From Candidatus Gottesmanbacteria bacterium (lineage in GTDB: Bacteria > Patescibacteriota > Microgenomatia > JACOXO01): a stretch of DNA of 41,590 bases. The translations under genes were made by a program, and so were the position numbers. The notes under the pieces are model-generated. The model made no database searches. It saw only the letters and a list, made by a program, of their open reading frames with translations, and had not been told where the DNA came from. This document shows positions 1 to 41,590 of this stretch, in pieces; position 1 is the stretch's first letter, and every line of letters starts with the position of its first letter. The stretch covers positions 1 to 41,590 of the forward strand of contig JACOXO010000020.1 of NCBI GenBank assembly GCA_016182365.1, read 5' to 3'.

Positions 1-49
1 TAGAAAAGGGGTTAAACTTTCTGTTCAACCCACACAAGAAACATCTTAA

Positions 50-243
50 GAATCAACTTCAGTTCCAAATTTTCACGGACTAGTTGGTTATGAAAAAGTT
101 ATTGGTGATATTGATATGCTTCAAAAATATGGTTCAAAAGCTATATTTTTAGGTGGATATCATGGAGGTGGTAAATCATCATTAGTTGAAGCATTAGCAA
201 AAGAAAATAATGCTCAACTTATTCGTTTTCAGATTACTGAATT
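50..243 (+). pseudogene. AAA+ ATPase fragment (MoxR/dynein-like N-terminus)
   Basis: A frame open from position 50 encodes an AAA+ N-terminal region: an FHGLVGYEKVI-type lead-in, then a Walker A loop of the form GGYHGGGKSS near 150-180, then a helix and a strand reading AQLIRFQIT. It is the beginning of an ATPase only; Walker B and everything after are missing. An in-frame TAA at 47-49 interrupts apparently continuous coding sequence from the left edge, and no good start codon precedes the ATPase motif (ATG 116 lies inside it). After about 240 the frame is just the antisense of the next gene. I read it as a decayed or chimeric remnant, not a working gene. The subfamily is uncertain. Confidence 0.5.
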
Positions 244-1338
244 AACTTCAGAAGTTGATATGTCAGGGGCAGTTTTAACAATAGGAACTGAGACTTTTGC
301 TTCAGCTGAAGTTGTAGCTTCTAAGGAAATGAGGCTTTCGTCAAGAGTTAAAACTGATTTGTCCCGGTCTATATTCTGGCCATCTTTTCCAGGTCTAAAA
401 ACAGTCACTCTGCCATTTTCAAAATTAAAAGCTGCATCCTGCGGTGGTTTATCATAAGCTGTAGCTAAATTTGCAGAAAGCGAAGAAATAGAATCGAGAT
501 CATATCCGCCATGGAATGATAATAGAGAAATAAGCTCCTGGCCTTCTACATCATAATACTGCTCCGAGATTATCACTGTGAGCTTTTTATCAATTAACAA
601 TTGGGCTCTTTCCTTAGTTTGATTTTGTTCATTTTCACTAATATCAGTTTTTAACTCCTTAACAAGAAGTGTTAATGGGTTTGAATCTTGATATGTTATC
701 CAATTTATTATCTGGCTTTGCAGCTTATCATAATTCAACTCCCTGCCATCCCGTCCGGCAACTAGTGTTATTGTCTTATCATCCAGTATAATTGAAGGTT
801 CAACCAGCGGAATTTTAATCTCATCAGCCACTTTTTGGATAAAAGCGTTGTAAACAGAATCGTCAAAAGAAACAACAACAGGTAAACTTACGGGATTTTG
901 CCAGGCATCTACTAGTGTTTTAACATTAGTAGTAAGATTGTCTCCTCTTCCTATGAGTAATGCATTTTTTGCGCTTTGACTTGAATCAACTTTTACTCCT
1001 AAATTTGAAAGCGTTGTTTCCCAAGTCTGGTTCTCAAAAGTTAAATTAATGGTTTTATTTTCAATATCTTTATATTGACTTTCAATCTCAGTTGTTGCTT
1101 GATTGACAGTTTTTCCTGCAAGATTAATATTTCCAATTAAAATTTTAGGATAAACTCTGTTGTTAAACATTAGAAGAAATAACAAGGGGAGAATAATAAA
1201 AAATACTAAAAGGAAGACCGTAGCCCAAATTGAAGTCTGAGTCACAAACCTAAAAGCTTTATTTTTAGCCGGTTTCTGTTGTTGGACCTCGACTTTGTGA
1301 GAATGAGCTTTATGATGTGTTGATTTTTGCTTGACCAT
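229..1338 (-). CDS. PG_binding_4 (YoaR-like) membrane-anchored wall protein, C-terminus truncated
   Basis: A cytoplasmic basic N-terminus is followed by one transmembrane segment (about residues 34-58) and an extracytoplasmic part with two PG_binding_4-like repeats. These are recognisable from the pattern of an NLGV-type strand, a long helix and a VAGRDGRELN or FRPGKDGQNID turn. In homologs such repeats lead into a VanW or YkuD L,D-transpeptidase domain. Here the protein stops at EVNSVI just after the second repeat, so no catalytic domain is present. I chose ATG 1338 over 1389: it follows an AAGG Shine-Dalgarno, and the longer form would read through the divergent promoter. Expected role is peptidoglycan binding or remodelling at the cell surface. 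The truncation coincides with a foreign-looking ATPase remnant. Confidence 0.72.
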   Translation of the reverse strand: MVKQKSTHHKAHSHKVEVQQQKPAKNKAFRFVTQTSIWATVFLLVFFIILPLLFLLMFNNRVYPKILIGNINLAGKTVNQATTEIESQYKDIENKTINLTFENQTWETTLSNLGVKVDSSQSAKNALLIGRGDNLTTNVKTLVDAWQNPVSLPVVVSFDDSVYNAFIQKVADEIKIPLVEPSIILDDKTITLVAGRDGRELNYDKLQSQIINWITYQDSNPLTLLVKELKTDISENEQNQTKERAQLLIDKKLTVIISEQYYDVEGQELISLLSFHGGYDLDSISSLSANLATAYDKPPQDAAFNFENGRVTVFRPGKDGQNIDRDKSVLTLDESLISLEATTSAEAKVSVPIVKTAPDISTSEVNSVI

Positions 1339-1360
1339 AGAAAACCTTAGGTAGTATGAT
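1331..1360 (+). promoter_or_regulatory. Promoter of the solute-binding protein gene
   Basis: TTGACC (1331-1336), an 18-base spacer and TATGAT (1355-1360). The expected transcription start falls at about 1367-1371, on or just before ATG 1371. The message would be leaderless and the upstream ATG at 1356 lies inside the -10 box, which decides the start of the next gene. Confidence 0.6.
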
Positions 1361-1370
1361 AACATGTAGT

Positions 1371-2843
1371 ATGGATACGCCACAATCACAAAACTCTCAA
1401 AATATTTTCCAAGTTGAAGAAGTAGGTAGTGGTGAGCCCCAGAACCAACAGGTAAGTCAAGGATCTGAGCTTTCTCCCAACTTTCCTACTACCCCTTCTG
1501 AGCCAGGCTTTGATGATACTCCCGGAGGAAATCCGCTGTTTAGAATTTTAATTATTCTTTTGGTAATCGTATTGGTTGCAGTTGTAATTTATTTTGGCTA
1601 CAGATTTTTTAGCTCCCGCGGGTCCGGTTCAAATGGACCAGTTAGTTTAACTTACTGGGGTTTATGGGAAGATGAGGCTATTATGCAGCCTATCATTGAT
1701 GAGTACCAAAATCAAAATCCTAATGTAACAATAAGTTACATATTTCAAACACCCAAACAATATAGGGAAAGGCTTGAAGCTGCAATCCAAAGGGGTGGTG
1801 AGGTGGATATATTTAGATACCACAATACCTGGGTGCCTATGCTCAAAGACAAACTGGCACCACTACCCGAATCGGTAATGGCAAAAAAAGAATATGAAGC
1901 TACATTTTACCCCGTTACCAAGACAGACCTTAATGTATCAGGAAATTATGTAGGAATTCCTTTAATGATTGATGGACTGGGACTTTTTGCAAATACGGAT
2001 ATTTTAAAAGCTTCAGGAGTTGCTGATCCTAAAACTTGGGATGATGTTCAGATAGCTAGCGATACCTTAAAAGTCATTCCTCCGGATGGGAAAATAAGGA
2101 CAGGAGGAATAGCTTTGGGTACTGCAGGTAATGTGGAACATTTTTCAGATATTATGGGCCTTATGATGATGCAAAACGGAGCCAACCTTTCTAACCCAAC
2201 CAGCCCTGAGGCAACAGATGCCTTGGCCTATTACAGACTATATGCTGAAGAACCATCTAGAGTGTGGGATGAGACTATGCCTAATTCCATCTTAGCTTTT
2301 GCCCAGGGGCAAGTTGCAATGATTTTTGCTCCTTCCTGGGAGGCGTTGGCAATTAAAGCTATAAACCCTGATCTTAACTTTAAAGTGATTCCAGTTCCTC
2401 AGCTTAAAGACGCTCCACCGGTTACTTGGGCCAGCTATTGGGTGGAGGGAGTTGCCAACAACAGCCCTAACCAGAAAGCAGCCTGGGAATTTTTAAAGTA
2501 CTTATCAAGTAAAGAGGTTATGACCCAGCTGTATACCAACGAGGCAAATATTAGGGGATTTGGTGAACCTTATTCCAGAACTGACCTTGCTCAGTCATTA
2601 ACCTCGGATCCTATTGTTGGTGCTTATATTATCCAGGCGCCCCAGGCAAGATCATTTCCTTTGGCTTCAAAAACCCATGACAATGGACTAAATGATAGGA
2701 TGATTAAATACCTGGAGGATGGAATAAATTCTGTTGCCCAGGGAGCTAGCCCGCAATCAGCTATGCAGACAGTTGCCCAAGGTTTCCAACAGGTTTTGGG
2801 CCAGTACGGTTTAGCAGCCGCTGCTGCTTCACCTACACCATAA
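1371..2843 (+). CDS. Membrane-tethered extracellular solute-binding protein, family 1
   Basis: The 490-residue product has a Pro/Gln/Ser-rich N-terminal tail, one transmembrane helix (about residues 56-78) and then a full type-1 solute-binding fold. The mature domain begins with SLTYWGLWED, typical of sugar-binding proteins of the ABC family (MalE/UgpB-like). It continues with a KYR/RGGEVDIF strand, a YVGIPLMIDGLGLFAN hinge segment and a C-terminal lobe ending in WEFLKYLSS. It probably binds a sugar or oligosaccharide outside the cell. Unlike Gram-positive relatives, which use a lipobox Cys, it is anchored by a non-cleaved helix. No permease or ATPase genes are adjacent, so it either works with a transporter elsewhere or only captures ligand. 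It overlaps the next gene by one base (TAATG). Confidence 0.85.
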   Translation: MDTPQSQNSQNIFQVEEVGSGEPQNQQVSQGSELSPNFPTTPSEPGFDDTPGGNPLFRILIILLVIVLVAVVIYFGYRFFSSRGSGSNGPVSLTYWGLWEDEAIMQPIIDEYQNQNPNVTISYIFQTPKQYRERLEAAIQRGGEVDIFRYHNTWVPMLKDKLAPLPESVMAKKEYEATFYPVTKTDLNVSGNYVGIPLMIDGLGLFANTDILKASGVADPKTWDDVQIASDTLKVIPPDGKIRTGGIALGTAGNVEHFSDIMGLMMMQNGANLSNPTSPEATDALAYYRLYAEEPSRVWDETMPNSILAFAQGQVAMIFAPSWEALAIKAINPDLNFKVIPVPQLKDAPPVTWASYWVEGVANNSPNQKAAWEFLKYLSSKEVMTQLYTNEANIRGFGEPYSRTDLAQSLTSDPIVGAYIIQAPQARSFPLASKTHDNGLNDRMIKYLEDGINSVAQGASPQSAMQTVAQGFQQVLGQYGLAAAAASPTP

Positions 2844-3715
2844 TGAAAATTTACTCAAAAGCAATATTAAAAACTGTTGCTTACTCTTCGGTCTTTAAAT
2901 ATCCTTTAACCCTGGACCAGCTTTGGCGTTTTTTAATTTGGGATAATAATAGCAGACTGAGCTTTTCTAAGTTTTCTAGGGAGTTAAACGCGTTAGTAAA
3001 AACTAAAAAAGTTTTTCAAATCGACTCTTTGTACCTTTTAGAAAACAAAAAATCATGGATTTTAGACTATAGAAAACAGAAAAAGGAAGGACAGAGGAAA
3101 TTAACAATTGCCAGAAAAACTGCGTTCCTGCTTTCTTATATACCAACAATTGAATTTATTGGACTTTCCGGAAAATTAGCTTTACTGGCTGCATCAAAAA
3201 ATGAGGACATTGATTTTTTTATCATCACTAAAAAAAACAGTCTTTGGATAACAAGAATTTTAATTTTAATATTTCTTTTATTTGTTGGACTTAAAAGAGA
3301 TCCTCAGTCTAATAAAACCAAGGATAGAATTTGTGCAAATATGTTTGTAGACAAAAGCAGACTTAGAATACCTCAATCTGAACAAGATTTGTTCTGTGCC
3401 CATGAAGTTAGCCAGCTTGTGCCACTGGTAAGTAAAAACAACACCTACGACCTTTTTTTAAAGGAAAATTCCTGGATTAAGAAATATTTGCCAAACAGCA
3501 TAAAGATATTAGGAGAAAAAGATACTAAGATATTAGGCGATAATCATTTAATATTTTTACTGGAAAACATTGCATATAAAATACAGATTTGGTATATGAG
3601 AAACAAGAGAACAACTGAAGTTATCAAAAAAAACTATGTCCGCTTTCACCCCCATGATGCCAGAATCTGGGTACTACCTCAATATCATAAAAACGTTGAA
3701 TCATTAAAACAATAG
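2843..3715 (+). CDS. Nucleotidyltransferase-fold protein
   Basis: The central block reads FIGLSGKLALLAASKNEDIDFFIIT (about residues 105-129). That matches the pol-beta-type nucleotidyltransferase signature: a G-S-G helix start followed by a D-x-D metal-binding pair (D122, D124). The N-terminal 100 residues resemble a winged-helix module, and a hydrophobic stretch (about 133-148) may be a membrane segment. Translation is coupled to the solute-binding gene by a TAATG overlap, which suggests one operon. No substrate can be assigned. The usual GS motif is altered to SG-K, so catalysis needs testing. It could be a degenerate transferase with a regulatory role. Confidence 0.6.
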   Translation: MKIYSKAILKTVAYSSVFKYPLTLDQLWRFLIWDNNSRLSFSKFSRELNALVKTKKVFQIDSLYLLENKKSWILDYRKQKKEGQRKLTIARKTAFLLSYIPTIEFIGLSGKLALLAASKNEDIDFFIITKKNSLWITRILILIFLLFVGLKRDPQSNKTKDRICANMFVDKSRLRIPQSEQDLFCAHEVSQLVPLVSKNNTYDLFLKENSWIKKYLPNSIKILGEKDTKILGDNHLIFLLENIAYKIQIWYMRNKRTTEVIKKNYVRFHPHDARIWVLPQYHKNVESLKQ

Positions 3716-3726
3716 GTAAAATACAA

Positions 3727-3765
3727 TCACCTCGGATGGTAGCCGAAAGGACTCCTCCGAGGTGG
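3727..3765 (+). ncRNA. Strong GNRA-capped hairpin of unknown RNA
   Basis: CACCTCGGA pairs perfectly with TCCGAGGTG, and the interior AGCC-GAAA-GGACT forms a second helix closed by a GAAA tetraloop. No T-run follows, so it is not a simple intrinsic terminator. Downstream lie two copies of TTAAGCCAT (about 3782 and 3830) and the 14-bp palindrome ATGTTTCGAAACAT (3852-3865). This is the only recognisable content of the 3716-3891 gap. It may be a small structured RNA or a leader; I recognise no known family. Confidence 0.35.
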
Positions 3766-3891
3766 TCTCTGGGAACACAATTAAGCCATATGATCCAAAT
3801 AATAAATATTACAGCGAATTGCAAGCCAGTTAAGCCATGATACTTGTTCTAATGTTTCGAAACATGGTAACAACTTACTACCTAATTACAT

Positions 3892-4206
3892 ATGATTAAC
3901 AAATTTAAAAAACTAAGTACTCAAGCTCTAGACATTGAGTGGTTTAGAAAATTATACGATTGTTTTGCTAAAGTAAGAGAAGAAGCGCAATCGTTTTCTG
4001 AAAAAGACATCGATCAAACTATAGATAGAGCAGTAAAAGCTGTGAGAAAGCTTGCTTGAACCGATGTAAACATCCATCCAAACAAGTCTCTAAGTATCTT
4101 TATGCCAAATTTCTTAACTTGAGTCAAGGCAAAAAAAGCTTGTGAAACACCAAAAGTGAGATTTAAGGAAAAGTATAGGGTCGCAAAGATCTTTATTTTC
4201 TGATAA
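3892..4206 (+). other. Reading frame with three in-frame TGA codons, possibly UGA-recoded
   Basis: From ATG 3892 a coding-like frame runs 55 codons to TGA 4057, then continues without other stops through TGA 4120 and TGA 4201 to TAA 4204. Read under the standard code it is a 55-residue Lys/Asp-rich small protein. Read through, it is about 104 residues and ends 3 bases before the stop of the convergent neighbour. No GGN glycine codon occurs anywhere in the frame, while a TGG tryptophan does. That is what one expects if UGA means Gly, as in Absconditabacteria/Gracilibacteria (code 25). The rest of the window uses TGA as stop. Alternatives are a pseudogene or chance. Confidence 0.35.
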
Positions 4207-4209
4207 CTT

Positions 4210-4926
4210 CTAAAATCCTTGCGGTGTTAGTTGAGTTGTAGAAATGGTAGGGATATTTATACGTTCAGTAAGTTCTCGTTGAAGACGACAACAATCAGCA
4301 ACTTTCTGATCTATTATTTGTTGAACCTTTTCTATTGCATTAGGTGATCTAGGATCGTAGCCCCGTTTATCAAAGCCCCAGAAAATAGGAGGCATTGTAT
4401 TCGGATCGTCATAAAAGAAAGGGCGATCGCCAAAAAACAATCCCCGAACTTTATAAGATTCCAATTTCCCGGCATCGAAGGCAGCAGCTTGCCATAAACC
4501 AGAGCGTTGTACTCTATCTGTCCATCCTTCAACCCTGTCGAACATTGTTAATAATTGTGAAATTGGGGCATCATTATGATAATATAATTCTCCATGTTCG
4601 CTTCTATACCTTCTAAGGACACCTGCACCAAGTCTCCTGTCACTCGTTTTCAAAAGTGGAACCATTTTTAATAACCCTCCCTCTCTAGCAAGTTTTTCAG
4701 CCGCTTTGGCATCAACAATTTCCCTTTGTTGAAGAGGAAGATGTGCATACTCGTCTTGATAAATGCCTTTATATCCTTCCTCTAACAGAAATTTAAATGT
4801 TCGATCCATGTCCATCCATCCACCGATTCCAACAAGTTGGTCTACATAGCTAGCATGAACTATTTCTTCGACACTAAAACGGTATTGATGAGCTTCAACT
4901 TGAGGATTTTGTTCTACTTTTATCAT
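4210..4926 (-). CDS. Hypothetical protein, 238 residues
   Basis: I do not recognise a family. The protein is soluble, with no signal peptide or membrane helix, and rich in charged and aromatic residues. It opens with FSVEEIVHASYVDQLVGIGGWMDMDRTFKFLLEEGYKGIY, which looks like a helical domain. A central LLKTSDRRLGAGVLRRYRSEHGELYYHND segment follows, and its C-terminal half includes a GLFFGDRPFFYDDPNTMPPIFWGF strand-rich stretch. It stands alone between the odd 3716-4206 region and the toxin-antitoxin pair, on the same strand as the latter. Its position and lack of relatives I can name suggest accessory or horizontally acquired DNA. Confidence 0.6.
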   Translation of the reverse strand: MIKVEQNPQVEAHQYRFSVEEIVHASYVDQLVGIGGWMDMDRTFKFLLEEGYKGIYQDEYAHLPLQQREIVDAKAAEKLAREGGLLKMVPLLKTSDRRLGAGVLRRYRSEHGELYYHNDAPISQLLTMFDRVEGWTDRVQRSGLWQAAAFDAGKLESYKVRGLFFGDRPFFYDDPNTMPPIFWGFDKRGYDPRSPNAIEKVQQIIDQKVADCCRLQRELTERINIPTISTTQLTPQGF

Positions 4927-5026
4927 GTTCTTTTAGTTAGCATAATAAACGGAATTTGATGAGCAGGAGATCCATTACATCATATCATATCACTTCAACT
5001 TAATTTATTATCTGAGAAAATTTCTT

Positions 5027-5437
5027 TTAAGAAATAACAGAAAACCTGAATTGTTTTGAGAATTTTTTGAAATGGGTATCAAAAGTTACTAACTTTTCAA
5101 TTTTCTTTTCTTTTAATAAAACCAGAGTAGAGCAATCTACAAAACTAACATCTTTCTGTTGTATCTTTTTAAATATATCCCAAGTTTTTTCTTCTAATTC
5201 ATCGTAAATTTTGATTATTCCAGCATTATTCTTAAGAGATTCTCCTGTTTTAATGCTTGTTTTTCTTCCAACCCTTTGCGAAATAACAGTTACTACTTCA
5301 AGAAAAACGAGATTACTGATAATGGGTTTATAAGGCTCTTTTTTTAGACGGTTCGAGAGAATGATGCTTTGTAAATAAGTTGAATCAAGTTTGTTAACTA
5401 ATCCAATATAGTAGTTAGAATCAAAGAAAATATCCAC
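5027..5437 (-). CDS. vapC: PIN-domain toxin, VapC-like
   Basis: The 136-residue length and the acidic residues fit a PIN-domain ribonuclease: D6 in FFDSNYY near the N-terminus, E47 in FLEVVTV, D100 in FVDCSTLV and D119 in VTFDTHF. PIN toxins use such residues to hold Mg2+/Mn2+ and cut tRNA or mRNA. Translation starts at GTG 5437, two bases after the stop of the antitoxin gene, the usual tight coupling of vapBC operons. The weaker start would keep toxin below antitoxin. The RNA target cannot be predicted. Confidence 0.8.
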   Translation of the reverse strand: MDIFFDSNYYIGLVNKLDSTYLQSIILSNRLKKEPYKPIISNLVFLEVVTVISQRVGRKTSIKTGESLKNNAGIIKIYDELEEKTWDIFKKIQQKDVSFVDCSTLVLLKEKKIEKLVTFDTHFKKFSKQFRFSVIS

Positions 5438-5439
5438 TA

Positions 5440-5712
5440 TTAAATTTTGCTGCCTTCTCCGTATAGATAATAATCAACTCTAGAGGCAAGATCACGAGGA
5501 CCCTTCCAACCTTCTTTTTCGGCAAGCCTAGCAAGTTCTAACATTGCTTCAGAGTGAGCTTTACCAGGATTTTTTTTAACTTTGCTAACTTTTTCATTTT
5601 TTTTAGACACTCTTTTTCTCACGATCTCAGCAATAGAAGAGCTTTTCGCATACGCCTCAGTGCGAAGTTCTTGATAAGTTTCTTCTGGAAGATAAATTTG
5701 TAGTCTTCTCAT
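5440..5712 (-). CDS. vapB: Ribbon-helix-helix antitoxin, VapB-like
   Basis: The 90-residue product begins MRRLQIYLPEETYQELRTEA followed by SSIAEIVRKRV, the beta-strand plus two helices of a ribbon-helix-helix DNA-binding dimer. A Lys-rich linker leads to a C-terminal helix (HSEAMLELARLAEKEGWKGPRD) that would wrap around the toxin. It precedes the PIN toxin by two bases and its start codon lies in a palindromic operator, so autoregulation by the toxin-antitoxin complex is expected. The family is inferred from fold pattern and partner. Confidence 0.78.
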   Translation of the reverse strand: MRRLQIYLPEETYQELRTEAYAKSSSIAEIVRKRVSKKNEKVSKVKKNPGKAHSEAMLELARLAEKEGWKGPRDLASRVDYYLYGEGSKI

Positions 5713-5750
5713 AATGTATACATTATGATGTATATTTAAATTTATGTCAA
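5712..5750 (-). promoter_or_regulatory. vapBC promoter and palindromic operator
   Basis: On the minus strand TTGACA (5745-5750), a 17-base spacer and CATAAT (5722-5727) form a good promoter. The perfect 14-bp palindrome TAATGTATACATTA (5712-5725) overlaps the -10 box and the antitoxin start codon. Antitoxin binding there would block its own transcription. The start codon follows the -10 by about 10 bases, so the message is probably leaderless. Confidence 0.6.
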
Positions 5751-5754
5751 ATTC

Positions 5755-7278
5755 TCACTCCCACTCCATAGTTGCCGGGGGTTTGGTAGTGATGTCATAG
5801 ACTACTCTTGAAACTTGGGGAATTTCGTTTGTTATCCTTGAAACTATTTTTTGCAAAAGATTATAGGGAAGACGGGCCCAGACTGTAGTCATAACATCTT
5901 TTGATTGAATGATCCGAAGGGCAATTACTTCTCCATAAAACCTTCCGTCTCCTTTGACAGAGGTCGCTTTCACCCCAGTTGAGATAGGGAAGGACATAAA
6001 AACTTTATAATACCAGCCTGATTTTTTCATCTCCTCAACAACTATTTTGTCAGCTGCTTGCTGCATTTCTAATCTTTCTGGTGTTATTTTCCCTATTATC
6101 CTTATTGCCTGACCAGGTCCCGGAAACACTTGATTGTGTGTAATATATTTTGGTAAACCAAGTTTTTTTCCTATTTCCCTAACCTCGTCTTTATAAAAAT
6201 TTCTTAAAGGTTCAATAAGAATAAGATTCATTTTGTCTGGAAGTCCTCCAACATTATGATGACTTTTTATTTTTGCAGCATGTTTAGTTCCTTTGCTTTC
6301 AATCACATCAGAATAAATCGTTCCTTGGACTAAATACTTAACTCCTTTAATTTTTTTTGCTTCTCTTTCAAAAATATCAATATATAATTTACCAATTGTT
6401 TTTCTTTTAGTTTCCGGATCCGTTACTCCCTTAAGAGCATCTAAGAATTCCTTTTGGCAATCAACTATACGGACATCCACCTTAAGTCTGGTAATGAATA
6501 TGTCTTCAATCTCTTGACGCGTTCCTATTCTCATTAAACCATTATCTGCATAGACAACAGTTAATTGTTTGCCAACTGCCTGTGCAGCTAGAGAAGCTGC
6601 AATTGTTGAATCCACTCCTCCTGATACTGCAGCCAATACTTTTGCATTTCCTGCCGAGGCTTTTATTTTTTTGATAATTTTTTGAATATCAATGACATAC
6701 TTTTTCATCCTGACTTTACATATGCGTTTAACAAAGTTAAGAAGTATCAAATTACCATGTTCAGTGTGTTCAACCTCGGGATGAAACTGTACTCCATAGA
6801 TTTTTTTCTTCTCATTGACCATGCACGCGGATTTGATTGTTTCTGAATGGGCAATAAGGTTAAATCCTTTGGGTACTAAAACCACTGTATCTCCATGGCT
6901 CATCCAGATTCTGGAATGATCTGATATTCCTAAAAAAAGCAGCGATGGTTTATCAACCACTAATGTTGCCGGTCCGTCCTCGCGAACCTTATCTTTTACT
7001 GTTTTTCCACCAGGCAGAAGATGAGCTGTTAGTTGTTGACCATAACAAATACCAAGAATTGGTATACCAAGATCAAATATTTTTTTATCAATTGTTGGTG
7101 CGCCTTTTTCATATACACTTGAAGGACCACCTGAAAGAATTATTCCATGAATTTTATTTTTTTTAATAAAATTTAAAGCATCTTCAGGAGTAACGATAGA
7201 AACTGCAACACCCATATCCCTAACACGCCTTCCAATAAGGTGTGCAGTTTGCGAACCAAAGTCGATAACAATAATCAT
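5755..7278 (-). CDS. guaA: GMP synthase (glutamine-hydrolysing)
   Basis: Converts XMP to GMP with glutamine and ATP. All three parts are present in 507 residues, close to the usual length. The class I glutamine amidotransferase has GGPSSVYEKGAP, the catalytic Cys78 in GICYGQQ and the His/Glu pair in QFHPEVEHTEHG. The ATP pyrophosphatase domain has the P-loop AAVSGGVDSTIAA. The C-terminal dimerisation domain ends in TTKPPATMEWE. The start codon overlaps the guaB stop (ATGA), so the two steps IMP to XMP to GMP are translationally coupled. It is the last gene of the phosphoribosyltransferase-guaB-guaA operon. Confidence 0.97.
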   Translation of the reverse strand: MIIVIDFGSQTAHLIGRRVRDMGVAVSIVTPEDALNFIKKNKIHGIILSGGPSSVYEKGAPTIDKKIFDLGIPILGICYGQQLTAHLLPGGKTVKDKVREDGPATLVVDKPSLLFLGISDHSRIWMSHGDTVVLVPKGFNLIAHSETIKSACMVNEKKKIYGVQFHPEVEHTEHGNLILLNFVKRICKVRMKKYVIDIQKIIKKIKASAGNAKVLAAVSGGVDSTIAASLAAQAVGKQLTVVYADNGLMRIGTRQEIEDIFITRLKVDVRIVDCQKEFLDALKGVTDPETKRKTIGKLYIDIFEREAKKIKGVKYLVQGTIYSDVIESKGTKHAAKIKSHHNVGGLPDKMNLILIEPLRNFYKDEVREIGKKLGLPKYITHNQVFPGPGQAIRIIGKITPERLEMQQAADKIVVEEMKKSGWYYKVFMSFPISTGVKATSVKGDGRFYGEVIALRIIQSKDVMTTVWARLPYNLLQKIVSRITNEIPQVSRVVYDITTKPPATMEWE

Positions 7279-8417
7279 CTGTAGTTCTCCCCAGGGTTGG
7301 TTATTAGTACATCATGCGGATGGCTTTCGCTCAAGGAAGCATGGGTTATTTTTATAAACTGCGCCTTTTTCCAAAGATTGGAAATTGTTCTTGCTCCAAT
7401 ATAATACATTCCGGATTTTATTCCACCAACTGCTTGATCAACTATATTCTGGACAGTTCCTTTAATTAGGGTAAGTCCTTCTACGCCTTCGGCTACCAAA
7501 ACCCTATCTTTATAACTTTTCCCATGATATTCATCTTCTGATTTAATTGCAGCTCCTTTTTGCATGGCCGCAACTGATCCCATGCCTCTATATTCCTTAA
7601 ACCGGTAGGAGGACGCTCCATTTTTAAGAATACTTTTAAAACGTGATGGGACATGAGCTGCTTCCAATTCAACTACTTTGCCTGGAGATTCTTCACTTGA
7701 AGCAAAAAAACTTCCCATCATAACGGTCGATGCTCCTGCTCCCAGAGCTTTGACCATATCTCCGGAATACTTAATTCCACCATCAGCAATGACTGGAACC
7801 TTTTCTTTATGGGCAATTTCTGATATTTGGGCAATAGCAGTAAGTTGTGGAACTCCCATTCCGGAAATAATACGGGTTGTACAAATTGCCCCCGGACCCA
7901 TTCCGACTCTAAGTCCGTCGCTACCCGCTTTTATTAAGTTAATTGCTCCCTCGGCAGTTGCTATATTTCCGGCAATTACGTCAACTTTAGGGTAATTCTT
8001 TTTAATATATTTAATTGTTTTAATGACGTTTATTGCATTTCCATGTGCTGAATCTACAGCAATAGTATCAACCCCGGCAGCAACTAGCGCGGTAACGCGT
8101 TTTTCAAAACCATTATTTGCTCCAACTGCCGCTCCAACCAACAATTTTTTCGCTTTAACTTTTCTAACTTCATCTGATTGATCGCTGAAAGTTAAATTTC
8201 TGTGGATTATTCCGATTCCTCCTAATTTAGCAAGGACAATTGCCAGTTTACTTTCAGTTACTGTATCCATAGGAGCAGAAACAAGAGGAAGATCAAGATT
8301 AATATTTTTAGTAAGTTTTGTTTTCAAAGATATATTCTCTCTATCAAAATTAGAGTATCCTGGAAGAAGCAAAACATCGTCGAAAGTTAAATATTGCCCA
8401 TTAGTAAAAATAGCCAT
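7275..8417 (-). CDS. guaB: IMP dehydrogenase without CBS domains
   Basis: Oxidises IMP to XMP with NAD+, the committed step to GMP. The TIM-barrel enzyme shows SAPMDTVTE, the NAD-site VDSAHGN, the catalytic loop GPGAICTTR (Cys179) and the mobile-flap YRGMGSVAAM. At 380 residues it is about 100 shorter than typical IMPDH. The regulatory Bateman (two-CBS) module normally inserted between the IIHRNLTF strand and the KKLLVGAAVG strand is replaced by a short linker (about residues 78-90). The enzyme should thus lack purine-nucleotide allostery through that module. Second gene of the operon, overlapping guaA by four bases. Confidence 0.95.
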   Translation of the reverse strand: MAIFTNGQYLTFDDVLLLPGYSNFDRENISLKTKLTKNINLDLPLVSAPMDTVTESKLAIVLAKLGGIGIIHRNLTFSDQSDEVRKVKAKKLLVGAAVGANNGFEKRVTALVAAGVDTIAVDSAHGNAINVIKTIKYIKKNYPKVDVIAGNIATAEGAINLIKAGSDGLRVGMGPGAICTTRIISGMGVPQLTAIAQISEIAHKEKVPVIADGGIKYSGDMVKALGAGASTVMMGSFFASSEESPGKVVELEAAHVPSRFKSILKNGASSYRFKEYRGMGSVAAMQKGAAIKSEDEYHGKSYKDRVLVAEGVEGLTLIKGTVQNIVDQAVGGIKSGMYYIGARTISNLWKKAQFIKITHASLSESHPHDVLITNPGENYR

Positions 8418-8428
8418 AGCTACTCCTT

Positions 8429-9034
8429 TTAGATAATTTTAATAAAATAATCCACTTCTTTTTTAGATATCCCAATTCTAACCAATCTTTTTTTAATTTC
8501 GTTTTCAGATACTCTTTCCTTTTTCCACTTAGAATAAAGAAGCTTTATCATCTCTCTTATTTCATGCGGGAAAATAATCCAGCTTGAAGTATTTGCTGCA
8601 TAAAAATCAGGTTTTGTCTGCACCCAGTCTTTGATAAATAGGGAAGATGTGTATACTTTTTTAGCACCGCACATCAGCAAATATTCCTTGGCTATTTTAA
8701 CCGTCTCGCCACTATCTACAACATCGTCAAAAAGGAGAACGGTCTCATTTTGGACAGCTGTTGCTAGTGACTGCACAATTATTGGTCGATTGTTGGTTTT
8801 GCCAATATCCTGATAAAACTTAACCTGCAACGTAGACAGCTTACTTACATCAAGATAATCAAGAAGGGCCTTTGACCAAGTAAGACCACCATCTGCAAGG
8901 GCGATGAGTCTATCTATGTGTATTTTTTTGGAAATTATATTTTGAGCAAGGTTAAAACAGAGAAGTCCAGTTTGAGTCCATGATGGGGTAATGTAGCTTT
9001 GGTTATCAATGAGTGTAGCGTTTTGAAGACCCAT
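8429..9034 (-). CDS. Purine-type phosphoribosyltransferase
   Basis: The PRPP-binding signature VLLFDDVVDSGETVKIA (about residues 99-115) and the upstream IALADGGLTWSKALLDYLD loop identify a type I phosphoribosyltransferase. It is closest in style to xanthine/hypoxanthine transferases. With guaB and guaA downstream it probably salvages hypoxanthine, xanthine or guanine to the nucleotide that feeds GMP synthesis. The C-terminal 45 residues (SKWKKERVSENEIKKRLVRIGISKKEVDYFI) look like an added helical tail of unknown role. I prefer ATG 9034 to the start 15 bases upstream because 9034 lies about 6 bases past the -10 box of the promoter. Confidence 0.82.
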   Translation of the reverse strand: MGLQNATLIDNQSYITPSWTQTGLLCFNLAQNIISKKIHIDRLIALADGGLTWSKALLDYLDVSKLSTLQVKFYQDIGKTNNRPIIVQSLATAVQNETVLLFDDVVDSGETVKIAKEYLLMCGAKKVYTSSLFIKDWVQTKPDFYAANTSSWIIFPHEIREMIKLLYSKWKKERVSENEIKKRLVRIGISKKEVDYFIKII

Positions 9035-9039
9035 AGTAA

Positions 9040-9068
9040 ATAATAGCAAATAGTAAAAAGCTTGTCAA
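9040..9068 (-). promoter_or_regulatory. Promoter of the purine operon
   Basis: Reading the minus strand, TTGACA (complement of 9063-9068), a 17-base spacer and TATTAT (complement of 9040-9045). ATG 9034 follows after 5 bases, which predicts a leaderless message. Its -35 shares bases with the -35 of the opposite promoter. Confidence 0.6.
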
Positions 9069-9091
9069 GAAAGCCAACGCTCGGGTATAAT
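9062..9091 (+). promoter_or_regulatory. Promoter of the kinase-like pair
   Basis: TTGTCA (9062-9067), an 18-base spacer and TATAAT (9086-9091), with ATG 9098 only 6 bases beyond, so transcription would begin at the start codon. The -35 elements of this and the purine-operon promoter form one palindromic block CTTGTCAAG. Confidence 0.6.
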
Positions 9092-9097
9092 CATACT

Positions 9098-9664
9098 ATG
9101 CAAGAATTTAAATACAGAAATATTACGGTTTCCGGGAAAATTGCCGTGGGCACATCCACTCTTTCAAAACACCTCAAACAAATTTTAGGTTGGCAGTATA
9201 TAAATACCGGTGAGCTGCAAAGACAGTATGACAGACAACATGGAATCGATGAAAATCAACAGGGAGCTGTAGCCAGGCCAGATAGTCATGAAAGAGAAAT
9301 GGAAGCTATGGCCCAAAAAATTCTTACACAAAAACAACACATTATCTACGAGGCATGGCTTTCAGGTTTTGTAAGCAGAGACATAGAAGGAGTCTTAAAA
9401 GTTTTAGTAATTTGTTCTGATGAAGCAGTTCGGATAGACAGAGTTGTTAACAGAGATAATATGACAATTATGGATGCAAAGAGGTATATAAGGGCAAGGG
9501 AATCGGAGAACATTGACAAATGGCAAAAGTTATACGGCAACTATGATTTCTGGGATCCAAAATACTACGATTTGGTAATTGACACATATGCTTCTGGTCA
9601 GCTTGAAACAGTCGGTCGTGTGCTTGATAAACTTGGGTATAAAGGCAGCATAAAAATAACCTAA
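9098..9664 (+). CDS. Cytidylate kinase-like P-loop protein (copy 1)
   Basis: A 188-residue P-loop NTPase beginning RNITVSGKIAVGTSTLSKHL, then a YINTGELQRQ segment that matches the substrate-binding region of (d)CMP kinases. An IIYEAWLSGF strand, a VLVICSDEAVRIDRVVNR lid region and a C-terminal YYDLVIDT strand follow. The Walker A loop reads GKIAVGTST, with Thr where the catalytic Lys normally stands, as in some archaeal-type cytidylate kinases. Likely substrate is a nucleoside monophosphate, most plausibly CMP/dCMP. Start ATG 9098 is set by the promoter; the longer frame to 9062 would include it. It is followed two bases later by a paralog. Confidence 0.7.
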   Translation: MQEFKYRNITVSGKIAVGTSTLSKHLKQILGWQYINTGELQRQYDRQHGIDENQQGAVARPDSHEREMEAMAQKILTQKQHIIYEAWLSGFVSRDIEGVLKVLVICSDEAVRIDRVVNRDNMTIMDAKRYIRARESENIDKWQKLYGNYDFWDPKYYDLVIDTYASGQLETVGRVLDKLGYKGSIKIT

Positions 9665-9665
9665 A

Positions 9666-10193
9666 GTGTATAAAAAAATAACCATCTCCGGACTTATTTG
9701 TACCGGAAAAACCTCACTCTTTTGGGGTTTGCAAGAGAAACTTATTTGGCCCACTTTTTCCGCAAGTCAGTTTTTCAGGGATTACTCCCGGACTCACAAT
9801 TTGTCTTTGGAAAAAGCCGAAGAACAAAGCAATATTTTAACCAGAAAAATTGACACCAGAATGGCTGATATGCTCAAGAGCAGTGGCAATATTATTGTTG
9901 AAGGCTGGATGGCTGGAATTATGGCAGATGAGTTGGGAGGGGTATTAAGAATTCTGTTGACATGTTCTGATCAAGAAAGAATTCACCGTTTTGCAAACAG
10001 GGAGCAGTTGAGTTTAAAAGAAGCAGAAGTGCGAGTTAAACAAAGAGAAAATAATTTATTTAAAGTACTAAATAAAATTTACAAGCGTTTAGACTTTTTA
10101 GACCGTAAAAACTATAACTTGATAATCGATACAACTTCTCTCTCAAAAGAGGAAACAGTCGCAACTGTTCTTCAGAAACTAAACCGCTCCTAA
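9666..10193 (+). CDS. Cytidylate kinase-like P-loop protein (copy 2)
   Basis: A paralog of the preceding gene, same length and layout: KKITISGLICTGKTSLFWGL (P-loop with a normal GKTS), a TFSASQFFRDY substrate segment, IIVEGWMAGIM, ILLTCSDQERIHRFANR and NLIIDTTSLSKEE. Here the catalytic Lys is retained. It starts at GTG 9666, directly after the TAA of copy 1 with no room for another ribosome site, so it is translated by coupling. Tandem duplication and divergence are evident. Either the two form a heterodimer or they have different nucleotide specificities. Confidence 0.7.
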   Translation: MYKKITISGLICTGKTSLFWGLQEKLIWPTFSASQFFRDYSRTHNLSLEKAEEQSNILTRKIDTRMADMLKSSGNIIVEGWMAGIMADELGGVLRILLTCSDQERIHRFANREQLSLKEAEVRVKQRENNLFKVLNKIYKRLDFLDRKNYNLIIDTTSLSKEETVATVLQKLNRS

Positions 10194-10212
10194 TATGCTA
10201 AAGTAGATTTAG

Positions 10213-11403
10213 ATGAAATTTTCAAAAAACGTTATTATTCTTTCTTTTGTCTCTTTATTAAATGATGTTGCTGGAGAAACAGTAAGAAGGCTTATTCCAC
10301 TCTTCTTATCAACTGTTCTTGGCGTGCAAACTTCCATAATTGGTCTTATTGAAGGAGTGGGGGAGGCAACCCCGCATATTTTTGAACCAATATCCGGTTA
10401 TATTTCAGATAAAACAGAAAAAAGAAAAATCTTTGTAGTTTTTGGTCAGATACTGCGAGCTTCAATGATTCTGTTTATCTTTGTTACTTCCTGGCCTCAA
10501 GCGCTTCTAATTAGGTTTCTTGATAGAACCGGAAAAGGAATTGCTCTTGCCCCAAGAGATTCTCTTATTGCTGCATCAACTAAAGATGGACACCAAGGAA
10601 GATCTTTTGGTTTAAATAGGGCCATGGATAATTTAGGGGCAACAATGGGTATTATCTTAATAATAGCAACAATTCTACTTATACATAATCCTGAGTTTCT
10701 AAATAGAAGTGTATTTCAGTTTTTGATAATCATAATTGCAGCTCCGGCTCTGTTTGTCGCGCTTCTACTTTTGATGTTTATGGTTCGCGACAAAAAAGAC
10801 GGTGAAAAAGGTTTTGAATTCCATGATCATTTGGGAAAAGATTATTATATTTTCCTAGTATTAAGTTTTCTATTTTCAATAGGAAACTTTTCTGACGGGT
10901 TTTTAGTTTTAAGAGCAAGTGAATTAGGACTTTCGCTGGTATCGATTTTTGCTCTTCTCGCTGTTTTTACTTTATCCTCAACACTGATTTCACTTCCTGC
11001 AGGTAATTATTCAGATCATCATCAAAGAAAGTTAGTGCTGGTTTTAGGATGGCTGATATTTTCTGGCTCCTACATTGGTTTTGGTATGGCTACCAGTCTT
11101 TGGCAGTTATTACCCCTTTTTATTATCTACGGACTTTACTATGGAATTACTCAGGGTGTAGCTAAGGCAATGATTTCGGATCTGGTACCACAGGCAAAAA
11201 GGGGTCTGGCTTTTGGCCTTTACAGCATGATTTTAGGTCTTGGTCTTCTACCTGCCAGTGTTTTAGCCGGATATTTATGGCAAAGATTTGATCCATCCAT
11301 CACTTTCTATACAGGGTCCTCTTTTGCAGTTATTGCGGCACTGGGACTTTTATTCTTTCTTCCCAAACCTAAACAAAAATGGTGGCAGGTTTGGGATAAG
11401 TAG
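10213..11403 (+). CDS. MFS transporter
   Basis: A 396-residue protein with about 12 predicted membrane helices in two bundles. The cytoplasmic loop motif between helices 2 and 3 is seen in SGYISDKTEKRKIF, the helix-4 region in RFLDRTGKGIALAPRDSLI, and the equivalent second-half loop in PAGNYSDHHQRKLVLV. The pattern RTGKG-APRD is typical of a bacterial MFS subgroup related to YajR/permease families, but no substrate can be called. It lies 19 bases after the kinase pair and may be in the same transcript. The small gene that follows on the other strand converges on it. Confidence 0.85.
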   Translation: MKFSKNVIILSFVSLLNDVAGETVRRLIPLFLSTVLGVQTSIIGLIEGVGEATPHIFEPISGYISDKTEKRKIFVVFGQILRASMILFIFVTSWPQALLIRFLDRTGKGIALAPRDSLIAASTKDGHQGRSFGLNRAMDNLGATMGIILIIATILLIHNPEFLNRSVFQFLIIIIAAPALFVALLLLMFMVRDKKDGEKGFEFHDHLGKDYYIFLVLSFLFSIGNFSDGFLVLRASELGLSLVSIFALLAVFTLSSTLISLPAGNYSDHHQRKLVLVLGWLIFSGSYIGFGMATSLWQLLPLFIIYGLYYGITQGVAKAMISDLVPQAKRGLAFGLYSMILGLGLLPASVLAGYLWQRFDPSITFYTGSSFAVIAALGLLFFLPKPKQKWWQVWDK

Positions 11404-11568
11404 TTATTTGTTGAAGGCTTCCTTAAATATTCTATTAAATTCAGGGCCTTTCTTAGGGATTTTACGATCAATTTCTGCGAGAACAGGAAACTCTGCTACA
11501 CTATTTTCCACATTCTTCGCTAATTGAGATTGGGGAATAAATTGTTCTGGTGATTGGTTTTCGCTCAT
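11404..11568 (-). CDS. Small hypothetical protein, 54 residues
   Basis: ATG 11568 opens a 54-codon frame encoding an acidic, helix-prone small protein: it starts MSENQSPEQFIPQSQLAKNV and ends FNRIFKEAFNK, with TAA at 11404-11406. It fills the gap between the MFS gene and the lytic transglycosylase exactly, its stop abutting the TAG of the MFS gene. Codon choice and composition look coding. I recognise no family. A TTATAT element lies just upstream on the minus strand. Confidence 0.55.
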   Translation of the reverse strand: MSENQSPEQFIPQSQLAKNVENSVAEFPVLAEIDRKIPKKGPEFNRIFKEAFNK

Positions 11569-11607
11569 GAAATTATTATATCACGATGTCAAGACCGGTA
11601 ATTTGAG

Positions 11608-12372
11608 TTAACTTGACTTTGCAATTCTAGATAATATCTCTTTAGGGTAGTTATAATACCAGTCTCTAAAACGGGTCAAGTGTCCTGGATATGGCCATCC
11701 AAATAATTTTCCTGTATTGTAGACAACAGTCATCTGTACTGGTGCTAGTTCTCCATACGTATCAATTGTATTTTTATGGTATTTTCCAATTAAGTCTATT
11801 GAAATTTCCGGCCTGTACATTTCCTGGGGTGTTCCTGAATATCCAAGGCCAACAGCTGTAGTATATAGTATTTGCCCTAAACCATAACTAGCATCCCCAA
11901 TATGGGATTCATATCGATAAGCTAGTGGGTTTCCTTCGGATTCTGTCATTATGGTTGCAAAAATAAGCTGAGGGTCAATATTGTATTTTTTGGCAACTTT
12001 ATCAATTATGTCTCCGTACTTTTTCCAAACCTTAATAGCTTTTTTATTGTTATCATCTGAATTGTCTGAAGCGTCTCCATTTGTTATTTCTTCCTGTTTG
12101 GGGGGTGTGGGAACTGGAACAGCAGCTGCATGAGTTATCTGCGGATTGGTTGCCACTAACTGATTAGTAAGTGCCAGAGCTGCGGCGATATTTTTGCTGT
12201 ACTTATGGAGATTGTGAATATCGATATTGTGAGCAATAAGCCAGTTATAAACCCGGATATGTTTAGTTTTTAATTCGTTGATCAGTCTTTCCTGTTTGGC
12301 AAGAAGGTTTTTCTTGACAGTGTTAAACTGTGCAGGCGTCAATTTCGGTATAGAATCATCTCTTTGGGTCAT
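11608..12372 (-). CDS. Lytic transglycosylase-like SLT-domain protein
   Basis: The C-terminal half carries a soluble-lytic-transglycosylase fold: VAKKYNIDPQLIFATIMTESEGNPLAY with the probable catalytic Glu144 before S145, then ASYGLGQILYTTA, matching the GLMQI motif. The domain closes with a YNTG and a Y-rich tail. It would cleave the MurNAc-GlcNAc bond of peptidoglycan. The first 110 residues form a helical, possibly coiled region with a Thr/Pro/Asn/Asp linker. No signal peptide is visible in MTQRDDSIPKLTP, so export is unexplained; it may be released by lysis, by a type IV-like apparatus, or start elsewhere. The gene is monocistronic and diverges from the next gene. Confidence 0.8.
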   Translation of the reverse strand: MTQRDDSIPKLTPAQFNTVKKNLLAKQERLINELKTKHIRVYNWLIAHNIDIHNLHKYSKNIAAALALTNQLVATNPQITHAAAVPVPTPPKQEEITNGDASDNSDDNNKKAIKVWKKYGDIIDKVAKKYNIDPQLIFATIMTESEGNPLAYRYESHIGDASYGLGQILYTTAVGLGYSGTPQEMYRPEISIDLIGKYHKNTIDTYGELAPVQMTVVYNTGKLFGWPYPGHLTRFRDWYYNYPKEILSRIAKSS

Positions 12373-12441
12373 AGATATATGATATTATTTTACCATACCA
12401 AGTAAAAAAACCTTGATAGAATAGGGTATTATATTCAATAT

Positions 12442-12990
12442 ATGAGAAAATTTTTAGCTACAGTTGTTTTTTTAATCCTAATTCTATTTGCACCATATAC
12501 GTTAGCCTCAACCTACGCTCAAGAAAATGTTGAAATTACCTCCCCTCCCGCTACACCCTCAAATGAGTACATATTACCTTACCCTGGAATGCTGCCTGAC
12601 AATCCATTGTATAAACTTAAGGTGTTAAGGGACAAAATATACGACTTTTTCATAAAAGACCCTATAAAAAAGGCTCAATTTAAGCTTCTAATGGCTGATA
12701 AACGGATGAATATGGCAAGAATGCTATCTGATCAAAAAGGGAATAACAGTTTAGCCTCAGATACCATTGTTGATGCAGTTTCGTATTATAGCGGTGCAGT
12801 TAACATTTTCTTATCAGTAAACCCCCATGAAATAAGTACAGATGGTCTGGGTCCTAGGCTTAAAGAGACAGGAAAAGCCTACCTGCCAATAATTGCCGAT
12901 TATATCCAAACTTTTGAATCAGTTGATGCTGAAAAGCTAAGCGATGCCTATAATACAGTAGTCTCTAATTATCAAAAACTTCCCAAATGA
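12442..12990 (+). CDS. Secreted DUF5667-like protein
   Basis: A signal peptide (about residues 1-26, MRKFLATVVFLILILFAPY and an AQE cleavage region) precedes a YPGMLPDNPLYKLKVLRDKIYDFFIKDPIKKAQF block. That block is the hallmark of the DUF5667 family common in Patescibacteria and some actinobacteria. The remainder is helical. The family has no established function; proteins of this kind are exported and may bind the envelope. It is separated from nrdR by a regulatory region and is probably a single-gene unit. Confidence 0.75.
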   Translation: MRKFLATVVFLILILFAPYTLASTYAQENVEITSPPATPSNEYILPYPGMLPDNPLYKLKVLRDKIYDFFIKDPIKKAQFKLLMADKRMNMARMLSDQKGNNSLASDTIVDAVSYYSGAVNIFLSVNPHEISTDGLGPRLKETGKAYLPIIADYIQTFESVDAEKLSDAYNTVVSNYQKLPK

Positions 12991-13038
12991 GGCTGATGAA
13001 AATATTGATTTTTTTTGATGCTGTTTGTTATCTTGACA

Positions 13039-13092
13039 CTACTACATCTAGTATCCTAAAGTCTTCCTAGACCCTATAGATAGTGTTATAAT
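13039..13092 (+). promoter_or_regulatory. nrdR promoter with two probable NrdR boxes
   Basis: ACCCTATAGATAGTGT (13071-13086) matches the NrdR-box consensus ACACTATATATAGTGT at 14 of 16 positions and sits directly against the -10 box TATAAT (13087-13092). A weaker copy, CTACTACATCTAGTAT (13039-13054), matches 11 of 16 and starts 32 bases upstream, the usual three-turn spacing of paired NrdR boxes. Binding would repress nrdR and the downstream reductase. The nrdR ATG at 13099 follows the -10 after 6 bases. Confidence 0.55.
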
Positions 13093-13098
13093 TACTTA

Positions 13099-13545
13099 AT
13101 GAAATGTCCATTTTGTCAGAGGTTAGAAACTGAAGTAATTGAAACCCGCGACTCCGAAGATAATGCAACCACACGAAGAAGAAGAGCGTGTATTCACTGC
13201 GGCAAAAGATTTACAACCTACGAGCGGGTAGAGGTAGAACCTTTGATTGTTATTAAAAAAGATAAAAGAAGAGAACAGTTTAATCGGGAAAAATTACAAA
13301 GAGGGATACTAAAGGCAGGAGAAAAAACAACATTATCCCTTGACAGTATAAACAGCTTGGTGGATAAAGTTGAAAGAGAATTAAGGGGAGCCGATACAAG
13401 TGAGATTGAAAGTCAGAAAATAGGTAGGACGGTAGCCAGGGAGCTAAAAAAGATTGATAAACTGGCATATATTAGATTTGCAAGCGTATTTAGACAATTT
13501 GTTGATCTTGAAGATCTGGAAAAAGAATTAAAAAAAATTTCATAA
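13099..13545 (+). CDS. nrdR: Transcriptional repressor NrdR
   Basis: The 148-residue protein has an N-terminal zinc ribbon (Cys3, Cys6, Cys31, Cys34 in MKCPFCQ and CIHCGKRFTTYERV) followed by an ATP-cone domain (VIKKDKRREQFNREKLQRGILKA and onward). This is the standard NrdR architecture. It senses ATP/dATP and represses ribonucleotide reductase genes. Here it lies 12 bases upstream of the B12-dependent reductase it probably controls, and its own promoter contains NrdR-box-like sites, pointing to autoregulation. Confidence 0.95.
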   Translation: MKCPFCQRLETEVIETRDSEDNATTRRRRACIHCGKRFTTYERVEVEPLIVIKKDKRREQFNREKLQRGILKAGEKTTLSLDSINSLVDKVERELRGADTSEIESQKIGRTVARELKKIDKLAYIRFASVFRQFVDLEDLEKELKKIS

Positions 13546-13557
13546 TAAAGGAGTCAT

Positions 13558-16500
13558 ATGAAGCTTGACGGCATAAGACAAAAAGTATTTTTAGACAGAT
13601 ACTCATTAAAAGACAAAGTGGGTAATCCTTTGGAGAAGACACCTGAGGCGATGTGGAAAAGGATTGCCAAAGGTGTAGCTCAATATGAGACTGATCCTAA
13701 AAAAGCCAAAGTTTGGGAAAAGAAATTCTATATGGCAATGCAGGATTTTAAATACATCCCCGGCGGTAGAATTCTCTCTGGTGCCGGCACTGGATATAAA
13801 GTGACTTTCTATAACTGCTACGTTTTACCGTCCCCCAAAGATTCAAGAGACGGTATTTTGGATAACTTGAAAGAAATGGTTGAGATTATGGCAAGAGGCG
13901 GGGGAGTGGGTATTAACCTTTCCTCACTGCGTCCAAGAGGAGCAAGAGTTAAAAAAGTAAACGGATTCTCTTCAGGCCCTATGAACTGGGCAGAGCTTTA
14001 TTCAGTTGCTACCCATGACATTATCCAGCAGGGTGGAACCAGAAGAGGCGCTCTGATGCTTATGCTTTGGGACTGGCATCCTGATATTGAGGAATTTATT
14101 ACAGTCAAAAGAAACCTGGCAAGAATTACTGGTGCTAATCTTTCTGTTTGTGTATCTGACAAATTCATGAAAGCTGTACAGGAGAATGCTGATTGGAATT
14201 TGGTATTTCCTGATACCAATGAGAAAGAATATGATCAAAAATGGGATGGCTACCTTGCCGACTGGGTAGCACAGGGCAAGAAAGTTAAAAAATATAAAAC
14301 AGTAAAAGCAAAATATCTTTGGGATCTTAGCTGTGAAGCTGCTTGGACGTCTGCCGAACCAGGTGTAGTATTTATGGAAAGATACAACAAATGGCATTCC
14401 AATTATTATTTCAACAGAATCAACTGCGTCAATCCATGCGTTACCGGAGATACCTTAGTTTCTACCTCAAAAGGCCAAGGGAGAATGGAAGATTTATACA
14501 AAGAAGGGAAACCATTTTTATCTATCTTAGATGGAAAACCATACCTTACAACAGCTGTTAAACATACTGGGGTTAAGCAGGTATATAAGCTTAAAACCAA
14601 AGAGGGTTATTCATTAAGATTAACTTCAGATCACAAAGTATATACCCAAACAGGCATGGTCGAAGCTGGTAAATTGACTCTTGGCACAAAACTAATTCTA
14701 ACAAGAGGCGGTTCTTTTGGTACAGCTGGAACAGAGGAGGAGGGATTAGTATACGGCTGGCTTGTTGGAGACGGATCTGTGAAAAAAGACGTAGCTACAC
14801 TCTATTTTTACAATGATGAAAAAAGGGAGCTGGCTCCGTCCTATGCACAGTTTGTGCATAAAATGGTTGACGGAACTCAGATCTCTCATAGATCTTATCC
14901 AATTACTCCTCAATATGTTGAAAAAGAGGATAAAGCAGTTGTTGAATCTACAAGACTGTGGAGAATGGCAAACAAAATTGGCCTGACCCACGAAAATAAA
15001 TATCAGGTCCCAGAAATGATTTTTGCCGGATCAAAAGAAATACAAAAAGGATTTCTAAAAGGACTTTTCTCAAGCGACGGCCATGTAAGCGGAACCGTAG
15101 AGAAAGGAATAAGTGTAAGACTTACATCAGTTTCCCAAGACCTACTTGTTGGTGTACAAAGGCTTCTTTTGAATTTTGGAATAACCAGCAGAATCTATGC
15201 AAATAGAAGACAGGAAATGGAAAGACTTCTTCCTGACGGAAAAGGAGGTAGGAAGTTATACCGAACTCAAGCATATCATGATCTAGTTATTTCCAAATCA
15301 GATCTTTTGATATTTGCTAGAGAAATAAACTTCCTGCAAAAAGTAAAACAGGTTAAACTTGCAAGCCTTCTTTCTTCATATAAAGAAGGTCCATACAGGT
15401 CTTCTTTTACAGCAACTTTTGATTCTCTGGAGAAAGAAGGGATAGAGGACGTCTACGATATTACTGTTGCTGATGTTCATAGATTCTCTGCAAACGGTAT
15501 TGTAGTTTCAAACTGCGGAGAAGAGGGGCTTCCGGCTTACGGAGTATGTAATTTGGGATCTTTAAATCTTGCTGCTTTTGTCAAAGACGGCAAAATGGAT
15601 TATGAACTACTTTATGAGCACGCCAAAATAGGAACCAGATTTCAGGATAATATTATTGACGGTGATATCTACATTTTTGAAGGAATTAGAAAAACCCAGC
15701 TTGAGGGCGAAAGAAGAATCGGGCTTGGAACTATGGGTCTGGGGGATGCTTTAATTAAAATGAAAATAAGATATGGATCGCAAGAATCTTTAAAAGTAAT
15801 TGATAAAATTTACAAACTTATACGGGATGCTGCGTTTGAAGCTTCAATTGAATTGGCCCAAGAGAAAGGAGCTTTCCCTAAGTTTGAAAAAGACAAATAT
15901 CTCAAAGCCTATTTTATAAAGCAGCTTCCAGTTACTATCAAAAAAAAGATTTCCAAGTATGGAATAAGAAACTCTGTGCTTTTGATGCAGGCCCCAACCG
16001 GATCAACATCTCTAATGGCCGGAGTATCATCAGGTATTGAACCTGTTTATGAATTTACATTTATAAGACGGGACAGGTTGGGTGAACACCGACTGTACCA
16101 TCCATTATTTGATACTTGGAAAAAAGATCATCCCTCTGATCCAATTCCAGATTACTTTGTATCATCAAGTGATTTGACTCCTGAGGATCATGTAAAAGTA
16201 CAGGCAGCAATCCAGAAATATGTTGATGCCTCAATCTCAAAAACAGTCAATGCCCCAAAGACATTTACAGTTGATGATGTCAAAAAACTGTATAATTTGG
16301 CCTACAAATTAGGATGTAAGGGCGTAACCTTTATGAGAGATGGGTCGAGACCGGGAGTTTTGGAGAAAGCGCCGGAAAAACAGGAAGCCAAAGCTGTAAA
16401 CGGGGAAGTAAAAATTGATGGAATACAGATTCCTGTTAAAAAACCAAGACCAATGGTGGTGCATGGATCAACATATCAGATTGACTCACCTGTAGGAATT

Positions 16501-17016
16501 ACCTACGTTACCATAAATTCTGATCTTGATAACCAGCCATTTGAGGTGTTTATAACAGTAGGGAAAGCAGGATCAGATGTTGGAGCCATGGCTGATGCTA
16601 TAGGAAGACTAATCTCATTAAACTTAAGAATGGTATCACCACTTGCTCCAAAAGACAGGATGAAAAAGATTGCTGACCAGCTTATTGGGATTGGTGGGGC
16701 AAGATCTGTAGGATTTGGAGAAAAAAGAGTTCGCTCTTTGCCTGACGCTGTTGCTAAAATTATGGCCACACATTTTGGCTTTCATTATAAAAATGGCAAC
16801 GGTGAGATTAAACAGTCCAATGGAGTGCAGGCAGGAAATGGGCATTTAACAATAAAAGAAGCGCCGGTTAATTCCCAGCCCGTAGTTGCCCTGTCAGCCC
16901 AGAACTCTCTTCCTTATTCGAGAGAATATGACCTTTGCCCTGAATGCGGATCAGCTTCCCTTGCTTTGGAAGAAGGATGCAAAAAATGCTACTCCTGCGG
17001 CTACTCGGAGTGTTAA
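13558..17016 (+). CDS. nrdJ: Adenosylcobalamin-dependent (class II) ribonucleotide reductase with intein
   Basis: Reduces ribonucleotides to deoxyribonucleotides using adenosylcobalamin. The host protein is 793 residues once a 359-residue intein (residues 294-652) is removed. Visible parts are an N-terminal region, the NCYVLPSP strand carrying the first redox Cys, a GGGVGINLSSLRPRG loop, and the catalytic NPC-GEE loop split by the intein. Further on are PTGSTSLMAGVSSGIEP, a TSCPD domain (DSPVGITYVTINSD onward) and a C-terminal zinc ribbon with CPECG and CKKCYSCGYSEC. A clear AAAGGAG ribosome site precedes ATG 13558. The next gene supplies the cofactor. Activity depends on protein splicing. 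Confidence 0.95.
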   Translation: MKLDGIRQKVFLDRYSLKDKVGNPLEKTPEAMWKRIAKGVAQYETDPKKAKVWEKKFYMAMQDFKYIPGGRILSGAGTGYKVTFYNCYVLPSPKDSRDGILDNLKEMVEIMARGGGVGINLSSLRPRGARVKKVNGFSSGPMNWAELYSVATHDIIQQGGTRRGALMLMLWDWHPDIEEFITVKRNLARITGANLSVCVSDKFMKAVQENADWNLVFPDTNEKEYDQKWDGYLADWVAQGKKVKKYKTVKAKYLWDLSCEAAWTSAEPGVVFMERYNKWHSNYYFNRINCVNPCVTGDTLVSTSKGQGRMEDLYKEGKPFLSILDGKPYLTTAVKHTGVKQVYKLKTKEGYSLRLTSDHKVYTQTGMVEAGKLTLGTKLILTRGGSFGTAGTEEEGLVYGWLVGDGSVKKDVATLYFYNDEKRELAPSYAQFVHKMVDGTQISHRSYPITPQYVEKEDKAVVESTRLWRMANKIGLTHENKYQVPEMIFAGSKEIQKGFLKGLFSSDGHVSGTVEKGISVRLTSVSQDLLVGVQRLLLNFGITSRIYANRRQEMERLLPDGKGGRKLYRTQAYHDLVISKSDLLIFAREINFLQKVKQVKLASLLSSYKEGPYRSSFTATFDSLEKEGIEDVYDITVADVHRFSANGIVVSNCGEEGLPAYGVCNLGSLNLAAFVKDGKMDYELLYEHAKIGTRFQDNIIDGDIYIFEGIRKTQLEGERRIGLGTMGLGDALIKMKIRYGSQESLKVIDKIYKLIRDAAFEASIELAQEKGAFPKFEKDKYLKAYFIKQLPVTIKKKISKYGIRNSVLLMQAPTGSTSLMAGVSSGIEPVYEFTFIRRDRLGEHRLYHPLFDTWKKDHPSDPIPDYFVSSSDLTPEDHVKVQAAIQKYVDASISKTVNAPKTFTVDDVKKLYNLAYKLGCKGVTFMRDGSRPGVLEKAPEKQEAKAVNGEVKIDGIQIPVKKPRPMVVHGSTYQIDSPVGITYVTINSDLDNQPFEVFITVGKAGSDVGAMADAIGRLISLNLRMVSPLAPKDRMKKIADQLIGIGGARSVGFGEKRVRSLPDAVAKIMATHFGFHYKNGNGEIKQSNGVQAGNGHLTIKEAPVNSQPVVALSAQNSLPYSREYDLCPECGSASLALEEGCKKCYSCGYSEC
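14437..15513 (+). mobile_element. Intein with DOD homing endonuclease inside NrdJ
   Basis: The intein begins with Cys (CVTGDTLVSTSKG, block A) right after the extein residues NP and ends NGIVVSN before the extein Cys. Block B reads LRLTSDHKVYT with the conserved T-x-x-H. Block F/G is DVYDITVADVHRFSANGIVVSN, where the usual penultimate His is Ser. Two dodecapeptide-like motifs, LVYGWLVGDGSV and FLKGLFSSDGHV, identify a LAGLIDADG endonuclease that may still be active. The insertion point is immediately upstream of the catalytic loop Cys, a recurrent position for reductase inteins. Confidence 0.92.
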
Positions 17017-17562
17017 ATGAAAATATACACAAAAACAGGAGACAGAGGTCAGACATCCCTATACGGAGGGACAAGGGTATCCAAAAGCAGTTTGCAGATT
17101 GAAGCCTATGGTACCATTGACGAACTAAACTCCTTTATAGGACTGGCATTATCTGAAATAAAACAGGTTGATGTTGAGAAGTTTCTTTTGGCATTGCAGA
17201 CAGACCTAATGTCAATTGCCTCATATCTAGCAGGATACCGTAAAGGAAATCTGAATCTTGAGCTTAGGGTTTCTGAGATTGAGAAGGTAATTGATCAGAT
17301 GGATGTCAAACTTCCTCCCCTTAAAAACTTCATTCTTCCCACGGGAGAAAAGTTAGGCGCTTCACTTCATGTTGCCAGAAGCGTTTCAAGAAGAGCAGAA
17401 AGAGCTGTAATTAGATATTTTGAAGCTGAAACAAAACCTAATCCAAATAAAGATAAAATAATAATCTACCTCAATAGATTATCAGATTTTCTATTTGTAC
17501 TAGCTCGGTTTGCAAACCACCTTGCCTCCCACCCCGAAACCATTTGGAAGGAAATTGAATAA
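17017..17562 (+). CDS. pduO: Cob(I)alamin adenosyltransferase, PduO type
   Basis: Transfers the adenosyl group of ATP to cob(I)alamin to make adenosylcobalamin, the cofactor of the reductase encoded just upstream. The N-terminus MKIYTKTGDRGQTSLYGGTRVSK carries the ATP-binding TGDxGxT motif. The YGTIDELNSFIG segment and the RSVSRRAERAVIRY helix are the other signatures of the PduO/MMAB fold. Length (181) is normal. The ATG directly follows the nrdJ TAA, so both are co-translated. No corrinoid biosynthesis genes are present in the window, which fits salvage of imported B12. Confidence 0.95.
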   Translation: MKIYTKTGDRGQTSLYGGTRVSKSSLQIEAYGTIDELNSFIGLALSEIKQVDVEKFLLALQTDLMSIASYLAGYRKGNLNLELRVSEIEKVIDQMDVKLPPLKNFILPTGEKLGASLHVARSVSRRAERAVIRYFEAETKPNPNKDKIIIYLNRLSDFLFVLARFANHLASHPETIWKEIE

Positions 17563-17567
17563 CAAAA

Positions 17568-17592
17568 ATCCTCCCTAAGGAGGACTTTTTCT
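17568..17592 (+). terminator. Intrinsic terminator after the nrdJ operon
   Basis: TCCTCC-CTAA-GGAGGA stem with a flanking A-run and a TTTTTC tail, 6 bases after the adenosyltransferase stop. A second small hairpin region (GTCCTGAAAGGAC then ACGCTGTCAGCGT, about 17601-17626) follows. Confidence 0.8.
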
Positions 17593-17697
17593 CTTTCTAT
17601 GTCCTGAAAGGACGCTGTCAGCGTTCGAATACTTGAAACTGTAGTCTAAATCAGTTGTCAATAGTCAAAAGATAAGAAATGATATAATCAAAATATA

Positions 17698-18015
17698 ATG
17701 ACAGAACGACCAAAACCTAATAATGTAGACAAAATAGCTTATCTGAGTAATTTATATTCCAGAGTTATTTTTGGAGACCCTCGTGCATTATTAGAATTAT
17801 CCAAAATTGCTTTAGGTGGTTTTAAACCTGCACAAACAATTATTGATAGAATTGATATTGATAATAGTATTACTACAGTTACAGACACTTCGGTAATACC
17901 ACCCGTAAATAATAAAGGTGGGGGTGTGCAGCTGGGAGATTGGTCTACGAGAGATCAAGAAAGAATGCGAAATGGAGAACGTCCCCAAGATATTCCTACT
18001 CATAGAAATCTGTAA
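17698..18015 (+). CDS. Hypothetical protein, 105 residues
   Basis: A small soluble protein with an N-terminal helical half (VDKIAYLSNLYSRVIFGDPRALLELSKIALGGFKPAQTIID) and a C-terminal Gly/Asn/Arg-rich tail (NNKGGGVQLGDWSTRDQERMRNGE). TATAAT at 17683-17688 lies 9 bases before ATG 17698, so the message would be leaderless. Not recognised. It sits between the B12-dependent reductase operon and the cobalamin riboswitch, on the same strand, and ends upstream of a CCCCGATT/AATCGGGG hairpin (18066-18082). Confidence 0.5.
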   Translation: MTERPKPNNVDKIAYLSNLYSRVIFGDPRALLELSKIALGGFKPAQTIIDRIDIDNSITTVTDTSVIPPVNNKGGGVQLGDWSTRDQERMRNGERPQDIPTHRNL

Positions 18016-18105
18016 ACACCTTCTCTTGACTTTCTTCAATAAAAAGACCATATTAAAGTTGTAAACCCCGATTAAATCGGGGTAAATTAACATTAAAATA
18101 ATTTG

Positions 18106-18220
18106 TGCGATGGGCCATCCGCCATCATTACTATTATGAGGTAGGCGAGATAAGGCCAATGGGAATCCTGTGTAATTCAGGAACTGTGCCGCAGCGGTTA
18201 AAGTCCGAAGACCGATCGCA
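18106..18220 (+). promoter_or_regulatory. Cobalamin riboswitch
   Basis: The core reads GGGAATCCTGTGTAATTCAG, then GAACTGTGCCGCAGCGG, then AAGTCCGAAGACCG. That is the conserved GGGAA, CCCGC-like/B12-box and GTC-GAAG-AC order of cobalamin aptamers. TGCGAT (18106-18111) pairs with ATCGCA (18215-18220) to close the P1 helix, giving a compact aptamer of about 115 nt. It lies 96 nt upstream of an unknown gene. The hairpin just before that gene (18289-18312) supplies the expression platform. Ligand subtype (adenosyl- or methyl/aquo-cobalamin) cannot be told by eye. Confidence 0.88.
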
Positions 18221-18288
18221 TTTCCGACCTAAAGTCGAGAATTACCCGAGCAGGTTAGCTAAACATGCATTTTTTGCATGCAATTTTC

Positions 18289-18316
18289 AAACCTTCCAAT
18301 TCGGGAAGGTTTTTTT
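18289..18316 (+). promoter_or_regulatory. Riboswitch expression platform: SD-burying hairpin/terminator
   Basis: AAACCTTCC (18289-18297) pairs with GGAAGGTTT (18304-18312), followed by a run of T to 18316 and then ATG 18317. The 3' arm contains GGAAGG, which is the Shine-Dalgarno for that ATG at 7-base spacing. The same hairpin can thus terminate transcription and hide the ribosome site. A further hairpin (GCATGCA-like arms, about 18265-18282) sits between it and the aptamer. Confidence 0.7.
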
Positions 18317-19600
18317 ATGGAAACAGCACTATATTTACCACCAGATGTATTGGAAGTCAGGAATCCAGACGTAAACAATCTTTTCTTGCTACCTAAAGAA
18401 AGCATTCCTTATGACGCGCATTTAATTGAAAGAATTGCAAATGCAGGATTTGACATTGACGCAGAATATAGAAGGAAAGATATCCTAAATAGGGAGTTTG
18501 GAGAAAAAGGCAATAGAATATTCGTAGCTGCAACAACTGATGAAATTTTAGAATATGCTTTTGAATACAGCAGAAAAGATCCGGTAAGACGTCCCAGACC
18601 TTACTTATTAAAAGAAGGCAGGCTTTTCTCTCCGTCTTACCAAGAATATTTAGACGTTTTTACAAAACCTTTTGAAAGGGAAGGAGCGACCTATGAGGGT
18701 GCACTTAAAGTCCAGGCTTTACTAAAAGATGCACCAGATGACGCATATGTTATATGGAGTAGTCCGCCTGGTTGGATTGCAGATGGATATCAACCATATA
18801 TGTATGGCTGGACTCATTTTTTTCGGAAAGACGGTGTTAACCAGGATGGAGACAGCAATGTTGTATATGTTTCCGCCAGGACCAAGCTTAATGCACGACA
18901 GCTAGGAGAATGGTCTAACTCATATTTAAGCCCAAACGATAAACTTGATCTTCAGTCTGCTGATTTTGACACAAGGGAGGGGATTAAGAGGGTAGTTTCA
19001 ACTCCTGTATTAGTCAACCCAGAACAGTTTAATATTCAAAAACTTTCCGATTTTACCAGACCAATCAATGATGGAATTAAAAAATATAATGAGGTTATAT
19101 ATTCAGACAAAGAAGGAATTTCCTACACACTTGCAGATCTTGGGGAAAGCCTTGATAAAGCAGAACAAACATCAAAAACCGAACGTGATATTTTGCAGCC
19201 TTTGATTGAATATTTTGAAGCACAGCTTTTAAATGCCCAGACTGAGGAGGATGCAAAAATGATAATGGCTAATTATTTCATTAAAGCAAACCAAATTTTA
19301 CGGGATTATAGAGATTTAAATTCAATACCTTTTTCAATATCTGATAATAATAATTTTCTTGCGGTAAATCCGTCACGTGTCTCTACTTTGCTTTCAACGC
19401 TTCAGGAAGTAGGAGGGTGTGGTTCTGTTCAAAACGCCGCAACATTCAGTTCAGTAAAAGAAAAAAAGCAAAAATTTACTTGCCCAGAGTGCGGAAAGGA
19501 TTCTTATGGACCTGTTGGAAATAAATGTCCTCAATGCGGAATAACATTTGAGGAATATGTTAAGAAGGCTAAGAAAACAGGTAAAAAGGTGTGCGCGTAA
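18317..19600 (+). CDS. B12-riboswitch-controlled zinc-ribbon protein of unknown function
   Basis: I do not recognise the 427-residue protein. It is soluble, without a signal peptide. Residues 1-380 form a mixed alpha/beta body, including YVIWSSPPGWIADGYQPYMYGWTHFFRK and NVVYVSARTKLNARQLGEW. These are aromatic-rich stretches with possible catalytic His/Asp/Arg. A helical section (about 260-340) follows. The C-terminus is a zinc ribbon: FTCPECGKDSYGPVGNKCPQCG. Start ATG 18317 is chosen because it has a perfectly spaced GGAAGG site in the riboswitch hairpin. Control by cobalamin, next to the B12-dependent reductase operon, suggests a role in B12 supply, B12-sparing metabolism or nucleotide metabolism, but this is inference only. 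Confidence 0.8.
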   Translation: METALYLPPDVLEVRNPDVNNLFLLPKESIPYDAHLIERIANAGFDIDAEYRRKDILNREFGEKGNRIFVAATTDEILEYAFEYSRKDPVRRPRPYLLKEGRLFSPSYQEYLDVFTKPFEREGATYEGALKVQALLKDAPDDAYVIWSSPPGWIADGYQPYMYGWTHFFRKDGVNQDGDSNVVYVSARTKLNARQLGEWSNSYLSPNDKLDLQSADFDTREGIKRVVSTPVLVNPEQFNIQKLSDFTRPINDGIKKYNEVIYSDKEGISYTLADLGESLDKAEQTSKTERDILQPLIEYFEAQLLNAQTEEDAKMIMANYFIKANQILRDYRDLNSIPFSISDNNNFLAVNPSRVSTLLSTLQEVGGCGSVQNAATFSSVKEKKQKFTCPECGKDSYGPVGNKCPQCGITFEEYVKKAKKTGKKVCA

Positions 19601-19618
19601 CGTGCTATAATTTATTTA

Positions 19619-19639
19619 TCACCTAAATAGCAGGTGATT
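19619..19639 (+). promoter_or_regulatory. Hairpin covering the ribosome site of the next gene
   Basis: ATCACCT (19619-19625) pairs perfectly with AGGTGAT (19632-19638) around an AAATAGC loop. The AGGTG arm is the likely Shine-Dalgarno for ATG 19646. A TATAAT element (about 19609-19614) just upstream may start a transcript here. This would make translation of the following gene conditional on melting the hairpin. Confidence 0.45.
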
Positions 19640-19645
19640 CTGCCT

Positions 19646-20056
19646 ATGGATGACCAAACGAAAAAAAATAATAATCAGCCAGTAACTCAAGTTGGGACAG
19701 CACATAAAGAGAATGTACCAACAAGACAACCAGAAACATATTATTCTGAGAAAACAACTACACCTGAGATTTCAATAGAGTTAAAAGATGTTGGAGTAAA
19801 AGCAAGGCAGGAAGAGATAAGGGTGGATGTTGAGCTTCAGAATATGGGAGTGAATGCAACAGGAACATCAACGCCTATGCCTGTTAATCCAACAATTGTC
19901 TTGCCGATACCAGATAGTGAGGTGGAAAAAGGGCTGCACCAGAAAATATTTTTAAGTATTAGATGGCTTGCAGAATGGTGTATGTTTCAACTAAAAAGGG
20001 CTCATCTTACTCTTAAAGTAATACATGGGAGAGTAAGAAGAATACCATATAGATAA
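19646..20056 (+). CDS. Hypothetical protein beside the VirD4-like ATPase
   Basis: A 136-residue protein with a long polar, Asn/Thr/Pro-rich N-terminal region that looks disordered. It contains a near-repeat (ISIELKDVGVKARQEEIRVDVELQNMGVNA). A C-terminal amphipathic or membrane-associated stretch (KIFLSIRWLAEWCMFQLKRAHLTLKVIHGRVRRIPYR) follows. ATG 19646 is preferred over GTG 19634, which lies inside the ribosome-site hairpin. It ends 5 bases before the ATPase gene and is probably its partner, perhaps a membrane adaptor. No family recognised. Confidence 0.6.
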   Translation: MDDQTKKNNNQPVTQVGTAHKENVPTRQPETYYSEKTTTPEISIELKDVGVKARQEEIRVDVELQNMGVNATGTSTPMPVNPTIVLPIPDSEVEKGLHQKIFLSIRWLAEWCMFQLKRAHLTLKVIHGRVRRIPYR

Positions 20057-20061
20057 TAACT

Positions 20062-22407
20062 ATGGATAATGAGTTTTATAGTCAAATAATGTTTTTTGTA
20101 GAAACAGGACTGATCCTGTTTGCAGCAGCAACCGTAATAGGAATTGGAACTTATGTGAGTTGGTTCTTTTTTGTAAGAATCTGGAGAAGCAGAGACAGGG
20201 AAAAACATTCGCTGCAATACGCCCTTTTGCAGGTTGCAGTGCCTAGGGATAACGAAGTTAAAATTGATGCTTCAGAACAGTTTATAGCCTCACTTGCAAG
20301 CCTGAGAAAAGGCGGCTTTGGATCAAATCTTAAACCCCAGGACCATTTTTCCTTTGAAATTGTAGCAACACCAGGGGATATAAGATTTTATGTCGCAACA
20401 CCTAATAGACTTAGAGATTTAATTGAAAAGCAAATTCATGGAGCATATCCTGGCGCTGACATTAAAGAGGTGGATGAATACAATATTTTTACTGATCGGG
20501 GTAAAGTAGCATTTGCTGCCTTAAAACTAAAATCCAAAGACTATAACCCAATTAAGGTTTACAGGGATCTTCCAACAGATCCGTTATCTTCAATCACCTC
20601 AGCTCTTGCCAAAATGGGAGAAGGTGAGGGAGCAGCAATCCAGATTATTTTATCTCCATCGGATGGAAAATGGAAAGAAGCTGGAAAATCATATATCTCA
20701 ACAACCAAAAAACGGGAAGCAAACCCTGAAGAGGCAAAATTTAATGTTGAAGCAAAAAGTTTGGAGCAGATTGAAAATAAATGCTCAAGATCAGGTTTTG
20801 ATACAACTGTCAGGATTGTAGTTTCAGCTGGAACGCAGGAAATTGCCAAAATGCACCTTGAAAACATAAAAACTGCTTTCTCACAATATTCATCTGAGCT
20901 TAACAGCTTTACTTCAGTCAAATATTTTTTCAAACACGGATTTATGATTGACTTTATTTACCGTTATTTTCCTATGTTTGACTGGCCGTATAAGCAGACA
21001 TCAACACTAACCGCTGAGGAGATAGCAACCATATTTCATTTCCCAAATAAATCTGTTGAAACGCCGCACATTTTCTGGCTGAATGCCAAACGGGCTCCGG
21101 CTCCTGCTACCATGCCTCATTCAGGATTATTTTTGGGTAAAAGTACTTATAGAGGCGTATCCAGGCCTGTATATTTAAGCCAGGATGATAGAAGAAGGCA
21201 CGTGTATGTAATTGGAAAAACGGGGGTAGGTAAATCCGAACTTTTAAAAAGTATGATTTTACAGGATATAAGAAACGGGGAGGGTGTTTGTTTTATCGAT
21301 CCTCATGATTCAATTGACAAGCTTCTACCACTTATTCCACCTGAAAGGGCTGAGGATGTTATTTACTTTAATCCTTCAGATAATGAGCGTCCTATGGGTC
21401 TTAATATGCTGGAAGCCAATACCGAGGATCAGAAACATTATGTTGTCACTTCAATTATCGGCCTTATGTACAAACTGTACGATCCGATGAAAACCGGTAT
21501 TATCGGCCCCAGATTTGAGCATGCAGTAAGAAATGCCATGTTAACAGTCATGGCTGATGAAGGATCAACTTTTATTGAAGTTGTAAGGGCTTTAACTGAT
21601 GCCAACTTTGTCCAGCAGCTTCTTCCCAAAGTCCAGGATCCCATAATCAGAAGATATTGGACCGATCAGATAGCTCAGACTTCTGATTTCCACAAATCTG
21701 AGGTTTTGGACTACATCGTTTCCAAGTTCGGAAGATTTGTCACAAACCGTACCATGAGAAATATTATTGGCCAATCTAAAAGCTCATTTGATTTTAGAAA
21801 AGTCATGGATGAGGGGAAAATTCTTCTTGTAGATTTAGCTAAAGGAAAAATAGGTGAGGAGAATTCAAATTTCCTAGGTCTTGTACTTGTTCCTAAAATC
21901 TTAGTTGCTGCTATGAGCAGAACCGATACACCTGAGGAAAAAAGGCGGGATTTTTACCTATATGTTGATGAGTTCCAGAACTTTGCAACCCCTGATTTTG
22001 CCCAAATATTATCTGAGGCCAGAAAGTACAGACTTAATTTAACAGTTGCCAATCAGTTTATCGGGCAAATGGAGGAGGAGGTTAAAAACGCAATCTTTGG
22101 AAACGTTGGTTCACTTATTTCATTTAGGGTGGGAGTGACTGATGCCAATTACTTACAGCATGAATATCAGCCAACCTTTAATGAAGCAGATCTTATTAAT
22201 ATCGAAAGATATAACGCCTATATGAAAACTATAATTAATAACGAACCCGTACCTCCATTTAGTGTTGATATGACCAGAGATATATCAGCCGAAAAAAGAG
22301 CAGAAAATCCACGAGTTGCCGAGGCCATAAAACGCCTATCATCCCTCAAGTACGGAAAGTCTAGAGATATTATTGAGGCAGAAATTCAACAGCGCGCGAA
22401 GTTATAA
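20062..22407 (+). CDS. VirD4/TraG-like membrane ATPase
   Basis: A 781-residue protein with an N-terminal membrane helix (about residues 8-38), a long N-terminal region (40-370) and a RecA-like motor domain. The motor has Walker A VIGKTGVGKSELLKS near residue 385, FIDPHDSIDKLLPLIPPE just after, Walker B DFYLYVDEFQNF near residue 633 and a motif III-like LTVANQFIGQM. This is the DUF87/TraG-VirD4 coupling-protein group. Such ATPases pump DNA or protein through type IV secretion channels. No VirB4, VirB6 or pilin genes accompany it here. Patescibacteria often carry such isolated conjugation-type ATPases, possibly for DNA handling at the envelope. Confidence 0.88.
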   Translation: MDNEFYSQIMFFVETGLILFAAATVIGIGTYVSWFFFVRIWRSRDREKHSLQYALLQVAVPRDNEVKIDASEQFIASLASLRKGGFGSNLKPQDHFSFEIVATPGDIRFYVATPNRLRDLIEKQIHGAYPGADIKEVDEYNIFTDRGKVAFAALKLKSKDYNPIKVYRDLPTDPLSSITSALAKMGEGEGAAIQIILSPSDGKWKEAGKSYISTTKKREANPEEAKFNVEAKSLEQIENKCSRSGFDTTVRIVVSAGTQEIAKMHLENIKTAFSQYSSELNSFTSVKYFFKHGFMIDFIYRYFPMFDWPYKQTSTLTAEEIATIFHFPNKSVETPHIFWLNAKRAPAPATMPHSGLFLGKSTYRGVSRPVYLSQDDRRRHVYVIGKTGVGKSELLKSMILQDIRNGEGVCFIDPHDSIDKLLPLIPPERAEDVIYFNPSDNERPMGLNMLEANTEDQKHYVVTSIIGLMYKLYDPMKTGIIGPRFEHAVRNAMLTVMADEGSTFIEVVRALTDANFVQQLLPKVQDPIIRRYWTDQIAQTSDFHKSEVLDYIVSKFGRFVTNRTMRNIIGQSKSSFDFRKVMDEGKILLVDLAKGKIGEENSNFLGLVLVPKILVAAMSRTDTPEEKRRDFYLYVDEFQNFATPDFAQILSEARKYRLNLTVANQFIGQMEEEVKNAIFGNVGSLISFRVGVTDANYLQHEYQPTFNEADLINIERYNAYMKTIINNEPVPPFSVDMTRDISAEKRAENPRVAEAIKRLSSLKYGKSRDIIEAEIQQRAKL

Positions 22408-22408
22408 G

Positions 22409-22423
22409 AGATATTAAGAGATA
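22409..22423 (+). repeat. 15-bp direct repeat, left copy
   Basis: AGATATTAAGAGATA, identical to 22834-22848. The two copies flank the S23-type gene. Confidence 0.75.
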
Positions 22424-22450
22424 AAGAGAGGAAGCGAGAAAGTGAAAAGT

Positions 22451-22813
22451 ATGAAGTTTACTGATTTGGAAGTATGGAAAGAAGCACATAAACTTACACT
22501 TTTTATTTACTCAATAACATCACAATTTCCCAAGTCAGAATTATATGGTTTAACTATGCAGCTTAGAAGAGCTTCGGTTTCAGTTGAGTCTTGTATTGCT
22601 GAAGGATTTAGCCGTTTTCATTACAAGGATCGTTTAAATTTCTACTATGATGCGCGAGGTTCTGTAAGCGAGGTACAAAGCCAATTAATTGACTCGAAAG
22701 ATCTAAAATTTATCAATTTAGACCAATTTAACCAAGCTTATAAACTAGCAGAAATGGTAAGTATTATTCTTAGTGGATTAATAAGATCTACTGTAAATTT
22801 GTCAAAAAAGTGA
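22451..22813 (+). CDS. S23/four-helix-bundle protein (IVS family)
   Basis: A 120-residue all-helical protein with the family signature FTDLEVWKEAHKLTLFIY near the N-terminus, LYGLTMQLRRASVSVESCIAEGF in the middle and a helical C-terminus. The family was first found inside 23S rRNA intervening sequences and also occurs scattered in genomes; its function is unknown. The ring-forming structure suggests nucleic acid or protein binding. ATG 22451 fits homologs better than GTG 22442. The gene sits between two 15-bp direct repeats inside what looks like the terminator region of the upstream ATPase gene, which suggests insertion as a mobile unit. Confidence 0.85.
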   Translation: MKFTDLEVWKEAHKLTLFIYSITSQFPKSELYGLTMQLRRASVSVESCIAEGFSRFHYKDRLNFYYDARGSVSEVQSQLIDSKDLKFINLDQFNQAYKLAEMVSIILSGLIRSTVNLSKK

Positions 22814-22833
22814 AAAGGTAATAAAATACCCTC

Positions 22834-22848
22834 AGATATTAAGAGATA
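22834..22848 (+). repeat. 15-bp direct repeat, right copy
   Basis: AGATATTAAGAGATA, identical to 22409-22423 and overlapping the 5' arm of the terminator at 22844. Confidence 0.75.
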
Positions 22849-22879
22849 TTAAGCACTTGGTATCTTAATATCTTTTTTT
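22844..22879 (+). terminator. Intrinsic terminator
   Basis: AGATATTAAG (22844-22853) pairs perfectly with CTTAATATCT (22864-22873), followed by seven T. It closes the transcription unit of the ATPase and S23 genes. Confidence 0.85.
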
Positions 22880-22894
22880 CTTAGTATCATGTTC

Positions 22895-22967
22895 GGGCGC
22901 GTAGCTCAGTGGTAGTAGCGTTTCTCTTATAAGGAAAAGGTCCCTGGTCCGATCCCAGGCGCGCCCA
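22895..22967 (+). tRNA. tRNA-Ile (anticodon UAU)
   Basis: A 73-nt cloverleaf: acceptor GGGCGCG/CGCGCCC, D-arm GCTC...AGC, anticodon stem TTTCT/GGAAA with loop CTTATAA (anticodon TAT at 22928-22930), T-stem CCTGG/CCAGG, discriminator A, no encoded CCA. Anticodon UAU reads the Ile codon AUA directly, instead of the lysidine-modified CAU used by most bacteria. The T-loop is TCCGATC, with C where T55 is nearly universal, and the D-loop is one base longer than usual. Confidence 0.85.
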
Positions 22968-22993
22968 CAAGCCCCAAATCTAATAACAAGCAT

Positions 22994-23247
22994 ATGAAAA
23001 AAGTACTGCCTATTTTGTACTCTTAGCTCTAGTATATTTTCTTTACAACCACTTTCAGGCATTTCCGGTTGGATACAGTAAAGGAAGAATTTTGATTTAC
23101 CGATCCTTTTGTTCAGATGTATGTCCTGATGCTACCAGGTGGGATTTAATATATTATGGTATAAATACAAAAGAGGAATGTGAAGCAATTGGAGGAAAAC
23201 CCCTTTATGACTTCGCCTGGGGTGGATTTATAGGCTGCGCTCCTTAA
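22994..23247 (+). pseudogene. Frameshifted small membrane protein
   Basis: ATG 22994 is followed by six A and then meets TAG after ten codons. One base over, the frame is open to TAA 23245. It encodes a membrane helix (TAYFVLLALVYFLYNHF) and a Cys-rich tail (RSFCSDVCPDATRW, CEAIGGK, GGFIGCAP) of about 80 residues. A seventh A would restore MKKSTAYFVLL and a complete protein. It is either a sequencing indel in a homopolymer, a recent pseudogene, or a slippage-expressed gene. Four Cys suggest a disulfide-bonded or metal-binding exterior domain. No family recognised. Confidence 0.55.
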
Positions 23248-23248
23248 C

Positions 23249-24811
23249 CTAATAATCTTGATAAACTACAGGTGGGATTAGGGGTTGGGTTTGTATGTAT
23301 ATGGTCGGTTTGATTTCCTCGTTGATAATTATCGGTGGTGGAGGAGGGAGGAATTGTGATTCCAAAAGACGGTAATAATGTTCGGTGTCTACATCTTTAA
23401 CTTTTTGATACTGTTTATACTCGGACCAATTTATAATTCTATAATCAACGTTTTTGTATTTCTCTTGCAATCTCCTAATTTTAAATATAGCTGAGTAACC
23501 TTCGCCCTTGATCTGACCTTTATCTATCTGATCAATTATAAGATTGTATGCTTCGGAGTCGGGTGATAAACGTGCAAGGTAAGCATAGTCAATTCCGCTT
23601 CCGGTTGCGCTCTTTCGATAGTGGTAAATAAGAAAGTCAAAGTTGACAATATTTACAGCAAGAAGAGTGATTGAGGATATTATTACCGCGCCTTTAATAA
23701 ATACAGAATCAGAAAGTTTCTTGGAGTAAACATAACTGAAATAGGAGAACATGGCTAGGCTCCAAAATACCCCAGTAAATCCCCACAATCTTTTATGAGT
23801 AAATCCCCAGGCTTGTGAGTAGTCAAAAACACTTTTAAATGCAATCAAGGATAAAAATATTCCTTCCAGAATCAATAAGTAAGTTAATGTTTTAGATAGC
23901 TTTTTGTAATTTTTGTCATTATAGATAACAACCAGAATGATTAAACAAACTACAGTTAACTGACCAAACACCTCTCTTGCATACTGTGAGTGGGAATAGC
24001 CCAGGGTTTGCAGAGTTTCGTTTGAGGCAAAATACAGCTGGGCCTGAGTAATGAAAAATATACACAGAGTGATGCTAACTAATATTTTTGGCAATAATAA
24101 ATTAAAACTACTGATCGCATTTCCTATTACTAGAAATTTATCATTTGTTTCATTTGAAAAAGTAACCATTCTGGGAATTAGGATGGCAAGGATTAAAAAG
24201 AATATTATCCTTAAAACAACAATTGCATCTAGATTATTAAAGAAGTTAGTCAGGTCAAAAAAATCCAGAAAGTTATTTACCAAATTATTAAAAAATGGAT
24301 TAGCTGAAGCCAGTAGGGGAATAATAATAACAAGAATCACTAAGGATAAAACCAATGATTTGACAATTTCTCCTAATTTATCCTGGTTATTGCGCATCTT
24401 CTTAAACGGCAAAGAAAAATCTAATACGTAATTGCTGGTTGTCTTAAGTGAGTTGAAAAATAAATTTAATGGAGATAATACAAAATTGAAAAATCCAAAT
24501 TTATGATCGTTTTTATTAGATAATGCCATCAAAGAGCCTAAAAATATAACTGCCATTGTATTTAAGAATGTCAGAAAGCCATTGGCCCGATAGAATATAA
24601 AAAAGGAGAAGATTAAGGTAAATATATAAAGAATTGCAGTGAATTTAGTTTTTTGATTCTTAAAAAAGTAGACAAGTGTAGATAACAAGCCCAGAGATAT
24701 ACTAACCCCAAGTGAAGGAAAGTACCCCGGAACAATAATCAGGTAGGAAATTATTGCTGCGCAAAGTAGAAATAAGAAAGCTCCGCCTCTATTTATTTCC
24801 TTTATAACCAT
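23249..24811 (-). CDS. DUF4173-like polytopic membrane protein
   Basis: A 520-residue protein with roughly 11-12 membrane helices. It carries a region (QLYFASNETLQTLGYSHSQYAREVFGQLTVVCLI) characteristic of DUF4173/DUF4153 proteins, and a C-terminal extracytoplasmic tail. That tail holds an INWSEYKQYQKV segment and a Pro-rich end (QFLPPPPPIIINEE). Family function is not established. It is probably a single-gene unit; upstream on the minus strand is an A/T-rich promoter region shared with the divergent AAA+ gene, and its stop is two bases from the converging frameshifted gene. Confidence 0.75.
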   Translation of the reverse strand: MVIKEINRGGAFLFLLCAAIISYLIIVPGYFPSLGVSISLGLLSTLVYFFKNQKTKFTAILYIFTLIFSFFIFYRANGFLTFLNTMAVIFLGSLMALSNKNDHKFGFFNFVLSPLNLFFNSLKTTSNYVLDFSLPFKKMRNNQDKLGEIVKSLVLSLVILVIIIPLLASANPFFNNLVNNFLDFFDLTNFFNNLDAIVVLRIIFFLILAILIPRMVTFSNETNDKFLVIGNAISSFNLLLPKILVSITLCIFFITQAQLYFASNETLQTLGYSHSQYAREVFGQLTVVCLIILVVIYNDKNYKKLSKTLTYLLILEGIFLSLIAFKSVFDYSQAWGFTHKRLWGFTGVFWSLAMFSYFSYVYSKKLSDSVFIKGAVIISSITLLAVNIVNFDFLIYHYRKSATGSGIDYAYLARLSPDSEAYNLIIDQIDKGQIKGEGYSAIFKIRRLQEKYKNVDYRIINWSEYKQYQKVKDVDTEHYYRLLESQFLPPPPPIIINEEIKPTIYIQTQPLIPPVVYQDY

Positions 24812-24954
24812 ATTGGATTACGCCTTTATATTATACTATGGTAGGGCAAAGTTGGAGATTTGTGTAGGCTGAGATACATCGGTGACAGTTTTACGGTAGA
24901 ATAACACTTTTTGTTCTTCAGTGCTATAATTACTTTCTAGAAAAGAGTGAGAAG

Positions 24955-26559
24955 ATGGAAAGAAAAGTCCATTCTGAAGCTGGATTACAGTCGGAACAAC
25001 AACATAGGGCAATTCCTATAAGGACGGAGAATCCTTTAATAGCTACTCTTCCTTGCGATGCCGTCCACGTACAAGGATTTGCTACTACTGTTAACAATGT
25101 AATCGCTCTTTATAATGGTATAACAATAGAAGCACCTTACACAGGCGAACTGCCAAAACATCCGTATACACCATTTAAAGTGGTACAGATACCATACGTA
25201 GCTGGAAGCGAACAAAAAACTCAAAGCTTACGAGAGGTTTGGAAGGATCTCCATCAGAACCAGGAAATAAGAGAAGGGCTTTTTTTTGATCTACCGGTTA
25301 GATCAACTATACTGACACCTCTAATCTACCCTCTTCGATCTCCTCAATTATATTATTTTCTTGCTTCAACAGTAATAAGAGAGCATCATAATCCATATCA
25401 AGGGGAGGGGGTATTTTTGAAAGGAAAGAGGGAAAAACCGGTAATAGGAACATGGAAAGTGCAAGCAAGAAAGTTACATTCCCAGATACCCAAAGAGGGA
25501 ACTTTAGAAATCCACGACTTTGGTTCGCTTTCAGAAGTCGAGCTTGCGTATGCCACAGTAATGGCTTCTCTGGTTTCGGCCGGCAGCGTTGATCTTTCCA
25601 CAGCTGAAAAAATGACACAGACGTTACCTCTACGGAGAGAAATTTTCGTATCTATCTATAAAGGAATGCTAAAAGAAATGATGCCTGAAGTGGAGAAAGA
25701 AGAAATCTATGGTTTAGATAGCCAAATTGGAGATATAGAGATGAATCTCTATGGGCCATTAAGACGAAGAAGTGGCATCCCAATGAGTACCTTATTGGTA
25801 GGAGCACCGGGTGTTGGAAAAAGTTTAGTGGGAAGATTATTTGCAACAGATACAGATAACGGGGTTTTAACAATCCCTGTATCGATTCGGACTCTCTTAA
25901 AAGTTGATAATGAAGGAGAGAGCGTATTCAAAAACTATGTTTTACCTCGTCTTACAAGAATTAAAACAGGGTTTGGTATTCCTTTTGTCTTACTTATTGA
26001 CGATGTAGAAGCGATTTTAAAAGAAGGAATGACAACAGGACCAGTAGGCCAAAAAGCAGAATCAATCAATCCTGAAAAACGTTCAGAAACACTCACTCTT
26101 TTAGAAAGACTTCAGGATACATATGGGGTTTTTCTTCTTTGTACATTAAATAATCCTGACGTAGAGGCGGCATTTTTACGCCGATTTAATCCTGTATATT
26201 TTCCTCTTCCGGATTCTAATCAAAGAAGATATACGCTTGAACAAGTAATAGGAAGGGGACCTCTTGCAGAAGAAGAATACCAAGATTTTCTTAACCGATT
26301 AACTCAGGATACCGATAGGTTTAATTACCATGGTCTTACAATGATTTCGCAATATCAACACAATATCCTGTTACCAAAAAAAGGGGAAGATGTAGAGCCA
26401 GAGACGTATAAACATTCCATCATCGAAGCAATGCGTAAGGCAGGTGAGCGTACCAATCTTCAAGGACTTGCTGAGTTTGACGAGATAGCAAAGACAATGG
26501 TTGGCCAAACTAAGAGTCAACAACTCGGGTTTAATACAGAAACAAGAGGCACAACATGA
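24955..26559 (+). CDS. AAA+ ATPase, standalone
   Basis: A 534-residue cytosolic protein. Residues 1-240 are a unique N-terminal region with a substrate- or partner-binding look. The AAA+ module begins with STLLVGAPGVGKSLVGRLFA (Walker A, about residue 285) and continues with FVLLIDDVEAIL (Walker B, about residue 347). FLLCTLNNPDVEAAFLRRF follows, a sensor-1 and Arg-finger region like FtsH/CDC48-type ATPases, and then a helical lid. No protease or second ATPase domain is fused. It probably remodels a protein complex. A TATAAT (about 24925) and a GAGAAG ribosome site precede ATG 24955. Substrate unknown. Confidence 0.8.
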   Translation: MERKVHSEAGLQSEQQHRAIPIRTENPLIATLPCDAVHVQGFATTVNNVIALYNGITIEAPYTGELPKHPYTPFKVVQIPYVAGSEQKTQSLREVWKDLHQNQEIREGLFFDLPVRSTILTPLIYPLRSPQLYYFLASTVIREHHNPYQGEGVFLKGKREKPVIGTWKVQARKLHSQIPKEGTLEIHDFGSLSEVELAYATVMASLVSAGSVDLSTAEKMTQTLPLRREIFVSIYKGMLKEMMPEVEKEEIYGLDSQIGDIEMNLYGPLRRRSGIPMSTLLVGAPGVGKSLVGRLFATDTDNGVLTIPVSIRTLLKVDNEGESVFKNYVLPRLTRIKTGFGIPFVLLIDDVEAILKEGMTTGPVGQKAESINPEKRSETLTLLERLQDTYGVFLLCTLNNPDVEAAFLRRFNPVYFPLPDSNQRRYTLEQVIGRGPLAEEEYQDFLNRLTQDTDRFNYHGLTMISQYQHNILLPKKGEDVEPETYKHSIIEAMRKAGERTNLQGLAEFDEIAKTMVGQTKSQQLGFNTETRGTT

Positions 26560-26614
26560 AAATTCTATATCTAAGTGGGCGCACAGTTTTGAGTTTTTGG
26601 GTAGACTGAGGAAA

Positions 26615-26998
26615 TTACTCCAATTTCAAATGATTTTTATTTTCCTCAAAGATAATCCGAAATCTCTTAAAGAATTCTTCTCTTCCTAAAAGATTGAAAG
26701 AAACCAAATATTCATGAGAAAAGACTACTGGACACAAAAATCTTTTCCCCGCAACTTCAATTTTTAATTTATGGATGTAGCCTTTAATTCTACCTCCGAC
26801 CCCGCCAAGGTACGTTTCTATACCTGACTCAATTGTTAAATTAAGCTGAGATGCAACATCCTGTCTGAATATTGAAATTGTCGCTCCTGAATCTACTAAG
26901 GTAAAAATTCTTGCTGCCGAGTTTTTATGAAATATGAAGATGTCTACTATAGGAAAAAAATCATCAGCAGAATTTTTCTGGTAAGGAAAAATTTTCAC
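26615..26998 (-). CDS. Retropepsin-like aspartyl protease
   Basis: A 127-residue protein carrying FTLVDSGATISIFRQDVASQLNL (about residues 32-54). The D-S-G-A motif with its following hydrophobic strand is the active site of retropepsin-type proteases, which work as homodimers. A GGVGGRIKGY flap-like segment and a LLGREEFFKRF C-terminal helix follow, as in bacterial and plant relatives. It overlaps the upstream small gene by four bases (ATGA), so the pair is co-translated. Substrate unknown. Length fits a single monomer. Confidence 0.8.
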   Translation of the reverse strand: MKIFPYQKNSADDFFPIVDIFIFHKNSAARIFTLVDSGATISIFRQDVASQLNLTIESGIETYLGGVGGRIKGYIHKLKIEVAGKRFLCPVVFSHEYLVSFNLLGREEFFKRFRIIFEENKNHLKLE

Positions 26999-27225
26999 TT
27001 ACTTCTTTTAGTTACCTTTAATACATATGGTCCCTCATCTTTTCTAGGAACTTTAAAAGCTGCTGCTTTAATTTCATCTTTTTCATTAACTTTACCTGCC
27101 ACAAAAGGTGATATTTCTTTTAAGGTTTCAGCAACAGCAATGATCCTATCAGTATTAGGATTAATTGCTACCCATTTACCAGCAAATTTACCCATATATT
27201 TGGTTGAGAGGTTAACTTTTTTCAT
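26995..27225 (-). CDS. DUF5678-like small protein
   Basis: The 76-residue product contains YMGKFAGKWVAINPNTDRIIAVAETLKEISPFV, the strand-turn-strand and helix pattern of the DUF5678 family (small proteins with a GKWVA core). A basic C-terminus (FKVPRKDEGPYVLKVTKRSK) follows. It is the first gene of a two-gene operon with the retropepsin-like protease; such proteins are often encoded beside aspartyl proteases. Function unknown; it could be the protease substrate, inhibitor or partner. Confidence 0.7.
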   Translation of the reverse strand: MKKVNLSTKYMGKFAGKWVAINPNTDRIIAVAETLKEISPFVAGKVNEKDEIKAAAFKVPRKDEGPYVLKVTKRSK

Positions 27226-27343
27226 AACAGCGCAATACTAACAAAATTCAAACAAAAAAGCAAAAATTAAAATTTATTAACTGCTTTTATTACTGGACGA
27301 TTAGTAAGATTTAGTAAATAATGTTTAGATTGTTTCTACGTGA

Positions 27344-27349
27344 TATAAT
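27344..27349 (+). promoter_or_regulatory. -10 box of a leaderless gene
   Basis: TATAAT preceded by TG-like sequence (TGATATAAT, extended -10 style), 6 bases before ATG 27356; no clear -35. Confidence 0.4.
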
Positions 27350-27355
27350 CTTAAA

Positions 27356-28072
27356 ATGGTTAACGAATTTGGTGGCCCTAGACAAAGAATAGAACCTACT
27401 CCTGAACAACTTATCGAAGCATTTACAACTCAGGATAATTCCGCACCCCAAGTTTTTCATCCGCGGCCACAAAGTTTTGAAGAACTTGCTCAACTTGATC
27501 CCCAAACTGCAAATGCAATAATGTGTGCAGCAAATTTACCTTACCTTTTAAATTCGGGTTACGTAATTCCTCCAACTGCTTTTTTAGTTGGAGGCGTTGG
27601 AGCAGCAGTTTTGGCAGCAGAAAACGACGGAACACATTCAGTATATAGAACCCATCATGATGTGGATTTTTTAGTGTTAGAGGACATGCTTCCAGCTCAT
27701 AACTATGCCCTTAGTCCCTTTGGAGGAATTAGACAGATAGCAAAAAATATTTACAGAAGCAAAGTTTCTTCAACTTGGGGACTACCCGCGTCTGTTTTTA
27801 ATAAGGTAGGAAGCTTACGCCCAGAAGTTCAAGTTGATTTATTTGCATATCACAGAAAAGGCAATAAGGGTATTTTTTCAGGAGGCTCTTACGATCTATT
27901 CGAGTTTACTTTATATGATTTATTTCCAGAAGAGGAAGCTCATATGCAACTAAAGATCTGCAATTTGTATGGTTATGATTATTATATTAGAGAAGATATA
28001 GTGAGGAAGATGAAAACTCTAGATGCAAAGTCCAGGCAAAAAGGTCAAGTCGATTTAGCTCACATAAGTTAA
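27356..28072 (+). CDS. Nucleotidyltransferase-like protein
   Basis: The central motif FLVGGVGAAVLAAENDGTHSVYRTHHDVDFLVLE (about residues 76-109) matches the pol-beta superfamily nucleotidyltransferases of the lincosamide/aminoglycoside type. It shows GG, then RTHHDvDfL with a metal-binding D-x-D, and a later acidic EVQVDLFAY strand supplying the third Asp. An N-terminal 70-residue helical region and a C-terminal helical tail complete 238 residues. It might modify a small molecule or RNA. It may instead be an antitoxin-like or orphan enzyme, as no partner is nearby. Resistance function should not be assumed. Confidence 0.65.
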   Translation: MVNEFGGPRQRIEPTPEQLIEAFTTQDNSAPQVFHPRPQSFEELAQLDPQTANAIMCAANLPYLLNSGYVIPPTAFLVGGVGAAVLAAENDGTHSVYRTHHDVDFLVLEDMLPAHNYALSPFGGIRQIAKNIYRSKVSSTWGLPASVFNKVGSLRPEVQVDLFAYHRKGNKGIFSGGSYDLFEFTLYDLFPEEEAHMQLKICNLYGYDYYIREDIVRKMKTLDAKSRQKGQVDLAHIS

Positions 28073-28114
28073 TTTTTTGACTAACAATAACAATCAGGAT
28101 ATACTGATTTTGAT

Positions 28115-28453
28115 ATGAGACTTATTGCCGATTGGTTGGTTAAGGCGTTTATTCTTCTTTTGACAACCTATTTTGTCCCCGGATTTCAAATCAGTTCATT
28201 CACATCAGCTCTTGTTGTTATTTTAGTTTTGGCTCTTCTATCTGTTTTTGTGAAACCCATCCTTTTATTCTTAACTCTGCCTATTAATCTTTTAACATTG
28301 GGATTGTTTACATTTGTGATTAACGCCTTTTTACTTTACGTTGCAGCCCAATTTGTCCCAGGATTTCATATTGATGGATTTACAACAGCTATAGTTGCAG
28401 CAGTTATAATGGCAATTATCTCGGGGCTTATATCTTTAGTGTTTGAAGTTTAA
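28115..28453 (+). CDS. Phage holin family 4-like (YvlD-type) membrane protein
   Basis: A 112-residue protein of four membrane helices in two pseudo-repeats, each ending in a FVPGF motif (YFVPGFQISSF and QFVPGFHIDGF). This is the pattern of the YvlD/DUF360 family, annotated as holin superfamily IV. Members occur widely outside phage, and the true role is unknown, possibly envelope stress. There is no lysis gene next to it, so I do not read it as phage. It overlaps the recombinase gene by four bases, tail to tail. Confidence 0.85.
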   Translation: MRLIADWLVKAFILLLTTYFVPGFQISSFTSALVVILVLALLSVFVKPILLFLTLPINLLTLGLFTFVINAFLLYVAAQFVPGFHIDGFTTAIVAAVIMAIISGLISLVFEV

Positions 28454-29310
28454 AGCTCTTCTAACTTTACGTTTTCCCGTTCCTGTTCTTTGACTAAATT
28501 TAAGTATTTTTCAGTAGTTGATACTCTTTTGTGTCCAACAATTTTTGAAATTGTGGTAATTGGGGTACCGGCTGCTAAATGATGAGCAATAAATGTATGT
28601 CTTAAATCATTGATTTTTGCATCCACAATTCCGGCAACTCTAAAAAACCTATCAATTGTTGTCCTTATGTTTCTTATTAAAAGCGGTTTTCCAGATTTAG
28701 TTACAAAAAGTGTGGCATTTTGGGTTTTTGGCCTTATTGCAATATAGCTGTCGAGTGCTTGTTTGGCTGCTTTATTCAAAGGAACACTTCTTGAGGAACC
28801 GTTTGTATCCTTGACCATAAGTTCTTTTTCTTGGATATCAACAATTGTTAATTGTGCCAGCTCACCGATCCTGACCCCTGTTTGTAAAAACAACTCAACA
28901 ATTGCATAAGTTCTGACATCTCCCCGTGTTGCGTCCCGCAAAGCTCTGTACTCCATCTTGGAAAGAACTCTTGGCGGCTTTGTATCATATTTAGGATGTC
29001 TTATTTCTGTTGCCGGATTGAGGCTGACAAAGCCGTTATTTTTCAGAAATCTATAAAAGGTTTTTATAGAATTTATCTTTCTGGAAACGCTTTTTGGGGT
29101 ATAGCCGTCTTTTGTCAGTTTTCCTGTAAATGCGTCTAAATCGTCTTTGGTAATCTCACTAGCCTGGGTTCTACCTGCGTTTGTGAGGAATTTAACCAGC
29201 TGATCAATGTCTTTTCCGTATGCTAAAATGGTGGCATTGGCTCTTTTTTGGCCAGCTAAAAATGTCAGGAATTCTTTGTGTAATGATTGTAAATCGCGGG
29301 TATCAGCCAT
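28450..29310 (-). CDS. xerD: Tyrosine recombinase (XerC/XerD-like)
   Basis: A 286-residue recombinase with an N-terminal SAM-like core-binding domain (residues 8-95) and a catalytic domain. Arg147 lies in TGVRIGEL, the box II Arg237 in INDLRHTF, His260 in VGHKRVSTTEKY and the nucleophile Tyr269 in KYLNL. The first His of box II (normally HxLR) is Asn234 here, a substitution seen in some active recombinases. Size and lack of a mobile element fit the chromosome-dimer resolvase that Patescibacteria usually keep, but an integrase cannot be excluded since tRNA genes lie 450 bases away. Confidence 0.85.
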   Translation of the reverse strand: MADTRDLQSLHKEFLTFLAGQKRANATILAYGKDIDQLVKFLTNAGRTQASEITKDDLDAFTGKLTKDGYTPKSVSRKINSIKTFYRFLKNNGFVSLNPATEIRHPKYDTKPPRVLSKMEYRALRDATRGDVRTYAIVELFLQTGVRIGELAQLTIVDIQEKELMVKDTNGSSRSVPLNKAAKQALDSYIAIRPKTQNATLFVTKSGKPLLIRNIRTTIDRFFRVAGIVDAKINDLRHTFIAHHLAAGTPITTISKIVGHKRVSTTEKYLNLVKEQERENVKLEEL

Positions 29311-29373
29311 ATTATCAAAAAAATAAGAGGATTAACCTCATTATTAAGCCTATAATATCATTGGGGGTGCTTA

Positions 29374-29763
29374 ATGTCAACCGGCAATAATAAGACACAG
29401 GTCACCATGAAAACCAAAGCAATACGCATCTTTACACTCATCCTTGGCGTCTTTTTAGTAATTTCTCTAGTTAGATCAATTGCTGATTTGTGGCAGAAGG
29501 GCAGCTTATTTGAAAAAGAGGAGCAGAGATTTGCCAAAGCCAGATTAGATCATGAACAACTACTCTCTGAATACGATAAAATTCAAAGCCCGCAATATGT
29601 AGAACAGCAAGCAAGGGATAAGTTGGGGCTTACAAAAGAAGGGGAAGTAGTAGTTGTTTTGCCACAAAAACCGGAAGCTAAGCCTCCAAATATAATTGAT
29701 GCCAAGGTTGAACTATCCTCACTTCCAATCTGGCGTCAGTGGATTGAGGTAATTTTAAATTAG
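29374..29763 (+). CDS. FtsB/DivIC-like septum formation initiator
   Basis: A 129-residue bitopic protein: a short cytoplasmic tail, one membrane helix (about residues 18-36, IFTLILGVFLVISLVRSI), a coiled coil (WQKGSLFEKEEQRFAKARLDHEQLLSEYDKI) and the family signature PQYVEQQARDKLGLTKEGEVVVVLP. FtsB/DivIC proteins bridge early and late cell-division proteins. A TATAAT (about 29350) and a GGGGGTG ribosome site precede ATG 29374. An alternative start is ATG 29407. Confidence 0.85.
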   Translation: MSTGNNKTQVTMKTKAIRIFTLILGVFLVISLVRSIADLWQKGSLFEKEEQRFAKARLDHEQLLSEYDKIQSPQYVEQQARDKLGLTKEGEVVVVLPQKPEAKPPNIIDAKVELSSLPIWRQWIEVILN

Positions 29764-29836
29764 TGCCAGGGGAGAGGATCGAACTCTCGACTCCACGCTT
29801 ATGAAGCGTGTGCTACTACCACTGAGCTACCCTGGC
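29764..29836 (-). tRNA. tRNA-Met (elongator, anticodon CAU)
   Basis: A 73-nt cloverleaf on the minus strand: acceptor GCCAGGG/CCCTGGC, anticodon stem CACGC/GCGTG with loop TTCATAA, T-arm GAGAG-TTCGATC-CTCTC and discriminator A. Pairing at 1-72 is complete, so it is not the initiator. An Ile2 (lysidine) identity is less likely because a UAU-anticodon tRNA-Ile exists in this window. Confidence 0.85.
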
Positions 29837-29945
29837 GTTTAGTCCCCATATTTTACTAAGCTTGAGCTCTAAAAGCAATTGGAGTATAATAACAAAGTAA
29901 TCTTAAAATTTTATTGGGAAAGAAACGTAGTTTCTGTCCCACATA

Positions 29946-30193
29946 CGCGGGGTAGTGTAAAGCCGCACAGGAGGCTCAATAATGGGCTCCCCGACCGGAA
30001 GCGTCGGGGTTAATCTCGCTGTATCGGTGGATTCCTAAAAAGGAGAATACCGAGGCAACCAATAAAATGGGCGCCGTAGAGACTATACGCGAGACCCGCC
30101 GAGGAGGCGAGGAAGATATAGTCCGACACTCTGAGTAATTGGAGAAACAGATCGCATAATCTCCTAGACCAGGTGCGATTCCTGGCCCCGCAA
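29946..30193 (+). tRNA. Initiator tRNA-fMet interrupted by a group I intron
   Basis: Exons 29946-29976 and 30155-30193 join to a 70-nt tRNA. The acceptor is CGCGGGG/CCCCGCA with the C1-A72 mismatch that marks bacterial initiator tRNA. The D-arm is GTGT/GCAC, the anticodon stem GGAGG/TCTCC with loop CTCATAA (CAU), the T-stem CCAGG/CCTGG and the discriminator A. Oddities: the D-loop (AAAGCC) lacks G18-G19, the T-loop is TGCGATT with G55, and the three G-C pairs typical of initiator anticodon stems are not all kept. The loss at both interacting loops could be compensatory. Confidence 0.85.
29977..30154 (+). mobile_element. Self-splicing group I intron in tRNA-fMet
   Basis: The 178-nt intervening sequence has group I hallmarks. 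GACTATA (near 30081) pairs with TATAGTC in AAGATATAGTCC (near 30113-30124), forming P7 around a P8 hairpin. The exon ends in T33, which can pair as U-G with the internal guide (TGGGCTCC near 29982) to make P1. The intron's last base is G (30154). It carries no endonuclease gene. Insertion is between U33 and C34 of the anticodon loop. Size and location resemble the small tRNA introns of cyanobacteria and proteobacteria. Confidence 0.85.
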
Positions 30194-30216
30194 CTGAGCT
30201 CATTAAAGAAAAAGAG

Positions 30217-30244
30217 AGTCCCGATTAAATCGGGACTTTTTTTT
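30217..30244 (+). terminator. Intrinsic terminator after tRNA-fMet
   Basis: AGTCCCGATT pairs with AATCGGGACT, followed by a run of eight T. Its core CCCGATTAAATCGGG is identical to the hairpin at 18067-18081. Confidence 0.85.
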
Positions 30245-30277
30245 ATTCCACATATAAATTATGATAAAATCCGCTGG

Positions 30278-30778
30278 ATGAGCAGACCTGATTTTCTTTA
30301 CCGTGGTACACCTAATAAGGATACTACCCAATTTACACCTAAAGAATTAGTAGGATTGAGTTCATCTGCGAGATTAGTCGTGTCTGCAACATCTGATCGA
30401 AATGTTGCAACAAAATTTATTGTCCCCATGGAAGGTCTTAATATTAAAACTGGGTTCATTGATGGAATTTCTTACTATTTATGTGCAGATGAAACAGTAT
30501 TCAGACAAACAGATAAAGGTGGTGCAATTCACACTTTTGCTTCTTACGGTTTCGAACTTATATCATATCAAAGTGTTGATATTTGGGTAAATCCGAATCC
30601 TGTAAATTCTATATCAAAGGAAGTTGTGTCTTCAGGATTAACTGCAATGATCGATGCCGGGATACAAGTCTATTTTGTTACTCCAGATACTTTAGAATTG
30701 TTTAACAATTCACCAGATAGAAGATTAGATATACTGAAAGAATTGGTTTCAGAGAATGCTAAACAAAATAAAAAATAA
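30278..30778 (+). CDS. Hypothetical protein, possible ADP-ribosyltransferase-like fold
   Basis: A 166-residue soluble protein beginning MSRPDFLYRGTPNKDTTQFTP. The LYRGT start, a later VVSATSDRNVATKFI stretch and a FIDGISYYLC strand recall the YRG, STS and A-x-x-F pattern of ADP-ribosyltransferases. I cannot identify the expected catalytic Glu with confidence, so this is only a suggestion. ATG 30278 is chosen because the frame upstream runs through the tRNA and terminator. A TATAAA/GATAAAAT element lies 8-20 bases upstream. Confidence 0.5.
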   Translation: MSRPDFLYRGTPNKDTTQFTPKELVGLSSSARLVVSATSDRNVATKFIVPMEGLNIKTGFIDGISYYLCADETVFRQTDKGGAIHTFASYGFELISYQSVDIWVNPNPVNSISKEVVSSGLTAMIDAGIQVYFVTPDTLELFNNSPDRRLDILKELVSENAKQNKK

Positions 30779-30857
30779 ATAAAAAAAGCTGATAATAACA
30801 GGCATTTTTTATTCTCTTTTATTCCCTTGTTATAATCTATCTAATGTCTTATATTCT

Positions 30858-31052
30858 TTGGTTTTTAGTATTCCTTGGGATATTCATGCAATTCAAACTC
30901 GAATCTGGCATTTCCCCAAAGATACTAATTTAGGGATACTCATTTTTTCAATTCCAGTTGAAGAATTTCTATTTATGATGACAATAACTTTAATGGTTGC
31001 GAGTATTACAATAGTTGCTAAATACAAGTTTAATAAAAACGTTAAAATTTAA
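30858..31052 (+). CDS. Lycopene-cyclase-domain half protein 1 (CrtYc-like), N-terminally short
   Basis: The frame from TTG 30858 contains IPWDIHAIQTRIWHFPKDTNLGILIFSIPVEEFLFMMTITLMVASITIV. This is the core of the TIGR03462-type lycopene cyclase domain: W-x-F, a G-I strand, then a P-x-EE-x-x-F helix. Full half proteins are about 100 residues; here only 64 remain. The same frame is open upstream to about 30783 (KKLIITGIFYSLLF...), which would add a helix but has no ATG. Either a non-ATG start further upstream is used or the gene is decaying. It overlaps nothing and its stop is two bases from the second half gene. Confidence 0.5.
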   Translation: MVFSIPWDIHAIQTRIWHFPKDTNLGILIFSIPVEEFLFMMTITLMVASITIVAKYKFNKNVKI

Positions 31053-31053
31053 T

Positions 31054-31446
31054 ATGTTTAGTCATCTTTCTTATCTTATATCTATCTTCTTTTTTTCAGG
31101 GATTGCAGTAGTTCTTGAATGGGTTTTTGGATTTCATGTATTAAAAAAATACTTAAAAACTATATTTATTACTCTTATTTATGCTTTATTCTTTACTCTT
31201 ACAGAATCAGTTGCTCTTAGAAGTAGGATTTGGAGTTATAATCCAGAGACAACATTTAACACTAAGATTTTTGGTGTAGAAATAGAAACGTATGTTTTTA
31301 CAATTTTTGTTACAGTTACAATTTCTGGAGTAGTAATTGCTTGGACTTTTTATGAAGATAAAGGCAAACCAATTCTTTTACAAAGCATCAGGGATGTGTT
31401 AAAAGGAACTTATGCTTTTTGGAACAAGGATAGATTCAAAAAATAA
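31054..31446 (+). CDS. Lycopene-cyclase-domain half protein 2 (CrtYd-like)
   Basis: A 130-residue protein with three to four membrane helices and the domain signature SRIWSYNPETTFNTKIFGVEIETYVFTIFVTVTISGVVIAWTFYE. In the heterodimeric bacterial and archaeal lycopene cyclases this Trp and acidic helix form the active site. The expected P-x-EE is VEIETY here, so the acidic pair is altered. ATG 31054 follows the previous gene directly. No other carotenoid genes are in the window. It may act in carotenoid cyclisation or be a diverged membrane protein of the same fold. Confidence 0.6.
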   Translation: MFSHLSYLISIFFFSGIAVVLEWVFGFHVLKKYLKTIFITLIYALFFTLTESVALRSRIWSYNPETTFNTKIFGVEIETYVFTIFVTVTISGVVIAWTFYEDKGKPILLQSIRDVLKGTYAFWNKDRFKK

Positions 31447-31471
31447 GTTCTAATTTCTTCAAACTTAACTT

Positions 31472-31810
31472 ATGGCAGGAGAAAAAAGACCATACAGCGA
31501 TCCTACAGCAGATCAGGCAATAACAACTGCAGATATAGAACTTAGGAAACCCCATGATTTCTTTTTTGCAGACCCAACCTCAAATAGAATTGTTGCTTTT
31601 ACAATAAAACCTCCTAAACCAAAATCGGTAAGTGCGTTCACTAGTCAACATGCATTACTTGGATTGTTAAACCAAAAAGGTAGTATTTGGCAGCCAATTA
31701 CACATGAGGATTATAGAAAGCTTCAAAAAGAAGATCCTAAAAGGCAGATTTCATGGAAAAAATTAAGACCTGAACTTCAAGACACTAAATCTAAACCAAA
31801 AAAATCTTAG
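31472..31810 (+). CDS. Hypothetical protein, 112 residues
   Basis: A soluble, basic protein with many Lys and Pro residues. It opens MAGEKRPYSDPTADQAITTADIELRKPHDFFFADPTSNRIVAF and ends KLRPELQDTKSKPKKS. The compact strand-rich centre (RIVAFTIKPPKPKSVSAFTSQHALLGLLNQKGSIWQPITHEDYRKL) resembles a small globular domain. I do not recognise a family. It sits between the cyclase-like genes and a nuclease gene, all on the + strand. Confidence 0.5.
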   Translation: MAGEKRPYSDPTADQAITTADIELRKPHDFFFADPTSNRIVAFTIKPPKPKSVSAFTSQHALLGLLNQKGSIWQPITHEDYRKLQKEDPKRQISWKKLRPELQDTKSKPKKS

Positions 31811-31843
31811 CCTGTAATATAATTTTACTGTATAGTTTATTTA

Positions 31844-32374
31844 ATGGCTAAGAAGAAAAGATTAAATAGAGTTCTTCTTGTTTCTTTGGGTATTCCCTCT
31901 GTTTTCTTCCCCGGTCTTATTCTCGCTTCTATTTTAGGCTGGGATTGGCAATATAATTTAGAAAAGCTAGCCCAAAGCGGGGGATATAAACAATCCTCAG
32001 AAGTATTTCCTGATAAAGCTTTAGTTACCGAAGTTCTGGACGGGGATACAATTGATATCGATAACGGGCAAACTGTAAGGCTTGTTGGCATTGAGGCCCC
32101 CAACAGGGGAGATGAGGGATGGGAGGAGTCTAAAGAGTATCTTGAGGATTTAATAGAAGGCGAAACAGTAATCTTAGAATATGATGCATATCAGATTGAT
32201 AAATTCGGCAGGCTTCTTGCCTATGTTTATGAAGACTGTAAATCAAACTTAGGTTGCGAGAATAATAAAAGAATGGTGAATTGGCTCATGGTAAAAAAAG
32301 ACCTGGCAAGAGTAGAAACTTACGAAGGAAGAAGACCATTAAAGTACGAAAAATATTTGTATAGTGCTGAATAA
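31844..32374 (+). CDS. Thermonuclease (staphylococcal-nuclease-like), membrane-anchored
   Basis: A 176-residue protein with an N-terminal basic tail and membrane anchor (about residues 8-27). An SNase OB-fold follows: VTEVLDGDTIDIDNGQTVRLVGIEAPNRGDEG holds the Ca2+-binding Asp residues and the first catalytic Arg. The acidic helix EESKEYLEDLIEGETVILEYD follows, then DKFGRLLAYVYED with the second Arg. It would cut DNA or RNA at the cell surface. A surface nuclease suits a nucleotide-scavenging lifestyle alongside the purine salvage operon. ATG 31844 lies about 6 bases after a TATAGT-like -10. Confidence 0.85.
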   Translation: MAKKKRLNRVLLVSLGIPSVFFPGLILASILGWDWQYNLEKLAQSGGYKQSSEVFPDKALVTEVLDGDTIDIDNGQTVRLVGIEAPNRGDEGWEESKEYLEDLIEGETVILEYDAYQIDKFGRLLAYVYEDCKSNLGCENNKRMVNWLMVKKDLARVETYEGRRPLKYEKYLYSAE

Positions 32375-32399
32375 ATAATTAAGTTGTAAGATAAATACA

Positions 32400-33534
32400 A
32401 TGAAAAAAATTATATTACTAACTCTATTTTCTCTTGTTTTTTTTGTAGGAGCTATTCTAATTATTTTAAATAGACTGAATATTAAAGTTCCTATACCAAA
32501 TTCTCCATATTACAAAAGTTTTTTTGGTGTATATGAACGAGAATGTAACAATTCATTGTTTATAGGAGTAGGATGTAGTCCAATGTATATTAAAATTAAT
32601 AACGCTAATCCTCGAACTTATCAGGTTTTAAAGTATGACTCGTCAGATGAGTCAGAGCAATATAGCTATGCAAAAGATGATAATAACGTTTTTTGGTATA
32701 CAGAGATAATTCCTGAAGCAGACCTTGATACTTTCAAGGCAGTTGCACGTGGTGTAGCTATTGATAAAAACGATGTATATCTTAGTGGGGATATATATAA
32801 TAAGTACTACTTTGACCAAAATGGTAAAGAATTAAGTGAGAGCTTTGATCCTAATACATTCAAAATTCTTCATAGAACAAATAATCACGAACTTCTTCAA
32901 GACAAAAGTGGAATTTATTATAAAAGATCAAATGTAAGTGTTCCCAAAGCTATTAAGTTAGAAATTGCGGATGTTGAGAGTTTTAAAGTAGAATCATCAG
33001 ATATTTATAGTGCTCCTCCATTTCCTGAAAAATATGCACAGTATTATATTAAAAATAAGTTCTTTTCAGATGATCCTTATATCATTGCTACAGATAAAAA
33101 CTTTGTTTATATAGCAACAAATGGAGGTCTTGATATTGTAGAAAGCTTAAGTCCTAATACCTTATTTAATAAAATAGCAGTTGGGCTGTCAGCACTTCTT
33201 GCTGTGTTTGTAGGCCAAAACTGGATTACTAAGCAGGAAGAGAAGGAAAAAAAGATAAAGGAATATGCACATAAGTATCCTAGTGGAAAGTTTGGAATAG
33301 ATTGGGAGATTGTAGAACCACAAAGTCTTCCTGGTGCTTATTATGTTTTTGAGAAAAAAAGATTCTGATCCAGTTACTTTTACAATTATACCACTTTCTT
33401 CCTACAGAAAGAATGGATACGCATTTGATAAGAATAATAAATATTCAAAAGGCAAACCAATTACTCATTCAGGACGTCTTGAGGATTTCGACAGAGCTTA
33501 TAAAGAATGGCAAAAAGCACAAAGCGAAGAATAA
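32400..33534 (+). pseudogene. DKNYY-like exported protein, frameshifted at an A7 run
   Basis: ATG 32400 opens a protein with an N-terminal membrane anchor (residues 3-24) and repeated segments such as YAKDDNNVFWYTEIIPEADLDTFKAV, AIDKNDVYLSGDIYNKYYFDQNG and TDKNFVYIATNGG. These resemble the DKNYY repeat family of surface proteins. The frame ends at TGA 33366 just after AAAAAAA (33354-33360). Dropping one A joins it to a frame continuing DSDPVTFTIIPLSSYRKNGYAF... to TAA 33532. One 377-residue protein was probably encoded; the break is an indel, sequencing error or slippage site. The tail has a second hydrophobic segment (KIAVGLSALLAVFVGQNW). Confidence 0.6.
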
Positions 33535-33552
33535 GTCATAGCATCTTGCTAA

Positions 33553-34026
33553 TTAATTAGTGTTGATTGATGGTTGAGGATTAACGGTTCCGCAAAGATC
33601 ACGTCTTTTAACTTCTTCTAAAATTTTATCATATTTATCAATAATATCCTGAACTCCTTTTACCGGTGTTTCTAATTGGTTAATATATAACCAGGTTTTT
33701 TCAGGATAAATCTCGCATTCTCCAATTCTTGTCAGTGATGTAGTAGTATTTTCATTGTTAATATCTAATGGAATATCTACTCCGTCGAAAATTAACTTTC
33801 CTTTGTTTTTAACGTTGCCTGTCATCCACCAATCAAAATCAGATACTTCACTATTGTAACCTAACTTCTGATCTTCAAAATTATGCAAACTATATACTTG
33901 AGACTTCAGTAAGAAAATTTTTAGCTGAGGATAGATGAAATAATAACCAAAAAATAGAATAATAGCAGCAATAATTAACCCGACAATGACTATAAATAAA
34001 TTAATAATAATTTTCTTAAGATTCAT
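33553..34026 (-). CDS. Hypothetical membrane-anchored protein, 157 residues
   Basis: An N-terminal membrane helix (about residues 7-30, NLFIVIVGLIIAAIILFFGYYFIYP) anchors an exterior domain of about 120 residues. That domain holds an SDFDWWMTGNVKNKGKLIFDGVDIPLDI strand region and two Cys (GECEIYP and RRDLCGTV) that could form a disulfide. No family recognised. It is transcribed towards the frameshifted DKNYY-like gene and probably alone. Confidence 0.6.
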   Translation of the reverse strand: MNLKKIIINLFIVIVGLIIAAIILFFGYYFIYPQLKIFLLKSQVYSLHNFEDQKLGYNSEVSDFDWWMTGNVKNKGKLIFDGVDIPLDINNENTTTSLTRIGECEIYPEKTWLYINQLETPVKGVQDIIDKYDKILEEVKRRDLCGTVNPQPSINTN

Positions 34027-34151
34027 TTATACTTTATTTTACATTAAATAAACAAAAAAGTCTGTTGCGACAGCCTTTTTGACTGACAATCTTCTTAAAG
34101 CTACCTAAAATCAATTAATTTATATATTATAATTAGTTATATTATTTAACT

Positions 34152-34382
34152 ATGAAACAACTTATAGAATGGTCAACACCAAAATACATAAAAATTAAAG
34201 AACTGAAACAATATAGGAGCATTCCAGGAAAAAGGAAATGGTCATGTAAAAAATCAAAAGGAGAGCATCACTTCAAATTTATTGATACATCATCTTTTGA
34301 TTTTGGTACGTCTAAATATAGCTGGGATAATTATCAGTGTATAGTATGTGGAAAAAAAGATGAGATATTTAGGAGTATCTAG
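34152..34382 (+). CDS. Small hypothetical protein with CxxC motif
   Basis: A 76-residue basic protein with a WSCKKSKGEHHFKFID stretch and a C-terminal YQCIVCGKKDEIF. The Cys-x-x-Cys plus His residues suggest a zinc-binding hook or treble clef. It lies immediately upstream (3 bases) of a small antitoxin-like gene on the same strand. I do not recognise a family and cannot tell whether it is the matching toxin. Confidence 0.5.
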   Translation: MKQLIEWSTPKYIKIKELKQYRSIPGKRKWSCKKSKGEHHFKFIDTSSFDFGTSKYSWDNYQCIVCGKKDEIFRSI

Positions 34383-34385
34383 AAT

Positions 34386-34553
34386 ATGACTAAAGCAAAT
34401 ATTTATCAAACAAAAATACAACAAACTAAACCTGTAGTTTATAAAGAGAATAAAAATCCACGTAAACCCGGTTTACTGAAAGGAAAAATCTGGATTTCTG
34501 ATGATTTTAATGACGAAGATGAAGAGATAAATAAACTTTTCTATGGTGAATAA
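34386..34553 (+). CDS. Small antitoxin-like protein, 55 residues
   Basis: ATG 34386 opens a 55-residue frame ending with PRKPGLLKGKIWISDDFNDEDEEINKLFYGE. The GLLKGKIWISDDFND pattern is the C-terminal toxin-binding tail of many small VapB/Phd-like and DUF2281 antitoxins. The usual N-terminal DNA-binding half is missing or replaced by a short polar segment. It follows the CxxC small protein by three bases. No PIN or other toxin gene is adjacent, so it is an orphan or its partner is unrecognised. Confidence 0.5.
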   Translation: MTKANIYQTKIQQTKPVVYKENKNPRKPGLLKGKIWISDDFNDEDEEINKLFYGE

Positions 34554-34634
34554 TACTGCATAATACAATTTCCTCTATTCTGCACAGAATTAGGCAGCAT
34601 TGTCTAATAAAGTTTTTTTCACTAAGATACAGAT

Positions 34635-36281
34635 ATGAAAAAAAGAGCTGGCCTTATATTTTTCTTAATTATCTTCCTAGCTTTAACCTTGCGTATTTTT
34701 AATCTAGCTCAAATCCCTTCAGGTTTTTATAATGATGAAACTCTTGTAGGATATGAGGCTTATTCAATACTCGAAACCGGAAAAGACCAGTATGGAAATC
34801 CATTTCCTCTTGCTTTTAAAGCATTTGGGGACTTCCGACCAGGGTTATATATTTATTCAATTGTTCCATTTATTAAAGTTTTTGGTCTGAATGAATTTGC
34901 TGTAAGGCTTCCATCAACGCTTTTCTCAACAGCTCTAATTATCGTCACCTATTTTCTTGCTCTTGAGCTTTTTAATAAAAAGCGCATTGCCCTTCTTGCC
35001 TCACTCTGGATGGCAATTGTCCCTTTCAGCATCCAATTTGGCAGGATGGCCCATGATACTAATCCAGCAACTCTTCTTGTGGCTTTGGGAGTTCTTATTT
35101 ATCTTAAGTCCAGGAAAAATATAAAACTATTGCCTTTATCAGCAATTATTTTATCTTTATCTTTATACGTTTACTATACAACAAGAGTAATTGTTCCTCT
35201 ATTTATTGTCTATTTTATTTTCCATGACCACAAATGGCTTTTGAAAAATCTGAAAATAACCCTACTTTCCCTTATTCTTTCTATTATCATTATCTCTCCT
35301 ATAGCTTACTCTCTAATTTCAAGCCCTGGGGCCTTTTTCTCAAGAGCTGACCATGTGAGTTTATGGGGAGATAAGGGATTAACTGCAAATATAATTGGGA
35401 ATACGACTGAGGATAGTTATGAGAATATAACCAAACTTCCGAGGATTTACCATAATAAATTAACAGAGGGTTTTATAGTTGTTACTAAATCTTTTCTAAA
35501 TCATTTCAGCTTAGATTTTCTTATCTTTGAGGGGGATTTAGACCAGATTTATAAAGTCCCTTCATTTGGAATAATTTATATTCTGGATATAATTCTTATC
35601 ATTATTGGACTGATTGTTATTAACAAATATAAGAAAATAACAGGATTTATAATTTTTTGGCTTGTTGCAGGTTTAATTCCTGATACTCTAACCAGGTTTT
35701 CACCAACAGCATCAAGAATCCAGTTTATTCTTCCAGTACTGGCTATTGCAATTGCACTTTCTATAAACTATTTGTATAAAAATTTAAACAAAGTTATTTT
35801 TTCAGTATCAACAATTATTTATTTATTCGTTTTTTCCTTTTATCTGCATCAGTATTTTTTGCATATGAGTATAAGGTATGCAAAAGAATGGCATTATGGT
35901 CTTAAACAGGTAGTTAGTGAGGTTAATAAAAAGAAAGATTGTTATGACAGAATCTGGATATCCAAAACCATGTGGGGGTGGATTAATTTTGCCTTCTTCT
36001 TAAAATACCCACCCCAACAGATGCAACGGGAGATAGAACTTAAAGACATAAACGAATATGGAATTGGATGGGTATATGACTTTGACAAGTATCACTTCGA
36101 CTATTTGCCTGGAGATATCACAGGTCATAAAAAAACATTGTTTATTGGAGAAAGGGGAGATTTTTCAGCTAAAGATAGACCGATTCCTGATAAAATAATC
36201 TATTTTCCTGACAAAACTGAAGCATACTATATTGTCAGTTCGGATAAACAAACTTACAATCAATGTCAATTTACTAATTGA
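34635..36281 (+). CDS. GT39/GT83-like (PMT/ArnT) membrane glycosyltransferase
   Basis: A 548-residue protein with about 11-12 membrane helices. The first exterior loop carries GFYNDETLVGYEAYSI, the conserved acidic D-E pair at which PMT/ArnT-type enzymes bind the polyprenyl-phosphate sugar donor. It continues with AFGDFRPGLYIYSIVPFIKVFGLNEFAVRLPS, the signature of the PMT_2 group. A soluble C-terminal part (about 430-548) ends the protein. It probably transfers a sugar from a lipid carrier to a surface protein or glycan. It converges with the next gene, overlapping it by eight bases tail to tail. Confidence 0.82.
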   Translation: MKKRAGLIFFLIIFLALTLRIFNLAQIPSGFYNDETLVGYEAYSILETGKDQYGNPFPLAFKAFGDFRPGLYIYSIVPFIKVFGLNEFAVRLPSTLFSTALIIVTYFLALELFNKKRIALLASLWMAIVPFSIQFGRMAHDTNPATLLVALGVLIYLKSRKNIKLLPLSAIILSLSLYVYYTTRVIVPLFIVYFIFHDHKWLLKNLKITLLSLILSIIIISPIAYSLISSPGAFFSRADHVSLWGDKGLTANIIGNTTEDSYENITKLPRIYHNKLTEGFIVVTKSFLNHFSLDFLIFEGDLDQIYKVPSFGIIYILDIILIIIGLIVINKYKKITGFIIFWLVAGLIPDTLTRFSPTASRIQFILPVLAIAIALSINYLYKNLNKVIFSVSTIIYLFVFSFYLHQYFLHMSIRYAKEWHYGLKQVVSEVNKKKDCYDRIWISKTMWGWINFAFFLKYPPQQMQREIELKDINEYGIGWVYDFDKYHFDYLPGDITGHKKTLFIGERGDFSAKDRPIPDKIIYFPDKTEAYYIVSSDKQTYNQCQFTN

Positions 36282-37809
36282 AGGATAGTTTTTCTCTTTT
36301 AACTATCAGGGTTTGTCCTCCTATTTCCCAACTATTACTTGTTTTAAATTCACTATCTGGTGTTTTATAGTTTATAAAATCCTCTCTAATTAGTGTTGAA
36401 GCATCAGGTATTATGAGATAGGTAATATTTTGATTTTCCTGTGGTATATAATGATATTTGTCTTCTCCCAGCCATTTAAAAAGGTAATCATAGTCAAAAG
36501 TATAAATAGATGGAGCATAAACAAATACTGAAAAAGGTTTACCTTGGGCATCCTTATATATAAAATCTAGTATATATTTTTTGGTGTATAAAGTTTGAAT
36601 TGTTAAGGGATCTATTTTGGGCTCGTTGAATGATCTATGAATCGTTGCAACTGAAAGATAAATAACCCAGATAAAAAGTAGTACCTTGAAAAAGGGAAAT
36701 TTGCTGATGATGACTCCAGTTAATAAAAGAAATATTATTTCAGCTCCAATGAACTGGTAGTTCCAGATCGGGTTTTTTGAGGACAGAAATACAAAAAGAA
36801 GCATACCGGAGCATATGACAATAAATGATATCAGTTGTTTTTCTGCTTTGGTCCAACTAAATTTGTTGGTTAAAAATCCGTAAAGTACTAAAAACACAAC
36901 GATAAAAATCCATAGATAGGCAAGTTGGCCTGGAACTTGAAATAAATTTTTTGGCAGCAAAAAAAACTGTTCGAGTATTTGGATATCAGAAAGACCTACT
37001 TGTCCAACTACAGCAGAATTATATAAAAAAGATTGAGTCAGAACATAAATTATTCTCTTTGTTTGTCCAAAACCGTGTCTTAACTCAAATAATATAAAAG
37101 GAAGACTTGCTGTAGAAACGCCAATTAAAAATGGTAGGAATATATAGACAAGATTAGTAAAAAATATTTTCAATTTTCTTTTTTTGTTAAAAAATATAAA
37201 TATATTTAAAAGTAGATAAGTTACAACTCCAATAAATATTATTGATCCGAAGGACATATGCAGCTGAGTAAGAAGTCCAGATAAAATACCCAACACAAAG
37301 AAACTGATGAGATTCCTTTTAAACTCCTTATCCCAATTTATAGCAACAACAGAACAAAAAATTCCCAGAAAAATAATTGGAGCCAGATTCACATGCCAAA
37401 GATGAACAGTGTTTGGATAATAAGCAAGAATATATAAAAGCCAAAGAATGATAACTGATAAACCACCAAAAATTGGCTTAAATCTATAAAGAAGGTATGG
37501 GACTAAAATAAAATAAGGCAAAACCAATACAAAAAACGCAATAACTATCGGATCTTTATTAAAAATCTGAACTAATGCAACCAGCCAGCTCCAATGTGGT
37601 CCATAAAATATTCCTGGAATTCCTCCCTCATAACCTATTAATCTTATTTTTTGCAAATTTTCAAGTCCTAGAAGCAAACCCCAAGCAGTATCATGCCAGT
37701 GGGGAATGGCACCCGCTGCCAGCATTTTTAGGGGAAAGTAGATAGGGAAGCCAAGTAATATGACAAGAAGGATTATTTTTAGTACTCTCTTTTTCTTAAC
37801 CCAGCTCAT
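36274..37809 (-). CDS. Polytopic membrane protein, glycosyltransferase-like (GT-C)
   Basis: A 511-residue protein with 11-12 membrane helices. An exterior loop after helix 1 contains IPHWHDTAWGLLLGLENLQKIRLIGYEGGIPGIFYGPHWSWL, the position where GT-C enzymes carry their catalytic acidic residue (HD here). A soluble C-terminal region (about 420-511) ends the protein. I infer a GT-C glycosyltransferase because of this topology and its convergent neighbour of the same type. Sequence motifs are weaker than in the neighbour. Its start lies 22 bases upstream of the T-box promoter, which points the other way. Confidence 0.6.
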   Translation of the reverse strand: MSWVKKKRVLKIILLVILLGFPIYFPLKMLAAGAIPHWHDTAWGLLLGLENLQKIRLIGYEGGIPGIFYGPHWSWLVALVQIFNKDPIVIAFFVLVLPYFILVPYLLYRFKPIFGGLSVIILWLLYILAYYPNTVHLWHVNLAPIIFLGIFCSVVAINWDKEFKRNLISFFVLGILSGLLTQLHMSFGSIIFIGVVTYLLLNIFIFFNKKRKLKIFFTNLVYIFLPFLIGVSTASLPFILFELRHGFGQTKRIIYVLTQSFLYNSAVVGQVGLSDIQILEQFFLLPKNLFQVPGQLAYLWIFIVVFLVLYGFLTNKFSWTKAEKQLISFIVICSGMLLFVFLSSKNPIWNYQFIGAEIIFLLLTGVIISKFPFFKVLLFIWVIYLSVATIHRSFNEPKIDPLTIQTLYTKKYILDFIYKDAQGKPFSVFVYAPSIYTFDYDYLFKWLGEDKYHYIPQENQNITYLIIPDASTLIREDFINYKTPDSEFKTSNSWEIGGQTLIVKREKLSFN

Positions 37810-37831
37810 AAGTTAAAATTATACACTGATA

Positions 37832-37860
37832 TTGACATGTGATATAGCCCAGACTATAAT
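37832..37860 (+). promoter_or_regulatory. Perfect consensus sigma70-type promoter
   Basis: TTGACA (37832-37837), a 17-base spacer and TATAAT (37855-37860), an exact match to the vegetative consensus. Transcription should start near 37867 and run into the T-box leader. Confidence 0.85.
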
Positions 37861-37866
37861 ATTCGA

Positions 37867-38118
37867 TAATAAATGCAATGATGGTGTTGGTTGGAACACC
37901 GGAGCAGACCGCAGAAATTCGGTACGGAGGCGAAACCGTAACCCTCCTTCGCGTAAAGCTACGGAAGGGTAAAAAAGTCAGCAACATGTGTCATCCGCCA
38001 GCTGGCGGAAGGAGCATGTCAGGAATAAGTTAAAACAAGGTGGCACCGCCCCTAGATTTAGGAGCCCTTGTAAGTTTCTCTCGAGCTCAGCTCGATGGAG
38101 ATTTACAAGGGTTTTTTT
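37867..38118 (+). promoter_or_regulatory. T-box leader controlling the trpS operon
   Basis: AAGGTGGCACCGC (38037-38049) matches the T-box motif that binds the tRNA acceptor end. ACAAGG (38035-38040) can pair with the CCCTTGT start of the terminator to form an antiterminator. In competition, CCCTTGTAA (38065-38073) pairs with TTACAAGGG (38103-38111) followed by seven T, making an intrinsic terminator. About 170 nt precede the motif. They include GGTGTT-GGTTGG-AACACC and other hairpins expected of stem I and stem III. I could not place the specifier codon; a Trp (UGG) specifier is expected from the downstream trpS. Uncharged tRNA should favour read-through. Confidence 0.8.
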
Positions 38119-38137
38119 ATTAATTATTAATTAATTT

Positions 38138-38425
38138 ATGTCAGAAAGGAAAAAACCATATATTGATGCATACCATTTTCAGGGAGATAAACTTCCATTT
38201 GTTGATGATGGTTTAGTAAAAAATGTAATAAGCACAATATTAGGACAAGGAAACGGTGAAGTAATTTTTCCTCAGGAAGTTTCAGCTGCGGAAAGGAGAA
38301 TAGTTCTTAATCATTTATATAGACATCATGGCAGTTTAGGATCAAGAGTGGTATTCATTTCAGGTATTCCTTTGGAAGAAGGAGTGGGAACACTTATTCA
38401 AATTAGTAAAAAACAGAAAAAGTAA
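38138..38425 (+). CDS. Hypothetical protein, first gene of the T-box operon
   Basis: A 95-residue soluble protein with an N-terminal KKPYIDAYHFQGDKLPFVDDGLVKNVISTILGQG region and a helix-strand core (VIFPQEVSAAERRIVLNHLYRHHGSLGSRVVFISG). It ends in a Lys tail. It begins 20 bases after the T-box terminator and lies 20 bases before the racemase gene, so it shares T-box control. No family recognised. Confidence 0.6.
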   Translation: MSERKKPYIDAYHFQGDKLPFVDDGLVKNVISTILGQGNGEVIFPQEVSAAERRIVLNHLYRHHGSLGSRVVFISGIPLEEGVGTLIQISKKQKK

Positions 38426-38445
38426 TAATTAATACTTGTAATTAT

Positions 38446-39150
38446 ATGAAACAAAACAGTAAAACAATTGGCGTAATTGGAGGAATGGGTCCTGAAGCGT
38501 CAGAAAGATTTTATGGAATGTTAATTAAATTATCTCAAAAATATTACAAAATTGAGAAAAATGAAGACTTTCCTAAAATTTATATCGCATCAGTTCCTGT
38601 GCCTGATTTTATTTCCTCCCAGAAAAATCAAAAAAGGGCATTAAACATGTTAGTACAAACAGTAAAAGAGATGAATAAACTTGATATTGATTATTTTTGT
38701 ATGGCTTGCAATACCGGACATCTACTGCTTTCTGATTTAGAGAAGCAGACCAATAAAGAATTTGTTTCACTTCTTTCCCTGTTGCCTATAAGTATAAAAA
38801 ATAAAGGAATTTCCAGAGTTGGCTTGTTAGCAACACCAACAACAATAAGGACAAAAATGTATCAAAAACCATTGGCGGATAATAATATTGAACTTATCAT
38901 CCCAGATGAAGGTGAAATTAATATGTTGGGTACTATTGTCATGGATACAATTGCTGGTAAAAATAAAAAAAGAAATTCAATGCTAATTGAAAAGATTGCA
39001 ATAAATCTTGTTAAAAAAGGCGCACAGGGAATTGTTGAAGGCTGTACAGAAATACCGCTGATTTCGCCTAAAAGATATCTGGTTCCTAAGTTTGATACTT
39101 TGGAAGTTCTAGCCAGGGCTGTTTTAAATAGGTATTATTTGTTAAAATAA
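38446..39150 (+). CDS. Aspartate/glutamate racemase family protein
   Basis: A 234-residue enzyme with the family N-terminus KTIGVIGGMGPEASERFY and the catalytic Cys pair: FCMACNTGH (Cys87 region) and VEGCTEIPL (near residue 206). The Asp/Glu racemase superfamily uses these two Cys as acid-base pair. It could make D-Asp or D-Glu for the peptidoglycan peptide. It lies 10 bases upstream of trpS under the T-box. The link with tryptophan is unclear; operon placement may be for co-expression only. Confidence 0.88.
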   Translation: MKQNSKTIGVIGGMGPEASERFYGMLIKLSQKYYKIEKNEDFPKIYIASVPVPDFISSQKNQKRALNMLVQTVKEMNKLDIDYFCMACNTGHLLLSDLEKQTNKEFVSLLSLLPISIKNKGISRVGLLATPTTIRTKMYQKPLADNNIELIIPDEGEINMLGTIVMDTIAGKNKKRNSMLIEKIAINLVKKGAQGIVEGCTEIPLISPKRYLVPKFDTLEVLARAVLNRYYLLK

Positions 39151-39160
39151 GGGACAAATC

Positions 39161-40159
39161 ATGAAAAAAAGAATTTTGACAGGAGATACTCCAACAGGAA
39201 AACTGCATCTTGGGCATTTTGTAGGCACTTTGCAAAATAGAGTTAAACTTCAGGATGAGTATGAGACATATATTATTTTGGCTGATTTACATGCTCTAAC
39301 CACGTTATCTAAGGATCCCTATAAAATCTCCCAATATACCCTTGAGGTTGCGATAGATAATCTTGCTGTTGGTTTAAATCCTGATAAATCACATATTTTT
39401 GTTGAGTCTTTAGTTCCTGAAATCTATGAACTAGCAGCAATTTTTTCTATGTACGTTACTTATGGCAGAGTCATGAGAAATCCAACCATAAAAGATGAAA
39501 TAACAATGAAAGAGTTGGGTAACACTTATTCTCTAGGATTTATAAACTACCCAATTTATCAAGCTGCTGATATTCTTTGTGTTAAAGCAAATCTAGTTCC
39601 GGTTGGAAAAGATCAGGTTGCGCATCTTGAACAAACCAGAGAAATAGCAAGAGATATAAATAGAGTAACTAATTCTGAAATCTTCCCAATCCCTGAAGTA
39701 TTGGTAGGACAGCATGGAAAACTTCCTGGGCTTGATGGCAAGGCAAAAATGAGCAAATCCCTAGGCAATGCTATATTTCTTTCTGATTCTTCTGAAGAAG
39801 TTAAGAAAAAAGTCATGCGGATGTATACTGATCCAACAAGAATTAGAGCAACTGATCCAGGTCATATCGAAGGGAATGCAGTTTTTACCTACCATGATGT
39901 ATTTAACCCCAATAAAGATGAAGTTGCTGATATGAAACAGGCATATGAGCATGGAAAAATAAGTGACGTTGCTGTTAAAGAAAAACTGTATCAAGTTTTA
40001 GAGACTTTCCTGTCCCCAATTAGAGAAAGAAGAATAAAATTGGAAAAAGATAAAGGTAAAATAAGGGAGATAATAATTGAGGGAAGTAAAAAAGCTCGTG
40101 AGGAGTCTCAAAAAACCCTTTTGGAGGTTAAAGAAAAAATAGGACTTTCTATAGTATAA
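39161..40159 (+). CDS. trpS: Tryptophanyl-tRNA synthetase
   Basis: Charges tRNA-Trp. The 332-residue length is normal. The HIGH-equivalent motif is GKLHLGHFVG (about residues 13-22) after TGDTPTG, and the KMSKS loop is AKMSKSLGN (near residue 196). The INYPIYQAADILCVKANLVPVGKDQVAHLEQTREIARD segment is the conserved Trp-binding/dimer region. A Shine-Dalgarno-poor start at ATG 39161 follows GGGACAAATC. As the recognisable synthetase in this operon it is the expected target of the T-box. Confidence 0.95.
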   Translation: MKKRILTGDTPTGKLHLGHFVGTLQNRVKLQDEYETYIILADLHALTTLSKDPYKISQYTLEVAIDNLAVGLNPDKSHIFVESLVPEIYELAAIFSMYVTYGRVMRNPTIKDEITMKELGNTYSLGFINYPIYQAADILCVKANLVPVGKDQVAHLEQTREIARDINRVTNSEIFPIPEVLVGQHGKLPGLDGKAKMSKSLGNAIFLSDSSEEVKKKVMRMYTDPTRIRATDPGHIEGNAVFTYHDVFNPNKDEVADMKQAYEHGKISDVAVKEKLYQVLETFLSPIRERRIKLEKDKGKIREIIIEGSKKAREESQKTLLEVKEKIGLSIV

Positions 40160-40169
40160 TATTCTCCTT

Positions 40170-40514
40170 ATGCAAAAACCCCAAATAAGTTTCAGTGATT
40201 TTGACAAGATCGATATTCGGGTAGGCAAAGTAATTGATGCTGTTGAGGTAGAAAACAGTGCTAAACTTATTAAACTGACTGTAGATTTGGGTGAGGAATA
40301 TAAAATAAAAACAATTTTTGCCGGAGTTAAACCTACAGGTTATACTCCTAAAGACTTAATAGGAAAACAATTTGCCTTTATTGCTAACCTTGCTCCGAGA
40401 AAGATGATGGGTGAGGAGTCGGCCGGAATGATGCTGGCTGCTGCTGCTTGGATGCCTGTAGCTACTGCAAAGCCGGTAGCTGACGTCTCCGACATATTGT
40501 TTAGTTTTACTTGA
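40170..40514 (+). CDS. tRNA-binding OB-fold protein (CsaA/MetG-C-like), 3' end chimeric
   Basis: Residues 1-88 form an EMAP-II/CsaA-type tRNA-binding domain: FSDFDKIDIRVGKVIDAVEVENSAKLIKLTVDLG, TIFAGVKPTGYTPKDLIGKQFAFIANLAPRKMMGEESAGMMLAA. The family then normally continues with a short strand and a hydrophobic end. Here the last about 25 residues (AAAWMPVATAKPVADVSDILFSFT) are antisense to a different gene, so the true C-terminus is lost after about 40440. The gene follows trpS by 10 bases and belongs to the same operon. Proteins of this type bind tRNA as a chaperone or stabilise a synthetase. Confidence 0.75.
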   Translation: MQKPQISFSDFDKIDIRVGKVIDAVEVENSAKLIKLTVDLGEEYKIKTIFAGVKPTGYTPKDLIGKQFAFIANLAPRKMMGEESAGMMLAAAAWMPVATAKPVADVSDILFSFT

Positions 40515-40594
40515 TTATTTGCCACAAGCAAAATCAGAATAGCCAAAAGGGCAATTATTGCCCTGTCAAGGTTTTTTTCTTTGTTAATATGCAT
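40433..40594 (-). pseudogene. Truncated archaeal-type gene, N-terminus only
   Basis: ATG 40594 is preceded by a strong GAGGTG ribosome site and, further upstream, a TTATATA element at an archaeal TATA-box distance. The product begins with a basic start and one membrane helix (about residues 10-27), then a Ser/Thr/Ala-rich segment ending VATGIQAAAAS. Beyond about 40447 the frame is antisense to the tRNA-binding gene. It looks like the start of an exported archaeal protein cut at a GCT-rich junction. Function unknown. Confidence 0.55.
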
Positions 40595-40739
40595 TTTCGC
40601 ACCTCTGAATTTAATATTGTACAATATTATTGAGTTTTGATATATAATTAACCTCAGAAACTGTTAGAAAAATAAGGAATATCAATGCTCGCCAAAGCCC
40701 GTAATAGTTTATAATAGTTCAGAATCGGCTAAAGAGCAA

Positions 40740-41282
40740 TTATAAGGCTTTTTTCAGGAAAATATTGTTTATTTTGCCTTTTTTCACTTTTGTTATTAAT
40801 CCCTTCTTCTCTAGTTGGGATAAAACCATTGATAATTTTGACTTTGATAAATCAGTCCGGTACATTAGCGTTGACTGTGAGATTCCGTCCTGCTCCTTGA
40901 CTTTTGTAATGGCAGTTTTCTCGTCTTCGTCCAATCCTTCCGATAAAATCTTAAACCTTTCCTCTTTCAATTCCTTATTTTTTGTAGTTGATATTCTCTT
41001 AAGGATATTTTTTTGCACGGCCTCAAATGATTTCGCTGTTCTGGAAAATAATATCAAATAGACACCAAAACCAAGGGTGATAATTATTGCAGAAATACCA
41101 ACAACAAAAGGCAGAAAGCTTTTTTCATGCACGCATTTTCCGCTTTCCAAAAAACAGCTGCCGTTGCTTAATGCCATTAGGGAAGCATTGAGCTGGTCAA
41201 TGTAGATTTTGAAAATAAACAATATGACTCCAAATAATATTCCCACAAAAATAAGCAAAAATCCGATTTTCCTGCTGTCCAT
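40740..41282 (-). CDS. Membrane-anchored winged-helix regulator (archaeal type)
   Basis: A 180-residue protein with two membrane helices (about residues 8-28 and 57-80) separated by a short loop containing a Cys pair (GSCFLESGKCV). A winged-helix DNA-binding domain closes it: DEDEKTAITKVKEQDGISQSTLMYRTDLSKSKLSMVLSQLEKKGLITKVKKGKINNIFL. This domain order is common in archaea, especially DPANN lineages. A TTTATAATA element about 30 bases before the start looks like an archaeal TATA box and the gene has almost no leader. It may sense an exterior signal and regulate neighbouring genes. Confidence 0.75.
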   Translation of the reverse strand: MDSRKIGFLLIFVGILFGVILFIFKIYIDQLNASLMALSNGSCFLESGKCVHEKSFLPFVVGISAIIITLGFGVYLILFSRTAKSFEAVQKNILKRISTTKNKELKEERFKILSEGLDEDEKTAITKVKEQDGISQSTLMYRTDLSKSKLSMVLSQLEKKGLITKVKKGKINNIFLKKAL

Positions 41283-41306
41283 GTTGATATTAGGGAACTT
41301 ATTTTA

Positions 41307-41590
41307 TTATAAAAACTTATTCTTTCTATTGTCAATGCTCAAAGGGCCAGCTCCGGAAAAAACCAAAGAAAAGGCCATTATTGCCAGGCCAATATCCCTG
41401 ATTGCAATATCATTATAGCCAAGGGAAAATGCAATAACCAATAGATGCAAAGCGGCAATAAAAGCTACCACCCTGGTAAATAATCCGATTAATAATAAAA
41501 TTCCCGCTGCAGCCTCAAAAATTCCATTGCCCATTAAAACAACATGGACAGATGGCACAGGTATATTATGCATGAACTGCATGGAATGCT
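41307..41590 (-). CDS. DoxX-family membrane protein, 5' partial
   Basis: The C-terminal part of a DoxX-like protein: GNGIFEAAAGILLLIGLFTRVVAFIAALHLLVIAF and YNDIAIRDIGLAIMAFSLVFSGAGPLSIDNR match the last helices of the family. The frame is open to the window edge and its first ATG (41582) is not at a family-like start, so the true beginning lies beyond the window. DoxX proteins are small four-helix membrane proteins linked to redox or sulfur metabolism in some organisms. It belongs with the archaeal-looking segment. Confidence 0.75.
   Translation of the reverse strand, partial: HSMQFMHNIPVPSVHVVLMGNGIFEAAAGILLLIGLFTRVVAFIAALHLLVIAFSLGYNDIAIRDIGLAIMAFSLVFSGAGPLSIDNRKNKFL

Follow-up and report, generated by a model that had tools for sequence, protein, structure and literature searches.

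A cobalamin riboswitch is linked to an undescribed zinc-ribbon protein family across one class of Patescibacteria

The window analyzed here (the whole stretch of 41,590 nucleotides of Candidatus Gottesmanbacteria DNA) carries a cobalamin riboswitch in front of a gene for a 427-residue zinc-ribbon protein. A survey of 374 genomes of one bacterial class (Levybacteria included) showed that B12 riboswitches in this class most often stand in front of this undescribed protein family, which is tied to the riboswitch across 12 families of the class. Control of the gene by B12 is well supported by computation, and we regard it as nearly certain. We propose that the protein is a B12-repressed factor for B12 acquisition or assimilation that feeds the B12-dependent ribonucleotide reductase NrdJ, a role to which we give an even chance. 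Ultrasmall Patescibacteria are thought to rely on their neighbors for cofactors. The papers searched contain no account of how they get B12 for their B12-dependent ribonucleotide reductase, and a full-text search of open-licence papers found none that deals with this protein family or with the cobalamin riboswitches of Patescibacteria. The family may be the class's way to obtain or handle B12 for DNA synthesis. The conserved residues and the concrete regulatory model given below can be tested experimentally, a second, transcobalamin-like set of riboswitch-controlled genes is indicated in relatives, and how these bacteria get B12 becomes a testable question.

The riboswitch aptamer consists of the following elements.

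18105–18221, + strand: cobalamin riboswitch aptamer (RF01689, RF00174, P4/P6 covariation in 29 loci, P1 from sequence)
18105–18111/18215–18221, + strand: P1 (from sequence)
18112–18157, + strand: P2 arm
18166–18170/18178–18182, + strand: P4 (covariation, 29 loci)
18187–18191, + strand: L5, UGCCG
18195–18197/18205–18207, + strand: P6 (covariation, 29 loci)

The first-pass annotation described a compact B12 aptamer with a closed P1, and its reading depended on there being an Rfam cobalamin hit. Two Rfam models match above their gathering scores: RF01689 (AdoCbl-II) at 18142–18222 on the + strand, with 39.7 bits against 36.5, and RF00174 (the general Cobalamin model) at 18122–18234, with 37.4 bits against 31.5. 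This is the sole match to either model in the 1.04-Mb draft genome. P1 is closed by seven pairs that can be read from the sequence, GTGCGAT (18105–18111) with ATCGCAT (18215–18221). In an alignment of 29 riboswitch RNAs from the same class, P4 and P6 covary, with up to 21 of the 29 sequences altered on both sides of P4 and 16 altered at the middle pair of P6. With a score above the gathering threshold and core helices that covary in orthologous loci, the RNA at 18142–18222 is a real AdoCbl-II riboswitch, for which binding of cobalamin is predicted. It is hardly conceivable that it is a chance or degenerate match: the RF01689 threshold is exceeded by only 3 bits, but the RNA passes two models, has a covarying core and a conserved P13, and scores at other loci of the class reach 57.5 bits.

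The RNA resembles AdoCbl-II (class II) cobalamin riboswitches (RF01689, clan CL00101) in its core sequence, in the covariation of P4 and P6, in the L5 sequence UGCCG, in having a P13 with a kissing loop, and in its bistable expression platform. It differs from them in that the riboswitches of this class have a conserved L13, CG[A/U]GCA, with a variable bulge; in that the Shine–Dalgarno sequence lies either within P13 or within a terminator arm joined to the start codon by a U-tract; and in that its target gene has no earlier description in the papers searched.

The expression platform follows directly.

18244–18255, + strand: P13 hairpin ACC-CGAGCA-GGU, kissing-loop partner of L5 (loop and stem conserved across riboswitch loci)
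18245–18305, + strand: alternative antiterminator, CCCGAG (18245–18250) with UUCGGG (18300–18305) and AGGUU (18252–18256) with AACCU (18290–18294)
18289–18312, + strand: terminator-like hairpin with the Shine–Dalgarno sequence GGGAAGG (18303–18309) in its 3′ arm, followed by U7 and the ATG at 18317

The leader 3′ of the aptamer is more structured than its shuffles (z −3.2). A hairpin with a CG[A/U]GCA loop is found directly 3′ of the aptamer in the riboswitches of the class, and its stem is at least 3 bp long in 66 of the 72 loci that have the loop. The stems have 13 different sequences (UCC/GGA, CCC/GGG, CUU/AAG, UCU/AGA and others), which constitutes covariation, and of 85 loci 51 have the CCCGAGCAGG-type motif, against none of the shuffles. 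L13 (CGAGCA) can pair with L5 (UGCCG) if one bulge is allowed, which fits the L5–L13 kissing loop described for corrinoid riboswitches (PMC10653944). In many loci the P13 hairpin itself bears the Shine–Dalgarno sequence and the start codon comes immediately after it. The terminator-like design of the window, which is the hairpin that the first-pass annotation had recognized as holding the ribosome site, recurs at L011, L039, L040, L051, L057 and L088.

The antiterminator is mutually exclusive with both P13 and the terminator, and the two states are predicted by Vienna folding to be within 0.6 kcal/mol of each other (−26.1 kcal/mol for P13 plus terminator, −25.5 kcal/mol for the antiterminator). 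This geometry resembles that of the metE corrinoid riboswitch of P. megaterium, a repressing switch in which P13 competes with an antiterminator, and P13 with its kissing loop permits the terminator (PMC10653944). In contrast to that riboswitch, the antiterminator of the window uses both arms of P13, and its terminator arm additionally bears the Shine–Dalgarno sequence. The computed structures thus show both marks of a repressing corrinoid riboswitch, namely the L5–L13 kissing loop and the competition between P13 and the antiterminator. Given P13, the mutually exclusive antiterminator and terminator, and the Shine–Dalgarno sequence in the terminator arm, we predict that B12 represses the gene, which should then be off in vivo when B12 is present. 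When B12 is plentiful, L5 of the bound riboswitch would kiss L13 and hold P13 together; the terminator-like hairpin would then form, ending transcription, hiding the Shine–Dalgarno sequence, or both. Without B12, both arms of P13 would pair with the 5′ arm and loop of the terminator hairpin, and the gene would be read.

The controlled gene is the following.

18317–19600, + strand: riboswitch-controlled protein, 427 residues (76-sequence alignment; the longest ORF, from 18278, has 440 residues)

The body of the protein contains E83, R121, S149-P-P-G152 and Y158, followed by G-C368-G, a C-terminal zinc ribbon (C389/C392/C404/C407) and C426. In the alignment of 76 sequences, S149 of the SPPG motif and the four zinc cysteines are present in all 76, E83 and C368 (in GSCG) in 75, R121 in 66 and C426 in 65. 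The window protein is only about 20% identical to its relatives. It matches nothing in Pfam at E ≤ 0.01 or in NCBIfam at E ≤ 0.001. Outside the zinc tail, no match of any of the 76 members to Pfam, NCBIfam or PHROGs exceeds the curated cut-off; the matches obtained are weak, either of zinc-ribbon type or scattered. A PDB profile search returned no family, only zinc-ribbon tails, coiled coils and other noise. A tblastn search of phages with the protein and a scan of viral contigs for the family both gave no match.

AlphaFold gave a model of the 373-residue Levybacteria homologue L119 (pLDDT 74), with an alpha-beta-beta-alpha-alpha-beta-beta-beta domain in which SPPG comes right after the third strand, followed by helices and the ribbon. 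The model of the window protein was poor (pLDDT 44), probably because only 8 sequences were given as input. Foldseek found no match at E ≤ 0.001, either in the PDB for both models or among viral structures for the better one. The first-pass description of a 427-residue protein of no recognized family therefore holds after sequence, profile and fold searches. No transmembrane or signal segment is evident on reading the sequence, and the window protein is therefore unlikely to be the transporter itself.

The family has several types of zinc tail, and even close homologues have exchanged one type for another. The bodies of L020 and L009 (311 residues) are 49% identical, yet their tails differ; L052 and L073 have 65% of the tail in common but little of the body. 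What identifies the family is the conserved body with its SPPG and GSCG motifs, whereas the zinc ribbon at the C-terminus varies and is swapped as a module. The tail is a four-cysteine ribbon, like generic zinc ribbons such as Zn_ribbon_8 and L37Ae/eL43, but the Pfam matches to these are below the curated cut-offs and are confined to the tail. It is also similar to the Cys-rich C-terminal zinc domain of NrdJ (PMC5704485), sharing CxxC…CxxC and a terminal cysteine; however, this likeness is weak (E 1e-4 to 8 in the held-out search described below) and limited to the tail, the 370-residue body being unrelated.

We then consider the occurrence of the family in the class. A search of genome contigs with the single protein found no relative, because the family is too divergent. 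The initial search of 94 genomes found four true relatives, all adjoining a cobalamin riboswitch and an adenosyltransferase gene (ATR), with an nrdJ fragment in the same stretch. L007, a zinc-ribbon methyltransferase, was judged not to be a relative. A profile built from five sequences found relatives in at least 91 of the 374 genomes. In 70 of the 73 genomes that have both the protein and a listed riboswitch, the riboswitch lies no more than 3 kb upstream on the same strand, and these 70 span 12 families of the class. A search with the Levybacteria alignment gave 7 named loci of Levybacteria type, all 7 with a cobalamin riboswitch match nearby upstream, some of them below the Rfam gathering score. 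An iterated HMM drifted onto the zinc tails of NrdJ (the assignments of L095, L085 and L069 come from it and are weaker), and the claim of linkage rests instead on a held-out HMM. This HMM was trained on 70 proteins and then applied to 1,079 ORFs of 40 riboswitch loci outside the training set, 39 of them from genomes in which the first profile had found no protein. It gave 22 strong matches (E < 1e-7), all 22 downstream of a riboswitch and none elsewhere among the 1,079 ORFs; the weaker matches elsewhere are mostly NrdJ zinc tails (E 1e-4 to 8). Relatives that lacked riboswitches and lived in genomes unconnected with B12 would have told against a B12-linked system, as proposed in the first-pass annotation; the relatives found are riboswitch-adjacent, in genomes with a B12-dependent ribonucleotide reductase, and the proposal is strengthened.

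The genes upstream of the riboswitch in the window are as follows.

13099–13545, + strand: NrdR, repressor of ribonucleotide reductase genes (TIGR00244, 173 bits)
13558–17016, + strand: NrdJ, class II B12-dependent ribonucleotide reductase with a LAGLIDADG intein and a Cys-rich zinc tail at its C-terminus (TIGR02504, 551 bits; intein models)
17017–17562, + strand: PduO-type cob(I)alamin adenosyltransferase, ATR (TIGR00636, 179 bits; between riboswitch and family in 8 other loci)

The score of NrdJ is well clear of the TIGR02504 cut-off of 400 bits, and its intein occupies about residues 295–651. The position of the protein just after the reductase and the adenosyltransferase is thus as first described, with a single orphan ORF of 105 residues and no family match (17698–18015) between ATR and the riboswitch. 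Across the examined loci, counted at a permissive cut-off with the iterated profile, the order is riboswitch–ATR–protein in 8, ATR–riboswitch–protein in 15, and riboswitch–protein in 47, where the fetched stretch has no ATR on the same strand. In the 8 loci where one riboswitch precedes ATR and then the protein gene, the two genes are probably co-transcribed. As for co-occurrence, the association of riboswitch and protein is clear; linkage to nrdJ is common yet dispensable, since 47 of 70 riboswitch–protein loci have no same-strand adenosyltransferase gene in the fetched stretch.

NrdJ (TIGR02504) is found in 335 of the 374 genomes. In one exceptional family (f9: G142, G343, G263, G075, G303, G112, G008) the usual NrdJ is replaced by an RTPR-like class II reductase scoring below the family cut-off, and ATR is present in 5 of the 6 f9 genomes tested. 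The riboswitch therefore seems to go with B12-dependent reductases as a group. In the genome of the window, NrdJ is the only recognized B12 enzyme. This 92% complete draft, in which absences are provisional, contains no DUF4430 (PF14478), no DUF6580 (PF20221) and no PF02310 B12-binding domain. Searches with phmmer using E. coli queries, over 1.07 Mb of overlapping stretches (nearly the whole draft), found no BtuC or BtuF homologue and only generic ATPase-type matches for BtuD. CobT, CobS and CobU of E. coli likewise found nothing, while the positive control PheT was found; the earlier claim that B12 synthesis is missing stands for these three proteins, the only ones to which the search extended.

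Where the family is absent, the genes downstream of the riboswitch include DUF4430, a prenyltransferase/squalene-cyclase-type toroid and the membrane family DUF6580. Elsewhere in the class the same slot holds either ATR or this set. The toroid is the fold of the transcobalamin alpha domain. Of 187 genomes tested, 17 have DUF6580 and 19 have DUF4430 in the 5 kb downstream of the riboswitch. DUF4430 is the C-terminal domain of animal transcobalamins (PMC4350170). The DUF4430/DUF6580 set has the look of a transcobalamin-type system by which bacteria would capture B12, complete with a membrane carrier. It stands under a cobalamin riboswitch in L083, L089, L097, L082 and L117, with the alpha-toroid protein in L082 and L097. 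The DUF4430, alpha-toroid and DUF6580 proteins share with our family the regulatory slot, the class and sometimes a place beside ATR; they differ in being unrelated in sequence and in having signal or membrane segments, which the window protein lacks on reading. Of the riboswitch-bearing genomes, 4 have both the family and the DUF4430/DUF6580 set, 34 only the family, 30 only the set, and in 45 neither was detected. The two tend to exclude each other, an effect that is modest (Fisher p 0.001, kinship ignored).

We note some further occupants of the slot. Riboswitch-controlled proteins of 560–760 residues, without a Pfam family in those tested, occur in L087, L098, L111, L116, L110 and L117; in those of L087, L098 and L116 a hydrophobic segment lies close to the C-terminus, and the sequence stops near GIIF/NIIF. 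In L117 (in others, judged by distance) such a long gene of no recognized family precedes DUF4430 and DUF6580. Profile comparison (hhalign E 0.002, probability 12–15%) is suggestive only of these six long proteins being distant relatives. A 98.7-bit cobalamin riboswitch stands before a MetE-like gene, identified by eye, at 1021–3577 of L118 (G255 C12), a 4-kb contig; this is unusual for the class and possibly represents contamination.

The biochemical role of the protein is assigned by association, as neither homologues of known function nor fold matches were found. The proposed role in B12 assimilation draws on the Rfam matches, the adjacency in 70 of 73 genomes, the 22 of 22 held-out matches, the riboswitch matches near all 7 Levybacteria-type loci, the repressing geometry of the platform, the shared control with ATR in some loci, the slot shared with DUF4430, toroid and DUF6580, the tendency of the family and that set to exclude each other, and the absence of DUF6580, DUF4430, BtuC, BtuF and PF02310 from the genome of the window. 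A role under B12 scarcity is suggested most strongly by the probable co-transcription with ATR under one riboswitch and by the use of the slot by a transcobalamin-like set. Against it, some genomes hold both the family and the capture set, and the anticorrelation with that set is modest among related genomes. Solo loci far from nrdJ and ATR indicate that no operon partner is needed. On our proposal, scarcity of B12 would turn on production of the protein, a fast-evolving factor in which no signal or membrane segment is evident. It would act in acquisition or intracellular handling of B12 (capture, reduction or hand-over to the adenosyltransferase), and the B12 so supplied would keep NrdJ working. 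We suggest tentatively, and consider it rather doubtful, that the family is a new kind of protein for acquiring or processing corrinoids and that, in a large share of the class, it takes the place of transcobalamin-like capture and of BtuFCD import, the invariant GSCG cysteine and the exchangeable zinc tail acting on the corrinoid or its carrier.

The main rival to B12 assimilation, which we consider unlikely, is a role in sparing or supporting NrdJ when B12 runs short, as opposed to bringing in B12; the protein might, for instance, be a stabilizer or a thiol/redox partner that acts through its Cys-rich zinc tail. A CxxC…CxxC tail ends only three ORFs of more than 150 residues in the genome (NrdJ, this protein and an ORF with an Fpg/MutM-like tail), NrdJ tails are the main other ORFs found, weakly, by the held-out profile, and the gene adjoins nrdJ in many loci. 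Moreover, the Cys-rich tail of NrdJ relays electrons, and its native reductant is something other than Trx/Grx (PMC5704485). However, the tail types are freely swapped between close homologues, some of the long candidate relatives have no zinc tail, most loci are unlinked to nrdJ, and the protein has no CxxC thioredoxin-like active site outside the tail.

It is distinctly unlikely that the protein is a regulator, with a PAS/GAF/roadblock-like sensing domain and a zinc ribbon, that alters expression of other genes at low B12. The topology of the Levybacteria model (pLDDT 74) and sub-threshold Foldseek matches, which include PAS, GAF, LuxR and IclR ligand-binding domains, are consistent with such a protein, but none of these matches reaches E ≤ 0.001, no helix-turn-helix was recognized, and riboswitch targets are seldom regulators. 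A further reading is that B12 starvation induces a factor that is secreted or directed at a host, the neighboring VirD4/TraD-like ATPase exporting it and the variable zinc tail serving as its sorting signal. This would account for the fast divergence, the swapped C-terminal modules, and the small protein and ATPase that follow in many loci, but is very improbable: the ATPase (in L089 also the small gene) likewise follows the DUF4430/DUF6580 set (L083, L089), which makes ancestral synteny the apparent cause of their presence, neither occurs in solo loci, and in this genome the tail is otherwise found only on NrdJ and the Fpg-like ORF.

In the window, a 140-residue orphan and the TraD/VirD4-like ATPase occupy 19634–22407, an arrangement kept 3′ of the nrdJ–ATR region in many genomes of the class. 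The ATPase was rejected as a functional partner, since it also follows unrelated riboswitch genes. Beyond it, 22442–22813 encodes a four-helix-bundle protein of the 23S rRNA intervening-sequence type, near a tRNA-Ile(UAU) gene.
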